NCBI RefSeq assembly: GCF_002192415.1
Contig: NZ_CP021780.1
Location: 744,001 to 808,000, forward strand
DNA: 64,000 bases
Reading direction: 5' to 3'
From: Paenibacillus donghaensis
GTDB taxonomy: Bacteria > Bacillota > Bacilli > Paenibacillales > Paenibacillaceae
Part shown: one piece after another, positions 1 to 64,000 of the stretch
Layout: each line of letters begins with the position of its first letter
How positions within the stretch are numbered: the stretch's first letter is position 1
Made by a program: the position numbers and the translations under genes
The notes under the pieces: model-generated
What the model was told of the DNA's origin: nothing
The model's database searches: none
What the model saw: the letters and a program-made list of their open reading frames with translations, nothing else

Positions 1-15
1 TTGTTTTATTGTTGC

Positions 16-36
16 ATTATACAACAGTTGTATGAT
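16..36. promoter_or_regulatory. Palindromic operator upstream of methyltransferase-MarR pair
   Basis: The arms ATTATACAAC and GTTGTATGAT flank a central A, giving a 21-bp inverted repeat with one mismatch. It lies 14 bp before the ribosome binding site of the first gene. MarR-family proteins usually bind palindromes of this size and repress their own operon. A MarR-type gene is second in this operon, so autoregulation is the natural inference. Confidence 0.6.
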
Positions 37-62
37 ACATTATCGCTGTGGAGGGATACATG

Positions 63-878
63 ATGAAAAGAACAGGAATTCACAAGCCAACGATTGAGGA
101 TGCCGTTGAAATTAGCGGAATTGAAACTCTGCATCCGGGAGGATTCGAGCTTACGAAACGAACGGCAGAGATTGCCGGGCTTAAGCCAGGGTTGCGGGTG
201 CTCGATGTATCGAGCGGAAGAGGGACACAGGCCATCTTTTATGCACAGAATTATGGGGTACACGTGACCGGGATAGATATTTCCCCGCAGATGATCCAAT
301 CGGCCACACAAGCTGCCGGACAAGCTGGCATGGCTGACCAAGTCTCTTTTCGGGCAGGAGACTCTCAGGCGTTGCCTTTTAACGAGGATACCTTTGATGT
401 GGTAATCAATGAGTGTGCAGTCGGTATACCGGATGATTCCCAGCAGGTTCTTAATGAGATGGTGCGGGTTGTGAAGCCGGGTGGTGCCGTAGTCATCCAC
501 GAATCGATCTGGAAGAAGGAACTGACAACAGCCGAGAAGGAAGAGCTGGCAGAGCGGTACGGCACCACTCCGCTGGAGCTGCAGGAATGGAGTGGCATGC
601 TGAAGACAGCAGGAGTTGTGAACATCACGGCAGAGCATGAAGAGTGGTCTAAACCGGAGAAGTTCTGGAAGGTAAGGAAAGACCGTGACGTAGCCCACCA
701 CTCCAAGTTGCTCACCTTGCCTGAACGACTGATTACGCTGAAACGGATTATGCAACTGCGTGGGATCAAAGGGGTGTTCAAGGCTATGGAGAATGAGAAG
801 ATTTTCTACCAGGCCGTTCTTGACGGGAAGATTGGCTACAGCCTGTACAAAGGGGTGAAACGTTCATGGAAACGGTAG
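63..878 (+). CDS. Class I SAM-dependent methyltransferase
   Basis: A 271-residue protein with a Rossmann-fold methyltransferase core. Motif I (VLDVSSGRGT, residues 46-55) is followed by GIDISPQM, the acidic loop that binds the SAM ribose, and by FDVVINECAV at the motif IV position. The C-terminal third is a helical cap typical of ubiquinone/UbiE-like and arsenite-methyltransferase relatives. It lacks the set of conserved cysteines expected of ArsM, so an arsenic substrate is not supported. Possible starts are GTG 48, ATG 60 and ATG 63; GGAGGG at 50-55 fits ATG 63 best (7-nt spacing). It overlaps the following MarR gene by 13 bp, so the two are co-transcribed. The substrate is unknown. Confidence 0.75.
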   Translation: MKRTGIHKPTIEDAVEISGIETLHPGGFELTKRTAEIAGLKPGLRVLDVSSGRGTQAIFYAQNYGVHVTGIDISPQMIQSATQAAGQAGMADQVSFRAGDSQALPFNEDTFDVVINECAVGIPDDSQQVLNEMVRVVKPGGAVVIHESIWKKELTTAEKEELAERYGTTPLELQEWSGMLKTAGVVNITAEHEEWSKPEKFWKVRKDRDVAHHSKLLTLPERLITLKRIMQLRGIKGVFKAMENEKIFYQAVLDGKIGYSLYKGVKRSWKR

Positions 879-1300
879 AGCTATTGCAGAATCTGCTGAG
901 GGTGCTGGACCGAAACATCGGTGCACTGGAGAAGACACAGCTCGCTTGCTGCGGAGTAACAATTGGACAATGCCATGCGGTGATGGAAATCGGGCTGGCG
1001 AATGAAATCTCACTGATAGATTTGGCCAAGGTCCTCAATCTGGATAAGAGCACGATGAGTAGAACCGTAAATAATCTGGTAACCGATGAGTGGGTGGAAC
1101 GGATTACAGACCCGGAGAACAGACGTTATGTGAAGCTTAAGCTGTCGCTGAAGGGTGAGGCGCTTCATCAGCAGATCAATGCGGTAATGAATTCTTATTT
1201 CGGCAGCGTTATGAACGATATTCCGGAAGACAAGCGGGAGCAGGTTGCAGAGAGCCTTGGGCTGCTCATCCATGCACTGAATAAGAACAACTGCTGCTAA
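866..1300 (+). CDS. MarR-family regulator with cysteine pairs
   Basis: A 144-residue winged-helix protein. The recognition helix region reads LDKSTMSRTVNNLV and the wing reads ITDPENRRYVKL, the usual MarR layout. Cys28-Cys29 and Cys36 sit in the first helices, and the protein ends in Cys143-Cys144. Cysteines placed like this in MarR proteins often sense thiol oxidation, electrophiles or metal(loid)s. That role is inferred here. The start overlaps the end of the methyltransferase gene, and the upstream palindrome at 16-36 is its probable operator. Confidence 0.8.
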   Translation: METVELLQNLLRVLDRNIGALEKTQLACCGVTIGQCHAVMEIGLANEISLIDLAKVLNLDKSTMSRTVNNLVTDEWVERITDPENRRYVKLKLSLKGEALHQQINAVMNSYFGSVMNDIPEDKREQVAESLGLLIHALNKNNCC

Positions 1301-1334
1301 AGACGATTGATGGAGATAGAAGGGATGAATTCTG

Positions 1335-1451
1335 ATGTCGAAGATTCTGGATACCGTGGTTATCGGAGGGGGCAGGCGGGTCTTGCCTCCAGATATCAAT
1401 ATCAAGCAGGAGATGCGCGACATATTGCACGGCTTTTATCCTGCGAAATAA
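1335..1451 (+). pseudogene. Remnant of FAD/NAD(P)-binding oxidoreductase
   Basis: The ATG at 1335 opens MSKILDTVVIGGG, the N-terminal dinucleotide-binding strand of flavin-dependent monooxygenase-like proteins. After a run of five Gs the normal continuation QAGLAS is found one frame over, so one G appears to be missing. After a few more codons the sequence stops resembling this region and may jump to the gene's 3' end (ARHIARLL). An intact gene would be about 350 codons. It follows the MarR gene and was probably the third member of that operon. Confidence 0.5.
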
Positions 1452-1478
1452 ACCATATGCATTGACGAATATATACAA

Positions 1479-1499
1479 AAGCAGCCCTAAGGGCTGCTT
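1479..1499. terminator. Bidirectional terminator
   Basis: A 9-bp stem AAGCAGCCC / GGGCTGCTT closes a 3-nt loop between the rightward MarR operon and the leftward CNNM gene. A-rich and T-rich flanks are present on the two sides, though neither U-run is long. Confidence 0.55.
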
Positions 1500-1508
1500 C
1501 ATCTTATA

Positions 1509-2828
1509 TTATGAGGTTGTTTCAACAGCACTGTCCTCGGCTTCGTTAATAAACACCTCAACCCTGCGGACGCGTTGCTTGCTCATCTCGCGGATGGTGA
1601 AGGTAGCCTGGTCACGGACGAAGCTTTTGCCTACAGCAGGATCGGCGACTTGGCTGAACAGCCATCCCCCAATGGAGGTTACCTCTTCATCCTCTAAGAT
1701 CAGGCCCGTGGTCTGGCTGATGTCAGCCAGCGAAACATTGCCATCGAACAGATAGTGCAGATTGCTCAGCTGCTCTATTTTTCTACGTTCATCCCCATCG
1801 AATTCGTCACGGATGTCCCCGACGATCTCTTCCAGAATATCTTCTATGGTTACAAGTCCAGATGTACCGCCGTACTCATCAAGCAAGAGGGCAATATGCA
1901 CACGCTCCAGTTGCATGCGGGTCAGCAGCGTCTTCACGGGTGTGACCTCGGATACGGTCAGAACAGGCTGGATCAAGCTTTTATAATCAAAGTCGGAATT
2001 ATTATCATACTGCAAGTACAACTGCTTGGTATTAATCATCCCCACGATATTATCCTTGTTGCCGTCAGCTACAGGGAAGCGGGTATATTGCTCTTTACGA
2101 ATAATGGCTAGATTCTCTTGTAAGGATAAATTATTGTAGAGACAGACCATATCGGTTCTGGGTACCATAATTTCTTTGGCAAGCATCTCATCAAAAGCAA
2201 AAATACGGTTGACGTAGCCATATTCGGCGGTATTGATCTTGCCGTTCTCATAGCTCTCGGACAGGATCAGACGAATCTCGTCTTCACTATGGGCATCGCC
2301 ATGCTCACTGGCAGGCTTCATGCCGAACATCCGAACGAGCATGTTGGCGGATCCGTTCATGGCCCAGATCAACGGGTACAGAATTTTGTAGAACCATATA
2401 ATCAGTGGAGCAGTAATTTGACTGACTTTTTCCGGAATGTTTATAGCTGCAGTCTTAGGAGCAAGCTCGCCGACTACTACATGCAGAAAGGTTGCAATAA
2501 AGAATGCGAGTGCAAACGCCAAAGGATGGCTGATACTCGGACTAAGCTTAGTCCATTCGAATATCGGCAGCAGCAGCTGCTCAAAGGCCGGCTCTGCCAG
2601 TGCCCCGATCCCGAGTGCGGTAATGGTTATCCCGAGCTGGCAAGCGGACAGATAGCCGTCCAGATTCGCTGCAACCCGTTGTACTGCCAAGGCGTTCTTC
2701 TTGCCCTCAATAACCATCTGGCTCACTTGGCTGCCACGTATTCTTACCACTGCAAATTCCGTTGCTACAAAAAAAGCGGTTAAAACAATCAAAATTGCCA
2801 CCAACGTTAAACTAAGTCCTATACCCAT
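1509..2828 (-). CDS. CNNM/HlyC-CorC family membrane protein
   Basis: A 439-residue protein. An N-terminal DUF21 (CNNM) transmembrane domain (about residues 1-190) begins with a signal-anchor-like helix and FFVATEFAVVRIR, the family signature. A CBS-domain pair follows (about 205-330, containing MVPRTDMVCL and LLLDEYGGTSGLVTIEDILEEIVGDI), then a CorC_HlyC transporter-associated domain (about 345-430). Bacterial relatives such as MpfA and YhdP are linked to Mg2+ or Na+ efflux and salt tolerance; the old name 'hemolysin C' is misleading. It is full length. The ATG is preceded on the minus strand by AAGGGATGG. Confidence 0.85.
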   Translation of the reverse strand: MGIGLSLTLVAILIVLTAFFVATEFAVVRIRGSQVSQMVIEGKKNALAVQRVAANLDGYLSACQLGITITALGIGALAEPAFEQLLLPIFEWTKLSPSISHPLAFALAFFIATFLHVVVGELAPKTAAINIPEKVSQITAPLIIWFYKILYPLIWAMNGSANMLVRMFGMKPASEHGDAHSEDEIRLILSESYENGKINTAEYGYVNRIFAFDEMLAKEIMVPRTDMVCLYNNLSLQENLAIIRKEQYTRFPVADGNKDNIVGMINTKQLYLQYDNNSDFDYKSLIQPVLTVSEVTPVKTLLTRMQLERVHIALLLDEYGGTSGLVTIEDILEEIVGDIRDEFDGDERRKIEQLSNLHYLFDGNVSLADISQTTGLILEDEEVTSIGGWLFSQVADPAVGKSFVRDQATFTIREMSKQRVRRVEVFINEAEDSAVETTS

Positions 2829-2894
2829 TTAATTTTTACCATCCCTTTCGGTTCTTAAAATGTAGAAACTCTCATTTTGAGTTCCTAAGAACTA

Positions 2895-2924
2895 ATTATA
2901 TGAACTTATCGATTAAATATCAAA
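2895..2924 (-). promoter_or_regulatory. Candidate sigma-A promoter for the CNNM gene
   Basis: Read on the minus strand, TTTGAT (2919-2924) and TATAAT (2895-2900) are 18 bp apart. This lies about 70 bp before the ATG at 2828. The -10 is perfect and the -35 is weak. Confidence 0.45.
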
Positions 2925-3040
2925 TGGGAGGTGCTGGACCAGCCCTGCCCGCGTATTGCAGAGCCGGGGAATCGAGTCCGGGCAGAGCTAGAGATTATGG
3001 GGGGATGAACGCTCCGCCGGATGATAAGAACAGTATCCCG

Positions 3041-5104
3041 CTACTCCTCACTGTTGCCCAGCAGCAGCATTTCATCGTAATTAATCGGCTGCAGCAGCTC
3101 ATAAACCAGTTTCTCCGAAATCTGCTCGGATTCCCCGAGCTCCTGGATCAGATCGCGTTTGAATTGGATGCTCTGCAGCTGCAAGTTCTTCAGTTGTTGC
3201 TCATAGATATCTCTGTCGGCCGTAACAGCATCATCCTGCTGATTCTTCTGGCTGTAGTACTTCAGCAGCACCAGGACTTCAGGACGGTTGGCGTCTGTAG
3301 CCGCAAGCCGGAGGGCTTCCGCTGCGGCTGCTTGCAGCACGCCTTCGACCTGGTGCAGCTCATTAATCAAGTCTGCGGCTTTCTGTGAACGTTTGTACAT
3401 CTCGGACCCGGGAGCTGCTTGTTCAAACACCTTGAGCCTCTGCTTGAAGCGGTTTAATTTGAATCTGTTCCACAATCTGCGAAACGTAGAACGGACGCTG
3501 TACAGCTCCTGCGGCTGGTGGAAGATAGGGAACAGAATCTCAAGCTGCGGAGAGAGCAGTCCCTCGTGGATCATCTGCTGGAGTTTCTTTTTCTCCGCAT
3601 CACGGGCAATGTTCTGCAGATGTTTCAGCGTAGTGCTGGAATAGCGCAGAATCCGGCCGGTCTTGATGTACCGCAGCTGTTCCTCCAGATCGGCAAGCAC
3701 TTTGACCAGAGCAGGCGTCGGGCCGGATGCGGAGGTTCTCAGGAACTGGCTCGTGCGGTTGATAATCAAGGTGTTTGCAGCCTCCGAGGATAACGTCGTC
3801 TCTACTACGGTGCGCTCCTCTGGATTCCTGCTGATTAGCGGAAGAATGACCGTCGCAAAGATCAGGCTTAACAGAATAACGCCGGAGGCAATGAACAGAA
3901 TGGTATCTCTCAGCGGGAAGGGGCTGCCATTCGGTAGTTGATAGGGAATGGACAAGGCTGTTGCCAGGGTAATGGTTCCGTGAATCCCGCAGGTGGCGGC
4001 CAAAAAAGCATAACGGCTCCGCGAGGTCTGTTTCACGTCCAAGCGGTTATTTACGCTGTTATGGCCTATGTCCTCTCCTGCTTCATGCGTTACAAAGTTT
4101 CTGTGCAGCAGATAAACCCACACATAACGGATGATGAACAGGCAGGCCGTAATCACCAGGGTTAATCCAAGCGCCATGCCAAGCGTAACTTCCTTGCTGG
4201 CAAGCAGCCCCTGAAGCACATCGGGGAGCAGAAAACCAAGCAGCACGAAGACCAGACCGTTCAGGATATAGCTGAGGACGGACCAGGTGGTCATGGAGGT
4301 GAGCTGGATTTTGGTGGAAGTCTGCTTCAGCCGGTCACGTTCAATCCCGTGGATAATCCCGGCAGCGACTACAGCGAGGATACCGGATACGTGCAGCTCT
4401 TCAGCCAGGATATAAATAACGAATGGCGTAATTAACTGGATAGCAACCAGGGAGTTTACTTCTTCGAAGCCCAGCTGTCTTAACGTCAGCCGCAGCCTTA
4501 CGAAGCCGAAACCAAGCAGCAGCCCCGCCACGAACCCGCCAACGGATACAAACACGAAGTTAAGCGCAGCCGACTCCACGGAAAAGACACTGGTTAGCAC
4601 TACAGCCAGCGCGACCTTAAACGAAACGATCCCTGCCGCATCATTAAGCAGCGACTCGCCTTCCAGAATGGCCATCAGACCTTTGGGCAATTTGAGTCCT
4701 CTCGTAATCGACTTCACAGCAACAGCATCTGTAGGCGACAGCACCGCCGCTAAAGCAAAAGCAGCCGCCAGCGGCAGCGAAGGAAGCAGCAGGTGGATGA
4801 AATAACCCAGTCCGATCACCGTTATAATGACCAGTCCGATAGCCAGCAGAATGATCGGCTTGCGGTAGGACCATAACTCCTTGCGCGAGGTCACGCGGGC
4901 ATCTCCGAACAGGAGCGGGGCGATCAGGCAGATCATAAAGACCTCCGGCTCAAATTCGAGCGAGATATGTAAAGGCAGCCAGGAGGCCAACGCTCCCAAT
5001 ATGATTTGAAAGAGTGCCAGTGGAATTCTGGTAAACTTTTTGCTTAGCACGGTAGAAATTACAATAACGAATACCAACATCAGAAAGGAAATAATAAACT
5101 CCAT
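3041..5104 (-). CDS. CPA1-family Na+/H+ antiporter
   Basis: A 687-residue cation:proton antiporter. About 420 residues form a run of hydrophobic helices. They carry ALSPTDAVAV and GESLLNDAAG, the conserved ion-binding segments of the NhaP/NHE-like CPA1 group; the single Asp of the ND motif fits electroneutral exchange. A hydrophilic C-terminal part of about 260 residues, rich in charged helices, is presumably the cytoplasmic regulatory domain. Expected role: sodium or pH homeostasis at the plasma membrane. It lies in the same direction as the CNNM gene but 210 bp away, so it is probably transcribed separately. Confidence 0.87.
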   Translation of the reverse strand: MEFIISFLMLVFVIVISTVLSKKFTRIPLALFQIILGALASWLPLHISLEFEPEVFMICLIAPLLFGDARVTSRKELWSYRKPIILLAIGLVIITVIGLGYFIHLLLPSLPLAAAFALAAVLSPTDAVAVKSITRGLKLPKGLMAILEGESLLNDAAGIVSFKVALAVVLTSVFSVESAALNFVFVSVGGFVAGLLLGFGFVRLRLTLRQLGFEEVNSLVAIQLITPFVIYILAEELHVSGILAVVAAGIIHGIERDRLKQTSTKIQLTSMTTWSVLSYILNGLVFVLLGFLLPDVLQGLLASKEVTLGMALGLTLVITACLFIIRYVWVYLLHRNFVTHEAGEDIGHNSVNNRLDVKQTSRSRYAFLAATCGIHGTITLATALSIPYQLPNGSPFPLRDTILFIASGVILLSLIFATVILPLISRNPEERTVVETTLSSEAANTLIINRTSQFLRTSASGPTPALVKVLADLEEQLRYIKTGRILRYSSTTLKHLQNIARDAEKKKLQQMIHEGLLSPQLEILFPIFHQPQELYSVRSTFRRLWNRFKLNRFKQRLKVFEQAAPGSEMYKRSQKAADLINELHQVEGVLQAAAAEALRLAATDANRPEVLVLLKYYSQKNQQDDAVTADRDIYEQQLKNLQLQSIQFKRDLIQELGESEQISEKLVYELLQPINYDEMLLLGNSEE

Positions 5105-5182
5105 AGAATACCTGCTCTCTTTATATAGTAGAAAAATCTGCTCCAGGCAAAACTTGTGATCGCATAATTATATCCCAAAAAG

Positions 5183-5612
5183 GGTGGAGAACATACCCTG
5201 GCTTGGCGAGGCAAGCCGTTCTACTTCAAGGGCTTCGGCAAACATGAGGACAGTGATATTAGGGGCAAGGAGCTGGATCATGCGGTCAATGTGAAGGACT
5301 TCAACCTGCTGAAATGGGTGAACGCGAATTCCTTCCGCACCTCCCATTACCCATATGCCGAGAGAGTTGCTGGAGTTGGCCGACCGGGAGGGGATTGTCG
5401 TCATTGGCGAGGTGCCTGCGGTGGGATCCACCTTCTTCAACTATAAGGACAAGGTATATACGCCGGAGCAGGCCAACGACGAGACGCTTGCCCATCATCT
5501 GGATGTGTTGACCGAGGAGTACCAGAGTGAGCTGCGGACACGTTATCATCGGGTGTTCGTAGGTGGGGATAGATGGGTGAATATCCGGCAGGCAAATAGA
5601 AGATTTCGATAA
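5183..5612 (+). pseudogene. Beta-glucuronidase (GH2, UidA-like) remnant
   Basis: One frame reads [18 protein letters not shown] and later [13 protein letters not shown], the central beta-glucuronidase segment known from E. coli UidA. The reading then shifts frame at about 5360 and continues as [16 protein letters not shown]. After TPEQANDETLAHHLDVLTE it jumps to EYQSELRTRYHRVFVGGDRWVN, which corresponds to a region well downstream in UidA. The catalytic Asn-Glu segment is missing. The N-terminal half is absent as well, so this is a dead fragment with one frameshift and at least one large internal deletion. Confidence 0.7.
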
Positions 5613-5922
5613 CCGGCAAGGCTCCGCAAGAGGAAGGCTGCCGATTTGTGTGTGTGCAGTCCGAAATAACCTAATCGGTCAGAGTAAGCTGGAACGAGCG
5701 CAAGCGGATGATTGCGTCATGCCTAACGGGAAATTCCTGCAATAGTACATCTTTTTGAGCCGACGGGGGAAGCGTGTGCCAAAAGCCTGGAAATGTGCAT
5801 CTTTTTAGAGTAAAATCCGGCTTGAATCAGTAATAGTGAGTAAATACCTGCACTTTTGCATCAATTTGCTCATAGATGCTCGAAATCGCTATAATACCTG
5901 CACTTTTGCAGGTTTTCGTCAG
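5613..5922. other. Non-coding spacer with hairpin motifs
   Basis: No credible gene was seen. Two copies of ACCTGCACTTTTGCA (about 5849 and 5896) are short self-complementary TGCA...TGCA motifs. They resemble the hairpins of the type B elements elsewhere in the window, but no terminal repeats flank them. Confidence 0.4.
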
Positions 5923-6110
5923 CGGCGCCCTGAGAAACGTCAACTCCACCCACAGAAAGCCAGCTGCACCCGTAGAAACGTCAGCGGCACCCGCAGAAAG
6001 TGAGCGGCACCCGTGCAAACGTACGGCGCCCTGAGAAACGTCAGCTCCACCCACAGAAAGCCAGCTGTACCCGCAGAAACGTCAGCGGCACCCGCAGAAA
6101 GTGAGCAGTG
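5923..6110. repeat. 101-bp tandem duplication of degenerate short repeats
   Basis: A 101-bp unit starting CGGCGCCCTGAGAAACGTCA at 5923 recurs at 6024 with few changes. The second copy fades out near 6110. Inside each unit are about five ~20-bp degenerate sub-repeats of the form CAGCGGCACCCGCAGAAAGT. Open frames through it are a product of the periodicity and have no ribosome binding site. Confidence 0.7.
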
Positions 6111-6159
6111 CCCCCGCTAAGCCAGCAATGCCTGTTAACAGTCAGCCGCCGCGCAAACC

Positions 6160-6993
6160 TCAGCTGCGCGGAAGCTTGCTGCCGTATTGTGCCCGCAACT
6201 GCTGCAGCTTGTCCAGCTTACGCAGGCTGGCATCCTTGCGGGCAACTCCGATGCCCAGAATCAGATTCTCAATAATATAGGTAGGACCCACCATCGAATG
6301 AAACTCCCATACCTCCCCCCTCCCGGCATACAGCACAATATCGGCATCCTGAGAACGCGGGAATACCAGTCTGTCGGTAATCAGGATCACCTGATAGCCG
6401 GCCTCCTGAGCCTGGTCCAGAATCACCTCCGTTTCCGGCAGCAGCTGAACGAATCCGAAGATCAGCACCACATCCTTTTTGCCGGCATGCATCAGAGTCT
6501 CCAGCAGCTCATGCCCGCTCGCAGCCATCCGCTTCAGATCCAGACCGAACCGGGCCAGCCGGTAGCTCAGCAATTCTGCCAGTCCGCTGCAGGGTCCGGG
6601 ACTATGCACGTAGATATACCTGGCCGCAATCAGGGTATCAACGGAACGCTGCAGCAGCTCATCGGTAAGATACCGCTGCGTTTCCTCCAGATGATGCGAG
6701 CAGATATCAAGCAGCGTCAACGGCAGAGAGGTTCCGCCGGTCCGCTGCATGGCATCGCGCATTTTAACGGAAGGGGTGGATTCGAAGCGGAAGCGCAGCT
6801 GGCTTTTGAAATCCTTGGCATGCTTGTAACCAGCGGCCTTCCAGAAGCGGGAGACCGAGGCGATGCTCAGCTTCAGTTCGTCTGCGATTTCCTGCTCGGT
6901 CATGTAGAGGACGCGCTGCTCATTTTTGGGGATGAAATCGGCAATGATCCGTTGGTTGGGGGAGAAGGCGCGCTGCCGCCATTCTTTATACAT
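6160..6993 (-). CDS. RpiR-family transcriptional regulator
   Basis: A 277-residue protein. An N-terminal HTH_6 domain (about residues 1-75) contains MTEQEIADELKLSIASVSRF. A SIS sugar-isomerase-like domain follows (about 110-250), containing YVHSPGPCSGLAELLSYRL and VVLIFGF. RpiR proteins sense phosphorylated sugars or related ligands through the SIS fold. It is divergent from the ECF transporter operon, and two inverted repeats lie in the shared intergenic region, so it very likely controls that operon. The start follows GAGGAGGA on the minus strand. Confidence 0.85.
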   Translation of the reverse strand: MYKEWRQRAFSPNQRIIADFIPKNEQRVLYMTEQEIADELKLSIASVSRFWKAAGYKHAKDFKSQLRFRFESTPSVKMRDAMQRTGGTSLPLTLLDICSHHLEETQRYLTDELLQRSVDTLIAARYIYVHSPGPCSGLAELLSYRLARFGLDLKRMAASGHELLETLMHAGKKDVVLIFGFVQLLPETEVILDQAQEAGYQVILITDRLVFPRSQDADIVLYAGRGEVWEFHSMVGPTYIIENLILGIGVARKDASLRKLDKLQQLRAQYGSKLPRS

Positions 6994-7051
6994 CTGCTGT
7001 TTCCTCCTCTGTTAATGAAGCAAGTAAGCCAACTATAGCCCGCGAACATCT

Positions 7052-7094
7052 TGTAAATATTATTACAGCGTTAAAAATAATGAAAAAATCATTA
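7052..7094. promoter_or_regulatory. Two candidate RpiR operators
   Basis: TGTAA-N6-TTACA at 7052-7067 and a perfect TAATGA-N5-TCATTA at 7078-7094 lie between the divergent rpiR-type gene and the ECF operon. Tandem palindromes in a shared regulatory region are the usual arrangement for RpiR control. Confidence 0.5.
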
Positions 7095-7138
7095 CACCCA
7101 CTTAACAGACGGTCAAATCTGTGCTGACATCGCCTCTC

Positions 7139-7144
7139 TATAAT
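7139..7144 (+). promoter_or_regulatory. Candidate -10 box of the ECF operon
   Basis: A perfect TATAAT lies 34 bp before the ATG of the S-component gene. No good -35 hexamer sits 16-18 bp upstream, which is compatible with an activator-dependent promoter. Confidence 0.4.
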
Positions 7145-7177
7145 GAAGATAAATTCCTGTAGGGAGGTTATTAGTTC

Positions 7178-8056
7178 ATGAAACCAGTAATGCAGCGGTA
7201 CACACTGACCCAGTCGCAAAAAATGATGATTTTTGTGTTGTCGATGTCATTGTACGGTTTGTCCAACATGTTTACGGAGCTGATCCCGAGCGTTCAGCTG
7301 GGACCGCTGGAGCTGTCCGTTGAATACTTTGCATTTATTCCGTTAACCTTGTGCATGCTGTTCCATCCGCTATATGCGGCTGTGGGTGCGGCGGTCGGTG
7401 AGATTATCTTCGGGGAGCTGATGCTGGGGCAATTCGGCGGACTGGGCGAGCTGGAGAAATTTATCACCTTCTCGCTGGCGATGTATACAGCAGGACGGAT
7501 GGTGACAGACCCAAAGAACCGCAGGCAGGTAGGCGTGGCGGCGATGACGGGCGTGATCATTCACCAGTTCCTGAGCTCGGTTGTCGATATTGTCAAGGTG
7601 TGGGTAGGGGTAGAGGAGCTGGAGGCGGTACAGGGGCTGGCTGAGAGTATCGTGCTGATTGAAGGCGTAGGATTCCTCAACGATGTGCTGTTCTCCGGGA
7701 TATTGTTCGCGCTGCTGCCGACGCTGTATCTGGTGCCAAGATTATATGGCAAAATCGAACCGCTGCTAGGCATGAAGCCGCGTGAACGGAATATGAGCTA
7801 TGCGAGCGGGGCCTGGCTGTCGCCAAGGCTGGTAATCAGCGGTGTGATTCTGGCCGGAGTCGCTCTAGGAGCGGAGCTATTGTCAGAATCCGGCTGGAGC
7901 ATCGGCGAGTTCGAGCTGCCTTGGGCAGAGTCGAACGAAGAGAACCTGATCTGGCTTAGCATGCTGGCAGCAGCCGTTGTCGCAGCACTGGTGATTATTG
8001 CCTTGCTGCGGCGCGCATCGCGCAGGCGGCAGGAAGCGGGAGCCGCCGATGCCTAA
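7178..8056 (+). CDS. ECF transporter substrate-binding (S) component
   Basis: A 292-residue membrane protein with about six hydrophobic helices in the first 200 residues (for example MMIFVLSMSLYGLSNMFTEL and the LYAAVGAAVGEIIFGEL loop-helix). A C-terminal extension carries one more helix (LSMLAAAVVAALVIIALL). Glycine/alanine-rich early helices followed directly by EcfA- and EcfT-type genes identify it as the S component that captures the substrate. The substrate cannot be read from the sequence. The RpiR regulator and PHP phosphoesterase neighbours hint at a phosphorylated or sugar-like compound, by inference only. AGGGAGG precedes the ATG by 10 nt. Confidence 0.75.
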   Translation: MKPVMQRYTLTQSQKMMIFVLSMSLYGLSNMFTELIPSVQLGPLELSVEYFAFIPLTLCMLFHPLYAAVGAAVGEIIFGELMLGQFGGLGELEKFITFSLAMYTAGRMVTDPKNRRQVGVAAMTGVIIHQFLSSVVDIVKVWVGVEELEAVQGLAESIVLIEGVGFLNDVLFSGILFALLPTLYLVPRLYGKIEPLLGMKPRERNMSYASGAWLSPRLVISGVILAGVALGAELLSESGWSIGEFELPWAESNEENLIWLSMLAAAVVAALVIIALLRRASRRRQEAGAADA

Positions 8057-10010
8057 CCCGATTCTGGAGCTGAAGGAAGTAACGTTTACGTATCCGGGGT
8101 CTGAGCAGCCTGTGTTAAGCGGGGCTTCTCTAAGGATTGCTGCTGGCACGTTCACGGCGGTAATCGGCAGCAACGGCTCAGGCAAGTCTACGCTATGCAA
8201 ATGCTTCAACGGATTAATTCCGCATTACTACAGCGGGGATTTCAGCGGAGAAGTGATCGCTCATGGACGCCGAGCGGCAGGCCGGAGCGTCTCGGAGCTG
8301 TCCAGAGCGATGGGGTATGTCTATCAGGATTTCGAGAACCAGCTGGTGCGGCCGACGGTGATGGACGATGTCTCGTATACGCCTCTGAATTACGGTTATC
8401 CCGATTACAAGGAGCGTGGGGAACGGGCGCTTGCCCTGACCGGACTAAGCAGCCTCCGCAAGGAATTCATCTGGCAGCTGAGCGGCGGGCAAAAGCATCT
8501 GCTCGCCCTCGCCGGTGCACTTGCTATGGACCCGGACATTCTAGTAATCGACGAGCCGGTCGCCCAGCTCGATCCGCAGCATGCCCGGCAGATCTACGAG
8601 ATTCTGCGCCGCTTGAATGAAGATCATGGCAAGACGATTATTGTGATTGAGCATCACGCAGAATTTATAGCCGATTACTGCAGCGATGTCGTGCTGATGG
8701 ATCAGGGTCGCGTCCGCTGGCAGAAGCCGGTCCGTGAGGCGATGTCCGCAGTCGACGAACTGTTGGAGCTGGGCATCTATCCGCCTGCCGTGACGCAGGC
8801 GGCCTGGCGGCTTCAGCCGGGGCCGCGCTCCGGCCTGCTGTATCCACTGAATCCGGACGAAGGGCTGGACTGGTTCAGCAGCCGGGCGTTTGCAGCTAAG
8901 CCAGGTGCTAAGTCTGGTGCTCAGCCAGCTGTTAAGCTTGCGGCTCAGTCTGCTGGTCAGCCAGCTGCACGGCCAGCAGTCCAGGCCGCTGCACAGTCAG
9001 CAGCCCAGCCAGCTGCACAGTCTGCCGCACAGTCTGCCGCTCAGTCTGCTGCTCTGCCAGCTGCTCGAACTATTGCACATACTGTTCCAACGGACGCGGC
9101 TGCCGGCATGACAATCCCCGACTCCGGTTCTGCAGCTGCTGCGCTTCAGCCATCGCATTATTTAATGAAAGAAGAGGTTGTGCGGATGGAGGAGGTTAAG
9201 CTGTCCTACCGTACGATTCATAGAACACAGCATCAGGTGCTGAACGGGATCGGGCTTACGCTGCGGCATGGGGAATCCGTGGCGCTGATCGGCAATAACG
9301 GTGCAGGCAAATCATCGCTCATGAAGCTGATTGCGGGTATTGTGCAGCCCACAGCCGGCAGGATTGCGCTCAAAGGGCTGAATGTGGGCGGCCTGCCGCC
9401 AGAGCGGCTCTCCGGGACAGCGGCCTATGTCTTTCAGAACCCGGAGGAGATGTTCATCGCAGACTCCGTACGCGGAGAAATCGCCTACTATCTGAAAGCA
9501 CGGCGGCTTCCTGATGCAGAGGAGCGGACCCAAGCTATGCTGGCGGCGTTCCGGCTCGGCGAGCTGGCGGAGCGGGATGCCCGGCTGCTGAGCGGAGGCC
9601 AGCAGCGCCGGGTGTCGCTGGCCATTGGTGCAGCCGTACGGCCTGCGGTCATGCTGCTGGATGAGCCGACGGCGAACCTCGACATCTCCACCAAGCAGGA
9701 GATGGTCCAGGTGCTGGACACGCTGCGCAGCCATGTAGAGACGGTGGTGATTGCCACGCATGATATGCAGCTGGTTGCCGAATGGGCCAGCCGGATCATC
9801 GTGATGCATGAAGGCCGGATTATCGCAGACGGCAGTGCAGAGGAAATCTTCGCGGACAGCCAGCTGCTGCGGCGGGCAGGGCTGGCCCAGACCCAATTGA
9901 TGGAGCTGGGCGTTAAGCTGGGCTTTCCGCAACTCTGTTCCACGCTGGATGAATTTATACAACACGTTTCACTGCAGACAGAGGAGTTGATTCCAAGTGG
10001 AAGCTGTTAA
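8049..10010 (+). CDS. Fused double ATPase of ECF transporter (EcfA-EcfA')
   Basis: A 653-residue protein with two complete ABC ATPase domains. Domain 1 has Walker A GSNGSGKST (about 40-48), signature LSGGQK (about 144) and Walker B ILVIDEPVAQLD. Domain 2 has GNNGAGKSS (about 415), LSGGQQRR (about 514) and VMLLDEPTANLD. ECF modules normally use two separate ATPases (EcfA1 and EcfA2); here they are one polypeptide. The domains are joined by a spacer of about 60-90 residues of Ala/Gln/Pro/Ser repeats (AQSA/AQPA) encoded by degenerate short DNA repeats (about 8890-9080). The ATG at 8049 was chosen because it overlaps the S-component stop by 8 bp and starts just before the first domain. Confidence 0.88.
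   Translation: MPNPILELKEVTFTYPGSEQPVLSGASLRIAAGTFTAVIGSNGSGKSTLCKCFNGLIPHYYSGDFSGEVIAHGRRAAGRSVSELSRAMGYVYQDFENQLVRPTVMDDVSYTPLNYGYPDYKERGERALALTGLSSLRKEFIWQLSGGQKHLLALAGALAMDPDILVIDEPVAQLDPQHARQIYEILRRLNEDHGKTIIVIEHHAEFIADYCSDVVLMDQGRVRWQKPVREAMSAVDELLELGIYPPAVTQAAWRLQPGPRSGLLYPLNPDEGLDWFSSRAFAAKPGAKSGAQPAVKLAAQSAGQPAARPAVQAAAQSAAQPAAQSAAQSAAQSAALPAARTIAHTVPTDAAAGMTIPDSGSAAAALQPSHYLMKEEVVRMEEVKLSYRTIHRTQHQVLNGIGLTLRHGESVALIGNNGAGKSSLMKLIAGIVQPTAGRIALKGLNVGGLPPERLSGTAAYVFQNPEEMFIADSVRGEIAYYLKARRLPDAEERTQAMLAAFRLGELAERDARLLSGGQQRRVSLAIGAAVRPAVMLLDEPTANLDISTKQEMVQVLDTLRSHVETVVIATHDMQLVAEWASRIIVMHEGRIIADGSAEEIFADSQLLRRAGLAQTQLMELGVKLGFPQLCSTLDEFIQHVSLQTEELIPSGSC
8890..9080 (+). repeat. Degenerate Ala/Gln-coding repeat in ATPase linker
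   Basis: About fourteen imperfect 12-bp units of the CAGTCTGCTGCT / CAGCCAGCTGCA type encode the AQSA/AQPA spacer between the two ATPase domains. Copy number is a multiple of the codon, so length changes would keep the reading frame. Confidence 0.65.
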
Positions 10011-10830
10011 GCGGGCGCTGAACCGGATTTCTGTCGAACAGATCAAGCTGGAGCTGCTGGGCACCGCTTATAACAGCAGCAGCACTTTTCTGGGCAGACT
10101 GGACCCCCGGACTTTACTTTTGTGGTATTTATTTTTTGCCATCGTACCTTGGTTTGTCCACAACCGTACACTGCTTGCCGGGATGTTTGTCCTGATGGTG
10201 GTAACCACAGTACTCTCACGGGTAAGCCCGTATATCCTGTTTATTCTCTGTTTGGGTCTAGTCAGCCAGGTAGGCTGGATGCTGCTGTTGTCGCTGTTCT
10301 TCGGGGGCGGCGCGGAATCGCTGCTGCCGATGCTGACTCTGACGCTGAAGCTGTCCGTCATCTCGCTGGCGAGCATTACGGTGTTCTCCAGTCTGGACCC
10401 GGAGCGGCTGAGCGATGGACTGTCCTCGCTGGGGGTGCCGGACGCTTTTGCCTTCAGTTTGTCCTATGGCTATCGCATTCTGCCTACACTGCTGGAGGAA
10501 TTCCACCAGATTCTGCTGTCGTTCCGGCTGAGGGGGCAGCGGCCGCTGCGGCACGGGCTGCTCTACTGGAGAACAGTAAGCTATTACCTGCGGATTATTG
10601 TGCTAGTCTTCTATCCTCTGATGCTGAACACGGCCAAACGCTCGCGCACCACCGTAGAAGCGCTGGAGACCCGTGGCTTCAGTTACGGCCTGAACAATCC
10701 TAAGGTGAAGAAGCTTAAGCTATCCTATCTGGCCTTCAAACCGGTGGATTGGTATTTCCTGTCAGGCTCCGTGCTATATATAGCCCTGCTGTTCTGGATC
10801 AGTAATCTGTATCCCAATCTGCTCTACTAA
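9997..10830 (+). CDS. ecfT: ECF transporter transmembrane (T) component
   Basis: A 277-residue EcfT protein. Four or five hydrophobic helices are followed by the cytoplasmic coupling region with two Arg-containing motifs, SFRLRGQRP and ALETRGFSYG. These match the two short A-R-G-type motifs that dock EcfT on the ATPase pair. The GTG start (9997) follows GAGGAG by 10 nt and overlaps the ATPase gene by 14 bp, so expression is coupled. With the S component and the fused ATPase it forms a complete dedicated ECF importer. Confidence 0.87.
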   Translation: MEAVKRALNRISVEQIKLELLGTAYNSSSTFLGRLDPRTLLLWYLFFAIVPWFVHNRTLLAGMFVLMVVTTVLSRVSPYILFILCLGLVSQVGWMLLLSLFFGGGAESLLPMLTLTLKLSVISLASITVFSSLDPERLSDGLSSLGVPDAFAFSLSYGYRILPTLLEEFHQILLSFRLRGQRPLRHGLLYWRTVSYYLRIIVLVFYPLMLNTAKRSRTTVEALETRGFSYGLNNPKVKKLKLSYLAFKPVDWYFLSGSVLYIALLFWISNLYPNLLY

Positions 10831-10862
10831 CCGGCGAAGTCCAAAAGGAGACGAAACTACTC

Positions 10863-11651
10863 ATGTATATTGATCTGCACACCCACGGCAAGCTGTCCAA
10901 AAAATCCGCCTTCTCCCCCGCTTATTTCGCGGAAATGATGTCTGAAGCCTCTGCAAACGGACTGGACGCTTTAGCGTTGACCGAGCATTTTAACACCGCC
11001 AATTTCTACGCTTTATATGAAGCACTGGATCAGCTCTATCCCTTCAACGGGCATAGCTATGAGGCAGACGGTCTGCGGATCTTCCCGGGCATGGAGGTTG
11101 ATATTGCCGAGAACGGCCATATTCTGCTGATTGGTCTGCGGGAGAATATTCTTGCCGCCAGAGCGTTATTGAATGAGCATACGGCTGAAGGCCACTTTAT
11201 TCCGTTCAGAGAGCTGCTGGATATTGCAGACGCCCATGATCTGTGGAAAATAGGAGCGCACCCCTTCCGCGCCTCCACGCCGCTGCACCATCTGGACCCG
11301 GAGCTGCTGCAGCGCCTGGATGCCTTCGACTTTAATGCTAAGGATATTTATATGCAGGGAGTAGAGGCTTACCGGGAGCTGATTATGCCGTTTGCCCGCA
11401 AGCTGGGCGTTCCCGTGATTGCCGGCAGTGACAGCCATCAATGTCTGCAATACGGCAGCGTGGTTAACCGGCTGGAGGATTCCTGTTCGACGGTGGCAGA
11501 GCTGAAAGCCGCGATTGCGGGCGGCCGTTATGAGATTGAAATCTCACCGGCTCTGCCAGTGAAAGTCAAGGCCTCAGTAATGATGAAAAAGCTGCTGAAG
11601 CAGCTGCTCGGCGAAGCGCCCTCACGGGAGGAAGCGCAGACAGTAGTCTAA
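10863..11651 (+). CDS. PHP-domain metallophosphoesterase
   Basis: A 262-residue protein. The PHP metal ligands are visible in order: DLHTHG (His6, His8), LTEHF, GMEVDIAENGHILLIG, IGAHPFR and AGSDSHQ near residue 185. PHP proteins hydrolyse phosphate esters such as histidinol phosphate or nucleoside bisphosphates with a trinuclear metal site. It is the last gene of the ECF operon, 32 bp after ecfT. It may therefore act on the imported compound or a derivative; that link is inferred from position. Confidence 0.8.
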   Translation: MYIDLHTHGKLSKKSAFSPAYFAEMMSEASANGLDALALTEHFNTANFYALYEALDQLYPFNGHSYEADGLRIFPGMEVDIAENGHILLIGLRENILAARALLNEHTAEGHFIPFRELLDIADAHDLWKIGAHPFRASTPLHHLDPELLQRLDAFDFNAKDIYMQGVEAYRELIMPFARKLGVPVIAGSDSHQCLQYGSVVNRLEDSCSTVAELKAAIAGGRYEIEISPALPVKVKASVMMKKLLKQLLGEAPSREEAQTVV

Positions 11652-11669
11652 TCCTTGCAACATAAATGA

Positions 11670-11708
11670 CCCCGCATCGCCGTTTATCCGGCAATACGGG
11701 GTTTATTT
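11670..11708 (+). terminator. Terminator of the ECF operon
   Basis: A GC-rich stem (CCCCGCATCGCCG with CCGGCAATACGGGG, small bulges) is followed by a T-rich stretch, 18 bp after the PHP gene. Confidence 0.65.
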
Positions 11709-11715
11709 CTGTTGT

Positions 11716-12449
11716 TTATGGCAAACTACACTGGATTATCTGCTGAATGGCTCATCGGCTGTGCTGAGTCTGCCGGAGGGCAGCAGTGTACTGTACGCTG
11801 AACTGATCTGGTCGGGCAGCTATGATACGGGCGGCACGAGTGTGCTCGCCAACATTAGCGATCCGATCCTGCTCACAACGCCTACCGGCACCTTCACGGT
11901 AGCCCCTGATCCTGCAACAGCGGTCAATACGGCGCCGCAGGCAGCACATTTGTCAGCCTTGCAGTAAGCGGAGCCGTGCCGGGAGGCGCGGGAGCGCTCT
12001 TCAGTCTGGCACCCGGACCGGTACATGGGTCCGTAAGACTGAACGGGGATGGTACATTCGTCTATACGCCGTATGCCGGATTCGTGGGCACCGACAGCTT
12101 CACCATCCGATACACAAAAGAGGATGGCAGTATCATCCTATACAACATCACAATGCTTGTATCGCCAAAGGATCCTGCCAGCAGCTTAGGCATCTCCATG
12201 CAGACGGAAGAGAATCAGACGCTGACCGGCAACCTGAATGCCTTGGGCTTTGGCGGTATAACCGCAGCTCAGGTGGTGCGGGAGCCTAGAAATAGTCAGC
12301 TTGTGCTGAACGCCGACGGTACGTTCACCCTGGTGCCTGATCCAGACTTCAGCGGGCAGAACCAGTTCACGCTTGCGGTGACGGATCAGGCGGGCAACAC
12401 CTTTACCGTTGTCGGGGATGTTGCCGTATTGCCTGCCGGTGAGGAGTAG
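11716..12449 (+). pseudogene. Remnant of a repetitive cell-surface protein
   Basis: The first part reads SSAVLSLPEGSSVLYAELIW then DPATAVN. This resembles the N-terminal region of large Bacillus/Paenibacillus DUF11-type surface proteins. Near 11940 the frame shifts. The second part (GAVPGGAGALFSLAPGPVHG, NGDGTFVYTPYAGFVGTDSF, NADGTFTLVPDPDFSGQNQF) is two cadherin-like/Ig-like repeats ending at a stop. There is no start codon with a ribosome binding site, no signal peptide and no anchor. It appears to be the two ends of a much longer gene brought together by deletion. Confidence 0.55.
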
Positions 12450-12464
12450 CTCAGAGGTTAGATG

Positions 12465-12500
12465 AACACCCGCAGACGGGAGGTCTGCGGGTGTTTTTTT
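12465..12500 (+). terminator. Rho-independent terminator
   Basis: AACACCCGCAGAC and GTCTGCGGGTGTT form a perfect 13-bp stem followed by seven Ts. It still marks the end of the surface-protein relic. Confidence 0.85.
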
Positions 12501-12606
12501 CGTAATTCCAGATTATCGGGCCTCTGAGCAGCATCACTGAGGAATGAAATATAGCGATCCTACAGGTGGAATTTATACAGGATGGTAGCCGGTTCAACGT
12601 GTTATG

Positions 12607-13500
12607 TTAGAGAAATCCATGATGTTTCAGGAAATGCTCCGATTCTTCAAGCGTTCTCTGGTAAGGCACATTGTCATGTGAACCATAGTTAAAGAACCCG
12701 TGCCCCATGCCTGCAAAAGTAGATATTGTTGACTCATTGCCAACCAACCGCATATGTTCCGTGAATGTCTGTATGGTGGCGTGGGGGATATTGGCATCCT
12801 CTGTGCCGTGAAAAAACAGGCTTGGTGGCAGTCCGCCTTGCACATGTAACAGCGGAGAGGCGGTGGCCAGGTTGGCGGCCTCCAATGGGAAGAGGGGAAG
12901 CAGCGCTTCTGCGTCCACCCCGCCGTTAAAAATAACCAGCGCATCCGGCACACAACTGACGGCCAGGTCGTCAGTGGCGTTGCTGAAGCCTGGAACCATT
13001 GCACAGCACAGACTCAGATAACCTCCGGCCGACGCGCCGGCCAGGGCGATTTTGTCAGGATTGACCTGCAGGACAGAGGCATTGGAGCGAACCCAGCGAA
13101 CGGCTGATTTGGCATGGCTCAGGCTCTCTAGGGGGGAGAACAATCCTTCCCTGGAAGGAGGCCGGTACTCTACACAGATCGCCACGAACCTTAAGGAAGC
13201 GAAGTGGGCGGCATGGTGCTGGAACTGTTCCGGCCGCTTCTTATGCGTAGTAAACCCGGCTCCGTGAAAAAATAAAATCGCTGGCCTGCCCTGTCTGGCC
13301 ATACTGCCTGGACTGCACGGACTAGCTTCACCGGCTTCACTGAACGCGCTGGGTGTACTGGCAGTACTGACTTCACTGGCTTCACTGACTTCACGCCCAC
13401 TTGCAAGTTCTGCCGGCCCGCCGACGATAAACAGCCTGAGCGGCTCCTGCCCGCCTATCGTCGTTGCATAAACCTGTTCTTGTACTGGGTAATCAAACAT
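12607..13500 (-). CDS. Alpha/beta hydrolase, acetyl-esterase type
   Basis: A 297-residue esterase/lipase-like protein. The oxyanion segment FFHGAG, the nucleophile elbow GASAGG, the acid segment FHGTEDANIPH and the catalytic His in GMGHGFFN give a full Ser-Asp-His triad. Residues around 35-65 are a low-complexity Ser/Glu/Ala stretch (SEASEVSTAS...) encoded by imperfect TTCACTGGC-like repeats, an insertion not usual for the family. The ATG at 13500 was chosen over an upstream one because AGGAGG precedes it by 10 nt on the minus strand. Natural substrate unknown; deacetylation of sugars is plausible given the glycan-degrading neighbours. Confidence 0.8.
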   Translation of the reverse strand: MFDYPVQEQVYATTIGGQEPLRLFIVGGPAELASGREVSEASEVSTASTPSAFSEAGEASPCSPGSMARQGRPAILFFHGAGFTTHKKRPEQFQHHAAHFASLRFVAICVEYRPPSREGLFSPLESLSHAKSAVRWVRSNASVLQVNPDKIALAGASAGGYLSLCCAMVPGFSNATDDLAVSCVPDALVIFNGGVDAEALLPLFPLEAANLATASPLLHVQGGLPPSLFFHGTEDANIPHATIQTFTEHMRLVGNESTISTFAGMGHGFFNYGSHDNVPYQRTLEESEHFLKHHGFL

Positions 13501-13561
13501 GTTCTCCACGCCTCCTATGTAGGTTGATAGCCAGACGTTGCATTTGCACATCGTACATTGC

Positions 13562-13624
13562 TCAATGCTCAATGCTTAATGCTTAATGCTCAATGCTCAA
13601 TGCTCAATGCTTAATGCTCAATGC
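13562..13624. repeat. Heptamer tandem repeat, nine copies
   Basis: Nine head-to-tail copies of TYAATGC (six TCAATGC, three TTAATGC) run without interruption just upstream of the esterase gene. Confidence 0.9.
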
Positions 13625-13689
13625 TCGTTGTGCCTTTCTGTGACTTTGCGCGCCCATCCTATATTACCAACATCGTGCCTGCGTCTGAC

Positions 13690-13789
13690 TGGACTAACCG
13701 TAACTAGCTCTAACTAAGTCTATCTAATGTAACTAGCTGTAACTAAATATAACTTCATGTAACTTCATGTAACTTCATGTAACTTCATG
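13690..13789. repeat. TAACT-rich degenerate repeat with four perfect decamers
   Basis: Degenerate TAACTAGCT/TAACTAAGT units lead into four perfect copies of TAACTTCATG at 13750-13789. The surrounding 13625-13900 holds no gene. Confidence 0.85.
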
Positions 13790-13909
13790 AGACTGTCTGT
13801 GACTAACTAAGGTTATCTACACTCAATATGATTTGGTACGCCAGCTATGGCTAACTATGGTTACTAATTCTGCCAGAATGCTGCCGTTTCCTGCTTAGTG
13901 TGAAGGGGG

Positions 13910-13938
13910 TTGACACCAGCTGGGACCGGCTCTATACT
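13910..13938 (+). promoter_or_regulatory. Strong sigma-A promoter
   Basis: TTGACA (13910-13915) and TATACT (13933-13938) are separated by exactly 17 bp. This is one of the best consensus promoters in the window. It points at the PD-(D/E)XK gene. Confidence 0.75.
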
Positions 13939-13962
13939 TTGACCAAATAGGACGAAGCACGT

Positions 13963-13995
13963 CCCGTATCCCGCTGGTGGGGTACGGGATTTTTT
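13963..13995 (+). terminator. Leader terminator between promoter and gene
   Basis: CCCGTATCCC and GGGGTACGGG form a 10-bp stem with a 6-nt loop followed by ATTTTTTG. It lies about 20 bp after the predicted transcription start and 32 bp before the ATG at 14027. Most transcripts would therefore be a leader RNA of about 50 nt unless termination is relieved. Confidence 0.65.
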
Positions 13996-14026
13996 GTGTT
14001 TCTGGATGAACTAGGAGGATGAATGA

Positions 14027-14707
14027 ATGGTATTTGCCGAGGAGCATGAACGCTGGTTGACACATCATATGGACCGGAGGATGGGCGAACGTCGAAGCCG
14101 GCTGGAGCGTGGACATGGGCATGGGGAGCGGATGTTTCTGGAACGGGTCTGGTGGCCGATGTTTGGACAGCTGGATCATTTGCATCCCGAATATGAGGTG
14201 GCCGACTGGCGCGGCAGACCGTATTTTGTTGATTTTGTCTGGAAGCCGGGTGAGGTGAAGTATGCGATTGAGGTTAAGGGCTACGGCCCGCATGTGCAGG
14301 ACATGGATCGTGTGCGTTACCGTCAGGAGCTAAACCGTGAGATCTATCTGCAAATTGCGGGTTACCGCGTGGTATCTATTGCTTATGATGATTTGGAGAG
14401 TAACTCTGCCCTTCTGATGACTTTGCTCAAATCGCTGTTTATGCCGCATCTGGCTATATCGCGTCCGGGTGTGGATGGTGGCTATACTCGTTTGGAGCTG
14501 GATATTCTGCAGCTGGCCATCCGGACAGACGGGTATATCCGGCCTGTGGATTTGGTGCGGGGGCTGGGGGTAGATGCTCGTACGGTAAATAAATGTATGA
14601 AATCTCTCTGTCAAAAAGGTAAATTTAAACCGCTAGCTACCAAGGGGAATTACAAGGTGCACCGTTATGAATACATTCCTTCATTCACAGACACACGGTT
14701 GTGGTAA
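14027..14707 (+). CDS. PD-(D/E)XK nuclease-like protein with winged helix
   Basis: A 226-residue protein of no recognised name. The segment with Asp69 (YFVDF), Glu82 and Lys84 (IEVKG) has the spacing of the PD-(D/E)XK nuclease core, followed by a helix and strand (RQELNREIYLQIAGYRVVSI) as in DUF559/Vsr-like folds. Residues about 150-205 look like a winged helix (TDGYIRPVDLVRGLGVDART), so it may bind DNA. The ATG follows AGGAGG by 8 nt. No methylase or helicase neighbours are present, so a restriction role is not supported. Upstream are a strong promoter and a leader terminator. Confidence 0.65.
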   Translation: MVFAEEHERWLTHHMDRRMGERRSRLERGHGHGERMFLERVWWPMFGQLDHLHPEYEVADWRGRPYFVDFVWKPGEVKYAIEVKGYGPHVQDMDRVRYRQELNREIYLQIAGYRVVSIAYDDLESNSALLMTLLKSLFMPHLAISRPGVDGGYTRLELDILQLAIRTDGYIRPVDLVRGLGVDARTVNKCMKSLCQKGKFKPLATKGNYKVHRYEYIPSFTDTRLW

Positions 14708-14724
14708 ATTAGCTTGAAGCAGGT

Positions 14725-14930
14725 GAGCGGGAAGAAAATAAGGGATATATCCCATAAATTTTCACCTGTAGTAGGCAAATGAGAAGAAAATAAGGGATAT
14801 ATCCCATAAATTTCACCTGTAGCGGGTGAATGAGAAGAAAATAAGGGATATATCCCATAAATTTAGCCTGTAGTAGGCAAATGAGAAGAAAATAAGGGAT
14901 ATATCCCATAAAATTCGACTGATTCGGGTG
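14725..14930. repeat. Four tandem copies of a 51-52 bp palindrome-bearing repeat
   Basis: Each unit contains GAAGAAAATAAGGGATATAT followed by CCCATAAA, with the perfect palindrome GGGATATATCCC at 14742, 14794, 14845 and 14896. Units are separated by variable CACCTGTAGTAGGCAAATGA-like sequence. The minus-strand frame through it (reading MGYIPYFLL repeatedly) follows the periodicity and has no ribosome binding site. Confidence 0.85.
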
Positions 14931-15280
14931 AGTGAGGAGAAGCTAAGGGCAAAAACCATAGTTACTTTAGATGATAGAATCATAGCAGCCTTGAGAACAT
15001 TAAGCACCAGTAGGTGGAAGCACATTACGCCTCTACGTCAATTTGTCTCACTGATATGGTTTGTATAATCGGGAAATGTACGACGAGCGTCGTTATATAG
15101 ATATTTAGGGATTGGGGTTTTGCAGCACATGGGTTCCCTCAACCAACCAATCTCTAATTATGAACTGATTTTTATCCCAATTGTTGTGGTGGCGCGGGGG
15201 GAGGGAATCTTTTATGATGGTGAAGATAGGACAGGTATGAGTAAGGTACCTTCAGTCCTCAAGCTTATTTGTAACCGCTA
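14931..15280. other. Intergenic stretch without recognised gene
   Basis: No coding frame with a ribosome binding site was seen. It holds a short inverted repeat ACGAC-GAGC-GTCGT near 15080 and a G-rich run near 15195. The promoter of the downstream GH3 gene should lie here but no clear -35/-10 pair was found. Confidence 0.4.
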
Positions 15281-15306
15281 ACCACCACCACCACCACCAC
15301 CACCAC
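15281..15306. repeat. (ACC)n microsatellite
   Basis: Eight uninterrupted ACC triplets plus AC lie 40 bp before the GH3 start codon, within the likely 5' untranslated region. Confidence 0.9.
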
Positions 15307-15345
15307 TAAACCATAACAAGACCCTAAAGGAGCGATTACTTTACA

Positions 15346-18174
15346 ATGACTACACAAGCTGAATGGCCCTTCCAGCAGCATGATCTGCCTCTGGACGAAC
15401 GGGTGCGCGACCTGCTGTCCCGCCTTACCCTGGATGAGAAAATAGCCCAGATCCCGCAATATCAAGCGGCTGTCGAGCGTTTAAACGTAGGCGCTTACAA
15501 ACATGGGACGGAGGCGGCCCACGGGATTTCCTGGCTGGGCAAAGCGACCTCCTTTCCACAGCCAAGCGGCTTGGCCTGCACCTGGAACCCGCAGCTGATG
15601 AAGGAGATTGGTGCGGCGATTGGGGATGAAGCCAGAGCTTTTTATCGGAAGAATCCGACGGTCAACGGCCTGACCCTATGGGCACCTACCGTGGACATGG
15701 AGCGCGACCCGCGCTGGGGCAGAACCGAGGAAGCTTACGGCGAGGACCCGCAGCTGACCGGACAGCTGAGCACGGCTCTCGTGCAGGGCATTCAGGGAGA
15801 CCATCCAGTTTATCTGAAAGCGGTAGCAACGCTGAAGCATTTCCTGGGCAACAACAACGAAATCGACCGTGGACATTGCTCGGCCAGCATCGATCCGCGA
15901 AATATGCGCGAGTATTATCTGGAGGCGTTCAAGCCTGCGTTCCGTGAGGGCGGAGCACAGTCGATGATGACAGCCTACAACTCCGTGAACGGCGTTCCCG
16001 TCATTCTTCATCCGGCGGTGATGGACGTTGTCAAAGGCGAGTGGGAAATGGACGGTTTCATTGTGAGCGATGCCGGAGACTTGTTCGGGATTGTCAAGGA
16101 CCATAAATATTACGAATCGTTCGCCCAATCGATGGCGGAATCGATCAAGAACGGGATCGACAGCGTGACCGAAGAGACGGAAGAGACGATCAAGGTGGTA
16201 CGTGAAGCCGTGGAGCAGGGGCTGCTGACGGAAGCGGATCTGGACAAAGCGCTGTTCAACACGTTCCGTGTCCGTTTCAGGCTGGGCGAATTTGATCCGG
16301 CCGAGCTGAATCCGTATGCCGCCATCGATGACTCGGTGATTCTCAGCAGCAAGCATGGCGAGTTGTCCCTGGAAGCAGCCAAACAATCGATCGTATTACT
16401 GAAAAATGACAACTCGGTTCTGCCGCTCAGCGCAGCCAAGCTGTCCAAGGTTGCGATTATTGGCCCGCTTGGCGATGAGGCCTTCCGGGATTGGTATTCC
16501 GGCACCCAGCCGTATGCGGTCACTCCGCTGCAAGGGATAAGCAAGAAGCTGCGGGGCAAACAGGTTACTTTTGAGAGCGGTGCGGATGATATCCTTCTGA
16601 CCTCGGCAGCAGACGCCAAAGCACTAGGCATCATTGGTGAGGAAGGCAAGCTGGCTGTGATTCATGCCACAGAGTCCCATGGAGAGATGTTCGCGCATAC
16701 CGCTTGGGGCTGGAACAGCCATATTCTGAAATCTTCCAGCTGTGGAGAATATGTGAGCCTAAATGAAGCGGAGCAGCTGGCCGCCTCCTCGAAGGAGATC
16801 TATGGCTGGTACGTCAAGGAATGCCTGAATCTGGTGCCTGAAGGAGAAGACAAGGTCTCGCTGCGTACGTGGAATGACAAGCCGATCCATGTAGATCCGG
16901 AGAACGGCACGCTGCGTGTGATAGAAGCGAATGCGCCGGCAGAGAAGTCTGTGTTCAACAAGACGATTGTTAAGAACGGCCTGGAGGCCGCAGTAGCAGC
17001 GGCGAAGGCTGCCGATACAGCTGTAGTGTTCGTGGGTAACCATCCACTGCTGAATGGCAAGGAGGAGATTGACAGACCGGATATTGTGCTGGCAGAAGAG
17101 CAGGAGCAACTGGTAAAAGCAGTCTATGCCGCCAACCCGAATACGGTTGTGGTCATCGTCGGCAGCTATCCGATCTCCTCATCCTGGATCGACGAGCATA
17201 TTCCGGCGGTCGTGTATACCTCCCACAGCGGACAGGAGCTGGGTAACGCCGTGGCTGATGTGCTGTTCGGGGATTACAGCCCTTCGGGCAAGCTCAATAT
17301 GACCTGGTATCGTTCGGTAGAGCAATTGCCTGCGCTGCTGGACTACGACATTATTCAGGGCAAAAGAACTTATATGTACTTTGACGGCGAGCCGCTGTAT
17401 CCGTTTGGTCATGGCTTGAGTTATGCGGAGCTGTCCTACGCGGATCTCCAGCTTAGTTCCACGAAGCTGGAAGCCGATGGAACGCTGAACCTTAGCGTCC
17501 AAGTCAGCAACACATCAGCCATCGATGCGGACGAGGTTGTTCAACTCTACGTGCAGGCGCTGGAATCGCGGGTAACACGTCCGCTGAAACAGCTGAAAGG
17601 CTTCAAGAAGATCCATCTTGCTGCAGGTCAATCGCTAACGGTGGAGTTCATCCTGCCTGCAGGCGAGCTGGCCTTCTGGGATGTGACGCGTGAGCAATAT
17701 TGTGTGGAGCCGGGAGAATACCGGATTGTAATCGGCCGCTCCTCGGCGGATGTGCAGCTCGAAGGACGTATTACCGTGACAGGAGACGCCATTCCGCCGC
17801 GTAATCTCTTCGTTGAAACTCCGGCAGAGAATTATGACGGCTATCATCAGGTGTATCTGGATGAATGCAAGGCGGGCGGAGCCTCGATCCACCCGGCTGC
17901 CGAAGGTGCCTGGATCACCTTCAAGGATGTGCAGTTTGAGGAAGGCGCAGCACAGTTCACTGCACGGGTATCCTCTGCCACAGGCGGCAGCATCGAGATC
18001 CGCACCGGCCGCCCGGACGGGGAATTAGCCGGAACCGTAGCCGTTCCTTCCACAGGTCAGCTGCAGCAGTGGGAACAGGTGAATGGAGAAGTCCGGATTT
18101 CTTCCGGAAGAACGGACATCTACTTGGTCCTCGGCGGCGAGATTCTGCTCAGCCGCTTCCAGTTTAATCACTAA
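15346..18174 (+). CDS. Glycoside hydrolase family 3 (beta-glucosidase/xylosidase)
   Basis: A 942-residue GH3 enzyme without a signal peptide, so probably cytoplasmic. The N-terminal barrel holds DMERDPRWGRTEEAYGEDP, LKHFLGNNNEIDRG and FIVSDAGDLFG, where Asp242 is the expected nucleophile. The alpha/beta sandwich holds KQSIVLLKND and an insert of about 130 residues (near 435-550). An FN3-like domain begins near 710. The last ~120 residues (LFVETPAENYDGYHQVYLDE onward) look like a CBM6-type carbohydrate-binding module. Xylosidase or glucosidase specificity cannot be decided by eye. AAGGAG sits 13 nt before the ATG, a long spacing. Confidence 0.85.
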   Translation: MTTQAEWPFQQHDLPLDERVRDLLSRLTLDEKIAQIPQYQAAVERLNVGAYKHGTEAAHGISWLGKATSFPQPSGLACTWNPQLMKEIGAAIGDEARAFYRKNPTVNGLTLWAPTVDMERDPRWGRTEEAYGEDPQLTGQLSTALVQGIQGDHPVYLKAVATLKHFLGNNNEIDRGHCSASIDPRNMREYYLEAFKPAFREGGAQSMMTAYNSVNGVPVILHPAVMDVVKGEWEMDGFIVSDAGDLFGIVKDHKYYESFAQSMAESIKNGIDSVTEETEETIKVVREAVEQGLLTEADLDKALFNTFRVRFRLGEFDPAELNPYAAIDDSVILSSKHGELSLEAAKQSIVLLKNDNSVLPLSAAKLSKVAIIGPLGDEAFRDWYSGTQPYAVTPLQGISKKLRGKQVTFESGADDILLTSAADAKALGIIGEEGKLAVIHATESHGEMFAHTAWGWNSHILKSSSCGEYVSLNEAEQLAASSKEIYGWYVKECLNLVPEGEDKVSLRTWNDKPIHVDPENGTLRVIEANAPAEKSVFNKTIVKNGLEAAVAAAKAADTAVVFVGNHPLLNGKEEIDRPDIVLAEEQEQLVKAVYAANPNTVVVIVGSYPISSSWIDEHIPAVVYTSHSGQELGNAVADVLFGDYSPSGKLNMTWYRSVEQLPALLDYDIIQGKRTYMYFDGEPLYPFGHGLSYAELSYADLQLSSTKLEADGTLNLSVQVSNTSAIDADEVVQLYVQALESRVTRPLKQLKGFKKIHLAAGQSLTVEFILPAGELAFWDVTREQYCVEPGEYRIVIGRSSADVQLEGRITVTGDAIPPRNLFVETPAENYDGYHQVYLDECKAGGASIHPAAEGAWITFKDVQFEEGAAQFTARVSSATGGSIEIRTGRPDGELAGTVAVPSTGQLQQWEQVNGEVRISSGRTDIYLVLGGEILLSRFQFNH

Positions 18175-18216
18175 GCTAAAGCGGCATGCAATTAGCTGTG
18201 AAGCCTTCTATTTGAC

Positions 18217-18262
18217 GCAGAAACGGTTGCCCTTCCTTAGAGGAGAAGGCAGCCGTTTCTGC
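18217..18262. repeat. Dispersed stem-loop repeat, copy 1
   Basis: GCAGAAACGGTTGCC and a matching right arm ending GCCGTTTCTGC form a long hairpin after the GH3 stop. The sequence CCTTCTATTT lies just upstream. The same element recurs at 22871-22920 and 39388-39435. Here it may also work as the terminator of the GH3 gene. Confidence 0.7.
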
Positions 18263-18294
18263 TTATTTAATGGCTCTTTGTTCCCGCTACAAAA

Positions 18295-18471
18295 GCCCAC
18301 CCAGCATTTCACGTGCAGAACTTAGATGAAATGCGTGAATATCTGCGTCAGAATAATATTCAAGTAATTGATGATGAAGCACGGGCAGATGAAGAGGGGG
18401 GAGAACGCTTCTATTTAAAAGCCCCTTTTGGACCGAGTCTTGAAATAGATGCAAAAGTGGTTACTACTTAG
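18295..18471 (+). pseudogene. C-terminal remnant of a VOC/glyoxalase-family protein
   Basis: The frame reads AHPAFHVQNLDEMREYLRQN then DDEARADEEGGERFYLKAPF and SLEI. This is the last part of a vicinal-oxygen-chelate domain, with the FY..PFG...E end motif. There is no start codon or ribosome binding site and the N-terminal half is missing. The 3' end runs directly into the type A element at 18460, which supplies the stop codon. Confidence 0.6.
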
Positions 18472-18757
18472 GACCCTGCGACACTCCAAGCCCTTGAACT
18501 AGGTAACCTGCATTTTAGCGGACCGTATAGCCCCTATTTCCTCCTATCTGCGATCTTTTGAAGTCTTACGGACCGTATAGCCCCTAAGTCGTCAAAACAG
18601 GCTCAAAAGCGAGGGTTTTCTGTGATATAGAGGCTCCTGGGTCCGTTAATCCTGCAAAACGGCCTATGTACAGCAAATAGAGGCTCCTGAGTCCGCAACC
18701 GTCTGAAATCGAAGTGAGGGTTACGAGCGAAGAGGGCTAGGGGACCTAAGTAGTAAC
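18460..18757. mobile_element. Type A MITE-like element, copy A1
   Basis: A 298-bp element bounded by GTTACTACTTAGGACCC and the inverted GGGACCTAAGTAGTAAC (one mismatch in 17). It is flanked by a perfect 8-bp duplication CAAAAGTG (18452-18459 and 18758-18765). Inside are four copies of a motif of about 22 bp (AAATAGAGGCTCCTGAGTCCGC), two in each orientation. It has no coding capacity. It lies in what was the loop of a type B hairpin. Copy A2 at 59301 is the near-identical reverse complement. Confidence 0.85.
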
Positions 18758-18941
18758 CAAAAGTGCATCTAATTTGCTGATTTTTTCCACTTTGGAGTAA
18801 ATAGTTGCAATATCGCACTTAATCGCCTCCTATCAGAGGTTTCAGTTGAAATTAGTTGCACATTCGCATCTATTTGGTTAAACGTTCCGGAGTAACCTTC
18901 TAAATCTTCGCTGAGACCTAAACTGAGAACTAAGCAGTAAC
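18758..18941. mobile_element. Truncated type B MITE-like element, copy B4
   Basis: This is the right part of a type B element, ending in CTAAGCAGTAAC (inverse of GTTACTGCTTAG). It carries hairpin motifs such as AAATTAGTTGCACATTCGCA. Element A1 sits at its left edge. If A1 and one copy of its target duplication are removed, TAGATGCAAAAGTGCATCTA is restored as an intact type B hairpin. The outer left end of B4 is gone, replaced by the VOC relic. Confidence 0.65.
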
Positions 18942-19151
18942 CCGATCTCACCCTATACGTAGGTTACCATCAGGAAATCGGGCGTTAATAACGATCGTAA
19001 GAACCCTACATATTCGCAGCGGGCTTCATTCACAAATAGCAAACGCTGATTTTGGTTTTGAGCCTATTTAATCTGAATACGGCAAATAACCCGCAAGGCC
19101 TCTTACCCCGGGTTGTTTGCTGTTCTACTGTTGACATCGCCTCACAGGGGA

Positions 19152-19490
19152 TCAATCCCCGCCACCGCCGCCGCCGTCTCCACCGCCAGAGTCTCCGCCG
19201 CCACTGTCCCCGCCCCAGCTTCCTCCGCTGTCATGGCCGGGAGAGTGAGTAGGGCTTGGGCTGTGATCATGATGGTGGTGATGGTGCGAATCGCCCGAGC
19301 CGTTGTGTTTGGCTGAAGATCCACTATCACTATACATATCCATCCCTGAAGCGCCTATAAAGGAGCTGTCATACCCGTCATTATTTCTGTGACGGTTCCG
19401 GTTTCTGCCCACCTTCTTGCGCGTATCCCGCAGAATAAGCTGCACCACAATGTATACAAACACTATCACAAATATAAGTCCGATTCCCAT
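19152..19490 (-). CDS. Small membrane protein with Gly/His/Ser-rich tail
   Basis: A 112-residue protein. One N-terminal transmembrane helix (GLIFVIVFVYIVVQLIL) is followed by a basic stretch (RKKVGRNRNRHRNN), then a low-complexity tail with six consecutive histidines and a glycine-rich end (GGGDGGGGGGD). Such tails occur in secreted-side linkers and metal-binding segments; the function is unknown. AGGAGG lies 9 nt before the ATG on the minus strand, which supports it as a real gene. The 18942-19151 stretch beside it holds nothing recognised. Confidence 0.6.
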   Translation of the reverse strand: MGIGLIFVIVFVYIVVQLILRDTRKKVGRNRNRHRNNDGYDSSFIGASGMDMYSDSGSSAKHNGSGDSHHHHHHDHSPSPTHSPGHDSGGSWGGDSGGGDSGGGDGGGGGGD

Positions 19491-19599
19491 GGGAACATGC
19501 CTCCTGGTATTGAATTGATCCTGCGCACAGTCACCTAAATTGTACCATACAATTGCAGAAGTGAACCTGATAAATACAGAAAATCCAGCTATATAAGAG

Positions 19600-19684
19600 G
19601 AACTTAAGAATGAAGCAGCAATTTTGGCAGACAGCCTGTTGTATAAGATCTTCTACCAATTCCGGATGTAACATTCTTAAGTTC
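19600..19684. repeat. 13-bp inverted repeat enclosing 59 bp
   Basis: GAACTTAAGAATG (19600-19612) and CATTCTTAAGTTC (19672-19684) are perfect inverses. The enclosed sequence has no gene. It could be a small element or a regulatory structure preceding the oxidoreductase relic. Confidence 0.6.
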
Positions 19685-19735
19685 ACATTCTATATATGTT
19701 ATATTCTGTTATATTACCCGAAGGGAAGTGTCCTC

Positions 19736-19836
19736 ATGTTGGCAGCAGTGATTGAGAAGTACGGCAAGCCGAACGTGTTAGTGATTCGGGAGATGCCGGG
19801 ACGGTGCGTGGCAAAGTAATCATTGAGCTGCCGTGA
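19736..19836 (+). pseudogene. Quinone oxidoreductase (MDR family) end-to-end remnant
   Basis: The ATG opens MLAAVIEKYGKPNVLVIREM, the typical N-terminus of zinc-type quinone oxidoreductases. Then, one frame over, TVRGKVIIELP followed by a stop matches the family's C-terminal strand. About 300 internal codons are missing. An AAGGGAAG ribosome binding site remains. Confidence 0.55.
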
Positions 19837-19922
19837 AGGTGCAGGGAAGGAGATATTCCGACTGGGAAAATAGTATAGCTGCTGTTTAAAGTGGAAACTC
19901 AAGGAGAATCATCAGGATGAAT

Positions 19923-20777
19923 CTAGGGGATCAGGATCATCAGATCCTGCTTCTCCAGATAGTGGAAGCTGTTCGATAAGCTAGTGTACTCAGCAAGAAT
20001 GCGCTGTTGGCGGATATCGTGGAGCAGCACATGCCCCTCAGCGAAATATTGGGTAAGCACAGCCTCATCATTCGCGAAACGGATCATCCGTTCAGGTGAC
20101 GTAGAGAACAGCTTCTCCCCGGTCTGCACGTTATGGAGATCGACGGAGCAGTCCCCACAGATAACACCAAGCGGCGTTCCGGCATTGGAGAATATGCGGC
20201 CGGAACCGGCTGGCATAGATACGTCATCAGCTTCCGCCGCAGTCTTATCTGCAAGGATGGCATGAGTCTGTGCTTCCAGGTCAACCAGCAGATAGTGTGA
20301 GATACGGGACTTATCGCCCCGAGCCGGATATGGCAAGGTGGGGATGCCTACCTTCAGCAGACGATCGCTGAGTCCTATAAGCTCCAGCCTCCATAATCCT
20401 GAGGCCTCACGGCTGACTTCGGCGGAATCTTCGATGCTCAGCGTATACACCTTGCGGGTACTCATGCTGCGGCAATCGAGCTGGTGAATCGTGATTTCGG
20501 CCAGAAGGCCCGTCCACTGGATATAGGCATAATAGATGCTGTTCTCTGAATTAGGTTGGCTTTCCAGATAGACGTATGGTTCGTAGGCGAAATACTGGCT
20601 GGTCTGATGGACGAAATCATATTTGAGCACGCCGGCCTGAAATCCTGACTCGAAGCTGATATCGGGGTCGTCTTCGCTCCTGCGGCCCACTGTGAAGACA
20701 GCATATTGATCATCGATGGTGATGTCGGAGTAGAGCACAAATTGCTGCTCATAACCTCTGATATATTGAATTTGAAT
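19923..20777 (-). CDS. Hypothetical protein with probable ATT start
   Basis: No family recognised. The protein is 284 residues if started at ATT, soluble, rich in beta strands and repeated Y/V-containing blades, so a propeller-like fold is possible. The first ATG/GTG in frame (GTG at 20738) has no ribosome binding site. AAGGAGGGG on the minus strand (20784-20792) lies 8 nt before an in-frame ATT at 20775-20777, which adds (M)QIQYIRGYEQQF. An ATT start is rare and usually keeps expression low. It stands alone between a relic and the divergent guanidine-exporter operon. Confidence 0.6.
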   Translation of the reverse strand: MQIQYIRGYEQQFVLYSDITIDDQYAVFTVGRRSEDDPDISFESGFQAGVLKYDFVHQTSQYFAYEPYVYLESQPNSENSIYYAYIQWTGLLAEITIHQLDCRSMSTRKVYTLSIEDSAEVSREASGLWRLELIGLSDRLLKVGIPTLPYPARGDKSRISHYLLVDLEAQTHAILADKTAAEADDVSMPAGSGRIFSNAGTPLGVICGDCSVDLHNVQTGEKLFSTSPERMIRFANDEAVLTQYFAEGHVLLHDIRQQRILAEYTSLSNSFHYLEKQDLMILIP

Positions 20778-20940
20778 GGTAATCCCCTCCTTGTTATGAG
20801 TTATACTCTATGCCTGTGCAATGGTTGCGTGTGGTGCAGGGCAGAGGACGGTTTAGCAGGGGGTTGCCGAGATTATGAAATAAAAGGTTTGCGTTTCTCG
20901 CCGTACTTTGCTAGCATACGAAGTAATATAATTATCAATT

Positions 20941-21040
20941 AGTTTCCTAGGGTTCCGTTGCCGTTGGCAGGTCTGGTCCGAGGGGAAACACGCGGATAGT
21001 CTTATCCGTGTCTACACGGAGGGACAAAAGCCCGGGAGGA
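20941..21040 (+). promoter_or_regulatory. Guanidine-I (ykkC) riboswitch
   Basis: The ykkC-motif landmarks are present in order: CTAGGGTTCCG, GGTCTGGTCCGAGGG, a variable hairpin (ACGCGGATA...TATCCGTGT), and ACACGGAGGGACAAAAGCCC followed by GGGAGG. The class binds guanidinium and turns on export genes. The downstream SMR pair is the classic guanidinium exporter, so sequence and context agree. The final ACAAAAGCCCGGGAGG overlaps the terminator stem, giving the expected switch. Confidence 0.92.
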
Positions 21041-21075
21041 ATCGTCAGCTGACGATTACCTTCCGGGCTTTTTTT
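21028..21075 (+). terminator. Riboswitch expression-platform terminator
   Basis: AAGCCCGGGAGG pairs with CCTTCCGGGCTT around an inner ATCGTCAGCTGACGAT hairpin and is followed by seven Ts. It shares its left arm with the riboswitch core, so ligand binding should prevent it. Confidence 0.88.
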
Positions 21076-21102
21076 GCGAGATACCAGGAGGAGGAAGTCA
21101 AG

Positions 21103-21447
21103 ATGAGAACAAACATAGAATGGATCAAAGTAGCTGTCGCTGCGGGATTTGAGGTCCTATGGGCCATGGGTCTGAAGCATGCGTCCACTCCCTGGGAATG
21201 GGGGATTACAGCGGTGGCCATCTTGATCAGCTTCTACGGACTGATTTCCGCCTCAGCCAAGCTGCCGGTAGGTACGGTATATTCGGTTTTTGTGGGGCTG
21301 GGGACTATGGGGACGATGTTTGCCGATATGTTGTGGTTCGGAGAAGATTTTAAATGGATCAAGCTTGTGCTGGTCGGGATTCTGCTGGTTGGCGTGATGG
21401 GTCTCAAAAAAGTAACGGCAGAACCTGAAGCAAAGGAGGAGAGTTAA
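21103..21447 (+). CDS. gdnC: SMR guanidinium exporter subunit 1 (YkkC type)
   Basis: A 114-residue small multidrug resistance protein with four helices. The conserved membrane Glu is in AAGFEVLWAMGLKHA, and LPVGTVYSVFVGLGT is the SMR helix 3 signature. It closely follows B. subtilis YkkC in pattern. Pairs of this type (YkkC/YkkD, now GdnC/GdnD) exchange guanidinium for protons. Its place right after a guanidine-I riboswitch makes the substrate assignment strong. Its stop and the next ATG are one base apart. Confidence 0.9.
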   Translation: MRTNIEWIKVAVAAGFEVLWAMGLKHASTPWEWGITAVAILISFYGLISASAKLPVGTVYSVFVGLGTMGTMFADMLWFGEDFKWIKLVLVGILLVGVMGLKKVTAEPEAKEES

Positions 21448-21448
21448 T

Positions 21449-21763
21449 ATGGCGTGGATCTATCTGCTTGTAGCCGGAGGGTTCGAGGTGTTCGGGGTAT
21501 CGATGATTCACAGCTTAAATAAAGCGCGCAACTGGCGGTCCATCGGTATGATTAGCCTTGGCTTTGGGGGCAGCTTCCTGTTTCTTACGCTTGCCATGCA
21601 GACGCTGCCGATGAGTACGGCTTATGCCTTGTGGACGGGAATTGGCGCGTCCGGCGGGGCGGTGCTGGGAATGCTGCGGTATGGAGAAGCACGTGATCTG
21701 CGGCGTATCCTCTATATTGTGATGATTCTTGGAGCGGCAGTCGGACTCAAGCTGGTGGCTTGA
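21449..21763 (+). CDS. gdnD: SMR guanidinium exporter subunit 2 (YkkD type)
   Basis: A 104-residue four-helix SMR protein. The conserved Glu is in VAGGFEVFGVSMIH; LPMSTAYALWTGIGASGGA is the YkkD-like helix 3. It probably forms an antiparallel heterodimer with the preceding subunit. Both genes are controlled by the upstream guanidine riboswitch. Confidence 0.9.
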   Translation: MAWIYLLVAGGFEVFGVSMIHSLNKARNWRSIGMISLGFGGSFLFLTLAMQTLPMSTAYALWTGIGASGGAVLGMLRYGEARDLRRILYIVMILGAAVGLKLVA

Positions 21764-21884
21764 TCCGGCAGCTTCCTGTTTCAACGAGTATAGAAGCGTT
21801 TAAATTAGATGAAAATGAATATTGACGTTTACATATATTTTTAGCGCTTATCCAGTAACCTATTCGTTGAAGGAGATTAGTGAT

Positions 21885-22784
21885 ATGAACAGATTGAAAG
21901 AAACCGATTATGCAGAAATAGCCCAAGTAAACCGGGCAAACCGGATTACTCTTTCCGACGGAACCTCCGTAGCGCGGATCGGGCAAGGGACATGGAATAT
22001 GGGAGACCGAAACTCTGGCAGAGCCGAAGAAATAGCGGCGTTGAAGCTGGGCGTCGAGCTGGGTATGGACCTGATTGACACGGCAGAAATGTATGGAGAG
22101 GGACGCTCGGAGCTGCTGGTGGGTGAGGCGATCCGCGGCATCCGCGATCAGGTATTTCTGGTGTCCAAAGTATACCCGCACAATGCCGGAGGGGTGAATC
22201 TGGTCCGCAGCTGTGAAGAGAGTCTGAAGCGGCTGGGTACCGACCGGCTTGACTTGTATTTGCTGCACTGGAAGGGCAATATTCCGCTCGAAGAAACGGT
22301 GCGCGGCATGGAGCAGCTGGTGGCTGACGGCAAAATCGCCCGTTGGGGTGTATCGAATCTCGACACGGACGATATGAAGCAGCTGCTGAATATCGACGAC
22401 GGCACCCATTGCGCCACCAATCAGGTGCTCTACCACCTGGGCTCCAGGGGGATTGAGCACGATTTGCTGCCTTGGATGAGAGGGCAGAACATTCCGGCGA
22501 TGGCCTATTCCCCATTAGCCCAGGCAGGCTCCCTGCGCAAGGGACTGCTGGAGAATGAGACGGTGCTGGAAATTGCCGCCAAGCACCAGGCTGACCCGCT
22601 GCAGGTGATGCTGGCCTGGACCCTCCGCTCCGGCGATGTGATCGCCATTCCGAAGGCGGCGTCACCGGAGCATGCCGCTTGTAATGCAGCCGCCGGTCTG
22701 ATCACGCTTGCCGAGGAGGAGCTGTGGAAGCTGGACGATGCGTTCCCGGTTCCCTCCTGGAAGGTGCCGCTGGATATGATTTAA
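21885..22784 (+). CDS. Aldo/keto reductase
   Basis: A 299-residue TIM-barrel oxidoreductase. LIDTAEMYGEG carries the catalytic Asp and Tyr, VFLVSKVYP the Lys, and YLLHWKG the His. SPLAQAGSL and IAIPKAASPEHAACN are the NADP-binding region. The true start is ATG 21885 because AAGGAG precedes it by 9 nt. It is transcribed as a single gene, ending at a strong terminator. Substrate unknown. Confidence 0.88.
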   Translation: MNRLKETDYAEIAQVNRANRITLSDGTSVARIGQGTWNMGDRNSGRAEEIAALKLGVELGMDLIDTAEMYGEGRSELLVGEAIRGIRDQVFLVSKVYPHNAGGVNLVRSCEESLKRLGTDRLDLYLLHWKGNIPLEETVRGMEQLVADGKIARWGVSNLDTDDMKQLLNIDDGTHCATNQVLYHLGSRGIEHDLLPWMRGQNIPAMAYSPLAQAGSLRKGLLENETVLEIAAKHQADPLQVMLAWTLRSGDVIAIPKAASPEHAACNAAAGLITLAEEELWKLDDAFPVPSWKVPLDMI

Positions 22785-22790
22785 GCTGGA

Positions 22791-22817
22791 AACCCGCCAT
22801 TTTGGCGGGTTTTTTTG
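22791..22817 (+). terminator. Terminator of aldo/keto reductase gene
   Basis: AACCCGCC-ATTT-GGCGGGTT hairpin followed by a run of Ts, 6 bp after the stop codon. Confidence 0.9.
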
Positions 22818-22870
22818 TTGAAATATAAGAAATTATATGTTCTACATTATTATTTCTCCTTCTATTTTTC

Positions 22871-22920
22871 GCAGAAACGGATGCCGCCTCTTGCAGAGGA
22901 CGGCGAAGCCGTTTCTTCTT
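22871..22920. repeat. Dispersed stem-loop repeat, copy 2
   Basis: GCAGAAACGGATGCC...GAAGCCGTTTCTTCTT, preceded by CCTTCTATTT as in copy 1. Both arms and the central AGAGGA are shared with copies at 18217 and 39388. Confidence 0.7.
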
Positions 22921-22929
22921 AATTGGACT

Positions 22930-23135
22930 TAAACCTCAGGTTACTTGTAACACTGAGCGGACCTCATAGCCTCTATTTGTGCAATTTTGCTGCTGTACAC
23001 GGTTTTGCGGACACTATGGCTCTTAAAGCTTAGGTTTACCCTCCGAAATCCACCGATTTACTCGAATAGGGGCATCTGAGTCCGCAACAGTGGCAAAAAG
23101 CCAAGAAACGGACTAATAAGGGCTCCAGAGTCCGC
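22930..23135. mobile_element. Degenerate type A element
   Basis: Three to four degraded copies of the type A motif are visible (GCGGACCTCATAGCCTCTAT, GGGGCATCTGAGTCCGC, GGGCTCCAGAGTCCGC). Terminal repeats are barely recognisable (AGGTTACTTGTAAC at the left). It appears to be an old, decayed copy. Confidence 0.5.
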
Positions 23136-23400
23136 TCGACTACTGCGCCGATGCCCGGTGATGCTCCTGGGCCGCTCCGCCCACTTCTCCGATGCCCAGT
23201 GCCCTCCCTGATTCGGCTCTGCCTAATTCTCTGCTTATTTCCAACAAAATGCATTGAACTGGCTGTATTAGCTAATTATAACTTCATACGAAAGGTAGTG
23301 GTGAGGTGCTGTTTCCATATGCCCGCAGCGCCGTTTCACTTTCAAGCGGAGGCTACTGCAAGCCCGCAGCCGCTGTTTTTCCGCATGGCTGCAGGCTCTT
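23136..23400. other. Intergenic region upstream of mtl control region
   Basis: No gene recognised. It holds GC-rich sequence with no plausible ribosome binding site. Confidence 0.4.
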
Positions 23401-23401
23401 A

Positions 23402-23425
23402 AATGTTGTCAACATTGTTCATGCC
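23402..23425 (+). promoter_or_regulatory. Candidate MtlR site upstream of mtlA
   Basis: AATGTTG-T-CAACATT is a perfect 15-bp palindrome. The overlapping TTGTCA-N10-TGCCGA resembles, as I recall it, the B. subtilis MtlR box (TTGTCA-N9-TGCCAA). It is about 140 bp upstream of mtlA, and an MtlR-type activator is encoded in the operon. Confidence 0.45.
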
Positions 23426-23453
23426 GAAACCGCATTTTCAATTTGGTGACTTC

Positions 23454-23467
23454 TGAAAGCGCTTTGA
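23454..23467 (+). promoter_or_regulatory. Catabolite-responsive element (cre) for mtl operon
   Basis: TGAAAGCGCTTTGA matches the CcpA consensus at all but one of the constrained positions. It lies 86 bp before the mtlA ATG, consistent with glucose repression of mannitol use. Confidence 0.65.
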
Positions 23468-23552
23468 TTAAGATGTGTGCATAGGGGATGAACCAGCAGT
23501 CACACGAGACTGCGCAGCCATCCCGTTCAATTCATAAAGGGGGCATTTAACA

Positions 23553-25016
23553 ATGGCCACAACGAAAATCCAAACAAATTCATCCGCCGGTGTGCGGATA
23601 AAGGTACAGCAGGTCGGCCGCATGCTGAGCGGAATGGTGATGCCGAATATCGGGGCATTTATCGCTTGGGGGTTAATAACTGCATTATTTATTCCAACAG
23701 GCTGGCTACCCAATAAAGATCTGGCAACTTTGGTTGATCCAATGATCAAATTCCTGCTGCCGCTCTTAATTGGTTATACAGGCGGTCAAATGGTTCATGG
23801 CAAACGCGGTGGAGTCATTGGTGCGGTAGCGAGCATGGGTGTCATTGTAGGAGCAGACATTCCGATGTTCCTAGGCGCGATGATTGTCGGCCCGCTCGCC
23901 GGTTGGGTGCTGAAGCAGTTCGACCGTTGGGTGGAAGGCAAGATCAAAGCCGGTTTCGAAATGCTTGTGAACAACTTCTCGCTGGGCATCATCGGCGGAC
24001 TACTGACACTGGGTGCTTTTAAAGGAATCGGTCCATTAGTTGAGGGATTGACCAGCATCCTCGCGGACGGTGTACAGTTCCTGGTCAACCATAGCCTGCT
24101 GCCGCTCGTCAACCTTATTATTGAGCCAGGCAAAATCCTCTTCCTGAACAACGCGATCAACCACGGAATCCTTAGCCCGATCGCTGCAGAGGAATCAGCC
24201 AGAATCGGCAAATCCGTTCTGTTCATGCTGGAATCGAACCCTGGCCCGGGGCTGGGCCTTCTGCTGGCGTACTGGCTGTTCGGACGCGGCTCTGCGAAGT
24301 CTTCCGCTCCCGGTGCAGTTATCATTCACTTCCTGGGCGGGATTCATGAGATTTACTTCCCGTACATTCTGATGAATCCCCGTCTGATCCTGGCCGTTAT
24401 CGGCGGTGGCGTCTCCGGAACGTTCACCTTCCAGCTGATGGGTGCAGGTCTTACCGCCTCGCCTTCGCCGGGCAGTATCTTTGCCTACATTGCTATGACA
24501 CCCAAAGGTGAATTCCTGCCCATGTTTGCCGGTGTGGCCGTAGCAACCATCGTATCGTTCTTGCTGGCAGCGGTGCTGCTGAAGACCACCCGAAGCAACG
24601 GTGAGGATGATATCGAACTGGAAGAAGCAGCAGCCAGAGTCAAGGATATGAAATCAGCGGGAACTACCGCTGGAACTGTCGGAACTGCAACAGGCGCCAA
24701 TCTGACGGGTACCGTCAACAACGCCAATGTACGCAACAAGAGTGATGTGAACAAAATCGTCTTCGCCTGCGATGCCGGAATGGGTTCCAGTGCGATGGGG
24801 GCTTCGGTGCTGCGTAAGAAGCTGCAGACCGCCGGTGTGAATGTTACCGTCGTCAACTCGGCAGTCAGCGAGATTCCGAGCGATGCCGATATCGTCATCA
24901 CCCAGAAAACATTGACCGAGCGGGCCATTGCCAGCAGCCCGAAGGCTGAGCATATCTCCATCGATAATTTCCTGAAGAGTCCGAGATACGATGAGCTGGT
25001 AGAACGGTTGAAATAG
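23553..25016 (+). CDS. mtlA: Mannitol-specific PTS enzyme IICB
   Basis: A 487-residue protein. The IIC membrane domain (about 15-345) includes GRMLSGMVMPNIGAFIAWG, NNFSLGIIGG, NHGILSPIA and LGGIHEIYFPYILMNP, as in MtlA. A Thr/Ala/Asn-rich linker follows, then the IIB domain (about 390-487) with the phosphocysteine loop VFACDAGMGSSAMG (Cys406). The IIA domain is a separate gene (mtlF) downstream. It imports and phosphorylates mannitol to mannitol-1-phosphate. It is first of mtlA-R-F-D, under a candidate MtlR site and a cre site. Confidence 0.93.
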   Translation: MATTKIQTNSSAGVRIKVQQVGRMLSGMVMPNIGAFIAWGLITALFIPTGWLPNKDLATLVDPMIKFLLPLLIGYTGGQMVHGKRGGVIGAVASMGVIVGADIPMFLGAMIVGPLAGWVLKQFDRWVEGKIKAGFEMLVNNFSLGIIGGLLTLGAFKGIGPLVEGLTSILADGVQFLVNHSLLPLVNLIIEPGKILFLNNAINHGILSPIAAEESARIGKSVLFMLESNPGPGLGLLLAYWLFGRGSAKSSAPGAVIIHFLGGIHEIYFPYILMNPRLILAVIGGGVSGTFTFQLMGAGLTASPSPGSIFAYIAMTPKGEFLPMFAGVAVATIVSFLLAAVLLKTTRSNGEDDIELEEAAARVKDMKSAGTTAGTVGTATGANLTGTVNNANVRNKSDVNKIVFACDAGMGSSAMGASVLRKKLQTAGVNVTVVNSAVSEIPSDADIVITQKTLTERAIASSPKAEHISIDNFLKSPRYDELVERLK

Positions 25017-25071
25017 TTTCAATCCGTGCACCATAACATAGAGAGTAATAGGTTCAACAAAAAAAAGCAGA

Positions 25072-25100
25072 CGAACGCTGGCCACAGGCGCCAGCGTTCG
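25072..25100. promoter_or_regulatory. Hairpin between mtlA and mtlR
   Basis: CGAACGCTGG and CCAGCGTTCG form a perfect 10-bp stem with a 9-nt loop, directly after a run of As. On the plus strand no U-run follows, so it probably acts on mRNA stability or processing between mtlA and mtlR. On the minus strand it has the form of a terminator. Confidence 0.5.
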
Positions 25101-25127
25101 CTCCAGTTAAGGCGAGGGTTCCCCACT

Positions 25128-27191
25128 ATGAGGAAAATAACCGCCAGGCAGCGCCGCATGATTGAGCTTCTTATCGGCGTAAGCGAAGGGAATACGGCTG
25201 CTGAAATTGCAGCAGCTACCGGTGTGAGCGTGAGAACCGTCCACCGGGAGATGGAGGATATTGAGCTTGTCCTGCGCGGTTACGGACTGGATCTGATCCG
25301 CAAGTCAGGCAAGGGCATTCAGGTAAGCGGTCCGGAAGCCGGTATGGAGAAGCTGCGAATGGCACTCAGGGATGAGAAGCCGGCAGACTATTCCGGCGAG
25401 GACCGCAAGGTGTATGAGCTGTGCCTGCTGCTGGAAGCGGAAGAACCAGTCAAGCTGTTCGCACTGGCCCATTCGCTGAAGGTTACTGTAGCCACGATTA
25501 GCTATGACCTGGATGAACTGGAGCCTTGGGTCAAGAAATTCGGCCTTCTGCTGGTGCGCAGGCGGGGGTATGGGGTGGAGATTAACGGCAGCGAAATTGA
25601 CAAACGCCGCGCGCTTGGCCGCTTGGCCGCCGAGCATCTTGATCAGTCCGATCTGGTCGGTCATGCCCAGCTTAATGAGGGCAGACCTGTATTCAAAATG
25701 CTGCTCTCCACTGTAGGTCAGGGCAACCTGATGCATGTGGAGAACACGCTGTGGGATATGGACTGGAGCTGGATCGCGGAGCTGCCGGAGATTGTCTACA
25801 TGGAGTTGCTGCTGGGTCTTTCAGTAACGGTCAGGCGTCTGGAGCTCGGCAGACTGATCGGCAGCTCCGAAGAGCACGGCTATCCGCTGCTCTCCGACCA
25901 CCGCAATATTGCCGGGGCGGAGCAGCTTGTCCAGCGGCTGGCAGACACGCTCACCATAGAATTCCCCAGGAACGAAATGTTGTATATTGCCGGTCTGTTT
26001 GACCGGGTGCAGGATTCATTCTCCACCGCGGGCTACGCCTACGGCGATATGGAGCTGATGGAAATTGTCTACCGCTTGACGGATAACGTGATGAGACGCA
26101 CAGGCATTTCTTTTCAGAGTGACCGTACCCTGCGTGAAGGGCTGCTGGAGCATATCGATCCTGCGCTCAAACGCATCCGGGAAGGGACGCGGATTCGCAA
26201 TCCCTTGCTTGGACCCATCCGCAGGGATTTCGAGTATCTGTTCGAGGTGGTCCGCTCCTCGGTGGAGGAGCTGGAGCTTACACCGCGCATACCGGATGAG
26301 GAGATTGGTTTCCTGGTGATGCATTTTGGAGCGTCGATGGAACGGCTGAACCAGCTGAGACGCAGTGTCCGGGCGATTCTGGTCTGCGCCAGCGGACTCA
26401 GCTCCTCACGGCTGCTGGCCACAAGGCTCAGCAAGGAAATGCCGCAGATCGAAATTCTGCGCAGCATCTCCTGGTATGAAGCAGCCCGCCTGCCAGAGGA
26501 AGAATATGATCTGATGATTTCTACCATCGATCTGCCGCTTCCGAAGGATCGTTACATTAAGATCAGTCCGCTGCTGACCGCGGAAGAAATCGAGCAATTG
26601 CTCAGCTTTGTCCAGAATACGACGCTTAAGAACCGTGTTCCCCGCACCTCTGAGGAGACTGCATCCCCGCAGCGCGAAGAAGGGGCATTGGAGCGCCTGC
26701 AGAGCCATAAGGCCATTCTTGAGGTCATGGTAGGCCTGCTTAAGCGCTTCCGCTTCCATCCGCTGGACAACAGCGGAATGAGTCTTGCCGCAACCTTGTC
26801 GGGCATGCTGGATAAGCTTGACGGCGACGTTGTGGAGGATCATGGAATCGTGCTGGACCGGCTGCTGGAGCGTGAGCGGATGGCGAGCCAGGTCATTCCG
26901 GATACAGCGCTGGCGCTGTTCCATAGCAGAAGCAGCCATATTCTGAAGTCCTCCCTGACACTATACCGACTGGACCAGCCAGTGGTTCTGGAAGGGGAGA
27001 CGGAGGTCCGGGTCATTCTGCTGATGCTGGCGCCGCGCAAGCTCTCCAAAGAAAGTCTGGAAGTACTCAGCGAGATCAGTGCGCTGCTGCTCAATTCGGA
27101 GCTGGTTCAGCTGCTGGAGGAACGGACGGAAGCGGAGATACGTGCGTATCTGTCCGCAGAGCTGCTGCGTTTTTTTCAGAATAAAATATGA
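25128..27191 (+). CDS. mtlR: Mannitol operon activator (PRD/BglG-type)
   Basis: A 687-residue multidomain regulator. It has an N-terminal HTH (GNTAAEIAAATGVSVRTVHRE), a second HTH region, two PRD domains with conserved His (including LLEHIDPALKRI and FLVMHFGASMERL), a Gat-type IIB-like domain (ILVCASGLSSSRLLATRL) and a C-terminal IIA-Mtl-like domain. This is the MtlR layout in which PTS phosphorylation controls DNA binding. ATG 25128 is preceded by AAGGCGAGG; the in-frame region before it is not conserved-looking. Its place inside the operon between mtlA and mtlF is common in Bacillales. Confidence 0.9.
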   Translation: MRKITARQRRMIELLIGVSEGNTAAEIAAATGVSVRTVHREMEDIELVLRGYGLDLIRKSGKGIQVSGPEAGMEKLRMALRDEKPADYSGEDRKVYELCLLLEAEEPVKLFALAHSLKVTVATISYDLDELEPWVKKFGLLLVRRRGYGVEINGSEIDKRRALGRLAAEHLDQSDLVGHAQLNEGRPVFKMLLSTVGQGNLMHVENTLWDMDWSWIAELPEIVYMELLLGLSVTVRRLELGRLIGSSEEHGYPLLSDHRNIAGAEQLVQRLADTLTIEFPRNEMLYIAGLFDRVQDSFSTAGYAYGDMELMEIVYRLTDNVMRRTGISFQSDRTLREGLLEHIDPALKRIREGTRIRNPLLGPIRRDFEYLFEVVRSSVEELELTPRIPDEEIGFLVMHFGASMERLNQLRRSVRAILVCASGLSSSRLLATRLSKEMPQIEILRSISWYEAARLPEEEYDLMISTIDLPLPKDRYIKISPLLTAEEIEQLLSFVQNTTLKNRVPRTSEETASPQREEGALERLQSHKAILEVMVGLLKRFRFHPLDNSGMSLAATLSGMLDKLDGDVVEDHGIVLDRLLERERMASQVIPDTALALFHSRSSHILKSSLTLYRLDQPVVLEGETEVRVILLMLAPRKLSKESLEVLSEISALLLNSELVQLLEERTEAEIRAYLSAELLRFFQNKI

Positions 27192-27207
27192 AAGCGAGAG
27201 ATCCCTT

Positions 27208-27639
27208 ATGAATATATTGTCAGAAAACAAAGTGATTATGCATGGAGCAGCCGCAGATAAAACAGAAGCCATCAAGATGGCTGGAAGATTGCTGGTGGAT
27301 GCCGGACATGTGACGGATGAATATGTGCCCAAGATGCTGGAGCGTGAAGAGGTAGTCTCCACTTATATGGGCGGCGGACTGGCCATTCCGCACGGAACCA
27401 AGGAAGCGAGACCTTTCATCAAATCCACCGGCATGTCGATCATCCGTTTCCCGGATGGGGTGGACTTTGGCGGCGACGAGCCTGCTTTTGTCGTCATTGG
27501 CATTGCGGCTGCCGGAGACGGGCACATGGAGGTGCTGACGAATGTGGCGATGATCTTCTCGGAGGACGACGCGATTGAGCGGGTGATGAATGCGGCGACT
27601 CCAGCCGAGGTCATGGCTATCTTCGAAGGAGGGCTGTGA
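27208..27639 (+). CDS. mtlF: Mannitol-specific PTS enzyme IIA
   Basis: A 143-residue IIA-Mtl domain. The phosphorylated His is in GGGLAIPHGTKEAR. It carries phosphate from HPr to the IIB domain of MtlA. The start is 16 bp after mtlR. The stop overlaps a possible GTG of mtlD. Confidence 0.92.
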   Translation: MNILSENKVIMHGAAADKTEAIKMAGRLLVDAGHVTDEYVPKMLEREEVVSTYMGGGLAIPHGTKEARPFIKSTGMSIIRFPDGVDFGGDEPAFVVIGIAAAGDGHMEVLTNVAMIFSEDDAIERVMNAATPAEVMAIFEGGL

Positions 27640-27641
27640 GC

Positions 27642-28805
27642 ATGAAAGCCGTCCATTTCGGAGCAGGCAATATCGGCAGAGGGTTTATCGGACTGCTGCT
27701 GTCGCGTTCAGGGTATGAGGTCTGTTTCGTCGATGTGAATGAGGCGGTGGTGGCCGAGCTGAAGCGGCGCGGAGAATATCCGGTGACACTGGCAAGCGGA
27801 AGCCAGGAGACCGTAGTTGTCCACAATGTAACAGCGCTCAGCAGTGTAACGGAAGCGGATCAAGTGGCCACAGCGATTGCAGAGGCCGACCTGGTCACAA
27901 CGGCGGTCGGGGTATCCGTGCTGAAGCATATCGCGGCTGTGCTGGCGGAAGGCATCAAGCGGCGGCTGGCCGTGACTTCGGCACCGCTGCATGTGATCGC
28001 CTGCGAGAACGCCATTGGCGGCAGCTCCCAGCTAAAAGAACTGGTATATGGCCAGCTTGATCAGGCTTTGCACAGCCAGGCTGACGAAACCGTAGCGTTC
28101 CCGGATGCCGCAGTGGACCGGATTGTGCCGCTGCAGCAGCATGAGGATATTCTGAAGGTAGTGGTAGAGCCTTTTTATGAGTGGGCTGTGGACGGGTCGC
28201 GGATGCTGCCCGGCTATCAGCCGGTCGAGGGTGTGCATTATGTGGATGATCTGGAGCCGTACATTGAACGCAAGCTGTTCACGGTTAATACTGGCCACTG
28301 CTCCGCCGCCTATCTTGGGTATCTGCACGGCTGCAACACGATTCAGCAGGTAATGGAGAATGAGCAGCTGACTGCACAGGTTCGTGAAGTATTGGAGGAG
28401 ACCGGGGCGATGCTGGTGCGCAAGCACGGGTTCGATCAGGCAACACATCAACAATATATCAGCACCATATTGGAGCGTTTCGGCAATCCGGCGCTGACCG
28501 ATGAAGTGTCCCGTGTCGGCCGTTCGCCCATCCGTAAGCTGTCGCCGAATGACCGGCTGGTGTCACCTGCGCTGCAGGCTTATGAAGCCGGACTAGGGTA
28601 TACCGCGCTTGCGCGTTCAATGGCCGCAGCGCTGCTGTTTGAGTCAGCGGATGATCCCGAGGCCGCTGAGCTGGCGGCTTCTATCAGGGACATCGACGTG
28701 GCCGCGGCGCTCACGAAGGTTAGCGGAATCGCAGCGGAGCATCCGGTGCACCAGGCGGTGATGGCGGAATACGCCAAGCTGAAGCAGCAGCCGTCCCAAG
28801 TATAA
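27642..28805 (+). CDS. mtlD: Mannitol-1-phosphate 5-dehydrogenase
   Basis: A 387-residue NAD-dependent dehydrogenase. The N-terminal KAVHFGAGNIGRGFIGLLL is the Rossmann dinucleotide loop of MtlD. The catalytic Lys helix region is KLFTVNTGHCSAAYLGYLHG. It oxidises mannitol-1-phosphate to fructose-6-phosphate. ATG 27642 fits AAGGAGGG at 27626-27633 (8 nt) better than GTG 27636. It is the last gene of the operon; a type B element starts 7 bp after its stop. Confidence 0.92.
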   Translation: MKAVHFGAGNIGRGFIGLLLSRSGYEVCFVDVNEAVVAELKRRGEYPVTLASGSQETVVVHNVTALSSVTEADQVATAIAEADLVTTAVGVSVLKHIAAVLAEGIKRRLAVTSAPLHVIACENAIGGSSQLKELVYGQLDQALHSQADETVAFPDAAVDRIVPLQQHEDILKVVVEPFYEWAVDGSRMLPGYQPVEGVHYVDDLEPYIERKLFTVNTGHCSAAYLGYLHGCNTIQQVMENEQLTAQVREVLEETGAMLVRKHGFDQATHQQYISTILERFGNPALTDEVSRVGRSPIRKLSPNDRLVSPALQAYEAGLGYTALARSMAAALLFESADDPEAAELAASIRDIDVAAALTKVSGIAAEHPVHQAVMAEYAKLKQQPSQV

Positions 28806-28812
28806 AATTAAA

Positions 28813-29121
28813 GTTACTGCTTAGGACTCCTCAGGCTGTAATCAGCAAAGACTTAGCTTCTGGAACGCCACATCCGTCCAGCCGCCGAATTAGTTGCGAA
28901 TCTGCATCTATTTAGCCGATTTTTTCCGTTTTAGAGCAAATAAGTGCGAAAACGCATCTAATTTTGGATTTGGAGCGCTAGAGAATCGATTTACGCGTAA
29001 ATAGTTGCAGATACGCACTTATTTGCCCGTAACAGGAGTTTTCACTGAAATTAGATGCAGTTTCGCATCTAATTTCTCTGAGTGCAGCACTCTACACCCC
29101 CAGTAGGACCTAAGTAGTAAC
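28813..29121. mobile_element. Type B MITE-like element, copy B2
   Basis: A 309-bp element with ends GTTACTGCTTAGGAC and GGACCTAAGTAGTAAC. It carries four hairpin motifs of about 26 bp: AATTAGTTGCGAATCTGCAT, AAATAAGTGCGAAAACGCAT, AAATAGTTGCAGATACGCAC and AATTAGATGCAGTTTCGCAT, each continued by CTAAT/TTATT. It has no coding capacity. A target duplication is not clear. Confidence 0.75.
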
Positions 29122-29143
29122 AGTATAAATAGGCAATTGGAAA

Positions 29144-29182
29144 AAGAACCGCAGAGGCATACTACCCTTGCGGTTCTTTTTT
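29144..29182. terminator. Bidirectional terminator
   Basis: AAGAACCGCA and TGCGGTTCTT enclose a 15-nt loop. A T-run follows on the plus strand and an A-run precedes it. It would end the mtl transcript after the type B element. Confidence 0.7.
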
Positions 29183-29191
29183 GTTCTCTTG

Positions 29192-29390
29192 GGCATTCCG
29201 CAGGAACAGCTCGCCCTTGCCCTTAAGGTCTTGCGCATTCCGCAGGAACAGCCCGCCTTTGCCCTTAAGGTCTTGCGCATTCCGTAGGAACAGCCCGCCC
29301 TTGCCCTTAAGGTCTTGCGCATTCCGCAGGAACAGCCCGCCTTTGCCCTTAAGGTCTTGCGCATTCCGCAGGAATAGCTCCGCCTTTGAC
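29192..29390. repeat. 45-bp tandem repeat, about four and a half copies
   Basis: Units of GGTCTTGCGCATTCCGCAGG followed by AACAGCCCGCCTTTGCCCTTAA repeat with few changes. Read on the minus strand they encode (LFLRNAQDLKGKGG + one residue)n in an open frame of up to 94 codons (29162-29446). There is no ribosome binding site or good start codon, and 45 is a multiple of three, so the open frame may be incidental. Confidence 0.8.
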
Positions 29391-29422
29391 ATTTGCCCCG
29401 GCCGTGCATTCCGGAAGGGATA

Positions 29423-29596
29423 GCGGCCAGTCCCAGCGGCGTTCAAGCGGTCCCGCAGGGATAAGCGATCTTCGCACCCACCTGTCTAATCACCGTGCCG
29501 CCAGACTCCTTCGCCAAACTTGCGGGAGTCCAGAGGGTGCAACCCTTTGGGGCCCTCCCTTGGAAGGGAGGGTTTGGGAGGGATCGATCAGATCGA
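29423..29596. other. Intergenic spacer
   Basis: No gene recognised. It contains GGGAGGGTTTGGGAGGGATC and a GATCGATCAGATCGATCAG repeat just after the M42 peptidase gene end. Confidence 0.35.
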
Positions 29597-30670
29597 TCAG
29601 CTATTCTCAATAATCGTCTCAAGCGTAGTACGGTCCAGACCCTCTACCAGCTTGATCAGCAGCTCCTTGGCAGCGGCATAATCATCGCTGTGAATGATGG
29701 AGGAGGCGGTGTGGATATAACGGGAGCAGATGCCGATAACGGTGGACGGAACACCGATTCCGCTGACATGCACCTGGCCGGCATCCGTGCCGCCCTGGGA
29801 GACGAAATATTGCGTCTTGATCTTATGGGTCTGTGCGGTATCCTGCACATATTCAATCAATCCGCGGTGGGTAACCATGGTCGGGTCATAGATACGCAGC
29901 AGCGCCCCCTGGCCCAACTGGCCGAACGCCTGACGGTCGCCAGTCATGTCGGCTGCCGCGCTCGCATCCAGTCCGAAGAAAATATCGGGGTTCAGCAGGT
30001 TGGCCGCAGTGCGCGCACCGCGCAGGCCCACTTCCTCCTGGACAGTTGCTCCGGCGAAGACGGTATTGGGCAGCTTTTTGCCGTGCAGCGCCTGCATCAG
30101 CTCAATCGCCAGCCCTACACCATAACGGTTGTCCCAGGCCTTGGCCATAATCTTCTTGGGATTGGCCAGCGGGGTGAACGGGCAGACCGGCAGGATCTGC
30201 TGCCCCGGAGCAACGCCGAAGCTCTCGGCTTCCTCCCGGCTGTCGGCACCGATGTCGATGTACATTTTGCGGATATCGCCGGCTTGCTTACGTTCATCAT
30301 CGCTCAATAAGTGGATCGGCATGCTGCCGACCACACCGTTCAGCTTGCCTTGGGGCGTGATCACCTCCACCCGCTGCGAGCTGACGGCAGAAGACAACCA
30401 GCCGCCCAGCGTCTGGAAGCGGATCATGCCTTTGTCCGTGATGCCGGTAACCATAAAGCCTACCTCGTCAAAATGTCCGGCGACCATAATCTTGGGGCCG
30501 TTCTCTTCACCGCGCAGCACACCAAACAAGCTGCCCAGACGATCCTGCAGAAATTCGTCCGTATAAGGTGACATAGCCTCCTTGACATAAGCGCGCAGTT
30601 CGCGCTCATAGCCCGGGGCTGAGGGGAATTCAGTTAATGTTTTGAACAAATCAAGGGTTTCCTGGTTCAT
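29597..30670 (-). CDS. M42-family metallopeptidase
   Basis: A 357-residue M42 aminopeptidase/endoglucanase-like protein. Metal and catalytic motifs appear in order: [28 protein letters not shown] (Glu-Glu), FGLDAS and a C-terminal [11 protein letters not shown]. Family members are cytoplasmic, dodecameric, dinuclear Zn/Co aminopeptidases that trim peptides; 'endoglucanase M' is an older misnomer. Full length, single gene. Confidence 0.88.
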
Positions 30671-30816
30671 GATTATATCGCTCCTTTACTTCTATATAGT
30701 ATGAACAAAGTGACCGCGATTGTCCACGTCAGGAAGAGCGGAACCGGGCAGAGGCCGCCGGAATAAGCTGTAGGAGAGACTCCGCTGCCAGGAGTCCGTG
30801 AAAGGAAGCGAAGTAG

Positions 30817-30984
30817 ATGAGGGTAGGTAGCATGCCCCAATACAGGAGGCCGACCAAGCTTACCAAGGTTATTCCTGCGGCGGCGATCCGCAGACGGTAC
30901 CGCAGGCAACGGGCTGAACAGGAAGCAATACTCATTCTGATCCTGTTTCTGCTGCTGATTGTGGTGCTGCTGTATTTTTCCTGA
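30817..30984 (+). CDS. Possible small membrane protein
   Basis: A 55-codon frame (or 50 codons from ATG 30832). A basic N-terminus (RRPTKLTKV...RRRYRRQRAEQE) is followed by a C-terminal hydrophobic helix AILILILFLLLIVVLLYFS, a tail-anchored layout. AAAGGAAG lies 8-10 nt before ATG 30817. It sits just upstream of the spoVA genes. Longer minus-strand frames overlap it but lack ribosome binding sites. Not recognised; moderate doubt. Confidence 0.4.
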   Translation: MRVGSMPQYRRPTKLTKVIPAAAIRRRYRRQRAEQEAILILILFLLLIVVLLYFS

Positions 30985-31010
30985 ACCGGCATGACATAAC
31001 GGAGGGGGAT

Positions 31011-31082
31011 ATGGCGAACACTAAGGACAAACTTCTAGGCGAAGCAGAACCATGGGCAAGGCCAACAAGTTCCTTTAGATGA
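31011..31082 (+). CDS. Possible 23-residue leader ORF before spoVAC
   Basis: An ATG two bases after a strong GGAGGGGG opens 23 codons (starting MANTKDKLLGEAEPW) ending at TGA 31080. The close spacing makes translation uncertain. An inverted repeat TAGGCGAAG (31036-31044) / CTTCGCCTA (31092-31100) spans its second half and ends 5 bp before the spoVAC ribosome binding site, so it could affect spoVAC translation. Confidence 0.3.
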   Translation: MANTKDKLLGEAEPWARPTSSFR

Positions 31083-31120
31083 ACCATATCCCTTCGCCTA
31101 ATTTCAGGAGGTGTCTTCTT

Positions 31121-31621
31121 TTGCCGGCCAAAACCAGGAAGTCCGGTGTCAAGCTGCGGCTTGACACCATGACTCCGCAAGATTATGAGAAATTGTCCAA
31201 GCCTTACGTGCCGAATCGTCCTGTACTTAAGAATTGTCTGCGGGCATTCCTGTCGGGGGGACTGATCTGCTTAATTGGACAAGGAATCCAGGAGGTGTTC
31301 ATGGCGTATTTCGACATGACTTCCAAGGAAGCTGCAAGCCCGACTGTGGCGGTATTAATTATTATTTCTGTTATTCTGACCAGCTTTGGCGTATACGACA
31401 AGCTGTCGCAGTGGTGCGGTGCGGGCACCGCTGTCCCTATTACGGGTTTCGCCAACAGCATGTGTTCCGCGGCTCTGGAGCACCGGGCCGAAGGGCTTGT
31501 GCTCGGTGTCGGCGCCAACATGTTCAAGCTGGCCGGCTCCGTCATTGTGTTCGGGGTGGTGGCGGCTTTTATAGTAGGCGTTGTTTATGCCTTCTTGGGA
31601 CTGGGAGGTGGACATTTATGA
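31121..31621 (+). CDS. spoVAC: Stage V sporulation protein AC
   Basis: A 166-residue membrane protein with about four helices and the SpoVAC pattern (LIGQGIQEVFMAYFDMTSKE, GAGTAVPITGFANSMCSAALEHR). It is part of the channel that moves dipicolinic acid into the forespore and out during germination. The TTG start at 31121 was chosen because AGGAGGTG ends 7 nt before it. It overlaps spoVAD by four bases (ATGA). Confidence 0.93.
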   Translation: MPAKTRKSGVKLRLDTMTPQDYEKLSKPYVPNRPVLKNCLRAFLSGGLICLIGQGIQEVFMAYFDMTSKEAASPTVAVLIIISVILTSFGVYDKLSQWCGAGTAVPITGFANSMCSAALEHRAEGLVLGVGANMFKLAGSVIVFGVVAAFIVGVVYAFLGLGGGHL

Positions 31622-32652
31622 AGCAGCTAGGTAAGCAAAGCTGGGAGTTTACGACACGTCCGGTCATTCTGGGCGCTTCCGCCGTAGTCGGGCCTGAAGA
31701 AGGCGAGGGGCCGCTGGCCTCTGACTTTGATTTCATTTACGACTCGCTGGAGATGGGCGAGAAGACCTGGGAGAAGGCCGAACGGGCCTTATTCGAGAAA
31801 GCCTCCAAGCTGGCTTTGATGAACGCCGATCTGGAGCAGGACAAGCTGGAGTTTTTTGTGGGCGGCGATTTGATGAACCAGATCATCAGCAGCTCGTTCG
31901 CCGCCCGTAAGCTGGGTGTGCCATACCTGGGCGTATTCGGCGCCTGCTCTACCTCAATGGAGAGTCTGGCGATTGCCTCGATGATTGTTGATTCCGGCGG
32001 TAGCAAATATGTGCTCGCAGGAACCTCCAGCCACAACTGTACGGTGGAGAAGCAGTTCCGGTATCCAACGGAATATGGCTCGCAGAAGCCGCCGACCGCA
32101 CAATATACTGTAACGGGCTCCGGCTGCGCTGTGGTTGGCGTGAATGATGGCTCGGGCAAGCACCCGTATATGCTAACGGCAACACTGGGCAAAATTATGG
32201 ATTTGGGTCTCACCGATCCTTTTAATATGGGGGCAGCGATGGCTCCGGCTGCGGCAGACACCCTAACTGCCCACTTCCGAGATACCGGACTTACCCCGAG
32301 CCATTATGATCTGATCGTTACCGGTGATCTGGCTACTGTGGGGCTGCCGATTGCCCAGACTTTGCTGGCTGAAGGCGGGATTCCTATGGAAGAGACGGTG
32401 TTCAAGGACTGCGGGAACATGATCTACAATATGGACAAGCAGAAATATGTCATCGCAGGTGGAAGTGGGTGCGGCTGCTCGGCAACAGTCACCTACGGGC
32501 ATATCCTGAAGCGGATGCGAAAAGGGGAACTGAAGCGGGTACTCGTCGTGGCTACAGGTGCGCTGCTCTCGCCTCTGTCCTATCAGCAAGGGGAGAGCAT
32601 CCCTTGTGTCGCTCATGCGGTAGCGCTCGAATTTGGAGGTGAAACAAGATGA
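31618..32652 (+). CDS. spoVAD: Stage V sporulation protein AD
   Basis: A 344-residue thiolase-fold protein of the SpoVA dipicolinic acid channel ([42 protein letters not shown]). Related to ketoacyl synthases, but the role is to bind dipicolinate at the spore inner membrane. It starts inside the spoVAC stop and overlaps spoVAE by four bases, giving tight translational coupling. Confidence 0.94.
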
Positions 32653-32999
32653 TCTACTTGTGGGCTTTCCTGGTTGGCGGGGCCATCTGTGTGATCGGAC
32701 AGCTGATGTTTGATGTGGGTAAGCTGACGCCTGCCCATACGATGAGCACGCTGGTGGTGGCAGGAGCTATTGCCGATGCGTTCGGCCTCTATGATCCACT
32801 GGTGAAATTCGCCGGTGCAGGAGCAACGGTTCCGATTACGAGCTTCGGGAATTCACTCGTGCACGGTGCGCTTACGGAGCTGGAGCAGCAGGGCTGGATT
32901 GGGGTGGTAACCGGTATCTTCAGCTTGACAAGCGCAGGTATCTCGGCAGCCATTGTCTTTTCCTTCCTTGCCGCGTTGGTGGTAAGACCGAAGGGCTGA
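32649..32999 (+). CDS. spoVAE: Stage V sporulation protein AE
   Basis: A 116-residue hydrophobic protein ([39 protein letters not shown]) of the SpoVAC/SpoVAE(b) family. It completes the minimal C-D-E channel set. The genes spoVAA, AB and AF are not present here. A terminator follows. Confidence 0.93.
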
Positions 33000-33021
33000 A
33001 GGAATACAGTAATAAGGATAG

Positions 33022-33056
33022 CAGCGATTCTCCGATTTTGGGGGATCGCTGTTTTT
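33022..33056 (+). terminator. Terminator of spoVA operon
   Basis: CAGCGATTCTCC and GGGGGATCGCTG form a stem followed by TTTTTG. Confidence 0.85.
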
Positions 33057-33201
33057 GTTTTCATTCTAAGGGAAACAGGTCGGTTTTGTGCATGATAATA
33101 ACTGATTTTTACATGTTCATTCTCCAGCTGAAATGATAGTATCTGTTTGGGTTAAATAGATATTTATGTAAAATAAACGAAAGCGGGTGGATCACGTCTC
33201 T

Positions 33202-36200
33202 ATGAGAAGAAACAAAGCTGCAAAACCCCTGTTTGTACTGCTCTTATCCTCTGTCCTCATCGGATCGTCGCTGTTGCCGGGTATGTCTGCAAGTCCCTCT
33301 GTAAATGCCGAATCGGCAGAGTCTCCCCTGAAGGTATTTGAAAGCGCATCCACCAGTCCTGAGCAACAAGCGGGACCAGAGTCTTCTGAGAACAGTCCCT
33401 CAGCCGTGACAGATGCGGTGTACAGCCCGCCTGCGGCTCTGCCGCAAGGAGGACCTTATGCCTTTGATTTCGGATCAGGTGCTGTAGAGAATGGCTATCT
33501 TCAGGTTAAGGCGGACACCGCATATTCGGCGGAAGCCAAGTATGGATTCGCAGACCTTTCCCGCGTTACCGGGGGAGAGCGGGCGGGTTCGGATGCCTTG
33601 CGGTCTGATTTTGTAGTGCCGAGAGATACGGTCTTTAATGTGGATCTGCCGAATGGCGACTATACCGTTGCGCTGATTGCCGGCGACAGTGAAGGCGCTA
33701 CGGATCTGGCAATCAAGGTGGAATCAATGCAGAAGGTCCAGCAGACCGCTAAGCCTGCGGGACAATATCTGGAGATGAGCTTCGACCTTGCGCTGGTTGA
33801 TGGACAGATGAACTTTGCTTTTAGCGGCACACTGCCTGTAATTAATTCGCTTGTGATTACGAAGCTGCCGGACCGCCAGCAGAGCGGACAGCCAACCGTT
33901 TATCTTGCCGGAGATTCCACCGTGCAGACGTACGATCCCTACTGGAAGCCGCAAGCCGGCTGGGGCCAGATGCTGCCGAAATTTTTCAGTTCAGAGATAA
34001 CGGTTAAGAATCATGCCATCGGAGGACGCAGCTCCAAGACCTTTATTACTGAGGGCCGTCTGGATGAGATTCTGCGGAACTTGCGTCCCGGTGATTATTT
34101 CTTCATTCAATTTGGCCATAATGATGCGACAATCAGCGTGCCAGAGCGTTATGCCTCTCCCGCCGATTACCGAATCTATCTGAAGACTTACATCGAAGGC
34201 ACCAGGCAGCGGGGTGCGACCCCTGTGCTGATTACGCCGATGGGCCGCAGAGATTACAACACCGCAGCGGGTACATTTAATGTAAGCTTCCCGGAATATG
34301 TGCAGGCTATGAAAGAGGTCGCAGCTGAACTGGATGTAGAGCTGGTTGATCTCAGTGCTCTTAGCAACACCTATTTCAACTCGATTGGCTTCGAGGCTAC
34401 ACGAGCAGTCTTCCTGCATCTTGATCCGGGCATCTATGCAGCTTTTGCCGGCGGATCGGCTGACAATACCCACTTCCAGGAGTATGGCGCCATCCAGATG
34501 GCCCGCCTGCTTGCGGGCGGTGTGCAGCAGCTTGATATTCCGCTGGCCGCTTATGTCCGCGAGCTGGATCAGCCCGATGCCGTTCCGGCGAAGCCGACAG
34601 GAGTGGTAGCAGGCAGCATCAGCAATGCAGGAGCTGTGCTGCAATGGACCAAGGTGGACAATACGGACATTTACCGCATATACCGCAAGCTTGCGGCAGC
34701 TGATGAATCCGCTTACCGCTTGGCCAGCACCTCGACCGTTCCGACGATTTCACTTGGCGGACTGGCGGAAGGCCAGAGCTATACCTTCCGGGTCAGCGCC
34801 GTGAACGGGCGGGGCGAATCGGAGCTGTCCGATGAGGTGGCCGTCACCACCAAATTAGCCACCTTCCGCTATGACTTCGGTCCGGCAGGATCGCCGGTAG
34901 CCGCAGGTTATACCGAAGTGAATCGTAGTGTGCTGTACACGCCGGAACGGGGGTACGGCCTGACTTCAAGCGAGGGCATGGCTGACCGCGACCGCGGCAG
35001 TGCCACCGATGATCTGCGCCGGGATTTCGTAATCTTTTTCGGAGGAAGTTATGAGTTCAAGGTTGATCTGCCGAACGGGTATTACACCGTCAAGACCTAC
35101 ACAGGCGATTGGATCGGTTCAACCAAGACGAATGTGGCGATTGAAGGCAAGGATTACGGCTTGATTTCCTCAGGTAAGGAGAACATTGCCGAGAAGTTAT
35201 ACAACCAGGTAGCCGTCAAAGACGGCCAGATGAATCTGGTGTTCAGCGGAACGACCGCCCATCTGAATGGTGTGGAGATTACTCCGCTGCTGCAGGCGCC
35301 GACTGGTCTCAAGCTGACAGACCTTGATCTAAGCGCTGATCCGGTCACGGCCACATTAGCCTGGGACTTGATGGATGGAGCCGCGAAATACCGCGTATAC
35401 CGCCAGGCCACCACAGGAGGCCTGGCGGAGCTGCTGGCCGAAACGGCAAGCCCGTCCTATATAGATGCCGCAGCGGATATGGGCATGGATTATATGTATA
35501 CGATTACATCGGTGGATGCTACCGGACTGGAGTCGGTGGCTTCTCAGCTCCTGAATGTATCCATGGTGGATGCTTCGGTAGCCAAGGCAGCCGTGCCAAC
35601 CGGCTTAACCCTGCAGTCAACTGACAAGAATGAGCTGACCTTCACCTGGCAGCAGGATGCCGCAGCCACAAGGTATCAGGTGTACCGTTCATCCTCGGCG
35701 GATGGGGAATATCTCCTGATCGGCCGCACGGCAGAAGCCTCCTATACGGATACAACTGTTCTGACTACCGTTTCCTATTACTACAAGGTATCTGCCGTGA
35801 ATGCCGGGGGCATCTCCGGGCTGTCCGATGCACTTAAGACGCCTGCAGTAACTACCTTGCAGCGGAACATGGAATATCTGGACCGTGCTCCTATAGCCGT
35901 GAAGACGGAGCAGGGCAATCTGGTCAGCTGGCGGATGCTGGGACTTGATCCCGAGTCTATCGGGTTTCATGTGTATCGCGGAAAAGAGAAGCTGACGGAT
36001 GCTCCGCTGACCGCAAGCACCAACTATCTCGATCCGTCAGGAACTGAGGATTCCAAGTATACAATCACCACCGTCCTGAACGGTTTAGAGAAGCCGGCAA
36101 CGGCAGAATTCGGCGTATGGGAGAAGCAATATCTCTCCGTACCGCTGCAGAAGCCGGCGGATGACTACACCAAGGACGGCCAGCCGTATACGTATGTGGC

Positions 36201-38241
36201 CGGTGATGCCAGCGTAGGCGATCTTGACGGTGATGGGGTATACGAGATTGTCATGCTCTGGTCGCCTTCGATCAGCAAGGACAATTCACAGGCCGGGTAT
36301 ACAGGCCTTGTCTATATGGATGCTTATAAGCTCGATGGAACTAGAATGTGGCGGATCAGCCTGGGTCCCAACATCCGCTCTGGTGCCCATTATTCACCGT
36401 TCCTGGTCTATGATCTGGACAGTGACGGACGTGCCGAGGTGATGCTGAAGACAGCGGATGGAACGGTGGACGGCCAAGGCACAGTCATTGGAAATGCTGA
36501 GGCCGACTATCGGAACAGCGGCGGTTATGTCCTGCTGGGCGATGAATATCTGACCGTCTTCGAGGGACTTACCGGCCGGGCTGTGGACACTGTCAGCTAT
36601 GACCCTCCGCGCGGGGATGTCGCGGCCTGGGGCGACGGCTACGGCAACCGCGTGGACCGTTTCCTGGCAGCAGTAGCTTATCTGGACGGTGAGCATCCCA
36701 GTGCGATGTTCAGCCGGGGATATTATACAAGAACCGTACTGGTCGCTTACGATTACCGCGAGGGCAAGCTGGTGAAGAGATGGCGTTTTGACAGCACTGA
36801 CGAGGCTTATGGCAAAGATTTCGAAGCCCAGGGCAATCACAATCTGTCCGTTGGCGATGTGGATAGCGACGGCAAGGATGAGATTACCTTTGGGGCGATG
36901 GCGATCGATGACGACGGGACACCGCTCTACAATACCAAGCTGGGGCATGGCGATGCGCTCCACTTCGGTGATCTTGATCCTTCCAGACCGGGGCTGGAGG
37001 TGTTCGATGTCCATGAGCATAAGGAATCCAAATATGGCATCGAGATGCGGGATGCTGCTTCGGGCGAAGCGATCTGGGGCATTTATACCGGCCTGGACAC
37101 AGGCCGCGGCATGTCGGCGGATATTGATCCGAATTACCCCGGTGAGGAAGTGTGGGCTTCCACCATTGCCAGTGAGCAGCATGTTCCAATCACAGGATTG
37201 TACAGCGTCAAGGGTGAACTGATTACGAAGAATATTCCGTCTTCAACGAATTTTGGCGTATGGTGGGACGGTGATCTGCTGCGTGAGCTGATGGATAATA
37301 ACCGCGTGGACAAATGGGACTGGGACAACGAAACTACGGTTAATCTGCTGACGGCTGCAGGAGCAGCTTCCAACAACTCCACCAAGGCGAATCCGAGCCT
37401 GCAGGCCGACCTGTTCGGGGATTGGCGCGAGGAGATCATGTGGCGCTCCTCCGACAGCTCGGAGATGCGTATCTATACCACGACAGATCAGACGGATTAC
37501 CGGATACGCACTTTAATGCATGATCCGATCTATCGTCTGGGCGTCGCCTGGCAGAATGTCGGCTATAACCAGCCGCCGCATCCGGGGTTCTATCTGGGAA
37601 CGGACATGGAGACGCCACCACCACCGGCCATTGTATTGGCAGGACAGCCGCAGGAGCCAGTCGGGGAGGCGCCAGCGCAGCCGGTATTGTCAAGCAACAA
37701 CGGGCATGGTACGGGGCTGCTGGATGGAGACTATCAGATTACGATGAATTTATGGTGGGGGACCAATGGCACAACCTACAAGCTGTATGAGAATGGACGG
37801 CTGATTGACACGCAGACGCTGAGCGACCATTCTCCGGCAGCGCAGGTGGCAGTAACCTCTATTACTGGAAAAGCAAACGGAACCTACATTTATACAGCAG
37901 AGCTTATTAATGCCGGAGGAAAGACCCTCTCTGCTGCGCACAGCGTAACTGTGAAGGATGCTGCGCCGGCCAAACCGGTCTTGTCCCATGATAACTGGGA
38001 TCAGGATGGCAGCTACCGGATCACAATGAATCAATGGTGGGGCACCAACGGCACCACCTACCGTTTATATGAGAATGGGGTACTGATAGACACGCAGGAG
38101 CTGACTGCCAGAACGCCGGAGGCGCAAGCGGCCACTACGCTGCTGACAGACCATACTCCGGGAGTCTATGAATATAAGGCAGAGCTTGTGAATGCCCAGG
38201 GCGTTACGGTAAGTGAGATTATGAAGGTTACCGTACAATAA
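33202..38241 (+). CDS. Secreted rhamnogalacturonan acetylesterase-lyase fusion (CE12-PL11)
   Basis: A 1,679-residue exported enzyme. Layout: signal peptide (1 to about 35); malectin/CBM-like beta domain ([15 protein letters not shown]); SGNH esterase of CE12 type (about 230-450) with [16 protein letters not shown] and DNTHF carrying the Ser, Asn and Asp-His; FN3; a second beta domain; two more FN3; a PL11 rhamnogalacturonan lyase (about 895-1490; [29 protein letters not shown], Ca-binding DxDxDG motifs); and two C-terminal repeats with [16 protein letters not shown]. subtilis has these activities in separate genes (yesT, yesW/X). ATG 33202 starts the signal peptide. It should deacetylate and cleave pectin backbone outside the cell. 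Confidence 0.87.
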
Positions 38242-38267
38242 GGCTGCGAGATACCAGCTGCAATAAG

Positions 38268-38298
38268 AAGTGCCGGGCGAGAGAGCAGCCCGGCACTT
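38268..38298 (+). terminator. Terminator of the CE12-PL11 gene
   Basis: AAGTGCCGGGC and GCCCGGCACTT form a perfect 11-bp stem with a 9-nt loop. The T-run is short. Confidence 0.7.
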
Positions 38299-38346
38299 AA
38301 ATTCGTTTGAACTACCTTTTCATGAGGTTCAACAACTAATAAAGAT

Positions 38347-38697
38347 CTCACGGACCTAGGAGCCCCTATTTGCTGTAAAAAGGCCATTTTGCGGGCTTAA
38401 CGGACTCAGGAGCACCTATTTAGGCAAAACCCCACTAGTTAGGGCCTATTTTATTGACATAGGGGTTATGCGGTCCGCTAGACTCCAAACCATTGCAGGA
38501 ATGAGGAAATAGGAGCTATACGATCCGCTATGACGTGGGTTACCTGAAGTTCGGGTGGGGGAGTGGGTTTGGGTTAATGTAGCATCGATCCACGTGTAAT
38601 TCCTCCAGTTCGTTATTCAGTCTTCCCGGCCATCACAACTTGCCTTACATAACATTCCAGTAACCTTCTATATCCTCACAGGGTTTTAAGTAGTAAC
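38347..38697. mobile_element. Degenerate type A/B composite element
   Basis: Four decayed type A motifs (ACCTAGGAGCCCCTATTTGC, GGAGCACCTATTT, GGGGTTATGCGGTCCGC, GGAGCTATACGATCCGC) keep the order seen in A2. The right side resembles a type B end (CCAGTAACCTTCTATATC, also seen in B4) and closes with TTAAGTAGTAAC. The left terminal repeat is lost. Confidence 0.5.
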
Positions 38698-38815
38698 TGA
38701 TCTTGGAAGACCATTTGGACAATATGAGATATAATAGGTTATTATATAATAAATGACAATATATTTCATTTTAGAGAAATTGCGAGATATAGATCAAGAG
38801 GAAACCCTCTGGAGG

Positions 38816-39322
38816 ATGAGAATGAGAATGGGAATGGGAATGAGAGTAATGAATGCTGTAGTAGTTATTGTCGTTATCATTGCCGTACTTTTTCCAGTTT
38901 ATCTATATAACGAAGGGAAAAACGCTTTTTCAAACAAAAGACAATATGAGATGAATTGGCAGTTGAAATTGCCTTCCAATTTTAATGAGCTTGATCAATA
39001 CAATAATCAAGGAGGATTTCACGGGGACGGGATAAGCTATACCATTTTTAGAACGAAAGGAGAATACACTTCATCCATATTAGAGTCTACAGGCGGAAGA
39101 AAAACGATTGTAGCATATTCTGGGGACTCCCTAAATGAAAATGACAGAGACATCAAACTTTTTACTGAAAATATAACAGCTCAATTGGGTGTTGCTCAAG
39201 AAAACACACCTGCGTTTAATGAAGTTTATCAATGGCAAGAGTTCAATTGTGAAAATGATAGATTAGTAGTTCTCTATTTTCCAGATAAGAACCTTGTGTA
39301 TTTTGCGGAAGATTTGAAATGA
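38816..39322 (+). CDS. Hypothetical membrane-anchored protein
   Basis: A 168-residue protein if started at ATG 38816. One N-terminal transmembrane helix (VVVIVVIIAVLFPVYLY) is followed by an extracytoplasmic domain of about 120 residues with no recognised family. GGAGG abuts ATG 38816, so ATG 38822 or 38828 may be the real start; the first codons are a hexamer-like run of ATGAGA/ATGGGA. Base composition is clearly lower in GC than its neighbours, which suggests acquisition. It lies between two repeat elements. Confidence 0.6.
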   Translation: MRMRMGMGMRVMNAVVVIVVIIAVLFPVYLYNEGKNAFSNKRQYEMNWQLKLPSNFNELDQYNNQGGFHGDGISYTIFRTKGEYTSSILESTGGRKTIVAYSGDSLNENDRDIKLFTENITAQLGVAQENTPAFNEVYQWQEFNCENDRLVVLYFPDKNLVYFAEDLK

Positions 39323-39387
39323 AGTCGAGATTTAGGTTGTGAGCATAACCGATCGCGACTTTTTGTGATTTTGATAAGATGGAATTG

Positions 39388-39435
39388 AAGAACGGATGCC
39401 GACTCTTTTAGAGGACGGGAAAGCCGTTTCTTCTT
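39388..39435. repeat. Dispersed stem-loop repeat, copy 3
   Basis: GAAGAACGGATGCC...AAAGCCGTTTCTTC with a central AGAGGA, as in copies 1 and 2. CCTTCTAT lies on its other side, so the flanking conservation is inverted here. Confidence 0.65.
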
Positions 39436-39501
39436 GCTGTGCAGCCTTCTATGAAATGATCCCAAACACAGTATTTCCTGATTGGGCTGCAAAAATGTGC
39501 T

Positions 39502-39530
39502 TTGAACCTTCTAATCATGTAAAATATAAG
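39502..39530 (+). promoter_or_regulatory. Sigma-A promoter of the MoxR operon
   Basis: TTGAAC (39502-39507) and TATAAG (39525-39530) with a 17-bp spacer, 36 bp before the ATG at 39567. Confidence 0.65.
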
Positions 39531-39566
39531 TATCATTGTTATTTTACCATAGGAGGTTTACTATAT

Positions 39567-40523
39567 ATGCCCGTAAGTCAAGAGTCCATGAATGTCGTTC
39601 AAGCAATCCGCACCAATCTGGAATCCTGCATATTAGGAAAATCATTCGAAATACAGCTGCTGCTGACGGCGCTCCTGGCAGGCGGACATGTCTTGATCGA
39701 GGACGTGCCGGGTACAGGCAAAACCCAGCTCATCCGGGCACTCTCCCGTTCGATGTCGGGAGACTACCGCCGGATTCAATGTAATCCCGATATTCTGCCA
39801 AGTGACATTACCGGGGTATCCGTATACCATCCGCGGGATGAGATGTTTCATTTCCGTCCGGGACCCGTCATGACCAATATTCTGCTGGCGGACGAGATCA
39901 ACCGTGCCACCACCAAAACCCAGTCCGCGCTGCTGGAGGTCATGGAAGAACGCAATGTGACCGTAGACGGCGAGACCTATCCGCTTCCCCATCCGTTTAT
40001 GCTCTGCGCGACACAGAACCCGATTGACTTCGAGGGTACATATACCTTGCCCGAAGCACAGCTGGACCGGTTCATGCTGCGGCTTACCCTGGGCTACCCT
40101 GACCTGGATACCGAGAAGAGCCTGCTGCTCAGCCATCGGGATGGCCAGCCTGTGGACAGGCTGGAGCCGGTCAGCAACATGGAGCAGATCGCTGCGATCC
40201 AGGAAGAGATCCGCGATGTATATATAAGTGACCCGGTGCTCAATTATCTGCTGGATGTGGTCCGCCAGACCCGGGAACATCCGCTGGTTCTGCTGGGAGC
40301 GAGTCCGCGCGCTTCGCTGTCCTTCATGATGGCCTGCAAAGCCTATGCCTTCCTCCAGGAACGGGATTATGTGCTGCCCGATGATGTGAAGACCCTGGCT
40401 CCGTATGCCCTGGCCCACCGCATTCTGCTGCGTCCTGAGTCGCGTCTGGACAATGTGAGTGTGGAGTCCATGCTGCAGAAGCTGCTGCAGAACATTCATG
40501 TGCCTGTCACGATGAGGCATTAA
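39567..40523 (+). CDS. MoxR-family AAA+ ATPase
   Basis: A 318-residue AAA+ protein. Walker A EDVPGTGKTQ, Walker B NILLADEINRA, sensor 1 CATQNP, followed by GTYTLPEAQLDRF and the C-terminal lid domain. MoxR ATPases act as chaperones or activators and are usually co-encoded with DUF58 proteins, as here. ATG 39567 follows AGGAGG by 10 nt. First gene of a three-gene operon. Confidence 0.92.
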   Translation: MPVSQESMNVVQAIRTNLESCILGKSFEIQLLLTALLAGGHVLIEDVPGTGKTQLIRALSRSMSGDYRRIQCNPDILPSDITGVSVYHPRDEMFHFRPGPVMTNILLADEINRATTKTQSALLEVMEERNVTVDGETYPLPHPFMLCATQNPIDFEGTYTLPEAQLDRFMLRLTLGYPDLDTEKSLLLSHRDGQPVDRLEPVSNMEQIAAIQEEIRDVYISDPVLNYLLDVVRQTREHPLVLLGASPRASLSFMMACKAYAFLQERDYVLPDDVKTLAPYALAHRILLRPESRLDNVSVESMLQKLLQNIHVPVTMRH

Positions 40524-40524
40524 G

Positions 40525-41772
40525 ATGAGACGTTATTTGTCTGCGGCGGCAGCGGTGCTTCAGCCGGCGAAGCTTGCCGGTGTGCTTGCCATCTGGGGCA
40601 TCACCTTGTTCTATGTATTATTTCAGGGCGGCAAAACTTCATTCATGCTGTTTATTATGGTCTCCGTTCTGGTCATTTATCTGGTGGCAGGCGGAATAGG
40701 CGGGGTGCGCAGAGCCAAAGGCACACGCAGCCTCCACTTCGAGCAGGACAAGCCGGATCTGCTCTATGCCGGAGGTTATCTCCGTGTCAGGCTCGCTATC
40801 ACCATTCCGGGCTTTCTGCCTCTGCCTTATGTTGTGGTCAGAGAGATTCTGAAACGCCATAACGGCGAGACCTGGATATTTGAGGAGAGCCTGGTTCCCA
40901 GCCTGCGCGGAGTGGGCGAACTGCGGTTTCAGACTCCATCCCTGGAGCGGGGCAGCTACTCCTTTGCCCAGACGGAGATTGTCAGCGGGGATATTTTTGG
41001 CCTGGCGGAGCACAAAGGCAGCTTCGAGGCTGAAGGCCGGTTCCGGGTGCTCCCGCGTTCGGTCGTCATCCCGCGCTGGCAGCTCTATGAACGGAGATCA
41101 CGGCTGGCGGGACCTCAGGTGTCGTTTGTACAATCGCGACGGGAGACAACCCAGATCAACGGCGTACGTGACTATGTGTACGGAGACCGGCTGACACGTA
41201 TCCACTGGAATGCCACTGCCAAGACGGGAGACTGGAAATCCAAGGAATTTGAGCATGAGTCCATTCCCAAAACGATGCTGGTGCTGGACGGCAGTGCCTC
41301 GGCCTATTCCTCTTCAGCCCAGTTTGAGCTGGCAGTCTCGATTGCTGCCTCTCTGCTTGGTTATGGCATCCGTGAGCGGATCGGTATCGGTCTGTGCTGC
41401 CTGGATGAAACGACCAAGATATTTGCCCCGGCCGAGAGCGGCTCGGAGCGGCAGAAGATGCTCCAGTACCTGATTGATATCAATGCGCAGGGACGCGGCC
41501 CGCTGGTTGCGAGGCTGGAGCAGGCTCACCGGATGTTCCCGAAGGGCTCTTATTTCGTGCTGATCAGCCCGCAGACAGGCCAGCCGGTACTTGATGTGCT
41601 GCGCTGGGCCGGCACGCGGGGGATGACGCCGTGCCATATTCACGTAGGCCATGCATCGGCAGGCCACAGCCACAGTCCGGAGTGGAAGGATACTCTCCGT
41701 TCACAAGGCATCCCTGGTTATAGGGTCAGCTCACTTCAAGAGCTTCCCGCAGTGTTAGGGGGGGAACAGTGA
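40525..41772 (+). CDS. DUF58 domain protein
   Basis: A 415-residue protein. Two N-terminal transmembrane helices (GVLAIWGITLFYVLF, FIMVSVLVIYLVAGG) precede a DUF58 region with RDYVYGDRLTRIHWNATAKT and a vWA-like fold. It is the standard partner of MoxR ATPases. It starts one base after the moxR stop and ends one base before the transglutaminase gene. Confidence 0.88.
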   Translation: MRRYLSAAAAVLQPAKLAGVLAIWGITLFYVLFQGGKTSFMLFIMVSVLVIYLVAGGIGGVRRAKGTRSLHFEQDKPDLLYAGGYLRVRLAITIPGFLPLPYVVVREILKRHNGETWIFEESLVPSLRGVGELRFQTPSLERGSYSFAQTEIVSGDIFGLAEHKGSFEAEGRFRVLPRSVVIPRWQLYERRSRLAGPQVSFVQSRRETTQINGVRDYVYGDRLTRIHWNATAKTGDWKSKEFEHESIPKTMLVLDGSASAYSSSAQFELAVSIAASLLGYGIRERIGIGLCCLDETTKIFAPAESGSERQKMLQYLIDINAQGRGPLVARLEQAHRMFPKGSYFVLISPQTGQPVLDVLRWAGTRGMTPCHIHVGHASAGHSHSPEWKDTLRSQGIPGYRVSSLQELPAVLGGEQ

Positions 41773-41773
41773 T

Positions 41774-44011
41774 ATGAGTCGTTGGTGGAATCAGATCAAA
41801 TCGTCCTGGCACCGTTCCTTAGCACTGTTATGGCTTACTATTATTGCACTGCAATGGCTCTCCTATACGGAGCCCGTCTGGCTGGCGCAGACCTCTTCTT
41901 CGGTGCTGCTCGTGGTGGCAGTGGTGGTGGGGGTCGAAGTGCTGCTGCCGGTTAAGCTGCTCTACCGGCTGCTGATTGAAGCCGCTGCTCTGGTGTATAT
42001 CGTTTATCGGACAACCAATTATTATGGAATATATCTGGCTTATCCGGCTGAAACCATTAGCGAACGGCTGGGCAATGCCGGCTCGCAGCTATTGCCCTAT
42101 CTTTATTTTGCGGCGGCAGCCTGGGTGCTGCTGCTGCTCTGTTCCTGGTGGGTATCCACCAAGGCACGGATTCTGCTGTTTATCGGAATGAATATCGCGG
42201 CGTTCGCGGCGCTGGATTCCTTCACGGATTCGATTCTGTGGCAGGAGGTGGCCTGGACGGTATTCGCAGGCATGGGCTGGCTGGTAAGCCAGCATCTGCG
42301 CAGCTTCCAGCTTCATTACCCTCGCGGCTGGAACCGGCTGCTGAAGTATCCTCTGAAGATCGCCGTCAATATTGCCATTGTTTTCTCGCTTGTGATTATG
42401 ATCGGTGTGAATATGCCGGATGTGCGGCCAACTCTGACCGACCCTTATACGGCCTGGCAGGAGTGGAACGGCAACGGCAAATCGTCAGGAACTCGGACCA
42501 CCGGAGTTGCCCTTCCCGGTGCGGGGACAGGGAATTCGGTCAATACCACCTCCGGCTACAGTATGGATGACAGCAATCTGGGCGGAGGCTTTAACTTCGA
42601 TTATACTCCGGTTATGACCGTCACCTCAGACAGCCGGACTTATATGCGAGGTGAGACACGCAGTGTCTACTCCGGCAATGGCTGGAGCGACGATGACCGG
42701 ATTACGCGCGGCCCGCTGGAGCGTTTCGATATCGGTGAACCCCTGAATACCGCTGCGGCCCCGAAGAGACAGACGGAGACGATCAAGCTCCAAATCAAGT
42801 TGCTTGGCGCCAATTATTATCCGGTGCTCTTTGGCGGATACGCGATCTCTGGCGTGCAATCCGTAGACGGGAAGAACCAGAACAACGGAATCTACTGGAG
42901 AGAGCGGGACAGCGAGCTGCTGTGGGATATCGATGGCCGGAACGGTGGCTATCCCCAAGAATACGAGCTGACCTCAGAAGTGCCGATAGTGCCCGTCCAA
43001 GCCCTTAGTGCGGCAACCTTTGAAGAGCTGTACGGCAATGCTCCTGCGGATGGAACGTTTCTGCAGCTGCCCGGAAATTTCCCGGATCGGGTGAAGGTGT
43101 TGGCCGAAGAGATTACAGCTGAAGCAGAAACACCGTATGAGAAGGTCATGCTTTTGCAACAATATTTACAGCAGACCTTCCCTTATACCAACGAGCCTGA
43201 TCTCTCCCGCCGGACCAGCGATGATCTTGTGGAGAGCTTCCTGTTTGAGATCATGGAAGGATATTGTGACTATTATTCCACGGCATTGGTTACCATGGCC
43301 CGCTCGCTGGATATTCCGGCCCGCTGGGTCAAGGGTTATGCTCCCGGCGAGCAGGCGGAGCTCCCAGGCAATCTGGAGCTGCGCGAGCAGGGACTGAACA
43401 ACAGCTACACCATCACCAATGCGGATGCCCATTCCTGGGCCGAGATTTATTTCGGTGACTATGGCTGGGTGCCTATCGAAGCAACACCTGGTTTCTCCGT
43501 ACCGCTGCTGACAGCGGACGAAGCAGCGCCGGAGGAAGATCCGGCAGAGGAAGAAGCGGAACCAACACCTACGCCTGAGCAGGCTGCAACCGCCGCTGAA
43601 GCAGAGAGTGAAGGCGGGGGATTTGGATTCTGGCTTGTCCTTGCAGCCTCGCTGGTGCTGCTGGCCTGGTTGGGCTTCCTGCTCTGGCAGCAGCGGTTTA
43701 ATCTCCGCTTCCTGCTGCGGCGCGTGCGTTATGGCCGCCCGCTGTCGCCGGACCAGAAAATGGTGGCCGAAACCGAACGTTGGGTTAAGTATATGCGCCG
43801 TAGGGGAATGCTGAAGGAAGAGCATGAAACCCTCCGTGAAGCTGTGGAACGCTGGAGCAGGGAGAAACCGGCGGCAGCTGCCTCGCTTCATGCCTTGCTG
43901 GCCTTGTTTGAACAAGCGGAATACAGCCCGGATGTTATTGAAGACAAAGATTGGCGCAAGGTGTATACTGAAGCTTTGCGGCTGCGCCAACATATGAAGG
44001 CACGTAAATAG
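41774..44011 (+). CDS. Transglutaminase-like membrane protein
   Basis: A 745-residue protein. Several N-terminal helices, then a large extracytoplasmic region with a transglutaminase-core domain: GYCDYYSTALVTMARSL (Cys), NADAHSWAEIYF (His) and WVPIEATPGF (Asp-equivalent position). Then a Glu/Pro/Thr-rich linker, one transmembrane helix (FWLVLAASLVLLAWLGFLLW) and a cytoplasmic DUF4129-like tail. MoxR-DUF58-transglutaminase operons are widespread and linked to envelope processes, but the substrate is not known. Confidence 0.88.
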   Translation: MSRWWNQIKSSWHRSLALLWLTIIALQWLSYTEPVWLAQTSSSVLLVVAVVVGVEVLLPVKLLYRLLIEAAALVYIVYRTTNYYGIYLAYPAETISERLGNAGSQLLPYLYFAAAAWVLLLLCSWWVSTKARILLFIGMNIAAFAALDSFTDSILWQEVAWTVFAGMGWLVSQHLRSFQLHYPRGWNRLLKYPLKIAVNIAIVFSLVIMIGVNMPDVRPTLTDPYTAWQEWNGNGKSSGTRTTGVALPGAGTGNSVNTTSGYSMDDSNLGGGFNFDYTPVMTVTSDSRTYMRGETRSVYSGNGWSDDDRITRGPLERFDIGEPLNTAAAPKRQTETIKLQIKLLGANYYPVLFGGYAISGVQSVDGKNQNNGIYWRERDSELLWDIDGRNGGYPQEYELTSEVPIVPVQALSAATFEELYGNAPADGTFLQLPGNFPDRVKVLAEEITAEAETPYEKVMLLQQYLQQTFPYTNEPDLSRRTSDDLVESFLFEIMEGYCDYYSTALVTMARSLDIPARWVKGYAPGEQAELPGNLELREQGLNNSYTITNADAHSWAEIYFGDYGWVPIEATPGFSVPLLTADEAAPEEDPAEEEAEPTPTPEQAATAAEAESEGGGFGFWLVLAASLVLLAWLGFLLWQQRFNLRFLLRRVRYGRPLSPDQKMVAETERWVKYMRRRGMLKEEHETLREAVERWSREKPAAAASLHALLALFEQAEYSPDVIEDKDWRKVYTEALRLRQHMKARK

Positions 44012-44043
44012 ACTGAACAGACGGAAAGCTGACGTCTATTCAT

Positions 44044-44071
44044 TTGCGAAGCGTTAAGAGTATGTTATAGT
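44044..44071 (+). promoter_or_regulatory. Promoter of the yqeG-yqeM operon
   Basis: TTGCGA (44044-44049) and TATAGT (44066-44071), 16-bp spacer, 27 bp before yqeG. Confidence 0.6.
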
Positions 44072-44097
44072 TTTTGGTATGAAATTGAGGTGAGCGT

Positions 44098-44622
44098 ATG
44101 TTTGAAATGTTGGTTCCCAAACTCCGCGTCAATACGGTATTCGATATCGCTCTGGAAGAGCTGTATCGCCAGGGATACCGCGGAATTATCACAGATTTGG
44201 ATAACACACTGGTTGGAGCCAAGGCACCCTTGGCAACGCCTGAGCTGCTGCTGTGGTTCGAGAAGGTAAAGGTGCTTGGCTTCAAGCTGATTATTGTATC
44301 GAACAACAATATGGACCGGGTATCCCGTTTCGCCACTCCGCTGAACATTGAATTTGTGCATCAGGCCCGCAAGCCGAGCAATGCTCCCTTCCGCAGGGCG
44401 ATGAAGCAGATGGGGCTTCAGCCGGAAGAAACGATTGTCGTGGGCGACCAGATGCTGACCGACGTCTATGGCGGCAACCGGCTGGGCCTGTTCACGGTAC
44501 TGGTGCTGCCAATTTCGGTGAAGGATGAAGGCCTTGGCACGCGAATTAACCGCCGGGTTGAGCAAATTGCATTGACACGGCTGCGCAAGCAAGGAATGTG
44601 GCACGAGGAGGATAAATCTTAA
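44098..44622 (+). CDS. yqeG: YqeG family HAD-IIIA phosphatase
   Basis: A 174-residue HAD protein. IITDLDNTLVG is the catalytic Asp-x-Asp motif I, LIIVSNNN is motif II, and VVGDQMLTDVYGGN is motif IV. Related to mitochondrial Gep4 (phosphatidylglycerophosphate phosphatase), but the bacterial substrate is uncertain. The stop overlaps the yqeH ATG by one base. First gene of the operon. Confidence 0.9.
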   Translation: MFEMLVPKLRVNTVFDIALEELYRQGYRGIITDLDNTLVGAKAPLATPELLLWFEKVKVLGFKLIIVSNNNMDRVSRFATPLNIEFVHQARKPSNAPFRRAMKQMGLQPEETIVVGDQMLTDVYGGNRLGLFTVLVLPISVKDEGLGTRINRRVEQIALTRLRKQGMWHEEDKS

Positions 44623-45749
44623 TGATTGAACATGATGAAACAGAACGTCCTGTAAAATGCACCGGCTGCGGCATTACGCTGCAGACCATGCATAAGGACC
44701 AGCCCGGTTATTTGCCGGAGGTGTCCTTTGAACGGGACCCGATAATTTGCCAGCGGTGCTTCCGGATCAAGAATTATAATGAAGCATCTTCGGTATCGGT
44801 GAACCAGGACGAGTTCCTCCGTCTGCTGAGCGGTGTGGGAGAGAAGAATGCGCTGGTAATCCATATTGTTGATATTTTTGACTTTGAAGGCAGCCTGATT
44901 TCCGGCCTGCAACGTTTCGTCGGCAATAACCCGGTTATTCTTGCCGTCAACAAAACCGACCTGCTGCCCAAGGTGACGAATTGGAACAAGCTGCGCAACT
45001 GGTTTCAGCAGCGCTGCAAGGAGCAGGGACTGCGGACCGCAGAGATTGTGCTCTGCAGCGCCAAACGCAATCAGGGCTTCGACCACCTGCTGGAGGCGGT
45101 TACCGAGCTTCGCGGACAACGCGATGTGTATGTGGTCGGGGCTACCAATGTGGGCAAGTCCACCCTGATCAACCGGCTGATCTCCGATTATAGTGATCTG
45201 GAGCAGGAGCTGACCACTTCACGTTATCCAGGCACCACGCTGGATACCGTTAGAATCCCGCTGGATGACGGGCATTATATTATTGATACGCCGGGTATCG
45301 TTTATCCTTGGCGTTACAGTGAGCTGGTCGAGCGGCAGGATCTGGATGCCGTAATGCCATCTAATCCGCTTAAGCCTGCAGTGTACCAGCTTAATGAAGG
45401 ACAGACCTTGTTCTTCGGCGGTCTGGGACGGTTTGACTTCGTGCAGGGCGTACATCAGTCCTTCACCTGCTTCATCAGCGGTACGCTGAAGATTCATCGC
45501 ACGAAGCTGGAACGGGCCGATGAATTGTATCAGAATCACCGCGGAGTGATGCTGTCGCCTCCGGGCAGCGAACAGTTGGACAAGCTTCCCACGTGGCAGC
45601 GGCATGAGTTCCGCATTGCCAAGAACAGCCAGACCGATCTGTTCATGTCCGGCTTGGGCTGGATCAAGGTGAACGGAAGCGAAGGCGCTGTGGTAGCCGT
45701 TCATGTACCGCGCGGCGTGAAGGTATTGACCCGTCCATCGCTGATCTGA
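44622..45749 (+). CDS. yqeH: Ribosome biogenesis GTPase YqeH
   Basis: A 375-residue circularly permuted GTPase. An N-terminal zinc finger (CTGCG...CQRC) is followed by G motifs in permuted order: G4 NKTDLLP, G5 CSAKRNQG, then G1 GATNVGKSTLIN and G3 DTPGI. Needed for 30S subunit assembly in B. subtilis. Confidence 0.94.
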   Translation: MIEHDETERPVKCTGCGITLQTMHKDQPGYLPEVSFERDPIICQRCFRIKNYNEASSVSVNQDEFLRLLSGVGEKNALVIHIVDIFDFEGSLISGLQRFVGNNPVILAVNKTDLLPKVTNWNKLRNWFQQRCKEQGLRTAEIVLCSAKRNQGFDHLLEAVTELRGQRDVYVVGATNVGKSTLINRLISDYSDLEQELTTSRYPGTTLDTVRIPLDDGHYIIDTPGIVYPWRYSELVERQDLDAVMPSNPLKPAVYQLNEGQTLFFGGLGRFDFVQGVHQSFTCFISGTLKIHRTKLERADELYQNHRGVMLSPPGSEQLDKLPTWQRHEFRIAKNSQTDLFMSGLGWIKVNGSEGAVVAVHVPRGVKVLTRPSLI

Positions 45750-45765
45750 CGAGGAGGAGAAGGTT

Positions 45766-46644
45766 ATGTCTGAGACAGCTTCGGCTGGGGTGAATGCAAG
45801 TGGAGCGATCCTGCTGGGAGTGATGGGAGACCCGATCGGTCATTCCAAGTCACCGCTTATGCAGGAGGCAGCCCTTAGGGCACTCGGCATAAGCGGTGCC
45901 TATGTGCCGCTGCATGTCACGCCAGATAAGCTGGGCGAAGCGGTCCAGGCGATCCGCATCCTCGGCTTCCGTGGCGTGAATGTAACGATTCCGCACAAGG
46001 TGGCGGTTATGGAGTATATGGACCATCTGGACGAAAGTGCGCTTTCGGTCGGTGCGGTCAATACAGTAGTCAATGACGGCGGAGTGCTGACCGGTTATAA
46101 TACCGATGGCATCGGGTATGTCCGGTCGCTCAAGGCTGAAGCGATAGCTGACCTGTCGGGCGCGCGCATTCTGGTGATTGGAGCCGGAGGAGCGGCCAGA
46201 GGCATCGTTACGTCGCTGCTGCAGGAGAATCCGGCTTCGATTGTGATTGCTAACCGCAATGCGGCCAAGGCAGTGGAGCTGGCAGCGGAATGCAGAACCA
46301 AAGGTAAGGTGAAGGGCATCAGTCTGGCTGAAATGCCGGCGGAACTGCAGGGTATTCAGGTAGTGATCAACACGACCTCTGTAGGCATGTATCCGCATAC
46401 GGATGAGACACCGCTGGACCCTTCGCTGCTGCATGAAGGAATGGTGGTCAGTGATCTGATCTACAACCCGCTGCGCACCCGGCTGTTGACGGAGAGCCTG
46501 GAGCGGGGCTGCCGCATCCACGGCGGCCTGGGGATGTTCATCTATCAGGGGGCTTATGCCCTTGAATATTGGACTGGACGCCCTGCGCCAATTGACGTTA
46601 TGCGCAGCAGTATGCTGGAAACACAGGACAGCAGCAGCATCTAG
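45766..46644 (+). CDS. aroE: Shikimate dehydrogenase
   Basis: A 292-residue enzyme of chorismate synthesis. Substrate site GDPIGHSKSPLMQ with Lys/Asp at NVTIPHKVAV and GYNTDGIGYV. NADP loop VIGAGGAARG followed by ANRNAAKA. Reaction: 3-dehydroshikimate to shikimate. The start follows GAGGAGAAGG. A type B element separates it from yhbY. Confidence 0.94.
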   Translation: MSETASAGVNASGAILLGVMGDPIGHSKSPLMQEAALRALGISGAYVPLHVTPDKLGEAVQAIRILGFRGVNVTIPHKVAVMEYMDHLDESALSVGAVNTVVNDGGVLTGYNTDGIGYVRSLKAEAIADLSGARILVIGAGGAARGIVTSLLQENPASIVIANRNAAKAVELAAECRTKGKVKGISLAEMPAELQGIQVVINTTSVGMYPHTDETPLDPSLLHEGMVVSDLIYNPLRTRLLTESLERGCRIHGGLGMFIYQGAYALEYWTGRPAPIDVMRSSMLETQDSSSI

Positions 46645-46665
46645 AAATGGATTAGTGAAGTTAGG

Positions 46666-46964
46666 GTTACTACTTAGGTTCATGCGAGGATCGTTCGGAG
46701 TAAATTAGGTGCAAAACTGCAACTAATTTACTCCGAATCGCAAGCCAGGAGGTAATTAAGTGCGTTTCTGCAACTAATTTCGAGTGAATCAGGATTATTA
46801 CGCTCAAGTGCCCAAATTAGATGCCCTTTTGCACTTATTTCCTCCAAAACGGATAAAATTGGCTAATTAGATGCAGATTTGCAACTAAATCGGTGGAATG
46901 GGCTTACGAACCATCATGGAGTTGAGTCTTTGATGCCCTTATCATGCGAGGCCTAAGTAGTAAC
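46666..46964. mobile_element. Type B MITE-like element, copy B3, inside the yqe operon
   Basis: A 299-bp element with ends GTTACTACTTAGG and CCTAAGTAGTAAC. It is flanked by the perfect 7-bp duplication AGTTAGG (46659-46665 and 46965-46971). It holds four hairpin motifs, for example AATTAGGTGCAAAACTGCAA and AATTAGATGCAGATTTGCAA. It sits between aroE and yhbY, genes that are normally closely spaced in one operon. Confidence 0.85.
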
Positions 46965-47007
46965 AGTTAGGGTAATAATATATGTTAATTAAGGGGTTTG
47001 TTCATTT

Positions 47008-47301
47008 ATGTTAAACGGTAAACAAAAAAGATATCTTCGCTCTCTGGCGCATCATCTGGACCCGGTATTCCAGGTAGGCAAGGGCGGTGTCAACGATCAT
47101 CTGATCCGCCACATCGAGGAAGCGATCGAGAAACGCGAGCTGATGAAGATCAGCGTGCTGAACAACAATGTTGAAGATCCGAAGGAAATTGGTGCGGCGC
47201 TCTCCGAACAATCCGGCTCCGAGCTGGTGCAGGTGATCGGCAAGACGATTGTGCTCTACAAGGAATCCAAAGATAATAAGACCATTGAACTGCCCCGTTA
47301 A
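47008..47301 (+). CDS. yhbY: CRM-domain RNA-binding protein YhbY
   Basis: A 97-residue YhbY/YqeI protein with the start LNGKQKRYLRSLAHHLDPVF, the GKGG loop (VGKGGVNDHL) and a KVSVLNN-like strand (LMKISVLNNNVED). It binds pre-50S ribosomal RNA. The 44-bp gap after the type B element contains AAGGGG as ribosome binding site. Confidence 0.93.
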   Translation: MLNGKQKRYLRSLAHHLDPVFQVGKGGVNDHLIRHIEEAIEKRELMKISVLNNNVEDPKEIGAALSEQSGSELVQVIGKTIVLYKESKDNKTIELPR

Positions 47302-47334
47302 CATCAAACAGGCAAGTTACAAGGAGGAGGTCTC

Positions 47335-47937
47335 TTGAAGGTTGGCATTATGGGAGGGACCTTCGATCCCCTGCATATCGGCCATATGATGGCAGCCGAG
47401 GCGGCAAGAGAGAGCTACGGCCTGCAGGAAGTGTGGTTTATGCCCTCGCACATCCCTCCGCACAAGCATGAAGCCTATGTATCCGCTGCAGACCGGCTTG
47501 CTATGGTGGAGGAAACGGTTAAGGGGCATGAGGCTTTTCGTACGCTGGATTGGGAGGTGTCGAGTGACGGCGTTTCCTATACCATCGATACGATCCGGAA
47601 GCTGCAGGAGGAGTATCCGCAGCTGGATTTCTATTTCATCATCGGTGCGGATATGGTGCAGTACCTGCCCAAGTGGCAGGGCATTGAGGAGCTGGCTCAG
47701 CGGATTAACTTCATTGGCGTTGAGCGTCCGGGTACTCAGCTGGATCTGGGAGCATTGCCCCAGGCCATTGCGGCCAAGGTATTGCTGGCAGATATGCCGC
47801 TGGTCGAAATCTCCTCTACTCAGCTGAGAGAACGGGCTGCCGCTGGCCGCTCTATCCGTTACATGGTACCCGACGCTGTTTATGACTATGTTCAAAGGAG
47901 TGGATTGTATGGAGTACAGCCGCGAAGCGCTGATTAA
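47335..47937 (+). CDS. nadD: Nicotinate-nucleotide adenylyltransferase
   Basis: A 200-residue nucleotidyltransferase. GGTFDPLHIGHM holds the HxGH motif; MPSHIPPHK and EISSTQLRER (SSTxxR) are diagnostic. It adenylates nicotinate mononucleotide in NAD synthesis. TTG start at 47335, with AAGGAGGAGG 4 nt upstream. Confidence 0.93.
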   Translation: MKVGIMGGTFDPLHIGHMMAAEAARESYGLQEVWFMPSHIPPHKHEAYVSAADRLAMVEETVKGHEAFRTLDWEVSSDGVSYTIDTIRKLQEEYPQLDFYFIIGADMVQYLPKWQGIEELAQRINFIGVERPGTQLDLGALPQAIAAKVLLADMPLVEISSTQLRERAAAGRSIRYMVPDAVYDYVQRSGLYGVQPRSAD

Positions 47938-48487
47938 AGCGGTATCGGCGCAGATGCCCGACAAGCGCTGGAAGCATACACTGGGCGTTATGGCTTCATC
48001 CGTGAAGCTGGCGGAGCAGTATGGCGCAGATCCGGAGCGAGCCGAAACGGCTGCGATTCTGCATGATGTGGCCAAATATTGGCCGGTGGAGAGCATGAAG
48101 GAGATTATGGAGCAGAACGGCCTCGATACAGGACTGCTGAAGCATGACAAACAGCTGTGGCATGCCGAGGTTGGCGCTTTTGTAGCGGAGCGGGATTACG
48201 GTATTGCCGATTCTGACGTGCTGAACGCCATCCGCTTCCATACCTCGGGCCGGGAGGGGATGAGTCTGCTGGAGAGAATTGTCTGTCTTGCCGATTACAT
48301 CGAACCTGGACGTGACTTTCCAGGCGTGGACCATATCCGCAAGCTGGCCAAATCCAGCCTGGAGGAAGGCCTTGTTGCCGGTCTGGATTCCACGATCAGT
48401 CTGCTGCTCGAGAAGCGTCGGATTATTTACCCGCTCACCGTACTCGCACGCAACGATTTAGTAAGAATATTGGAGGAAAACATATGA
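47909..48487 (+). CDS. yqeK: HD-domain Ap4A hydrolase YqeK
   Basis: A 192-residue HD phosphohydrolase. KHTLGVMAS, AAILHDVAKYW (HD pair), HAEVGAFVA and IVCLADYIEPGR complete the metal site. YqeK proteins split diadenosine tetraphosphate symmetrically. ATG 47909 follows AAAGGAG and overlaps nadD by 29 bp. Confidence 0.92.
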   Translation: MEYSREALIKAVSAQMPDKRWKHTLGVMASSVKLAEQYGADPERAETAAILHDVAKYWPVESMKEIMEQNGLDTGLLKHDKQLWHAEVGAFVAERDYGIADSDVLNAIRFHTSGREGMSLLERIVCLADYIEPGRDFPGVDHIRKLAKSSLEEGLVAGLDSTISLLLEKRRIIYPLTVLARNDLVRILEENI

Positions 48488-48831
48488 ACGTACAATCAAA
48501 CAAGCTGTTACAGCTGGCCTTGAAGGCCGTTGAAGATAAGAAAGCAATGAACGTTGTGGCTCTGGACCTGCGCAGCGTTTCACCAATCAGTGATTATTTC
48601 GTCATTTGCCACGGTAATTCGGATGTGCAGGTGCAGGCCATTGCTACCGAAATCCGTAAAGTGGTCCATGAAGCCGGCGGCATGATCCGCGGCATTGAAG
48701 GCATGGATTCCGCCCGCTGGGTGCTGCTTGATCTCGGAGATGTAATCGTACACGTATTCCACCGCGATGAACGCGAATATTACAATATCGAGCGTCTGTG
48801 GTCGGATGCCAAGGTTGTGGAATCGGTATGA
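48484..48831 (+). CDS. rsfS: Ribosomal silencing factor RsfS
   Basis: A 115-residue RsfS/YqeL/Iojap protein with SDYFVICHGNSDVQVQAIA and DSARWVLLDLGDVIVHVF. It binds ribosomal protein uL14 and blocks subunit joining in starvation. Overlaps yqeK and cvfB by four bases each. Confidence 0.94.
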   Translation: MNVQSNKLLQLALKAVEDKKAMNVVALDLRSVSPISDYFVICHGNSDVQVQAIATEIRKVVHEAGGMIRGIEGMDSARWVLLDLGDVIVHVFHRDEREYYNIERLWSDAKVVESV

Positions 48832-49748
48832 GCCTGATTGCCGGAACTACAGTTACGCTGGATGTAGTTAGAGAAGTCTCCCCCTACGGGTTCTTTCTGA
48901 ATGCGGGAGATGAAGATGTTATGCTGCATTATACGGAACTGACCGAAAAGGTTAGAGCCGGCGATAAGGTAGAGGTGTTCATCTTCTTCGACACCGAGGA
49001 CCGCCTGGCAGCTACGATGAAGAAACCCTTTCTGACGCTTGGCGAGATGGCCCTGCTGGAAGTAGCAGATATCCATCCGCGGCTGGGCTGTTTCCTGGAA
49101 ATGGGCCTGGGCCGCCAGCTGCTGCTTCCGATGAGCGAGCTGCCGGAGCTGACCGAGCTGCGGCCGCAGCTCGGTGACCGTGTATTTGTCCTTATGGAGC
49201 ATGACAAGCAGGGACGGCTTCGCGCCAAGCTGTGCGGAGAACTGGAGCTGATGCCTTATGTGGTCGCTGCACCGGAGTCCTGGATGGGCCAGACGGTCAA
49301 GGCGCGGGTCTACAGACCACTGCAGATGGGCACCTTCGTGCTGGTCGACGGCGGTGTGCTGGGCTTCGGCATGATCGGTATGGTACATTCCTCCGAACGC
49401 AGCCGTCTGCTGCGCTTGGGTGAGCTGTTTGAGGCTCGTGTCTCGCATGTCCGTGAAGACGGCCGTGTGAACCTGTCCATGTCTGCCCGCCGGGAAGTGG
49501 GCCGGGATGTGGATTCCGCCGCGCTGCTCAGCTTTCTGAAGGAGCGTCCGGGCGCTGCGATGCCGTATTCCGATGCCACGCCGCCGGATATCATCAAGGA
49601 GCGGTTTGGCATCAGCAAGTCTGCGTTCAAGCGAGCGCTGGGCAAGCTGTACAAGGAAGGTCTGATTACCCAGAAGGAGAACTGGACCTACCTTGTAAAC
49701 AAGGAAGAGGATCAGGAAGCCGCAGCGGATGACAAAACCAACGACTGA
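48828..49748 (+). CDS. cvfB: S1-domain RNA-binding protein CvfB/YitL
   Basis: A 306-residue protein with tandem S1-like OB folds (for example REVSPYGFFLNAGDEDVML and VSHVREDGRVNLSMSARREV) and a C-terminal winged helix (IIKERFGISKSAFKRALGKL). This is the layout of CvfB (conserved virulence factor B). The start ATG overlaps the rsfS stop (ATGA), so it belongs to the operon. In B. subtilis the homologue yitL lies elsewhere, so this is a lineage-specific insertion into the yqe order. Confidence 0.86.
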   Translation: MSLIAGTTVTLDVVREVSPYGFFLNAGDEDVMLHYTELTEKVRAGDKVEVFIFFDTEDRLAATMKKPFLTLGEMALLEVADIHPRLGCFLEMGLGRQLLLPMSELPELTELRPQLGDRVFVLMEHDKQGRLRAKLCGELELMPYVVAAPESWMGQTVKARVYRPLQMGTFVLVDGGVLGFGMIGMVHSSERSRLLRLGELFEARVSHVREDGRVNLSMSARREVGRDVDSAALLSFLKERPGAAMPYSDATPPDIIKERFGISKSAFKRALGKLYKEGLITQKENWTYLVNKEEDQEAAADDKTND

Positions 49749-49796
49749 CAGATGATCCAGCAGTAGATTGTTTAAGGTAATAGAAAGTGCGGTGTA

Positions 49797-50570
49797 ATGA
49801 TGTCTTCCTACGGAAAATTTGCTTATGTATACGATGAGCTGATGGCGGATATGCCCTATCCGGACTGGCTGAGATTTGCCGAGACAGCTTGGAGCCAATA
49901 CGGCAAACCGCATACAGTTGCCGAACTGGGCTGCGGAACAGGCAGTATTACGATCCCGCTGGCCGCTGAAGGCTATCACATGACGGGAATCGACCTCTCA
50001 TCGGATATGCTGGCGGTAGCCCAGCGCAAGATGGAGGAGCACCCACAGGGACGCCGTTTCCTGCGGGAAGGCAGTGTGCGCTGGATCAGACAGAACATGA
50101 AGGACTGGCAGCTGCCTGAGCCGGTGGACGCGGTGATTTCCTTCTGCGATTGTCTGAATTATGTGCTGGAGGAAGAGGATATCCGTTCCGTGTTTGCCAG
50201 CACCTACAGAGGCCTGAAGCCGGGAGGCTGCTTCCTGTTTGATGTGCATCATCCCAATACCTTTATCCGGTATGAGGAGGAGCAGCCGTTCGTGCGCAAT
50301 GAGCCTGCTGTGTCCTATATCTGGACCTGCGGGCTGGATGTTCCCCGGCGGGAGATCGAGCATAATCTGTCAATCTTTGTGCAGGAGAAGGACCGTCCGG
50401 ACCGTTATCAGCGTTTCGAGGAGACCCACATCCAGCGGGCATACGAGCCCGAATGGCTGACATCAGAGCTGCTGCAGGCCGGATTCAGCAATGTGAAGAC
50501 CTATGCGGATTTCGAATGGGTGGAAGCCGGGGATGACGCGGCAAGACTGTTCTATATAGCAGTGAAATAA
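49797..50570 (+). CDS. yqeM: SAM-dependent methyltransferase YqeM
   Basis: A 257-residue class I methyltransferase. Motif I VAELGCGTGSITIPLA, motif II GIDLSSDML and motif IV VDAVISFCDCLNYV. Position after yqeG...rsfS matches B. subtilis yqeM. The substrate is not known. ATG 49797 or 49800; the ribosome binding site is weak. Confidence 0.87.
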   Translation: MMSSYGKFAYVYDELMADMPYPDWLRFAETAWSQYGKPHTVAELGCGTGSITIPLAAEGYHMTGIDLSSDMLAVAQRKMEEHPQGRRFLREGSVRWIRQNMKDWQLPEPVDAVISFCDCLNYVLEEEDIRSVFASTYRGLKPGGCFLFDVHHPNTFIRYEEEQPFVRNEPAVSYIWTCGLDVPRREIEHNLSIFVQEKDRPDRYQRFEETHIQRAYEPEWLTSELLQAGFSNVKTYADFEWVEAGDDAARLFYIAVK

Positions 50571-50584
50571 ATAGCACTAAGGTC

Positions 50585-50613
50585 AGGTCCTTGCCCCCGG
50601 CGAGGGCCTTTTT
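50585..50613 (+). terminator. Terminator of the yqe operon
   Basis: AGGTCCTTGCC and GGCGAGGGCCT pair around CC and are followed by TTTTT, 14 bp after yqeM. Confidence 0.75.
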
Positions 50614-50654
50614 ATGTTTGGTAGCTGTTCACGTATACACTTATTCCAAAAAAA

Positions 50655-50688
50655 GAGTGACCCGAGCCATTCTCGGCTAAGGTCACTC
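50655..50688 (-). terminator. Terminator of the small convergent gene
   Basis: GAGTGACC and GGTCACTC with an inner GAGCC/GGCT pairing. Read leftward it is followed by seven Ts, 18 bp after the minus-strand stop at 50706. Confidence 0.8.
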
Positions 50689-50705
50689 CTGTCTTCCAAT
50701 CCCTC

Positions 50706-50864
50706 TTACCGGTGCTCAAACAGGTCAATCGCACCAAGAACAATATGGGCCAGACCAAATCCGAGTACGCCGGTTGCAGCCATTCTGTACTTGCTGCGAA
50801 ACAAAGCAGCGCTAGAAGCGGTAACTACAGTTCCAAGAACGGTGGGTATCATACCTTCGCGCAT
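50706..50864 (-). CDS. Small conserved hydrophobic protein
   Basis: A 52-residue protein: MREGMIPTVLGTVVTA then a basic turn (FRSKYRMA) and GVLGFGLAHIVLGAIDLFEH. Two short hydrophobic helices with conserved-looking glycines. Similar tiny proteins occur in Bacillus and Paenibacillus (sometimes labelled 'asparagine synthase' without basis). AAGGAG lies 8 nt before the ATG and a terminator follows. Function unknown. Confidence 0.7.
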   Translation of the reverse strand: MREGMIPTVLGTVVTASSAALFRSKYRMAATGVLGFGLAHIVLGAIDLFEHR

Positions 50865-50952
50865 TCGAAACACTCCTTCTCAGTGGTATGGGAGACAAAG
50901 GTTAGTCTCGGTAGAAGGGCAGTGTATTATGCGGAGGAAGGACTGAAGCCAA

Positions 50953-51912
50953 TTATTCCCTCTCCGCTACCGGAGCCTCAGTCACAGCCTCATCAGCCAG
51001 CTCATGCACATTGTAGAGCACGCGGGCCATCAGGTCCTGGCCGTAGTTGCCGAAGTGCTTGCCATAGATGGTCAGGCCGCGTTTGTTCAGCGGTTTGTCC
51101 GTGACAGCGATGCGGAAGGTCAGCTCGCTCTTATAATTCAGCTGGATATCATCCAGAGTTACCTGGGAGATACGGCAGCCGTCAATGAAGCTGCCTTCAT
51201 TGTTGATGCGGATCAGCTTCAGCATGCCGTATTGATTCAGATGGGGCGGCCACCAGTCCGGATTGAAGGTGCCACGCGAAGCTCCGAAGTCGCCAGGACT
51301 GGTCCAGAAGCCGATCTCGATCCCATTGACATAGAAGTAGAGGTCAGAAGGGTAATTATCGTTGTAGCCGGGTGCCTCCGAACCGATCTCCATGGAGAAT
51401 TGAATCTCACGAAAGGTCTGGTTGGCTTTGAGGTAGTTCGGAATTCGGTACTCCAGGAACCCTTCCGCCATCCAGATAATCTCCGAATCAATCCGCTGCG
51501 GGTCTGCGAAATAACGCGGCTCGTCGAAATCACCGATAATGCTGTCCTTGGTAGCCAGCCCGCAGGTAGGAACCGCCTGATAATTGCTGTAATGCCCGAC
51601 CTGGATCTCCACCTCATACAGGTTGTCCACATCCTTGCTGCGCAAATCCACCATCAGTTTGTCTTTATTTAAATAACAGAGCTTCTGGATGCCGTGTTTG
51701 CCTACGGAAGTATTAATCTCAATGAGACCGCTTTCTTCAAGCTTCTTGATATGCATAGTGATGGCACCGTTGCTGAGATTCAGCTTCTTGGCGATTTCAT
51801 TAAGATTCAAGGCCTGATTCGTGGCCAGCATCTCCAGAATCTGAATCCGGATCTCGGAGCTCAGCGCTTTGAAGATATCAATTCCACTCATTAGATCTTT
51901 AATGTATATCAT
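50953..51912 (-). CDS. ArsR-type winged-helix regulator with large C-terminal domain
   Basis: A 319-residue protein. The N-terminal ArsR-like domain (about residues 10-85) contains IFKALSSEIRIQILEML and LNEIAKKLNLSNGAITMHIKKL. No metal-binding cysteine motif is present. The remaining ~230 residues form a beta-rich domain (SDLYFYVNGIEIGFWTSPGD, WPPHLNQYGMLKLI) that looks like a ligand-binding jelly-roll. It is divergent from the arabinan operon and is its likely regulator, sensing an arabinose-containing sugar by inference. Confidence 0.75.
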   Translation of the reverse strand: MIYIKDLMSGIDIFKALSSEIRIQILEMLATNQALNLNEIAKKLNLSNGAITMHIKKLEESGLIEINTSVGKHGIQKLCYLNKDKLMVDLRSKDVDNLYEVEIQVGHYSNYQAVPTCGLATKDSIIGDFDEPRYFADPQRIDSEIIWMAEGFLEYRIPNYLKANQTFREIQFSMEIGSEAPGYNDNYPSDLYFYVNGIEIGFWTSPGDFGASRGTFNPDWWPPHLNQYGMLKLIRINNEGSFIDGCRISQVTLDDIQLNYKSELTFRIAVTDKPLNKRGLTIYGKHFGNYGQDLMARVLYNVHELADEAVTEAPVAERE

Positions 51913-52212
51913 GTGACCTTACCTTCTTCCATGACATTGTGAATTTATTAACTATTTTATAAAATTATAAACTAATCAACACTGAAAATAAAGCTTTCTT
52001 ACTTCATTTGTAATTAAATGCACGAAATTAGCTAAAATATAAAAATGGGTTGATATAACTTTAGTTTTACCTAAACATAAAAGTCAATTATTTTCTGAAA
52101 AATGCACAATATTTCTGTTTTAAAGACGTATTATCCTTTCATTTCATGTAAGTGTAAATTGGTTTAGATAAATATGTTTACAAAAGAAGCGTATATGTGT
52201 TATTTTATACCT

Positions 52213-52226
52213 GTAAGCGAATACAT
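52213..52226 (+). promoter_or_regulatory. Candidate cre site
   Basis: TGTAAGCGAATACA matches the CcpA consensus core (TG-AA-CG----CA). It lies 200 bp upstream of the solute-binding protein gene. Confidence 0.5.
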
Positions 52227-52282
52227 TCAATGCTTATTTAAATGTTTCATACTATTTTAAACAGAAGGTGGTTCATACAGGA

Positions 52283-52328
52283 TGTAACCGGTCCGCTAAG
52301 CCTTGAAGGTGAATTGTATCCGGTTACA
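52283..52328 (+). promoter_or_regulatory. Inverted repeat, possible operator or leader hairpin
   Basis: TGTAACCGG (52283-52291) and CCGGTTACA (52320-52328) are perfect inverses separated by 28 bp. It could be a split operator of the divergent ArsR-like regulator or a stem in the 5' leader. Confidence 0.5.
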
Positions 52329-52411
52329 AACAGGGAGGGTGAAATGAATCAGGCTTTTTGAACCAACGTCTGGTGCAGTACAATAATTCATTTATATTGG
52401 AGGAGAAAGTA

Positions 52412-53653
52412 ATGAGAAAAAAGTGGGGTTTTTCATCATTAATTATGGTTCTTGTACTAATGAGCGTATTGGCTGGTTGCAGCAGTGAGGACAAGAACAG
52501 CATCACCTTCTGGACGCCTCTTACCGGAGATGACGGGGCTTATATGGATCAGCTGGTCAAGGATTATAACGCTACAGATCCTGCTGTGAAAGTGAAGCAC
52601 GTAATCACCTCTGATATGTACACCAAAGTCTCCACCGTATTGAACTCCGGCAAAGGAGTGCCGGACTTGACGATCATCCATGCGGACCGTGTTCCCGGAT
52701 ATGTGAAACAGGGAGTGCTGGAGCCGATGACTGCAGTCACCAGCGCGCAGCCCGAGATCAAGCAGGATAACTACCTGCCGCAGGCTTGGTCAACCGGAAC
52801 CGTAGACGGAACCCAATACACGGTGCCGCTGGACATCCACAGCTCCGCGATGTACTACAACAAGGATCTGCTGAAGAAGTATAATGCCGAATCCTTCCTA
52901 GATGATAATGTGGTGACTATTGATGAGATGCTGTCCCTGCAAGGGAAGCTGGATGAAGGCGATTATGTTGTAAATGATGCGCTGCTGGGCTGGGTCATTC
53001 TGGCTCAAATCCAGAACTTGGGCGGAGATATTCAACAGGACGGCAAGCCTGCGGTGAATACGCCGGTCATGAAGCAAGCGTTCGAGAATGTCAAGAAAGT
53101 TGCCGATGCCGGTATGATGACTCCCTTTGGGGAAGATGGCTACCTGATGTTCCAGTCAGGCAATGTCTTGTTCTCCACGGATGGAACCTGGAGCTCCAAT
53201 GCCCACGCGGGTGTGGAAGGATTGAATTTTGGAGTGACCAATGTTTACTCCAGTACCCCTGATAAATTTACCAACCGTTCGTCTTCCCATTTGTTCTCCA
53301 TGCTGAAGAATTCGGAAAGAACGGAAGAGAAGGTAGCGGGAATCGGCAGCTTCCTGGAATTTATTCGTCAGAACTCACTGGAATGGGCTAAGGCCGGCCA
53401 GATTGTTGCCAGTAAACAAGTTAATGAAAGTCCGGAATACAAGGAATATATGCAATCCTTCTTCACCTCCGATGAGAAAGAAATTGAATCCCTATACATT
53501 TATACTTACGAATATTATCCATACATTGCGGAAGCCGTCGATACCTACTGCGCAGATATTGTCCGCGGGAAAGTAGACATAGATGAAACCTTGCAGACGA
53601 TGCAGAAGTTTGTGGAAGATAAAATCGCTGAAGGCAGTAGTGCCGCTAAATAA
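52412..53653 (+). CDS. Sugar ABC transporter solute-binding lipoprotein
   Basis: A 413-residue family 1 binding protein. The signal peptide ends in the lipobox LAGC. NSITFWTPLTGDDGAYMDQL and VPDLTIIHADRVPGYV are typical sugar-binding protein segments. GGAGGAG precedes ATG 52412. Paired with two permeases and two arabinosidases; the likely ligands are arabino-oligosaccharides. The ATPase is missing from the cluster, so a shared MsmX-type ATPase is expected. Confidence 0.9.
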   Translation: MRKKWGFSSLIMVLVLMSVLAGCSSEDKNSITFWTPLTGDDGAYMDQLVKDYNATDPAVKVKHVITSDMYTKVSTVLNSGKGVPDLTIIHADRVPGYVKQGVLEPMTAVTSAQPEIKQDNYLPQAWSTGTVDGTQYTVPLDIHSSAMYYNKDLLKKYNAESFLDDNVVTIDEMLSLQGKLDEGDYVVNDALLGWVILAQIQNLGGDIQQDGKPAVNTPVMKQAFENVKKVADAGMMTPFGEDGYLMFQSGNVLFSTDGTWSSNAHAGVEGLNFGVTNVYSSTPDKFTNRSSSHLFSMLKNSERTEEKVAGIGSFLEFIRQNSLEWAKAGQIVASKQVNESPEYKEYMQSFFTSDEKEIESLYIYTYEYYPYIAEAVDTYCADIVRGKVDIDETLQTMQKFVEDKIAEGSSAAK

Positions 53654-53671
53654 ACGCAAACAGAATAGATT

Positions 53672-53710
53672 GTGTGAGGGCAATGGGCTGTAGGCCCATT
53701 GCCCTCACAC
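53672..53710 (+). promoter_or_regulatory. Intercistronic hairpin
   Basis: GTGTGAGGGCAATGGGC and GCCCATTGCCCTCACAC form a perfect 17-bp stem with a 5-nt loop, followed only by AAAAGG. It sits between the binding-protein and permease genes. Such structures protect the upstream mRNA and allow more binding protein than permease to be made. Confidence 0.8.
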
Positions 53711-53730
53711 AAAAGGAGAAATGATTGCCT

Positions 53731-54609
53731 ATGAAAAAGAAGCTGAATCTGGCACCTGTTTTCTTTGTGGGTCCGCATGTGATCTTGTTTGCCGTATTCG
53801 TGCTGTTGCCGACGATTTATGGAATTTACGCTTCATTTACAAAATGGAATCTGATGAATGATCCGGTATGGGTAGGTTTAGACAACTACAAGACGATTCT
53901 ATTTGACAGCGGCTCCACCTTTCACACCCAATTTCAGAATGGCCTCAAGAATACGTTAATCTTTGTCGTGCTGAGCGTTCCGCTATTAATCATCATTCCG
54001 CTGATGATAGCTGTAGCCCTGGAGCATAAGAAAGTGAAGATGAAAAATCTGATTCAATCCATATTGTACATCCCGGGCCTGATCTCCATCTCTGCGGCAG
54101 CTCTCATATGGTTATTGATCTTCAATAAGCAGCTTGGAATTACCGGCAATATCTTCGGCTCCCAGATCGCCTGGCCGACGCATCAGCCTTATGCCTGGCT
54201 GATCATTATCGTCATCACCATTTGGGGCGGAGTGGGCGGCAACATGATTATCTATCGCGCTTCGATCAGCGGTGTAGCTCCCGATCTGTATGAATCGGCC
54301 GAGCTGGACGGTGCGGGTGCCATCCGCCGATTCACCAGCATTACCTTGCCTTCCATCCGTTTCCCGCTGATTTACACCTTCGTCATGACTACGGCCGGAG
54401 CCTTTAATGTCTTTGGTCAGCCACTCATGATGACCGATGGCGGGCCGCAACAGAGCACACATGTACTGATGATGTACATTCGGCAGCTGGCGTTCGGCAA
54501 CGGGGAATCCATCGCCGGAATGGCATCAGCGATGGCGGTGTTGCTGGGACTGATCATTCTGGTCATTTCGGCGCTGCAATATTATGTGATGAACCGGAAC
54601 GCAGCTTAA
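53731..54609 (+). CDS. Sugar ABC transporter permease (MalF type)
   Basis: A 292-residue inner-membrane permease with six helices. The coupling EAA-like loop is ESAELDGAGAIRRFTSITLPSI. ATG 53731 lies 12 nt after AAGGAG; TTG 53725 (6 nt) is an alternative adding two residues. First permease of the arabinan transporter. Confidence 0.9.
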   Translation: MKKKLNLAPVFFVGPHVILFAVFVLLPTIYGIYASFTKWNLMNDPVWVGLDNYKTILFDSGSTFHTQFQNGLKNTLIFVVLSVPLLIIIPLMIAVALEHKKVKMKNLIQSILYIPGLISISAAALIWLLIFNKQLGITGNIFGSQIAWPTHQPYAWLIIIVITIWGGVGGNMIIYRASISGVAPDLYESAELDGAGAIRRFTSITLPSIRFPLIYTFVMTTAGAFNVFGQPLMMTDGGPQQSTHVLMMYIRQLAFGNGESIAGMASAMAVLLGLIILVISALQYYVMNRNAA

Positions 54610-54663
54610 GTTCGCGATTTCATCCTTGCTAACCATGGAACAGGAAAAGGCAGGTGCAAACAA

Positions 54664-55575
54664 ATGTCAAAGCAGGCAATCAATCATATGGACAACCGTC
54701 CGGCTCTAAACGGACAAGGAGCATCGAAAAAAGGATTAGGAATCAGCATCTCCAAATACATCTCTTACTTTTTTCTGATTAGCTTATGTTTAATCTGGGT
54801 CATTCCTGTCATCTTCGGGGTATCCACGTCGTTCCGTTCGCAAACGGAAGTAGTCTCCTCAGGGTTCCGGCTTTTCCCTGAACAGTGGATCCTTGAGAAC
54901 TATGTCAAGATTCTGGATAATACCTCAACAGCGCCTATTTTGCGGTGGCTGATGAACTCTCTGTTTATCGCGACCCTGCATACGTTTCTGGTGGTTGTAA
55001 TCATCTCGATTACCGGCTACGGCTATTCGCGGATGAAGTTTAAGGGAAGAGACACCTTGTTTTTTACCTTGCTGGGTATTTCCTTTTTCCCCGGTGTGGT
55101 GAATCTGATTCCTTCCTACAAAATCATTGATGCGCTCGGCTGGGTGAACACCTCCTGGGCGATGATTATCCCCGGTCTGGCCGGAATGGGCAATATCTTC
55201 CTGGTCCGTCAGTTCATGAACGGGATTCCACGTGAGCTGGACGAATCGGCAACGGTTGACGGTGCAAGTGATTTCAGAATTTATGCTTCAGTCATTCTGC
55301 CGTTGATGAAACCCATACTAATTGTGTGCGGGCTGTTCTCATTCACAGGCTCGTGGAACGATTTCCTGTGGCCGGTCATCGTGTTCACCGATGTAGACAA
55401 AATGCCGGTAACGGCAGGTCTGCTGCTGCTGCAGGATATTTACGGCAACTACCGGATGATTGGACAGCTGATGGGCTCTGCGATTCTGGCGATTATTCCA
55501 ACCATGCTGCTTTTCCTGTTTGCGCAGAAATATTTTGTGCAATCCATTAACTTGAATTCGGGTATCAAAGGCTAG
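54664..55575 (+). CDS. Sugar ABC transporter permease (MalG/AraQ type)
   Basis: A 303-residue permease with six helices. EAA loop ELDESATVDGASDFRIYASVIL; C-terminus typical of AraQ/MalG (AQKYFVQSINLNSGIKG). Forms the channel with the preceding permease. Confidence 0.9.
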   Translation: MSKQAINHMDNRPALNGQGASKKGLGISISKYISYFFLISLCLIWVIPVIFGVSTSFRSQTEVVSSGFRLFPEQWILENYVKILDNTSTAPILRWLMNSLFIATLHTFLVVVIISITGYGYSRMKFKGRDTLFFTLLGISFFPGVVNLIPSYKIIDALGWVNTSWAMIIPGLAGMGNIFLVRQFMNGIPRELDESATVDGASDFRIYASVILPLMKPILIVCGLFSFTGSWNDFLWPVIVFTDVDKMPVTAGLLLLQDIYGNYRMIGQLMGSAILAIIPTMLLFLFAQKYFVQSINLNSGIKG

Positions 55576-55604
55576 ACTAAATAGAGATTGAGGGAGAGAA
55601 ACCT

Positions 55605-57083
55605 ATGAGCGTATCTATCGTCATTCATGCGGATCTGCCGCAAGCAACAATCAACAAAAATATCTATGGCCATTTCGCCGAACATCTCGGCAGATGTATC
55701 TATGAAGGCATCTGGGTAGGCGTGGATTCGCCGATTCCCAATACGGAAGGTTTCCGCAATGATGTGCTGGCGGCGCTGAAGCAAGTGAACATTCCGGTGC
55801 TGCGCTGGCCGGGCGGCTGTTTCGCCGATGAATATCACTGGAAAGATGGCATTGGACCGAAGGAAACCCGCAAGCGGATGGTAAATACACACTGGGGCGG
55901 TTTGGTTGAGAACAATCACTTTGGCACCCATGAATTCTTCCGGTTCTGCGAGCTGCTGGATTGCGAGCCTTATATCTGCGGCAATGTCGGCAGCGGCACG
56001 GTTCAGGAAATGTCGGAGTGGGTGGAGTACATGACCTTCGAGGGTGAGTCCCCGATGGCCGACTGGCGGCGGGCAAACGGCAGAGAAGAGCCGTGGAAGC
56101 TGAAGTATTTTGGTGTAGGGAATGAGAACTGGGGCTGCGGCGGCAACATGCGTCCCGAATATTACGCCGATCTCTATCGGCAGTATCAGACCTATGTCCG
56201 GAATTACGGGGATAACCAATTGTTCAAAATTGCCGGCGGCGCCAATGTCGACGACTATAACTGGACGGAGGTACTGATGCGGGAAGCGGGCCGTTTCATG
56301 GATGGACTGAGCCTGCATTCGTACACCATTCCCGGCAGCTGGGAAGAGAAACGTCCGGCGCTTGGTTTCGATGAAGCCGAATGGGTGGAGACGATGAAGA
56401 AGTCGCTGCATATGGATGAGCTGATTACCCGCCATTCCGCCATCATGGATCAATATGATCCACAGAAGCGGATAGGGATGATTATAGATGAATGGGGAAC
56501 CTGGTTCCAGAGTGAGCCTGGAACGAATCCGGGGTTTCTCTATCAACAGAACACATTAAGGGATGCTTTGGTAGCAGGTATACATCTGAATATTTTTCAG
56601 AAGCACAGTGACCGGGTACAGATGGCAAATCTGGCTCAGGTAGTGAATGTGCTGCAGGCGATGATCCTGACCGAAGGCGATCAATTGCTGCTCACCCCTA
56701 CGTATCATGTCTTCGACATGTACAAGGTTCATCAGGGAAATGAGTCGCTGGCGGTGAATTTCGCAAGTCCGGATTATTCCTTCGAAGGGGTGACCATTCC
56801 GCAGTTAAGCGTCTCTGCATCCCGGGATCAAGGCGGCAACGTATACGTGTCGATCTGCAACCTGAGCCATTTGGAGCCGGTAAGCGTAAATTTCCGGATC
56901 GGAGGCGCCTCGCTGAAAGAGGTATCCGGACAAATACTGACTCATGGGGAGCTTAATGCCCATAATACATTCGAAGAACCAGAGAAAGTAACCATTGCCG
57001 CCTATAATGGTGCTGCCCTGAATAACGGACAGCTGGAGTGCGAGCTGCCGCCCGCTTCCGTGGTTGTACTTACGTTGAAGTAG
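55605..57083 (+). CDS. abfA: Alpha-L-arabinofuranosidase, GH51
   Basis: A 492-residue cytoplasmic GH51 enzyme. [19 protein letters not shown] is the family signature. The acid/base Glu is in [11 protein letters not shown] and the nucleophile Glu in [10 protein letters not shown]. It removes arabinose from imported arabino-oligosaccharides. No signal peptide, in keeping with uptake before hydrolysis. AGGGAGAG precedes the ATG. Confidence 0.93.
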
Positions 57084-57155
57084 GAAGGCTGCCCTCAACA
57101 AGGAACGAAATCAACATCAATCTATGACTGCTAACAGATCAAAGGAGAAACCATT

Positions 57156-58118
57156 ATGAACACAAACAGAGACTATGCCAATCCGCTGGTGGAGCAGCGG
57201 GCCGATCCCTGGATCTATAAGCATACAGACGGATATTATTATTTCACGGCTTCCGTGCCGGAATATGACCGGATTGAGGTACGCAGAGCCTCGACGCTTG
57301 AAGGGCTGCGGGAAGCTATGCCGGTTGTAGCTTGGCGCAAATATGAGTCCGGTCCGCTCAGTGCCAACATCTGGGCACCGGAAATTCACTATATTGATAG
57401 CAAATGGTACATTTATTTCGCGGCTGCCCGGACAACTGAAACGAATGAAGGGTTGTTCGACCACCGGATGTTTGCACTGGAGAATGAGTCGGCGAATCCG
57501 CTGGAGGGTACGTGGACAGAGAAAGGCCAGGTGAAGACGGCCTGGGAATCCTTTGCCCTTGATGCGACTGCATTCCAGCACAGAGGCAAGCTGTATTATG
57601 TCTGGGCCCAGAAGGACCCGGTCATTCCGGGCAATTCCAATCTGTACATTTCAGAGATGAGCAATCCCTGGACATTAACCGGTGTACAGACGATGATTGC
57701 CAAGCCGGAATATGACTGGGAGACACACGGCTTCAGTGTGAATGAGGGCGCTGCGGTACTGAACCGCAATGGCAGAATCTTCATGAGTTTCTCGGGCAGT
57801 GCAACAGATCATAATTACTGTATGGGGCTGCTGTCCGCCGATGAGAACAGTGATCTGCTGGATGCGGCCTCCTGGACGAAATTCCCGCAGCCGGTCTTCC
57901 AGACCAGCGAAGAGAACGGGCAATATGGTCCCGGGCACAACAGCTTCACCGTCAATGAAGAAGGAGACGATGTGCTGATCTATCATGCCCGCAACTACAA
58001 GGAGATTACAGGTGATCCGCTGTATGATCCGAACCGCCACACCCGCGCTCAGGTCTTCCGCTGGAAGGAAGACGGCACGCCGGAGTTTGGTGTTCCGGTG
58101 AAGGATGGCAGATCCTAA
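57156..58118 (+). CDS. GH43 arabinosidase/xylosidase
   Basis: A 320-residue single-domain five-bladed propeller. The catalytic base Asp is in NPLVEQRADPWIYK; the general acid Glu lies in VNEGAAVLNRNG; FALDATAFQHRGKLYYVWAQ holds the pKa-modulating Asp. Cytoplasmic (no signal peptide), last in the arabinan operon. Probably an arabinofuranosidase acting with GH51; xylosidase activity cannot be excluded. Confidence 0.87.
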   Translation: MNTNRDYANPLVEQRADPWIYKHTDGYYYFTASVPEYDRIEVRRASTLEGLREAMPVVAWRKYESGPLSANIWAPEIHYIDSKWYIYFAAARTTETNEGLFDHRMFALENESANPLEGTWTEKGQVKTAWESFALDATAFQHRGKLYYVWAQKDPVIPGNSNLYISEMSNPWTLTGVQTMIAKPEYDWETHGFSVNEGAAVLNRNGRIFMSFSGSATDHNYCMGLLSADENSDLLDAASWTKFPQPVFQTSEENGQYGPGHNSFTVNEEGDDVLIYHARNYKEITGDPLYDPNRHTRAQVFRWKEDGTPEFGVPVKDGRS

Positions 58119-58134
58119 GCAGGAAATAACAAGA

Positions 58135-58170
58135 AACGAGCAGGCCCCGGAAATCGGTGGCCTGCTCGTT
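58135..58170 (+). terminator. Terminator of the arabinan operon
   Basis: AACGAGCAGGCC and GGCCTGCTCGTT form a perfect 12-bp stem with a 12-nt loop, 17 bp after the GH43 stop. Confidence 0.8.
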
Positions 58171-58205
58171 TGGGTTAGTAAGGATATAATTAAGTTAATT
58201 TAGAT

Positions 58206-58733
58206 TTAAGGAGTATACTGCTGAACGAATGATGTAATCTGGCCATCCTGTACTGTAATATGGTATGGCGATTGGCTTAGATCAAACACCTCATTCTGGC
58301 TGAACAGCTTAACGAACTGCTCCAGGGTAACCTGCTCATTCCAGTTGATATCGAGATCTTCGATATTGCCGGTGTGGTCATAGATTTGGAGAGTTACTGT
58401 GGCGGTGGCCGCTACCGGATAGTCCGTCAGACTGTCGCTGTCATTCACGATATAATAATCATCCGGTGGACCGCCGATCTCAGCGGCAGCTTCAGGCTCT
58501 CTTTGTGCAAAAACTTCAGTGGCTTCAGCGCCCTGATACCATTCTATTTCATCGGCCGAGAGGGCAGTGCTGCCGTCACCGGATGTTAACGATTGGATAT
58601 ACACCGTAAGCTGCTGAGCGGATACGCCGCTCTGCGCGTTAGCCTTCGTCCCGACTGTGCTGGCCGTAGTAATAAGGGAAAGGAATAACAGGACAACAAC
58701 AGGCAATACGTAAGCTGATCTTTTCTTGGACAT
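58206..58733 (-). CDS. Hypothetical secreted protein
   Basis: A 175-residue protein. A signal peptide (KKRSAYVLPVVVLLFLSLITTA) with likely cleavage near ANA, then a domain of about 140 residues with no recognised family (WYQGAEATEVFAQREPEAAA, LDINWNEQVTLEQFVKLF). AAGGGGGAG precedes the ATG on the minus strand. Single gene convergent with the arabinan operon. Confidence 0.65.
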   Translation of the reverse strand: MSKKRSAYVLPVVVLLFLSLITTASTVGTKANAQSGVSAQQLTVYIQSLTSGDGSTALSADEIEWYQGAEATEVFAQREPEAAAEIGGPPDDYYIVNDSDSLTDYPVAATATVTLQIYDHTGNIEDLDINWNEQVTLEQFVKLFSQNEVFDLSQSPYHITVQDGQITSFVQQYTP

Positions 58734-58759
58734 GATTTATCTCCCCCTTGGGATGTGTG

Positions 58760-59040
58760 TAGCACAGTATAAGGTAGATTACCCTTGCTGAACTCTTTCA
58801 AACGTGCTTTCTACCTCTTTAAACGAGATATTTCTGAAAATGTTGCAATTATTTTTCGGAAAACGGCATAGGAAGATAAAACCAGAGAAATGGGGCTTTA
58901 GGGGGAGAACCAAACCTGCGCTATATCAGGTGAAGGAGACGAATCAGGCCATACCTGTGAAAGGCAGATCGTTATTATTCTATGTCACTGGATGAAGGTT
59001 TAGGCCAGGAAATATTGTAGTTTCAAACTTAAAAGTAGGC
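58760..59040. other. Intergenic stretch without recognised gene
   Basis: A 63-codon plus-strand frame exists (58804-58995) but has no ribosome binding site or recognisable motif. Nothing else seen. Confidence 0.35.
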
Positions 59041-59059
59041 GGATGCGCTCGTTGATCAA

Positions 59060-59149
59060 AATACATGCAAAGTGATGCCTCCGAAAGATAGGAGCATCAA
59101 AGACTAAGCCACTTGATGGCCACATTTGTCCGATCCACCGATTTAGTTG
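59060..59149. mobile_element. Left part of a type B element (B0)
   Basis: AAGACTAAGCCACTTGATGG...CCACCGATTTAGTTG matches the region next to the left end of B2 (28813). It breaks off in a hairpin motif where B1 begins. The continuation (TTTCGCACTTAAAT) lies after B1 at about 59785. Its own terminal repeat is not recognisable. Confidence 0.45.
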
Positions 59150-59157
59150 CAAATACG

Positions 59158-59781
59158 GTTACTGCTTAGGCCACGGTTATGATGAGAACATCGAAGACTC
59201 CGCTCCATGACAGTTTCCTAAATCCGAACCGTGATTTAGTTGCAAAAGTGCATCTAATTTGCGAATTTTCTCCGTTTTAGAGGAAATAAGTGCAAATATG
59301 GTTACTACTTAGGTCCCCTAGCCCTCTTCGCTCGTAACCCTCGCTTCGATTTCAGACGGTTGCGGACTCAGGAGCCTCTATTTGCTGTAAATAAGCCGTT
59401 TTGCAGGATTAACGGACCCAGGAGCCTCTATATCACAGAAAACCCTCGCTTTTGAGCCTGTTTTGACGACTTAGGGGCTATACGGTCCGTAAGACTTCAA
59501 AAGATCGCAGATAGGAGGAAATAGGGGCTATACGGTCCGCTAAAATGCAGGTTACCTAGTTCAAGGGCTTGGAGTCTCGCAGGGCCTAAGTAGTAACCAA
59601 ATACGCATCTAATTCAGCGGTTTTTTCTGTTTTAGAGCAAATAAGTGTGAAAACGCATCTAATTCTCTGAGTAACGGAACTTTAGCCGAGGATTAGCGGC
59701 AGTTTGTCCCCATAGCCACCTACGGGTTAATCCTTAGTAAGTTGAAACGTACATCAGAGGGCGTGGGTCCTAAGTAGTAAC
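59158..59781. mobile_element. Type B element B1 carrying nested A2
   Basis: Outer ends GTTACTGCTTAGG and CCTAAGTAGTAAC bound 624 bp. Removing A2 and one target copy leaves about 319 bp, the normal type B size. Hairpin motifs TTAGTTGCAAAAGTGCATCTAA, split here as TTAGTTGCAAAAG + TGCATCTAA, and others lie on either side of A2. The flanks CAAATACG / CGGTTTCG agree at only four of eight positions. Confidence 0.7.
59301..59597. mobile_element. Type A MITE-like element, copy A2 (nested)
   Basis: A 297-bp element, reverse complement of A1 with four substitutions and a one-base indel by eye (about 98% identity). Ends GTTACTACTTAGGTCCC and GGCCTAAGTAGTAAC. The flanking duplication is CAAATATG / CAAATACG (7 of 8). 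It interrupts a type B hairpin loop. Confidence 0.85.
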
Positions 59782-59901
59782 CGGTTTCGCACTTAAATGG
59801 TAGGAAGGAAAGGTATGATGCTCAGAGGTACAAGCAAATAGAGGAATCAAATCAATAGGGGGCTTAATTGGTACCACACAGCAGCTATGTCCGCAGCAAA
59901 A

Positions 59902-59958
59902 AGCGGCCCTGTGCAGGGACCCGGTTGATGCTTCAACCGGACCCTGCACAGGGCCGCT
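59902..59958 (-). terminator. Long hairpin terminator of aldo/keto reductase gene
   Basis: AGCGGCCCTGTGCAGGG and CCCTGCACAGGGCCGCT (17 bp, perfect) enclose an inner CCGGTTGA/TTCAACCGG stem. Read leftward it is followed by TTTTT. Confidence 0.8.
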
Positions 59959-59977
59959 GTCAAGTCCGTTGCCCGGC

Positions 59978-60952
59978 TTAGCGCGCCGGGGCGAAGTCCT
60001 TGACCTGCAGCAGCAGCTTATCGATCTGCTGCAGGGTATCCGCCGAGAGCGTGGCGTCGACCGCCAAGGCGTTCTCCAGGACCTGCGCCGGCTTGCTCGC
60101 GCCAATAATGGCCGAGCTTACGCCCGGCTGGCGCAGCACCCAGGCCAAGGCCAGCTGCGACAGCTTCAGGCCTTGGCTTGCGGCCAGCTCATTCAGCTGG
60201 CCGACCACGCCCAGCACATCATCGCGCAGATAGCTGCGGATGACGCTATTCACGGCATCGTCGGCGCCGCGGGTGCCGGCCGGAGCGGCTTGGCCCGGCT
60301 TGTATTTGCCGGTGAGGATACCCTGTGCCAGTGGGGAGAACACCACCTGGCCCAGCCCTTCGCGTGCGGAGACGGCAAGCACCTCATCCTCGATATAACG
60401 CTCAAACATATTGTAGATCGGCTGGTTGGACACCAGCGGACGCAGATTCAGGCGGCGGCTGATTCCGCCGGCCTCGGAGAGCTGGGCGGCACTCCATTCG
60501 CTGACGGCCGCGTAGAGGATTTTGCCCTGGGCCGCCAGGTCGTCCAGCGCGCGCAGCGTTTCCTCCGTTGGTGTCTCCGTGTCATAACGGTGACAGAAGT
60601 AGATGTCGATGTAATCGGTGCCGAGGCGGCGCAGGCTGGCTTCGCATTGCTCCATAATATGCTTGCGCGACAAGCCGCGGTCATTCACACCTTCGCCCAT
60701 CGGGAAAAACACCTTGGTGCTCAGCACATAATCCGAGCGGTTATAGGAACTGAGGGCAGCACCCATTGCTCTTTCACCTTCGCCGCGGTTGTAGGCATTA
60801 GCCGTATCGAAGAAATTGATACCGCATTCAAAAGCCTGGCGGATACAGGCATCCGCCGCCTCCTGCTCTGCCGCCGTTCCGTATGTAAGCCAGCTGCCCA
60901 GGCCGATTTCACTTACCTTAAGTCCGCTGTTGCCAAGTCTTCTGTATTTCAT
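59978..60952 (-). CDS. Aldo/keto reductase (Kv-beta/YghZ-like)
   Basis: A 324-residue aldo/keto reductase. MKYRRLGNSGLKVSEIGLGS start, FFDTANAYNRGEGE (Asp, Tyr), LSTKVFFPM (Lys), IYFCHRYDTETP (His region), SPLAQGILTGKY and SAIIGASKPAQVLEN. The start at 60952 was chosen because homologues begin with MKYRRLG and GGGAAGCG precedes it on the minus strand; an upstream frame extension lacks similarity. GC content is higher than in its neighbours at the 3' end. Confidence 0.88.
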   Translation of the reverse strand: MKYRRLGNSGLKVSEIGLGSWLTYGTAAEQEAADACIRQAFECGINFFDTANAYNRGEGERAMGAALSSYNRSDYVLSTKVFFPMGEGVNDRGLSRKHIMEQCEASLRRLGTDYIDIYFCHRYDTETPTEETLRALDDLAAQGKILYAAVSEWSAAQLSEAGGISRRLNLRPLVSNQPIYNMFERYIEDEVLAVSAREGLGQVVFSPLAQGILTGKYKPGQAAPAGTRGADDAVNSVIRSYLRDDVLGVVGQLNELAASQGLKLSQLALAWVLRQPGVSSAIIGASKPAQVLENALAVDATLSADTLQQIDKLLLQVKDFAPAR

Positions 60953-61031
60953 GTTAACGCTTCCCTTCAGAGTGGTATTTATGTTAACTTTACTGATGAA
61001 TCTATCATAGCGAAAAGGATGGAGCAATACT

Positions 61032-61703
61032 ATGTCTACTACTAAAACCGGCACAATCGTTCTATTTCAAGGGGATTCCATTACAGACGGCAACCGTGGC
61101 CGTGACGATGATCCCAATCATATCCTCGGACACAGCTATGCTTACATCATCGGCGGCAAACTGGGAAACGAGCTGGCTGAGCAGCAGCCGGTCTTCTATA
61201 ACCGCGGTGTCAGCGGGGACCGGATCTCCGATCTGTACGCACGCTGGAACGAGGACGCCATCTTTCTGCGGCCCGATATCATCAGTATTCTGATTGGGGT
61301 CAACGATATTTGGAGAACGATGAAGGGTGAACCCAGCGGAGTGACCGACCGTTTCGAACGGGCGTACCGCCACGTTCTGGAAGAGACAAGCGAAGTGCTG
61401 CCGCAGACGAAGCTGGTCCTGTGCGAGCCTTTTATCCTGAATACCGGCGCTCCGGCAGAGGATTGGACGACCTGGAAACAGTGGATTACTCATCATCAGC
61501 AGGTGGTCCGCAGGCTTGCGGAGGAATTTCATGCGCTGTATGTCCCACTTCAGCAACCCTTCAATGACGCTGCCCAGCGCGCGGAGGCTGCTTATTATCT
61601 GTGGGATGGCGTTCATCCGACAGCTGCGGGGCATGACCTGATTGCCAAGGAATGGCTTAGGGCTGTAGAAGAGGGCGGCCTGTTGAAACAACTGATGTCA
61701 TAA
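61032..61703 (+). CDS. SGNH/GDSL esterase
   Basis: A 223-residue cytoplasmic SGNH hydrolase. Block I LFQGDSITDG (Ser), block II NRGVSGDRI (Gly), block III LIGVNDIW (Asn) and block V WDGVHPTAAGH (Asp-His). It resembles the Axe2-type intracellular acetyl-xylo-oligosaccharide esterases. It is followed at 15 bp by the GH95 gene, so both probably act on one imported hemicellulose fragment. Confidence 0.87.
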   Translation: MSTTKTGTIVLFQGDSITDGNRGRDDDPNHILGHSYAYIIGGKLGNELAEQQPVFYNRGVSGDRISDLYARWNEDAIFLRPDIISILIGVNDIWRTMKGEPSGVTDRFERAYRHVLEETSEVLPQTKLVLCEPFILNTGAPAEDWTTWKQWITHHQQVVRRLAEEFHALYVPLQQPFNDAAQRAEAAYYLWDGVHPTAAGHDLIAKEWLRAVEEGGLLKQLMS

Positions 61704-61718
61704 GGGGGGCGGGTCACG

Positions 61719-64000
61719 GTGAAACTGAATTACACAAGGCCTGCCAAGGATTGGAACGAAGCGCTGCCGATTGGAGGCGGACGTTTGGGCGCCATGCTTT
61801 TTGGAGGGGTAGAGAAGGAACGGATTCAGCTGAATGAGGATACTTTATGGTCCGGCAGCCCGCAGGAACGGAATAATGCAGAAGCTCTTGCGATGCTTCC
61901 CGAAGTGCGCCGTCTGCTGAAGGAGCAGAAATTCCTGGAAGCGGATGAACAATGCAGAGGAATGCTGAGTCCTTACGTTCAATCCTATCTGCCCTTTGGC
62001 GATCTGTATTTGCAATTTGAGCATGGCGATTACACGGACAGGTATGAACGGAGTCTTGATCTGGAGCAGGCTGTTGCAAGAGTAGAGTATACAATTGGCG
62101 GAGTGCAGTATACCCGCGAAGCCATCGCTTCCTTCCCGGGCCGGGTCCTTGTCCTTCACCTGACTGCGGATGAGCCTGGAATGTTAAGCCTGACAGTGAA
62201 GCTGGACAGCGCACTCCGCCACCGTTCAGGGGTGGAGAACGGAGAATTGATCATCCAGGGAATGGCACCGGAGAATGCAGATCCCAATTATATGAGCAAG
62301 AAGAATCCGCTGAGCTATGGAGAATGGGACAACACAGATGCCATGGGTTTCGAGGGGCGAGTGGGTGTGCGGACAGAGGGGGGGCGCATTGAATTTGCCT
62401 CCGGAGCTATACATATTATGGAGGCGACTGAGGTTACGCTCTGTTTCAGCGCGGCCACAAGCTATAACGGTTTCGATCAGGTGCCCGGCCGGGCAGGGAA
62501 GGATTACAGTGCAGCAGCCCAAGAGGACCTGCGGCAGGCGCTGAAACAATCCTATGAATCACTCCGTGCTGCGCATATCGCAGACTATCGATCTCTATAC
62601 AGCCGTGTCCAGCTTTCCTTAGGAAAGCGGCAGGCACCGGAGGATATAGCAGCCGATCAATGGATCAAGCACTACGGTGCCTCCGATCCCGCACTGGTGG
62701 AGCTGCTGTTCCAGTACGGGCGGTATTTAATGATCTCCGGCTCCCGTCCAGGCACACAGCCCACCAATCTGCAGGGCATCTGGAATCAGGAGACAAGGGC
62801 ACCATGGAGCAGCAACTGGACGTTGAACATCAATGCCCAGATGAATTATTGGCCTGCGGAGAGCGGCAATCTGGCGGAATGCCACGAGCCCCTGTTCAGG
62901 CTGATTGAGGAGCTGGCCCGGAACGGGCGGAAGACCGCCGAAGTACATTATGGAGCAAGGGGCTGGACTGCCCACCATAATACGGACATCTGGCGCCAGA
63001 GTTCCCCGGCAGGGGGAGAGGGTCATGGGGAGGCGGTCTGGTCACTGTGGCCGCTTGCTGGTCCATGGCTCTGCCGCCATCTGTGGGAGCATTATGAATT
63101 CGGACAGGATGAGGAATTTCTGAGAACCTGTGCTTACCCTGTAATGAAGGAGGCAGCATTGTTCTGCCTCGACTGGCTGCTTGATGACGGGAACGGAAGG
63201 CTCGTGACCTCGCCCTCCACTTCGCCCGAGCATAAATTCCGCAGCGGCGGCAGCTATGCCGGGGTCAGCACAGCCACTACGATGGACCTGATGCTGATCT
63301 GGGATCTCTTCAGTAATTGTATTGAGGCCTCTACAATTCTGGGAGAAGATACGTTATTCAGCCAGGAACTGATGGCTGCCAAGACCGCTTTATTTCCGCT
63401 GCAGATCGGACAATACGGTCAGCTGCAGGAATGGTCCGACGACTTCGAGGAAGAGGACAGACATCACCGTCATGTCTCACATCTGTACGGTGTGTATCCT
63501 GGAGTTCAGCTGACGAAACGGAATAGCCCCGAGCTGTTCCGAGCCGCCAGACAGAGTCTGGAGCGAAGGGGAGACGGAGGCACCGGCTGGAGTCTGGGCT
63601 GGAAGATCAGCCTGTGGGCCCGGTTCGGCGAAGGGACACGCGCTTTGCAGCTGCTGTCCAAACTGCTGCAGCTTGTGGAAGAGGGCAGCGCACAGGGTGG
63701 GGTCTATCCGAATCTGTTCGATGCTTGTCCGCCTTTTCAGATTGACGGAAACTTCGGGGCAACTTCCGGGATTATGGAGATGCTGCTGCAATCCCATCAA
63801 GGTTTTTTGGAGCTGCTGCCGGCACTGCCGGAGGCTTGGCCTGAAGGGTACTTCAAGGGATTGCGGGCCCGAGGCGGCTTCGAAGTAAGTCTGGCATGGA
63901 AACACGGGATTCCCGCACAAGCGCTAATCCGCTGTGCCCAAAGCGGAACGTGCAGAATAGGCAACGGGTGCTTGATTGCTGTTACTTGTGAAGGCACGGC
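61719..64000 (+). CDS. GH95 glycosidase, truncated by window end
   Basis: An open frame of 760 codons with no stop before the window ends. LNYTRPAKDWNEALPIGGGR and LNEDTLWSGSP open the GH95 N-terminal domain. NINAQMNYWPAESGN holds the paired Asn residues, TSPSTSPEH the Glu, and QIDGNFGATSGI the Asp of the (alpha/alpha)6 catalytic domain. Family members are 1,2-alpha-L-fucosidases or alpha-L-galactosidases of plant xyloglucan and pectin. No signal peptide. The GTG start at 61719 follows AAGGGGGG by 9 nt. Only a short C-terminal part should be missing. Confidence 0.9.
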   Translation, partial: MKLNYTRPAKDWNEALPIGGGRLGAMLFGGVEKERIQLNEDTLWSGSPQERNNAEALAMLPEVRRLLKEQKFLEADEQCRGMLSPYVQSYLPFGDLYLQFEHGDYTDRYERSLDLEQAVARVEYTIGGVQYTREAIASFPGRVLVLHLTADEPGMLSLTVKLDSALRHRSGVENGELIIQGMAPENADPNYMSKKNPLSYGEWDNTDAMGFEGRVGVRTEGGRIEFASGAIHIMEATEVTLCFSAATSYNGFDQVPGRAGKDYSAAAQEDLRQALKQSYESLRAAHIADYRSLYSRVQLSLGKRQAPEDIAADQWIKHYGASDPALVELLFQYGRYLMISGSRPGTQPTNLQGIWNQETRAPWSSNWTLNINAQMNYWPAESGNLAECHEPLFRLIEELARNGRKTAEVHYGARGWTAHHNTDIWRQSSPAGGEGHGEAVWSLWPLAGPWLCRHLWEHYEFGQDEEFLRTCAYPVMKEAALFCLDWLLDDGNGRLVTSPSTSPEHKFRSGGSYAGVSTATTMDLMLIWDLFSNCIEASTILGEDTLFSQELMAAKTALFPLQIGQYGQLQEWSDDFEEEDRHHRHVSHLYGVYPGVQLTKRNSPELFRAARQSLERRGDGGTGWSLGWKISLWARFGEGTRALQLLSKLLQLVEEGSAQGGVYPNLFDACPPFQIDGNFGATSGIMEMLLQSHQGFLELLPALPEAWPEGYFKGLRARGGFEVSLAWKHGIPAQALIRCAQSGTCRIGNGCLIAVTCEGT

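Follow-up and report, generated by a model that had tools for sequence, protein, structure and literature searches.

As judged from sequence comparison, the short gene-less elements of this genome are probably MITEs of an ISBst12-like insertion sequence (IS) of the IS66 family, which mostly insert at the centres of dyads, and one class of which, class B, would multiply the landing sites. The window, that is, the whole stretch of 64,000 nucleotides that was analysed, covers bases 744001–808000 of a single contig of 8,542,333 bp. End motifs of the GTTACTRCTTAGG type (up to two mismatches) occur 13 times in it, compared to 1.3 expected and to 4 in the highest of 100 shuffles. Four clean elements with ends GTTACTRCTTAGG are present, together with a 440-bp composite and remnants. 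The features are the following.

18444–18459, no strand assigned: left half of an occupied target dyad, AATAGATG, with the left 8-bp duplication CAAAAGTG (18452–18459)
18460–18757, forward strand: class A MITE, 298 bp, ends GTTACTACTTAGG/CCTAAGTAGTAAC, the class A exemplar
18758–18941, reverse strand: right duplication CAAAAGTG (18758–18765), right half-dyad and remainder of the class B host
28813–29121, reverse strand: class B MITE, 309 bp
38350–38697, no strand assigned: degenerate class C-like remnant, terminus TTTAAGTAGTAAC (2 mismatches)
46666–46964, forward strand: class B MITE, 299 bp, flanked by AGTTAGG
59158–59597, no strand assigned: three-ended composite, 440 bp, with a class B-like left part (dyad 59236–59257) and a nested class A element
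59301–59597, reverse strand: class A MITE, 297 bp, sitting in a class B-like dyad, flanks CAAATATG/CAAATACG (one mismatch)
59606–59781, no strand assigned: outer host remnant, class B-like with dyad 59641–59662, then class D-like (59683–59781)

The elements starting at 18460 (298 bp), 28813 (309 bp), 46666 (299 bp) and 59301 (297 bp) fit the preliminary description of non-coding elements with common ends. That description had also taken 59158 as the start of an element of 290–320 bp; instead, this end pairs with the right end at 59597 to delimit the composite, which has an exact 8-bp duplication, CAAATACG, at 59150–59157 and 59598–59605. The span given there as 18452–18941 takes in what remains of a Type B host (18766–18941). 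This host remainder has two further dyads, at 18801–18822 and 18852–18873, and a right end with one mismatch at 18929–18941. The left part of this host is missing (window 18300–18460), and by eye the left dyad arm abuts the apparent 3' end of a glyoxalase-like gene. The two class A copies of the window, 59301–59597 and 18460–18757, are 98.3% identical. Four dyads are found in each of the two complete class B elements, at 28890–28911, 28940–28961, 29001–29022 and 29051–29072 in the first and starting at 46705, 46756, 46817 and 46867 in the second. The first is flanked by AGTATAAA at 28799–28806 and 29122–29129, with 6 extra bases on the left side. The class D-like remnant at 59683–59781 terminates in a right end (59769–59781).

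The ends are consistent throughout the genome, as the mobile-element reading had anticipated. Exact GTTACTRCTTAGG occurs 370 times in 8.54 Mb, while the reversed control gives 0 and each of 39 relatives at most 1; within one mismatch the numbers are 592 and 38 for the genome and the control, respectively. The A form, GTTACTACTTAGG, occurs 307 times, the next highest counts among 394 genomes of the family (this one included) being 24 and 19. The exact two-ended pattern with a gap of 245–275 bp, a range that misses class C and most of class B, was found in 0 of 99 other genomes of the genus. Exact ends number 2 to 19 in each of the IS66-bearing genomes (26 handles, some being the same genome twice). 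Other genomes (G355, G427, G334, G426) also contain six short elements, of 153–392 bp, whose ends are identical or almost identical (L379–L384), and four of the six are flanked by 8- or 9-bp duplications within one mismatch.

The DNA read amounts to 1,924,000 bases, consisting of targeted stretches, 80 regularly spaced stretches (1.59 Mb) and the window. Elements were called when paired ends with up to three mismatches each lay less than 4 kb apart and were flanked by an 8-bp duplication with up to two mismatches, with no more than four mismatches in total. This yields 61 elements in 1.92 Mb, a biased count, as the targeted stretches were picked from listed ends; 38 of the 61 come from the regular part. 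The duplication is exact in 40 cases and has one mismatch in 14 and two in 7. With ends of up to two mismatches, 39 exact pairs are found at a length of 8 bp and no more than 1 at each of the lengths 5–7 and 9–12. Of the duplications of 7–8 bp proposed earlier, 8 bp is thus the rule, while the element at 46666 does have an exact 7-mer, AGTTAGG. An uninterrupted paralogous target is present in the DNA read for 36 of the 61 elements, at 72–97% identity (at least 80% for 26 of the 36), and the best of them is identical at 126 of 130 positions without gaps.

Clustering separates the 61 elements into A (15), B (10), C (10), D (7), IS66 (3) and 16 singles, so that at least four classes exist where two types had been distinguished. 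Two of the three IS66 entries are IS copies, and the third is a class B element with one of these copies inside it. Under a looser assignment the numbers are A 19, B 13, C 11, D 10, IS66 3 (the identical three) and other 5. The classes are all gene-less, with approximate lengths of 298 bp (A), 308 bp (B), 424 bp (C) and 280 bp (D). Classes A and C are related internally (77% over 218 bp); for the other class exemplars, the common sequence is limited to the ends at E <0.001. The IS and the MITE classes match over 16–26 bp at the ends, and beyond the ends no match is longer than 16 bp, which does not point to an origin by internal deletion. The elements lack a transposase gene, have a precise target duplication and paralogous empty sites, and share their ends with an autonomous element of the same genome; the term MITE is used here for these common ends rather than for demonstrated descent.

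Eleven of the 61 elements hold one or two additional internal ends (up to one mismatch). Seven three-ended elements have their own flanking duplication within one mismatch, namely those at genome positions 40614, 142510, 473785, 803158, 2377490, 4572356 and 6660179, the 440-bp copy of the window being among them. Such composites may have arisen either by the transposase pairing an outer with an inner end, or by right-end recombination that deleted one. A different arrangement, with ends 3.6 kb apart (467273–470857) around ORFs that by eye are glycosyltransferase-like and peptidase-like, was taken as two unrelated elements.

We now consider where the transposase comes from. Three long IS66-family ORFs are found in the genome, which are 100, 100 and 86% identical to the query, in addition to a partial match at 26%. 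They belong to three elements outside the window, of 1602, 1603 and 1627 bp, each filled by a single open frame of 509–518 aa. The transposase is 501 aa long in two of the copies, and the third copy is 86% identical. It matches the IS66 domain DDE_Tnp_IS66 (PF03050, 169.1 bits, cut-off 23.1), the zinc finger (PF13005, 34.2 bits, cut-off 27.3) and NF033517 (308.8 bits, cut-off 180), and there is one ORF without accessory tnpA or tnpB, as in the ISBst12 group. The family ends bound these copies directly, with one mismatch at one end in two of them, and the exact 8-bp duplications CAAAAAGG, CGATATCG and CACTTTTG each lie at a dyad centre. The three intact copies are thus the probable source of the transposase for the gene-less classes. 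We infer that this transposase would mobilise all four in trans through their 13-bp ends, GTTACTRCTTAGG. The earlier suggestion that common ends reflect one transposase, located beyond the window and able to mobilise several types, agrees with this. Among the families then listed as possible sources (IS66, ISL3, IS256 and IS1595), IS66 fits, and a probable source can now be named.

Other transposase genes do occur inside single elements, and one of them, of the IS256, IS4, IS3 or IS110 family, could in principle move the whole family instead. One IS256 gene is enclosed by GTTACT ends, one of which has a mismatch, and the ends are flanked by an exact duplication, CGAAAGTG; other class D-like elements contain genes that by eye are IS4-like and IS3-like, and a class C-like element contains an IS110 gene. 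However, the other two long IS256 copies have no enclosing pair of ends both within one mismatch, whereas each of the three IS66 copies is filled by its ORF and IS66 elements with such ends occur in 16 other genomes, the latter from loci of an IS66 search, which is blind to other families. We therefore consider a source other than IS66 highly improbable. IS256 was rejected as the source on these grounds, and the flanks of the element enclosing IS110 (130320–132512) are mismatched; the IS256, IS4-like, IS3-like and IS110 genes are all taken as passengers. The class D-like elements that contain other ISs are L070 (IS256) and those at 4457856–4459687 and 8475928–8477442 (IS4-like and IS3-like by eye). 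An open frame of 365 aa is present in all three long IS256 copies, and the rest of the gene is seemingly in another frame in the one copy that was read; it seems as if a single frame-broken copy had spread. A search of the genome for Y1_Tnp, the transposase type of REP/RAYT systems, gave five matches, four in 133-aa frames with nearly equal scores (L369–L372) and one broken (L373).

The insertion site follows a clear pattern. Most insertions have duplicated the central 8 bp of a dyad, AWTAGNNN-[C N6 G]-NNNCTAWT, which means a fixed insertion point inside a repeated palindrome, as is seen with REP-targeting ISs. Both half-sites have at least four of the five core letters at 35 of 51 sites (up to one mismatch in the duplication and two in the ends). 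For all elements the number is 40 of 61, distributed as A 14/19, B 6/13, C 9/11, D 6/10, IS66 3/3 and other 2/5. Neither half-site is present in 4 of the 13 insertion sites of class B elements. The joined flanks match a host across the junction for 43 of the 61 insertions. Class B is the best match in all 43, and A, C, D and IS66 in 0, with a host set of 21 B copies and 8 exemplars of other classes that somewhat favours B.

The same preference is seen in other genomes. IS66 relatives that are 46–51% identical to the transposase and have the same or nearly the same ends occur in other Bacillota. From 105 loci of IS66 relatives, 41 distinct sites were kept, with both ends and the duplication each within one mismatch; the loci dropped were missing a criterion, were cut by contig ends (including P. 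ferrarius) or were repeats. Twenty-eight of the sites, in 16 genomes and with proteins of 46–51% identity, are GTTACT-ended. They are not all independent, 7 coming from a single Alicyclobacillus genome and 3 from P. faecis. Among their 56 half-sites, 31 have at least four of the five core letters, as do 2.8% of control positions; both halves pass at 10 sites, at least one at 21 and neither at 7. The mean dyad score is 5.14 out of 10, compared to 2.55 (sd 0.27) for random positions within the same loci, and 0 of 2000 draws are as high. The 13 GTAA-ended sister sites have no dyad preference (2.38 versus 2.58). In a tree of 31 transposases, left from 42 after removal of near-copies, the GTTACT-ended (19) and GTAA-ended (12) groups split at 100/100. 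A held-out set of 14 fetched loci, of which 2 had already been seen and 3 had no duplication within one mismatch, leaves 9 sites in 5 genomes: 5 in two previously unused genomes (G430, G355) and 4 new ones in genomes already used. Both halves pass at 7 of these 9 sites, 16 of the 18 half-sites pass, and the dyad score is 4.89 versus 2.58. The GTTACT-ended clade of IS66 transposases thus prefers dyad centres as targets.

The target also resembles the ends of the element. In the outward direction, the profile of the target reads G NNN CTA W T(T) and the element tip G TTA CTA C TT. The tip GTTACTACTT fits best at register −1, with p ca 0.010 against the profile of the other species and 0.007 against that of this genome, a modest resemblance (p ca 0.01), obtained from trials of six registers and four tips. 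The sister-group tip GTAACTATTC gives ca 2.5e-5 and 4e-4, respectively, while the rarer tip GTTACTGCTT fits poorly in the same register (0.13 and 0.09). The ends of this family start with GTTACT, those of the sister clade with GTAACT and those of ISDge4 with GTGACT/GTAACT. In view of this similarity between the half-site, G NNN CTA W TT, and the tip, the transposase would most likely bind the target as if it were a pair of the element's own ends, and insert with an 8-bp stagger at the centre of AWTAGNNN-[C N6 G]-NNNCTAWT. For the same reason, a single DNA-binding domain may read both ends and target.

It is class B that carries these targets. In the consensus of 21 B copies the dyads start 0, 51, 112 and 162 bp from the first, a spacing of ca 50/61/50 bp, and the information content is 1.76 bits in the ends, 1.78 in the dyad arms, 1.49 in the centres and 1.18 in the spacers. 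An end motif is no more than 300 bp away for 191 of 205 dyads, compared to 17.8% of the bases. The preliminary description had these motifs as hairpins and as cargo of Type B. They are dyads whose arms usually do not pair by type (same-type arms in 25 of 205 versus 69.6 expected if independent, for copies that share descent), and rather than cargo they are the target site of the whole family. An RNA function was also considered and set aside: the heterotypic arms speak against a conserved RNA hairpin, and the one Rfam match of the window is unrelated. That match, the sole one at the gathering threshold, is a Guanidine-I riboswitch at 20936–21040 (84.8 bits, gathering 63). A strict scan of the A, C and D clusters found no dyad with an 8-bp centre. 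Related dyads are present in some class A and D copies, where the centres measure 9 and 7 bp, and no insertion matched A or D best. The strict dyad occurs 356 times in this genome and 0–2 times in each of 59 others, and on these counts a genus-wide origin of the dyad was rejected. Since class B carries four dyads, every B insertion would make four new landing sites. It is in these B dyads that elements of classes A, C and D, copies of the IS and some B elements nest, probably mostly outside genes, as seen by eye in the window.

Different readings of the target and of the class B dyads have to be weighed against this. The transposase might respond to a cruciform or hairpin structure and not to the letters of the half-site, the CTAWT core being merely what local palindromes consist of. 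Dyad symmetry with differing arms in several species (P. eucommiae TTTAACGA/TCGTTAAA, P. faecis AATTCCTG/CAGGTATT, C. cholangitidis AATAGCGG/CCGCTATT) and the high mean dyad score in other genomes are in line with this, and a P. eucommiae site with neither half-site, a near-perfect palindrome without the full core, fits shape recognition better. However, the arms in this genome are mostly heterotypic, the core is found in one half only at 11 of the 28 sites elsewhere, and it lies at a constant distance from the cut, so that we regard recognition of structure as unlikely. Far less probable still, and indeed scarcely credible, is that insertion is random and that copies persist only in harmless repeats. 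The window elements are located between long ORFs, by eye, as such survivorship would have it, yet most insertions share one exact register at the dyad centre, including those in other genomes and at held-out sites. The reading that is harder to dismiss, although we still hold it to be somewhat unlikely, is that the four B dyads mainly bind the transposase or a host protein, aiding the movement of B or acting on transcription, with landing as a by-product. The dyads are as conserved as the ends, their spacings of ca 50/61/50 bp are close to whole helical turns, and similarly spaced palindrome arrays without family ends occur in other genomes. On the other hand, landing in B is no rare by-product, class B being the best host match for 43 of the 61 insertions, and A, C and D also spread without 8-bp-centred dyads (strict scan).

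The palindrome AATAGYG-N9-12-CRCTATT is found in 168 of 392 genomes of the order and 0 times in this one. Many of the 168 have counts of 1 or 2, comparable to those of the reversed control (0–3), and the top counts are 33, 29 and 20. In 20 stretches that were read, arrays are present in G136, in one of G261 and in G204, many of them ca 50–63 bp apart, while six of G240 have single palindromes; the 20 stretches contain one near-end motif. Near-perfect palindrome arrays such as ATAGCGGAA...TTCCGCTAT, with spacers that are unlike by eye and without transposon ends, were seen in L355–L360 and L365 (G136, G261, G204) and in L339 and L347. One idea is that class B arose when IS66 ends came to enclose an array of this kind.

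Returning to the MITE reading, we infer that carrying targets has been selected for. A more speculative extension, which we put forward tentatively and consider somewhat less likely than not, is a self-feeding ecology: the IS66 clade targets mock end pairs, and in this species an older family-wide array would have been enclosed by IS66 ends, giving a MITE that multiplies landing sites and draws insertions into itself, away from genes. Dozens of natural insertions reveal the target rule, which holds on unused sites and is limited to one clade among the relatives tested. This makes the transposase suitable for testing whether a target can be recognised by end-mimicry. A target-carrying MITE also suggests how non-autonomous elements can reach hundreds of copies with little damage to genes, as well as a route to three-ended composites, and the palindrome arrays of other Paenibacillaceae may be explained in the same way.

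To our knowledge, little is known about the target choice of IS66-family elements. A literature search by titles and the starts of abstracts, with most subscription papers outside it, turned up no paper on MITEs of IS66 in Paenibacillus or on palindrome targeting by IS66. BIMEs and REPINs are clustered palindromes between genes that are used as IS targets; the arrays described here differ from them in being bounded by transposon ends with 8-bp duplications.

REP-targeting has been reported for IS3, IS110, IS4, IS256 and IS5 (Tobes and Pareja 2006, PMC1525189), with 0 occurrences of the term IS66. One of the examples, ISRm22, is inserted at the palindrome axis with 6-bp repeats (PMC1525189). 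These ISs resemble the present family in using a fixed point in a repeated palindrome, while palindromes on MITEs with the same ends are undescribed in the accessible part of that source (PMC1525189). IS30 has two kinds of target, hot spots that are nearly palindromic and the inverted repeats of IS30 itself, and is similar in that the target resembles a pair of ends; it differs in its 2-bp duplication and transposase family, and the accessible part of the account describes no MITE class that bears hot spots (PMC9333248). ISDge4 is a member of the ISBst12 group of IS66 with a single ORF, ends GTGACTACTCAGCA/GTAACTGCTCAGCA and an 8-bp duplication, like the present element in its single ORF and duplication and with similar ends (here GTTACTACTTAGG), with no palindromic target or MITEs mentioned for it in the part of the report available (PMC12898284). 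ISBst12-type copies are also listed in Geobacillus (PMC8024623). MITEPsy1, finally, is short and gene-less, has ends in common with an IS and is thought to be mobilised in trans (PMC3189936). The present MITEs are likewise short and gene-less with IS-type ends, but compared to bacterial MITEs of the MITEPsy1 type, as far as the accessible part of that source describes them (PMC3189936), this family has four classes, hundreds of ends and one class with target arrays.
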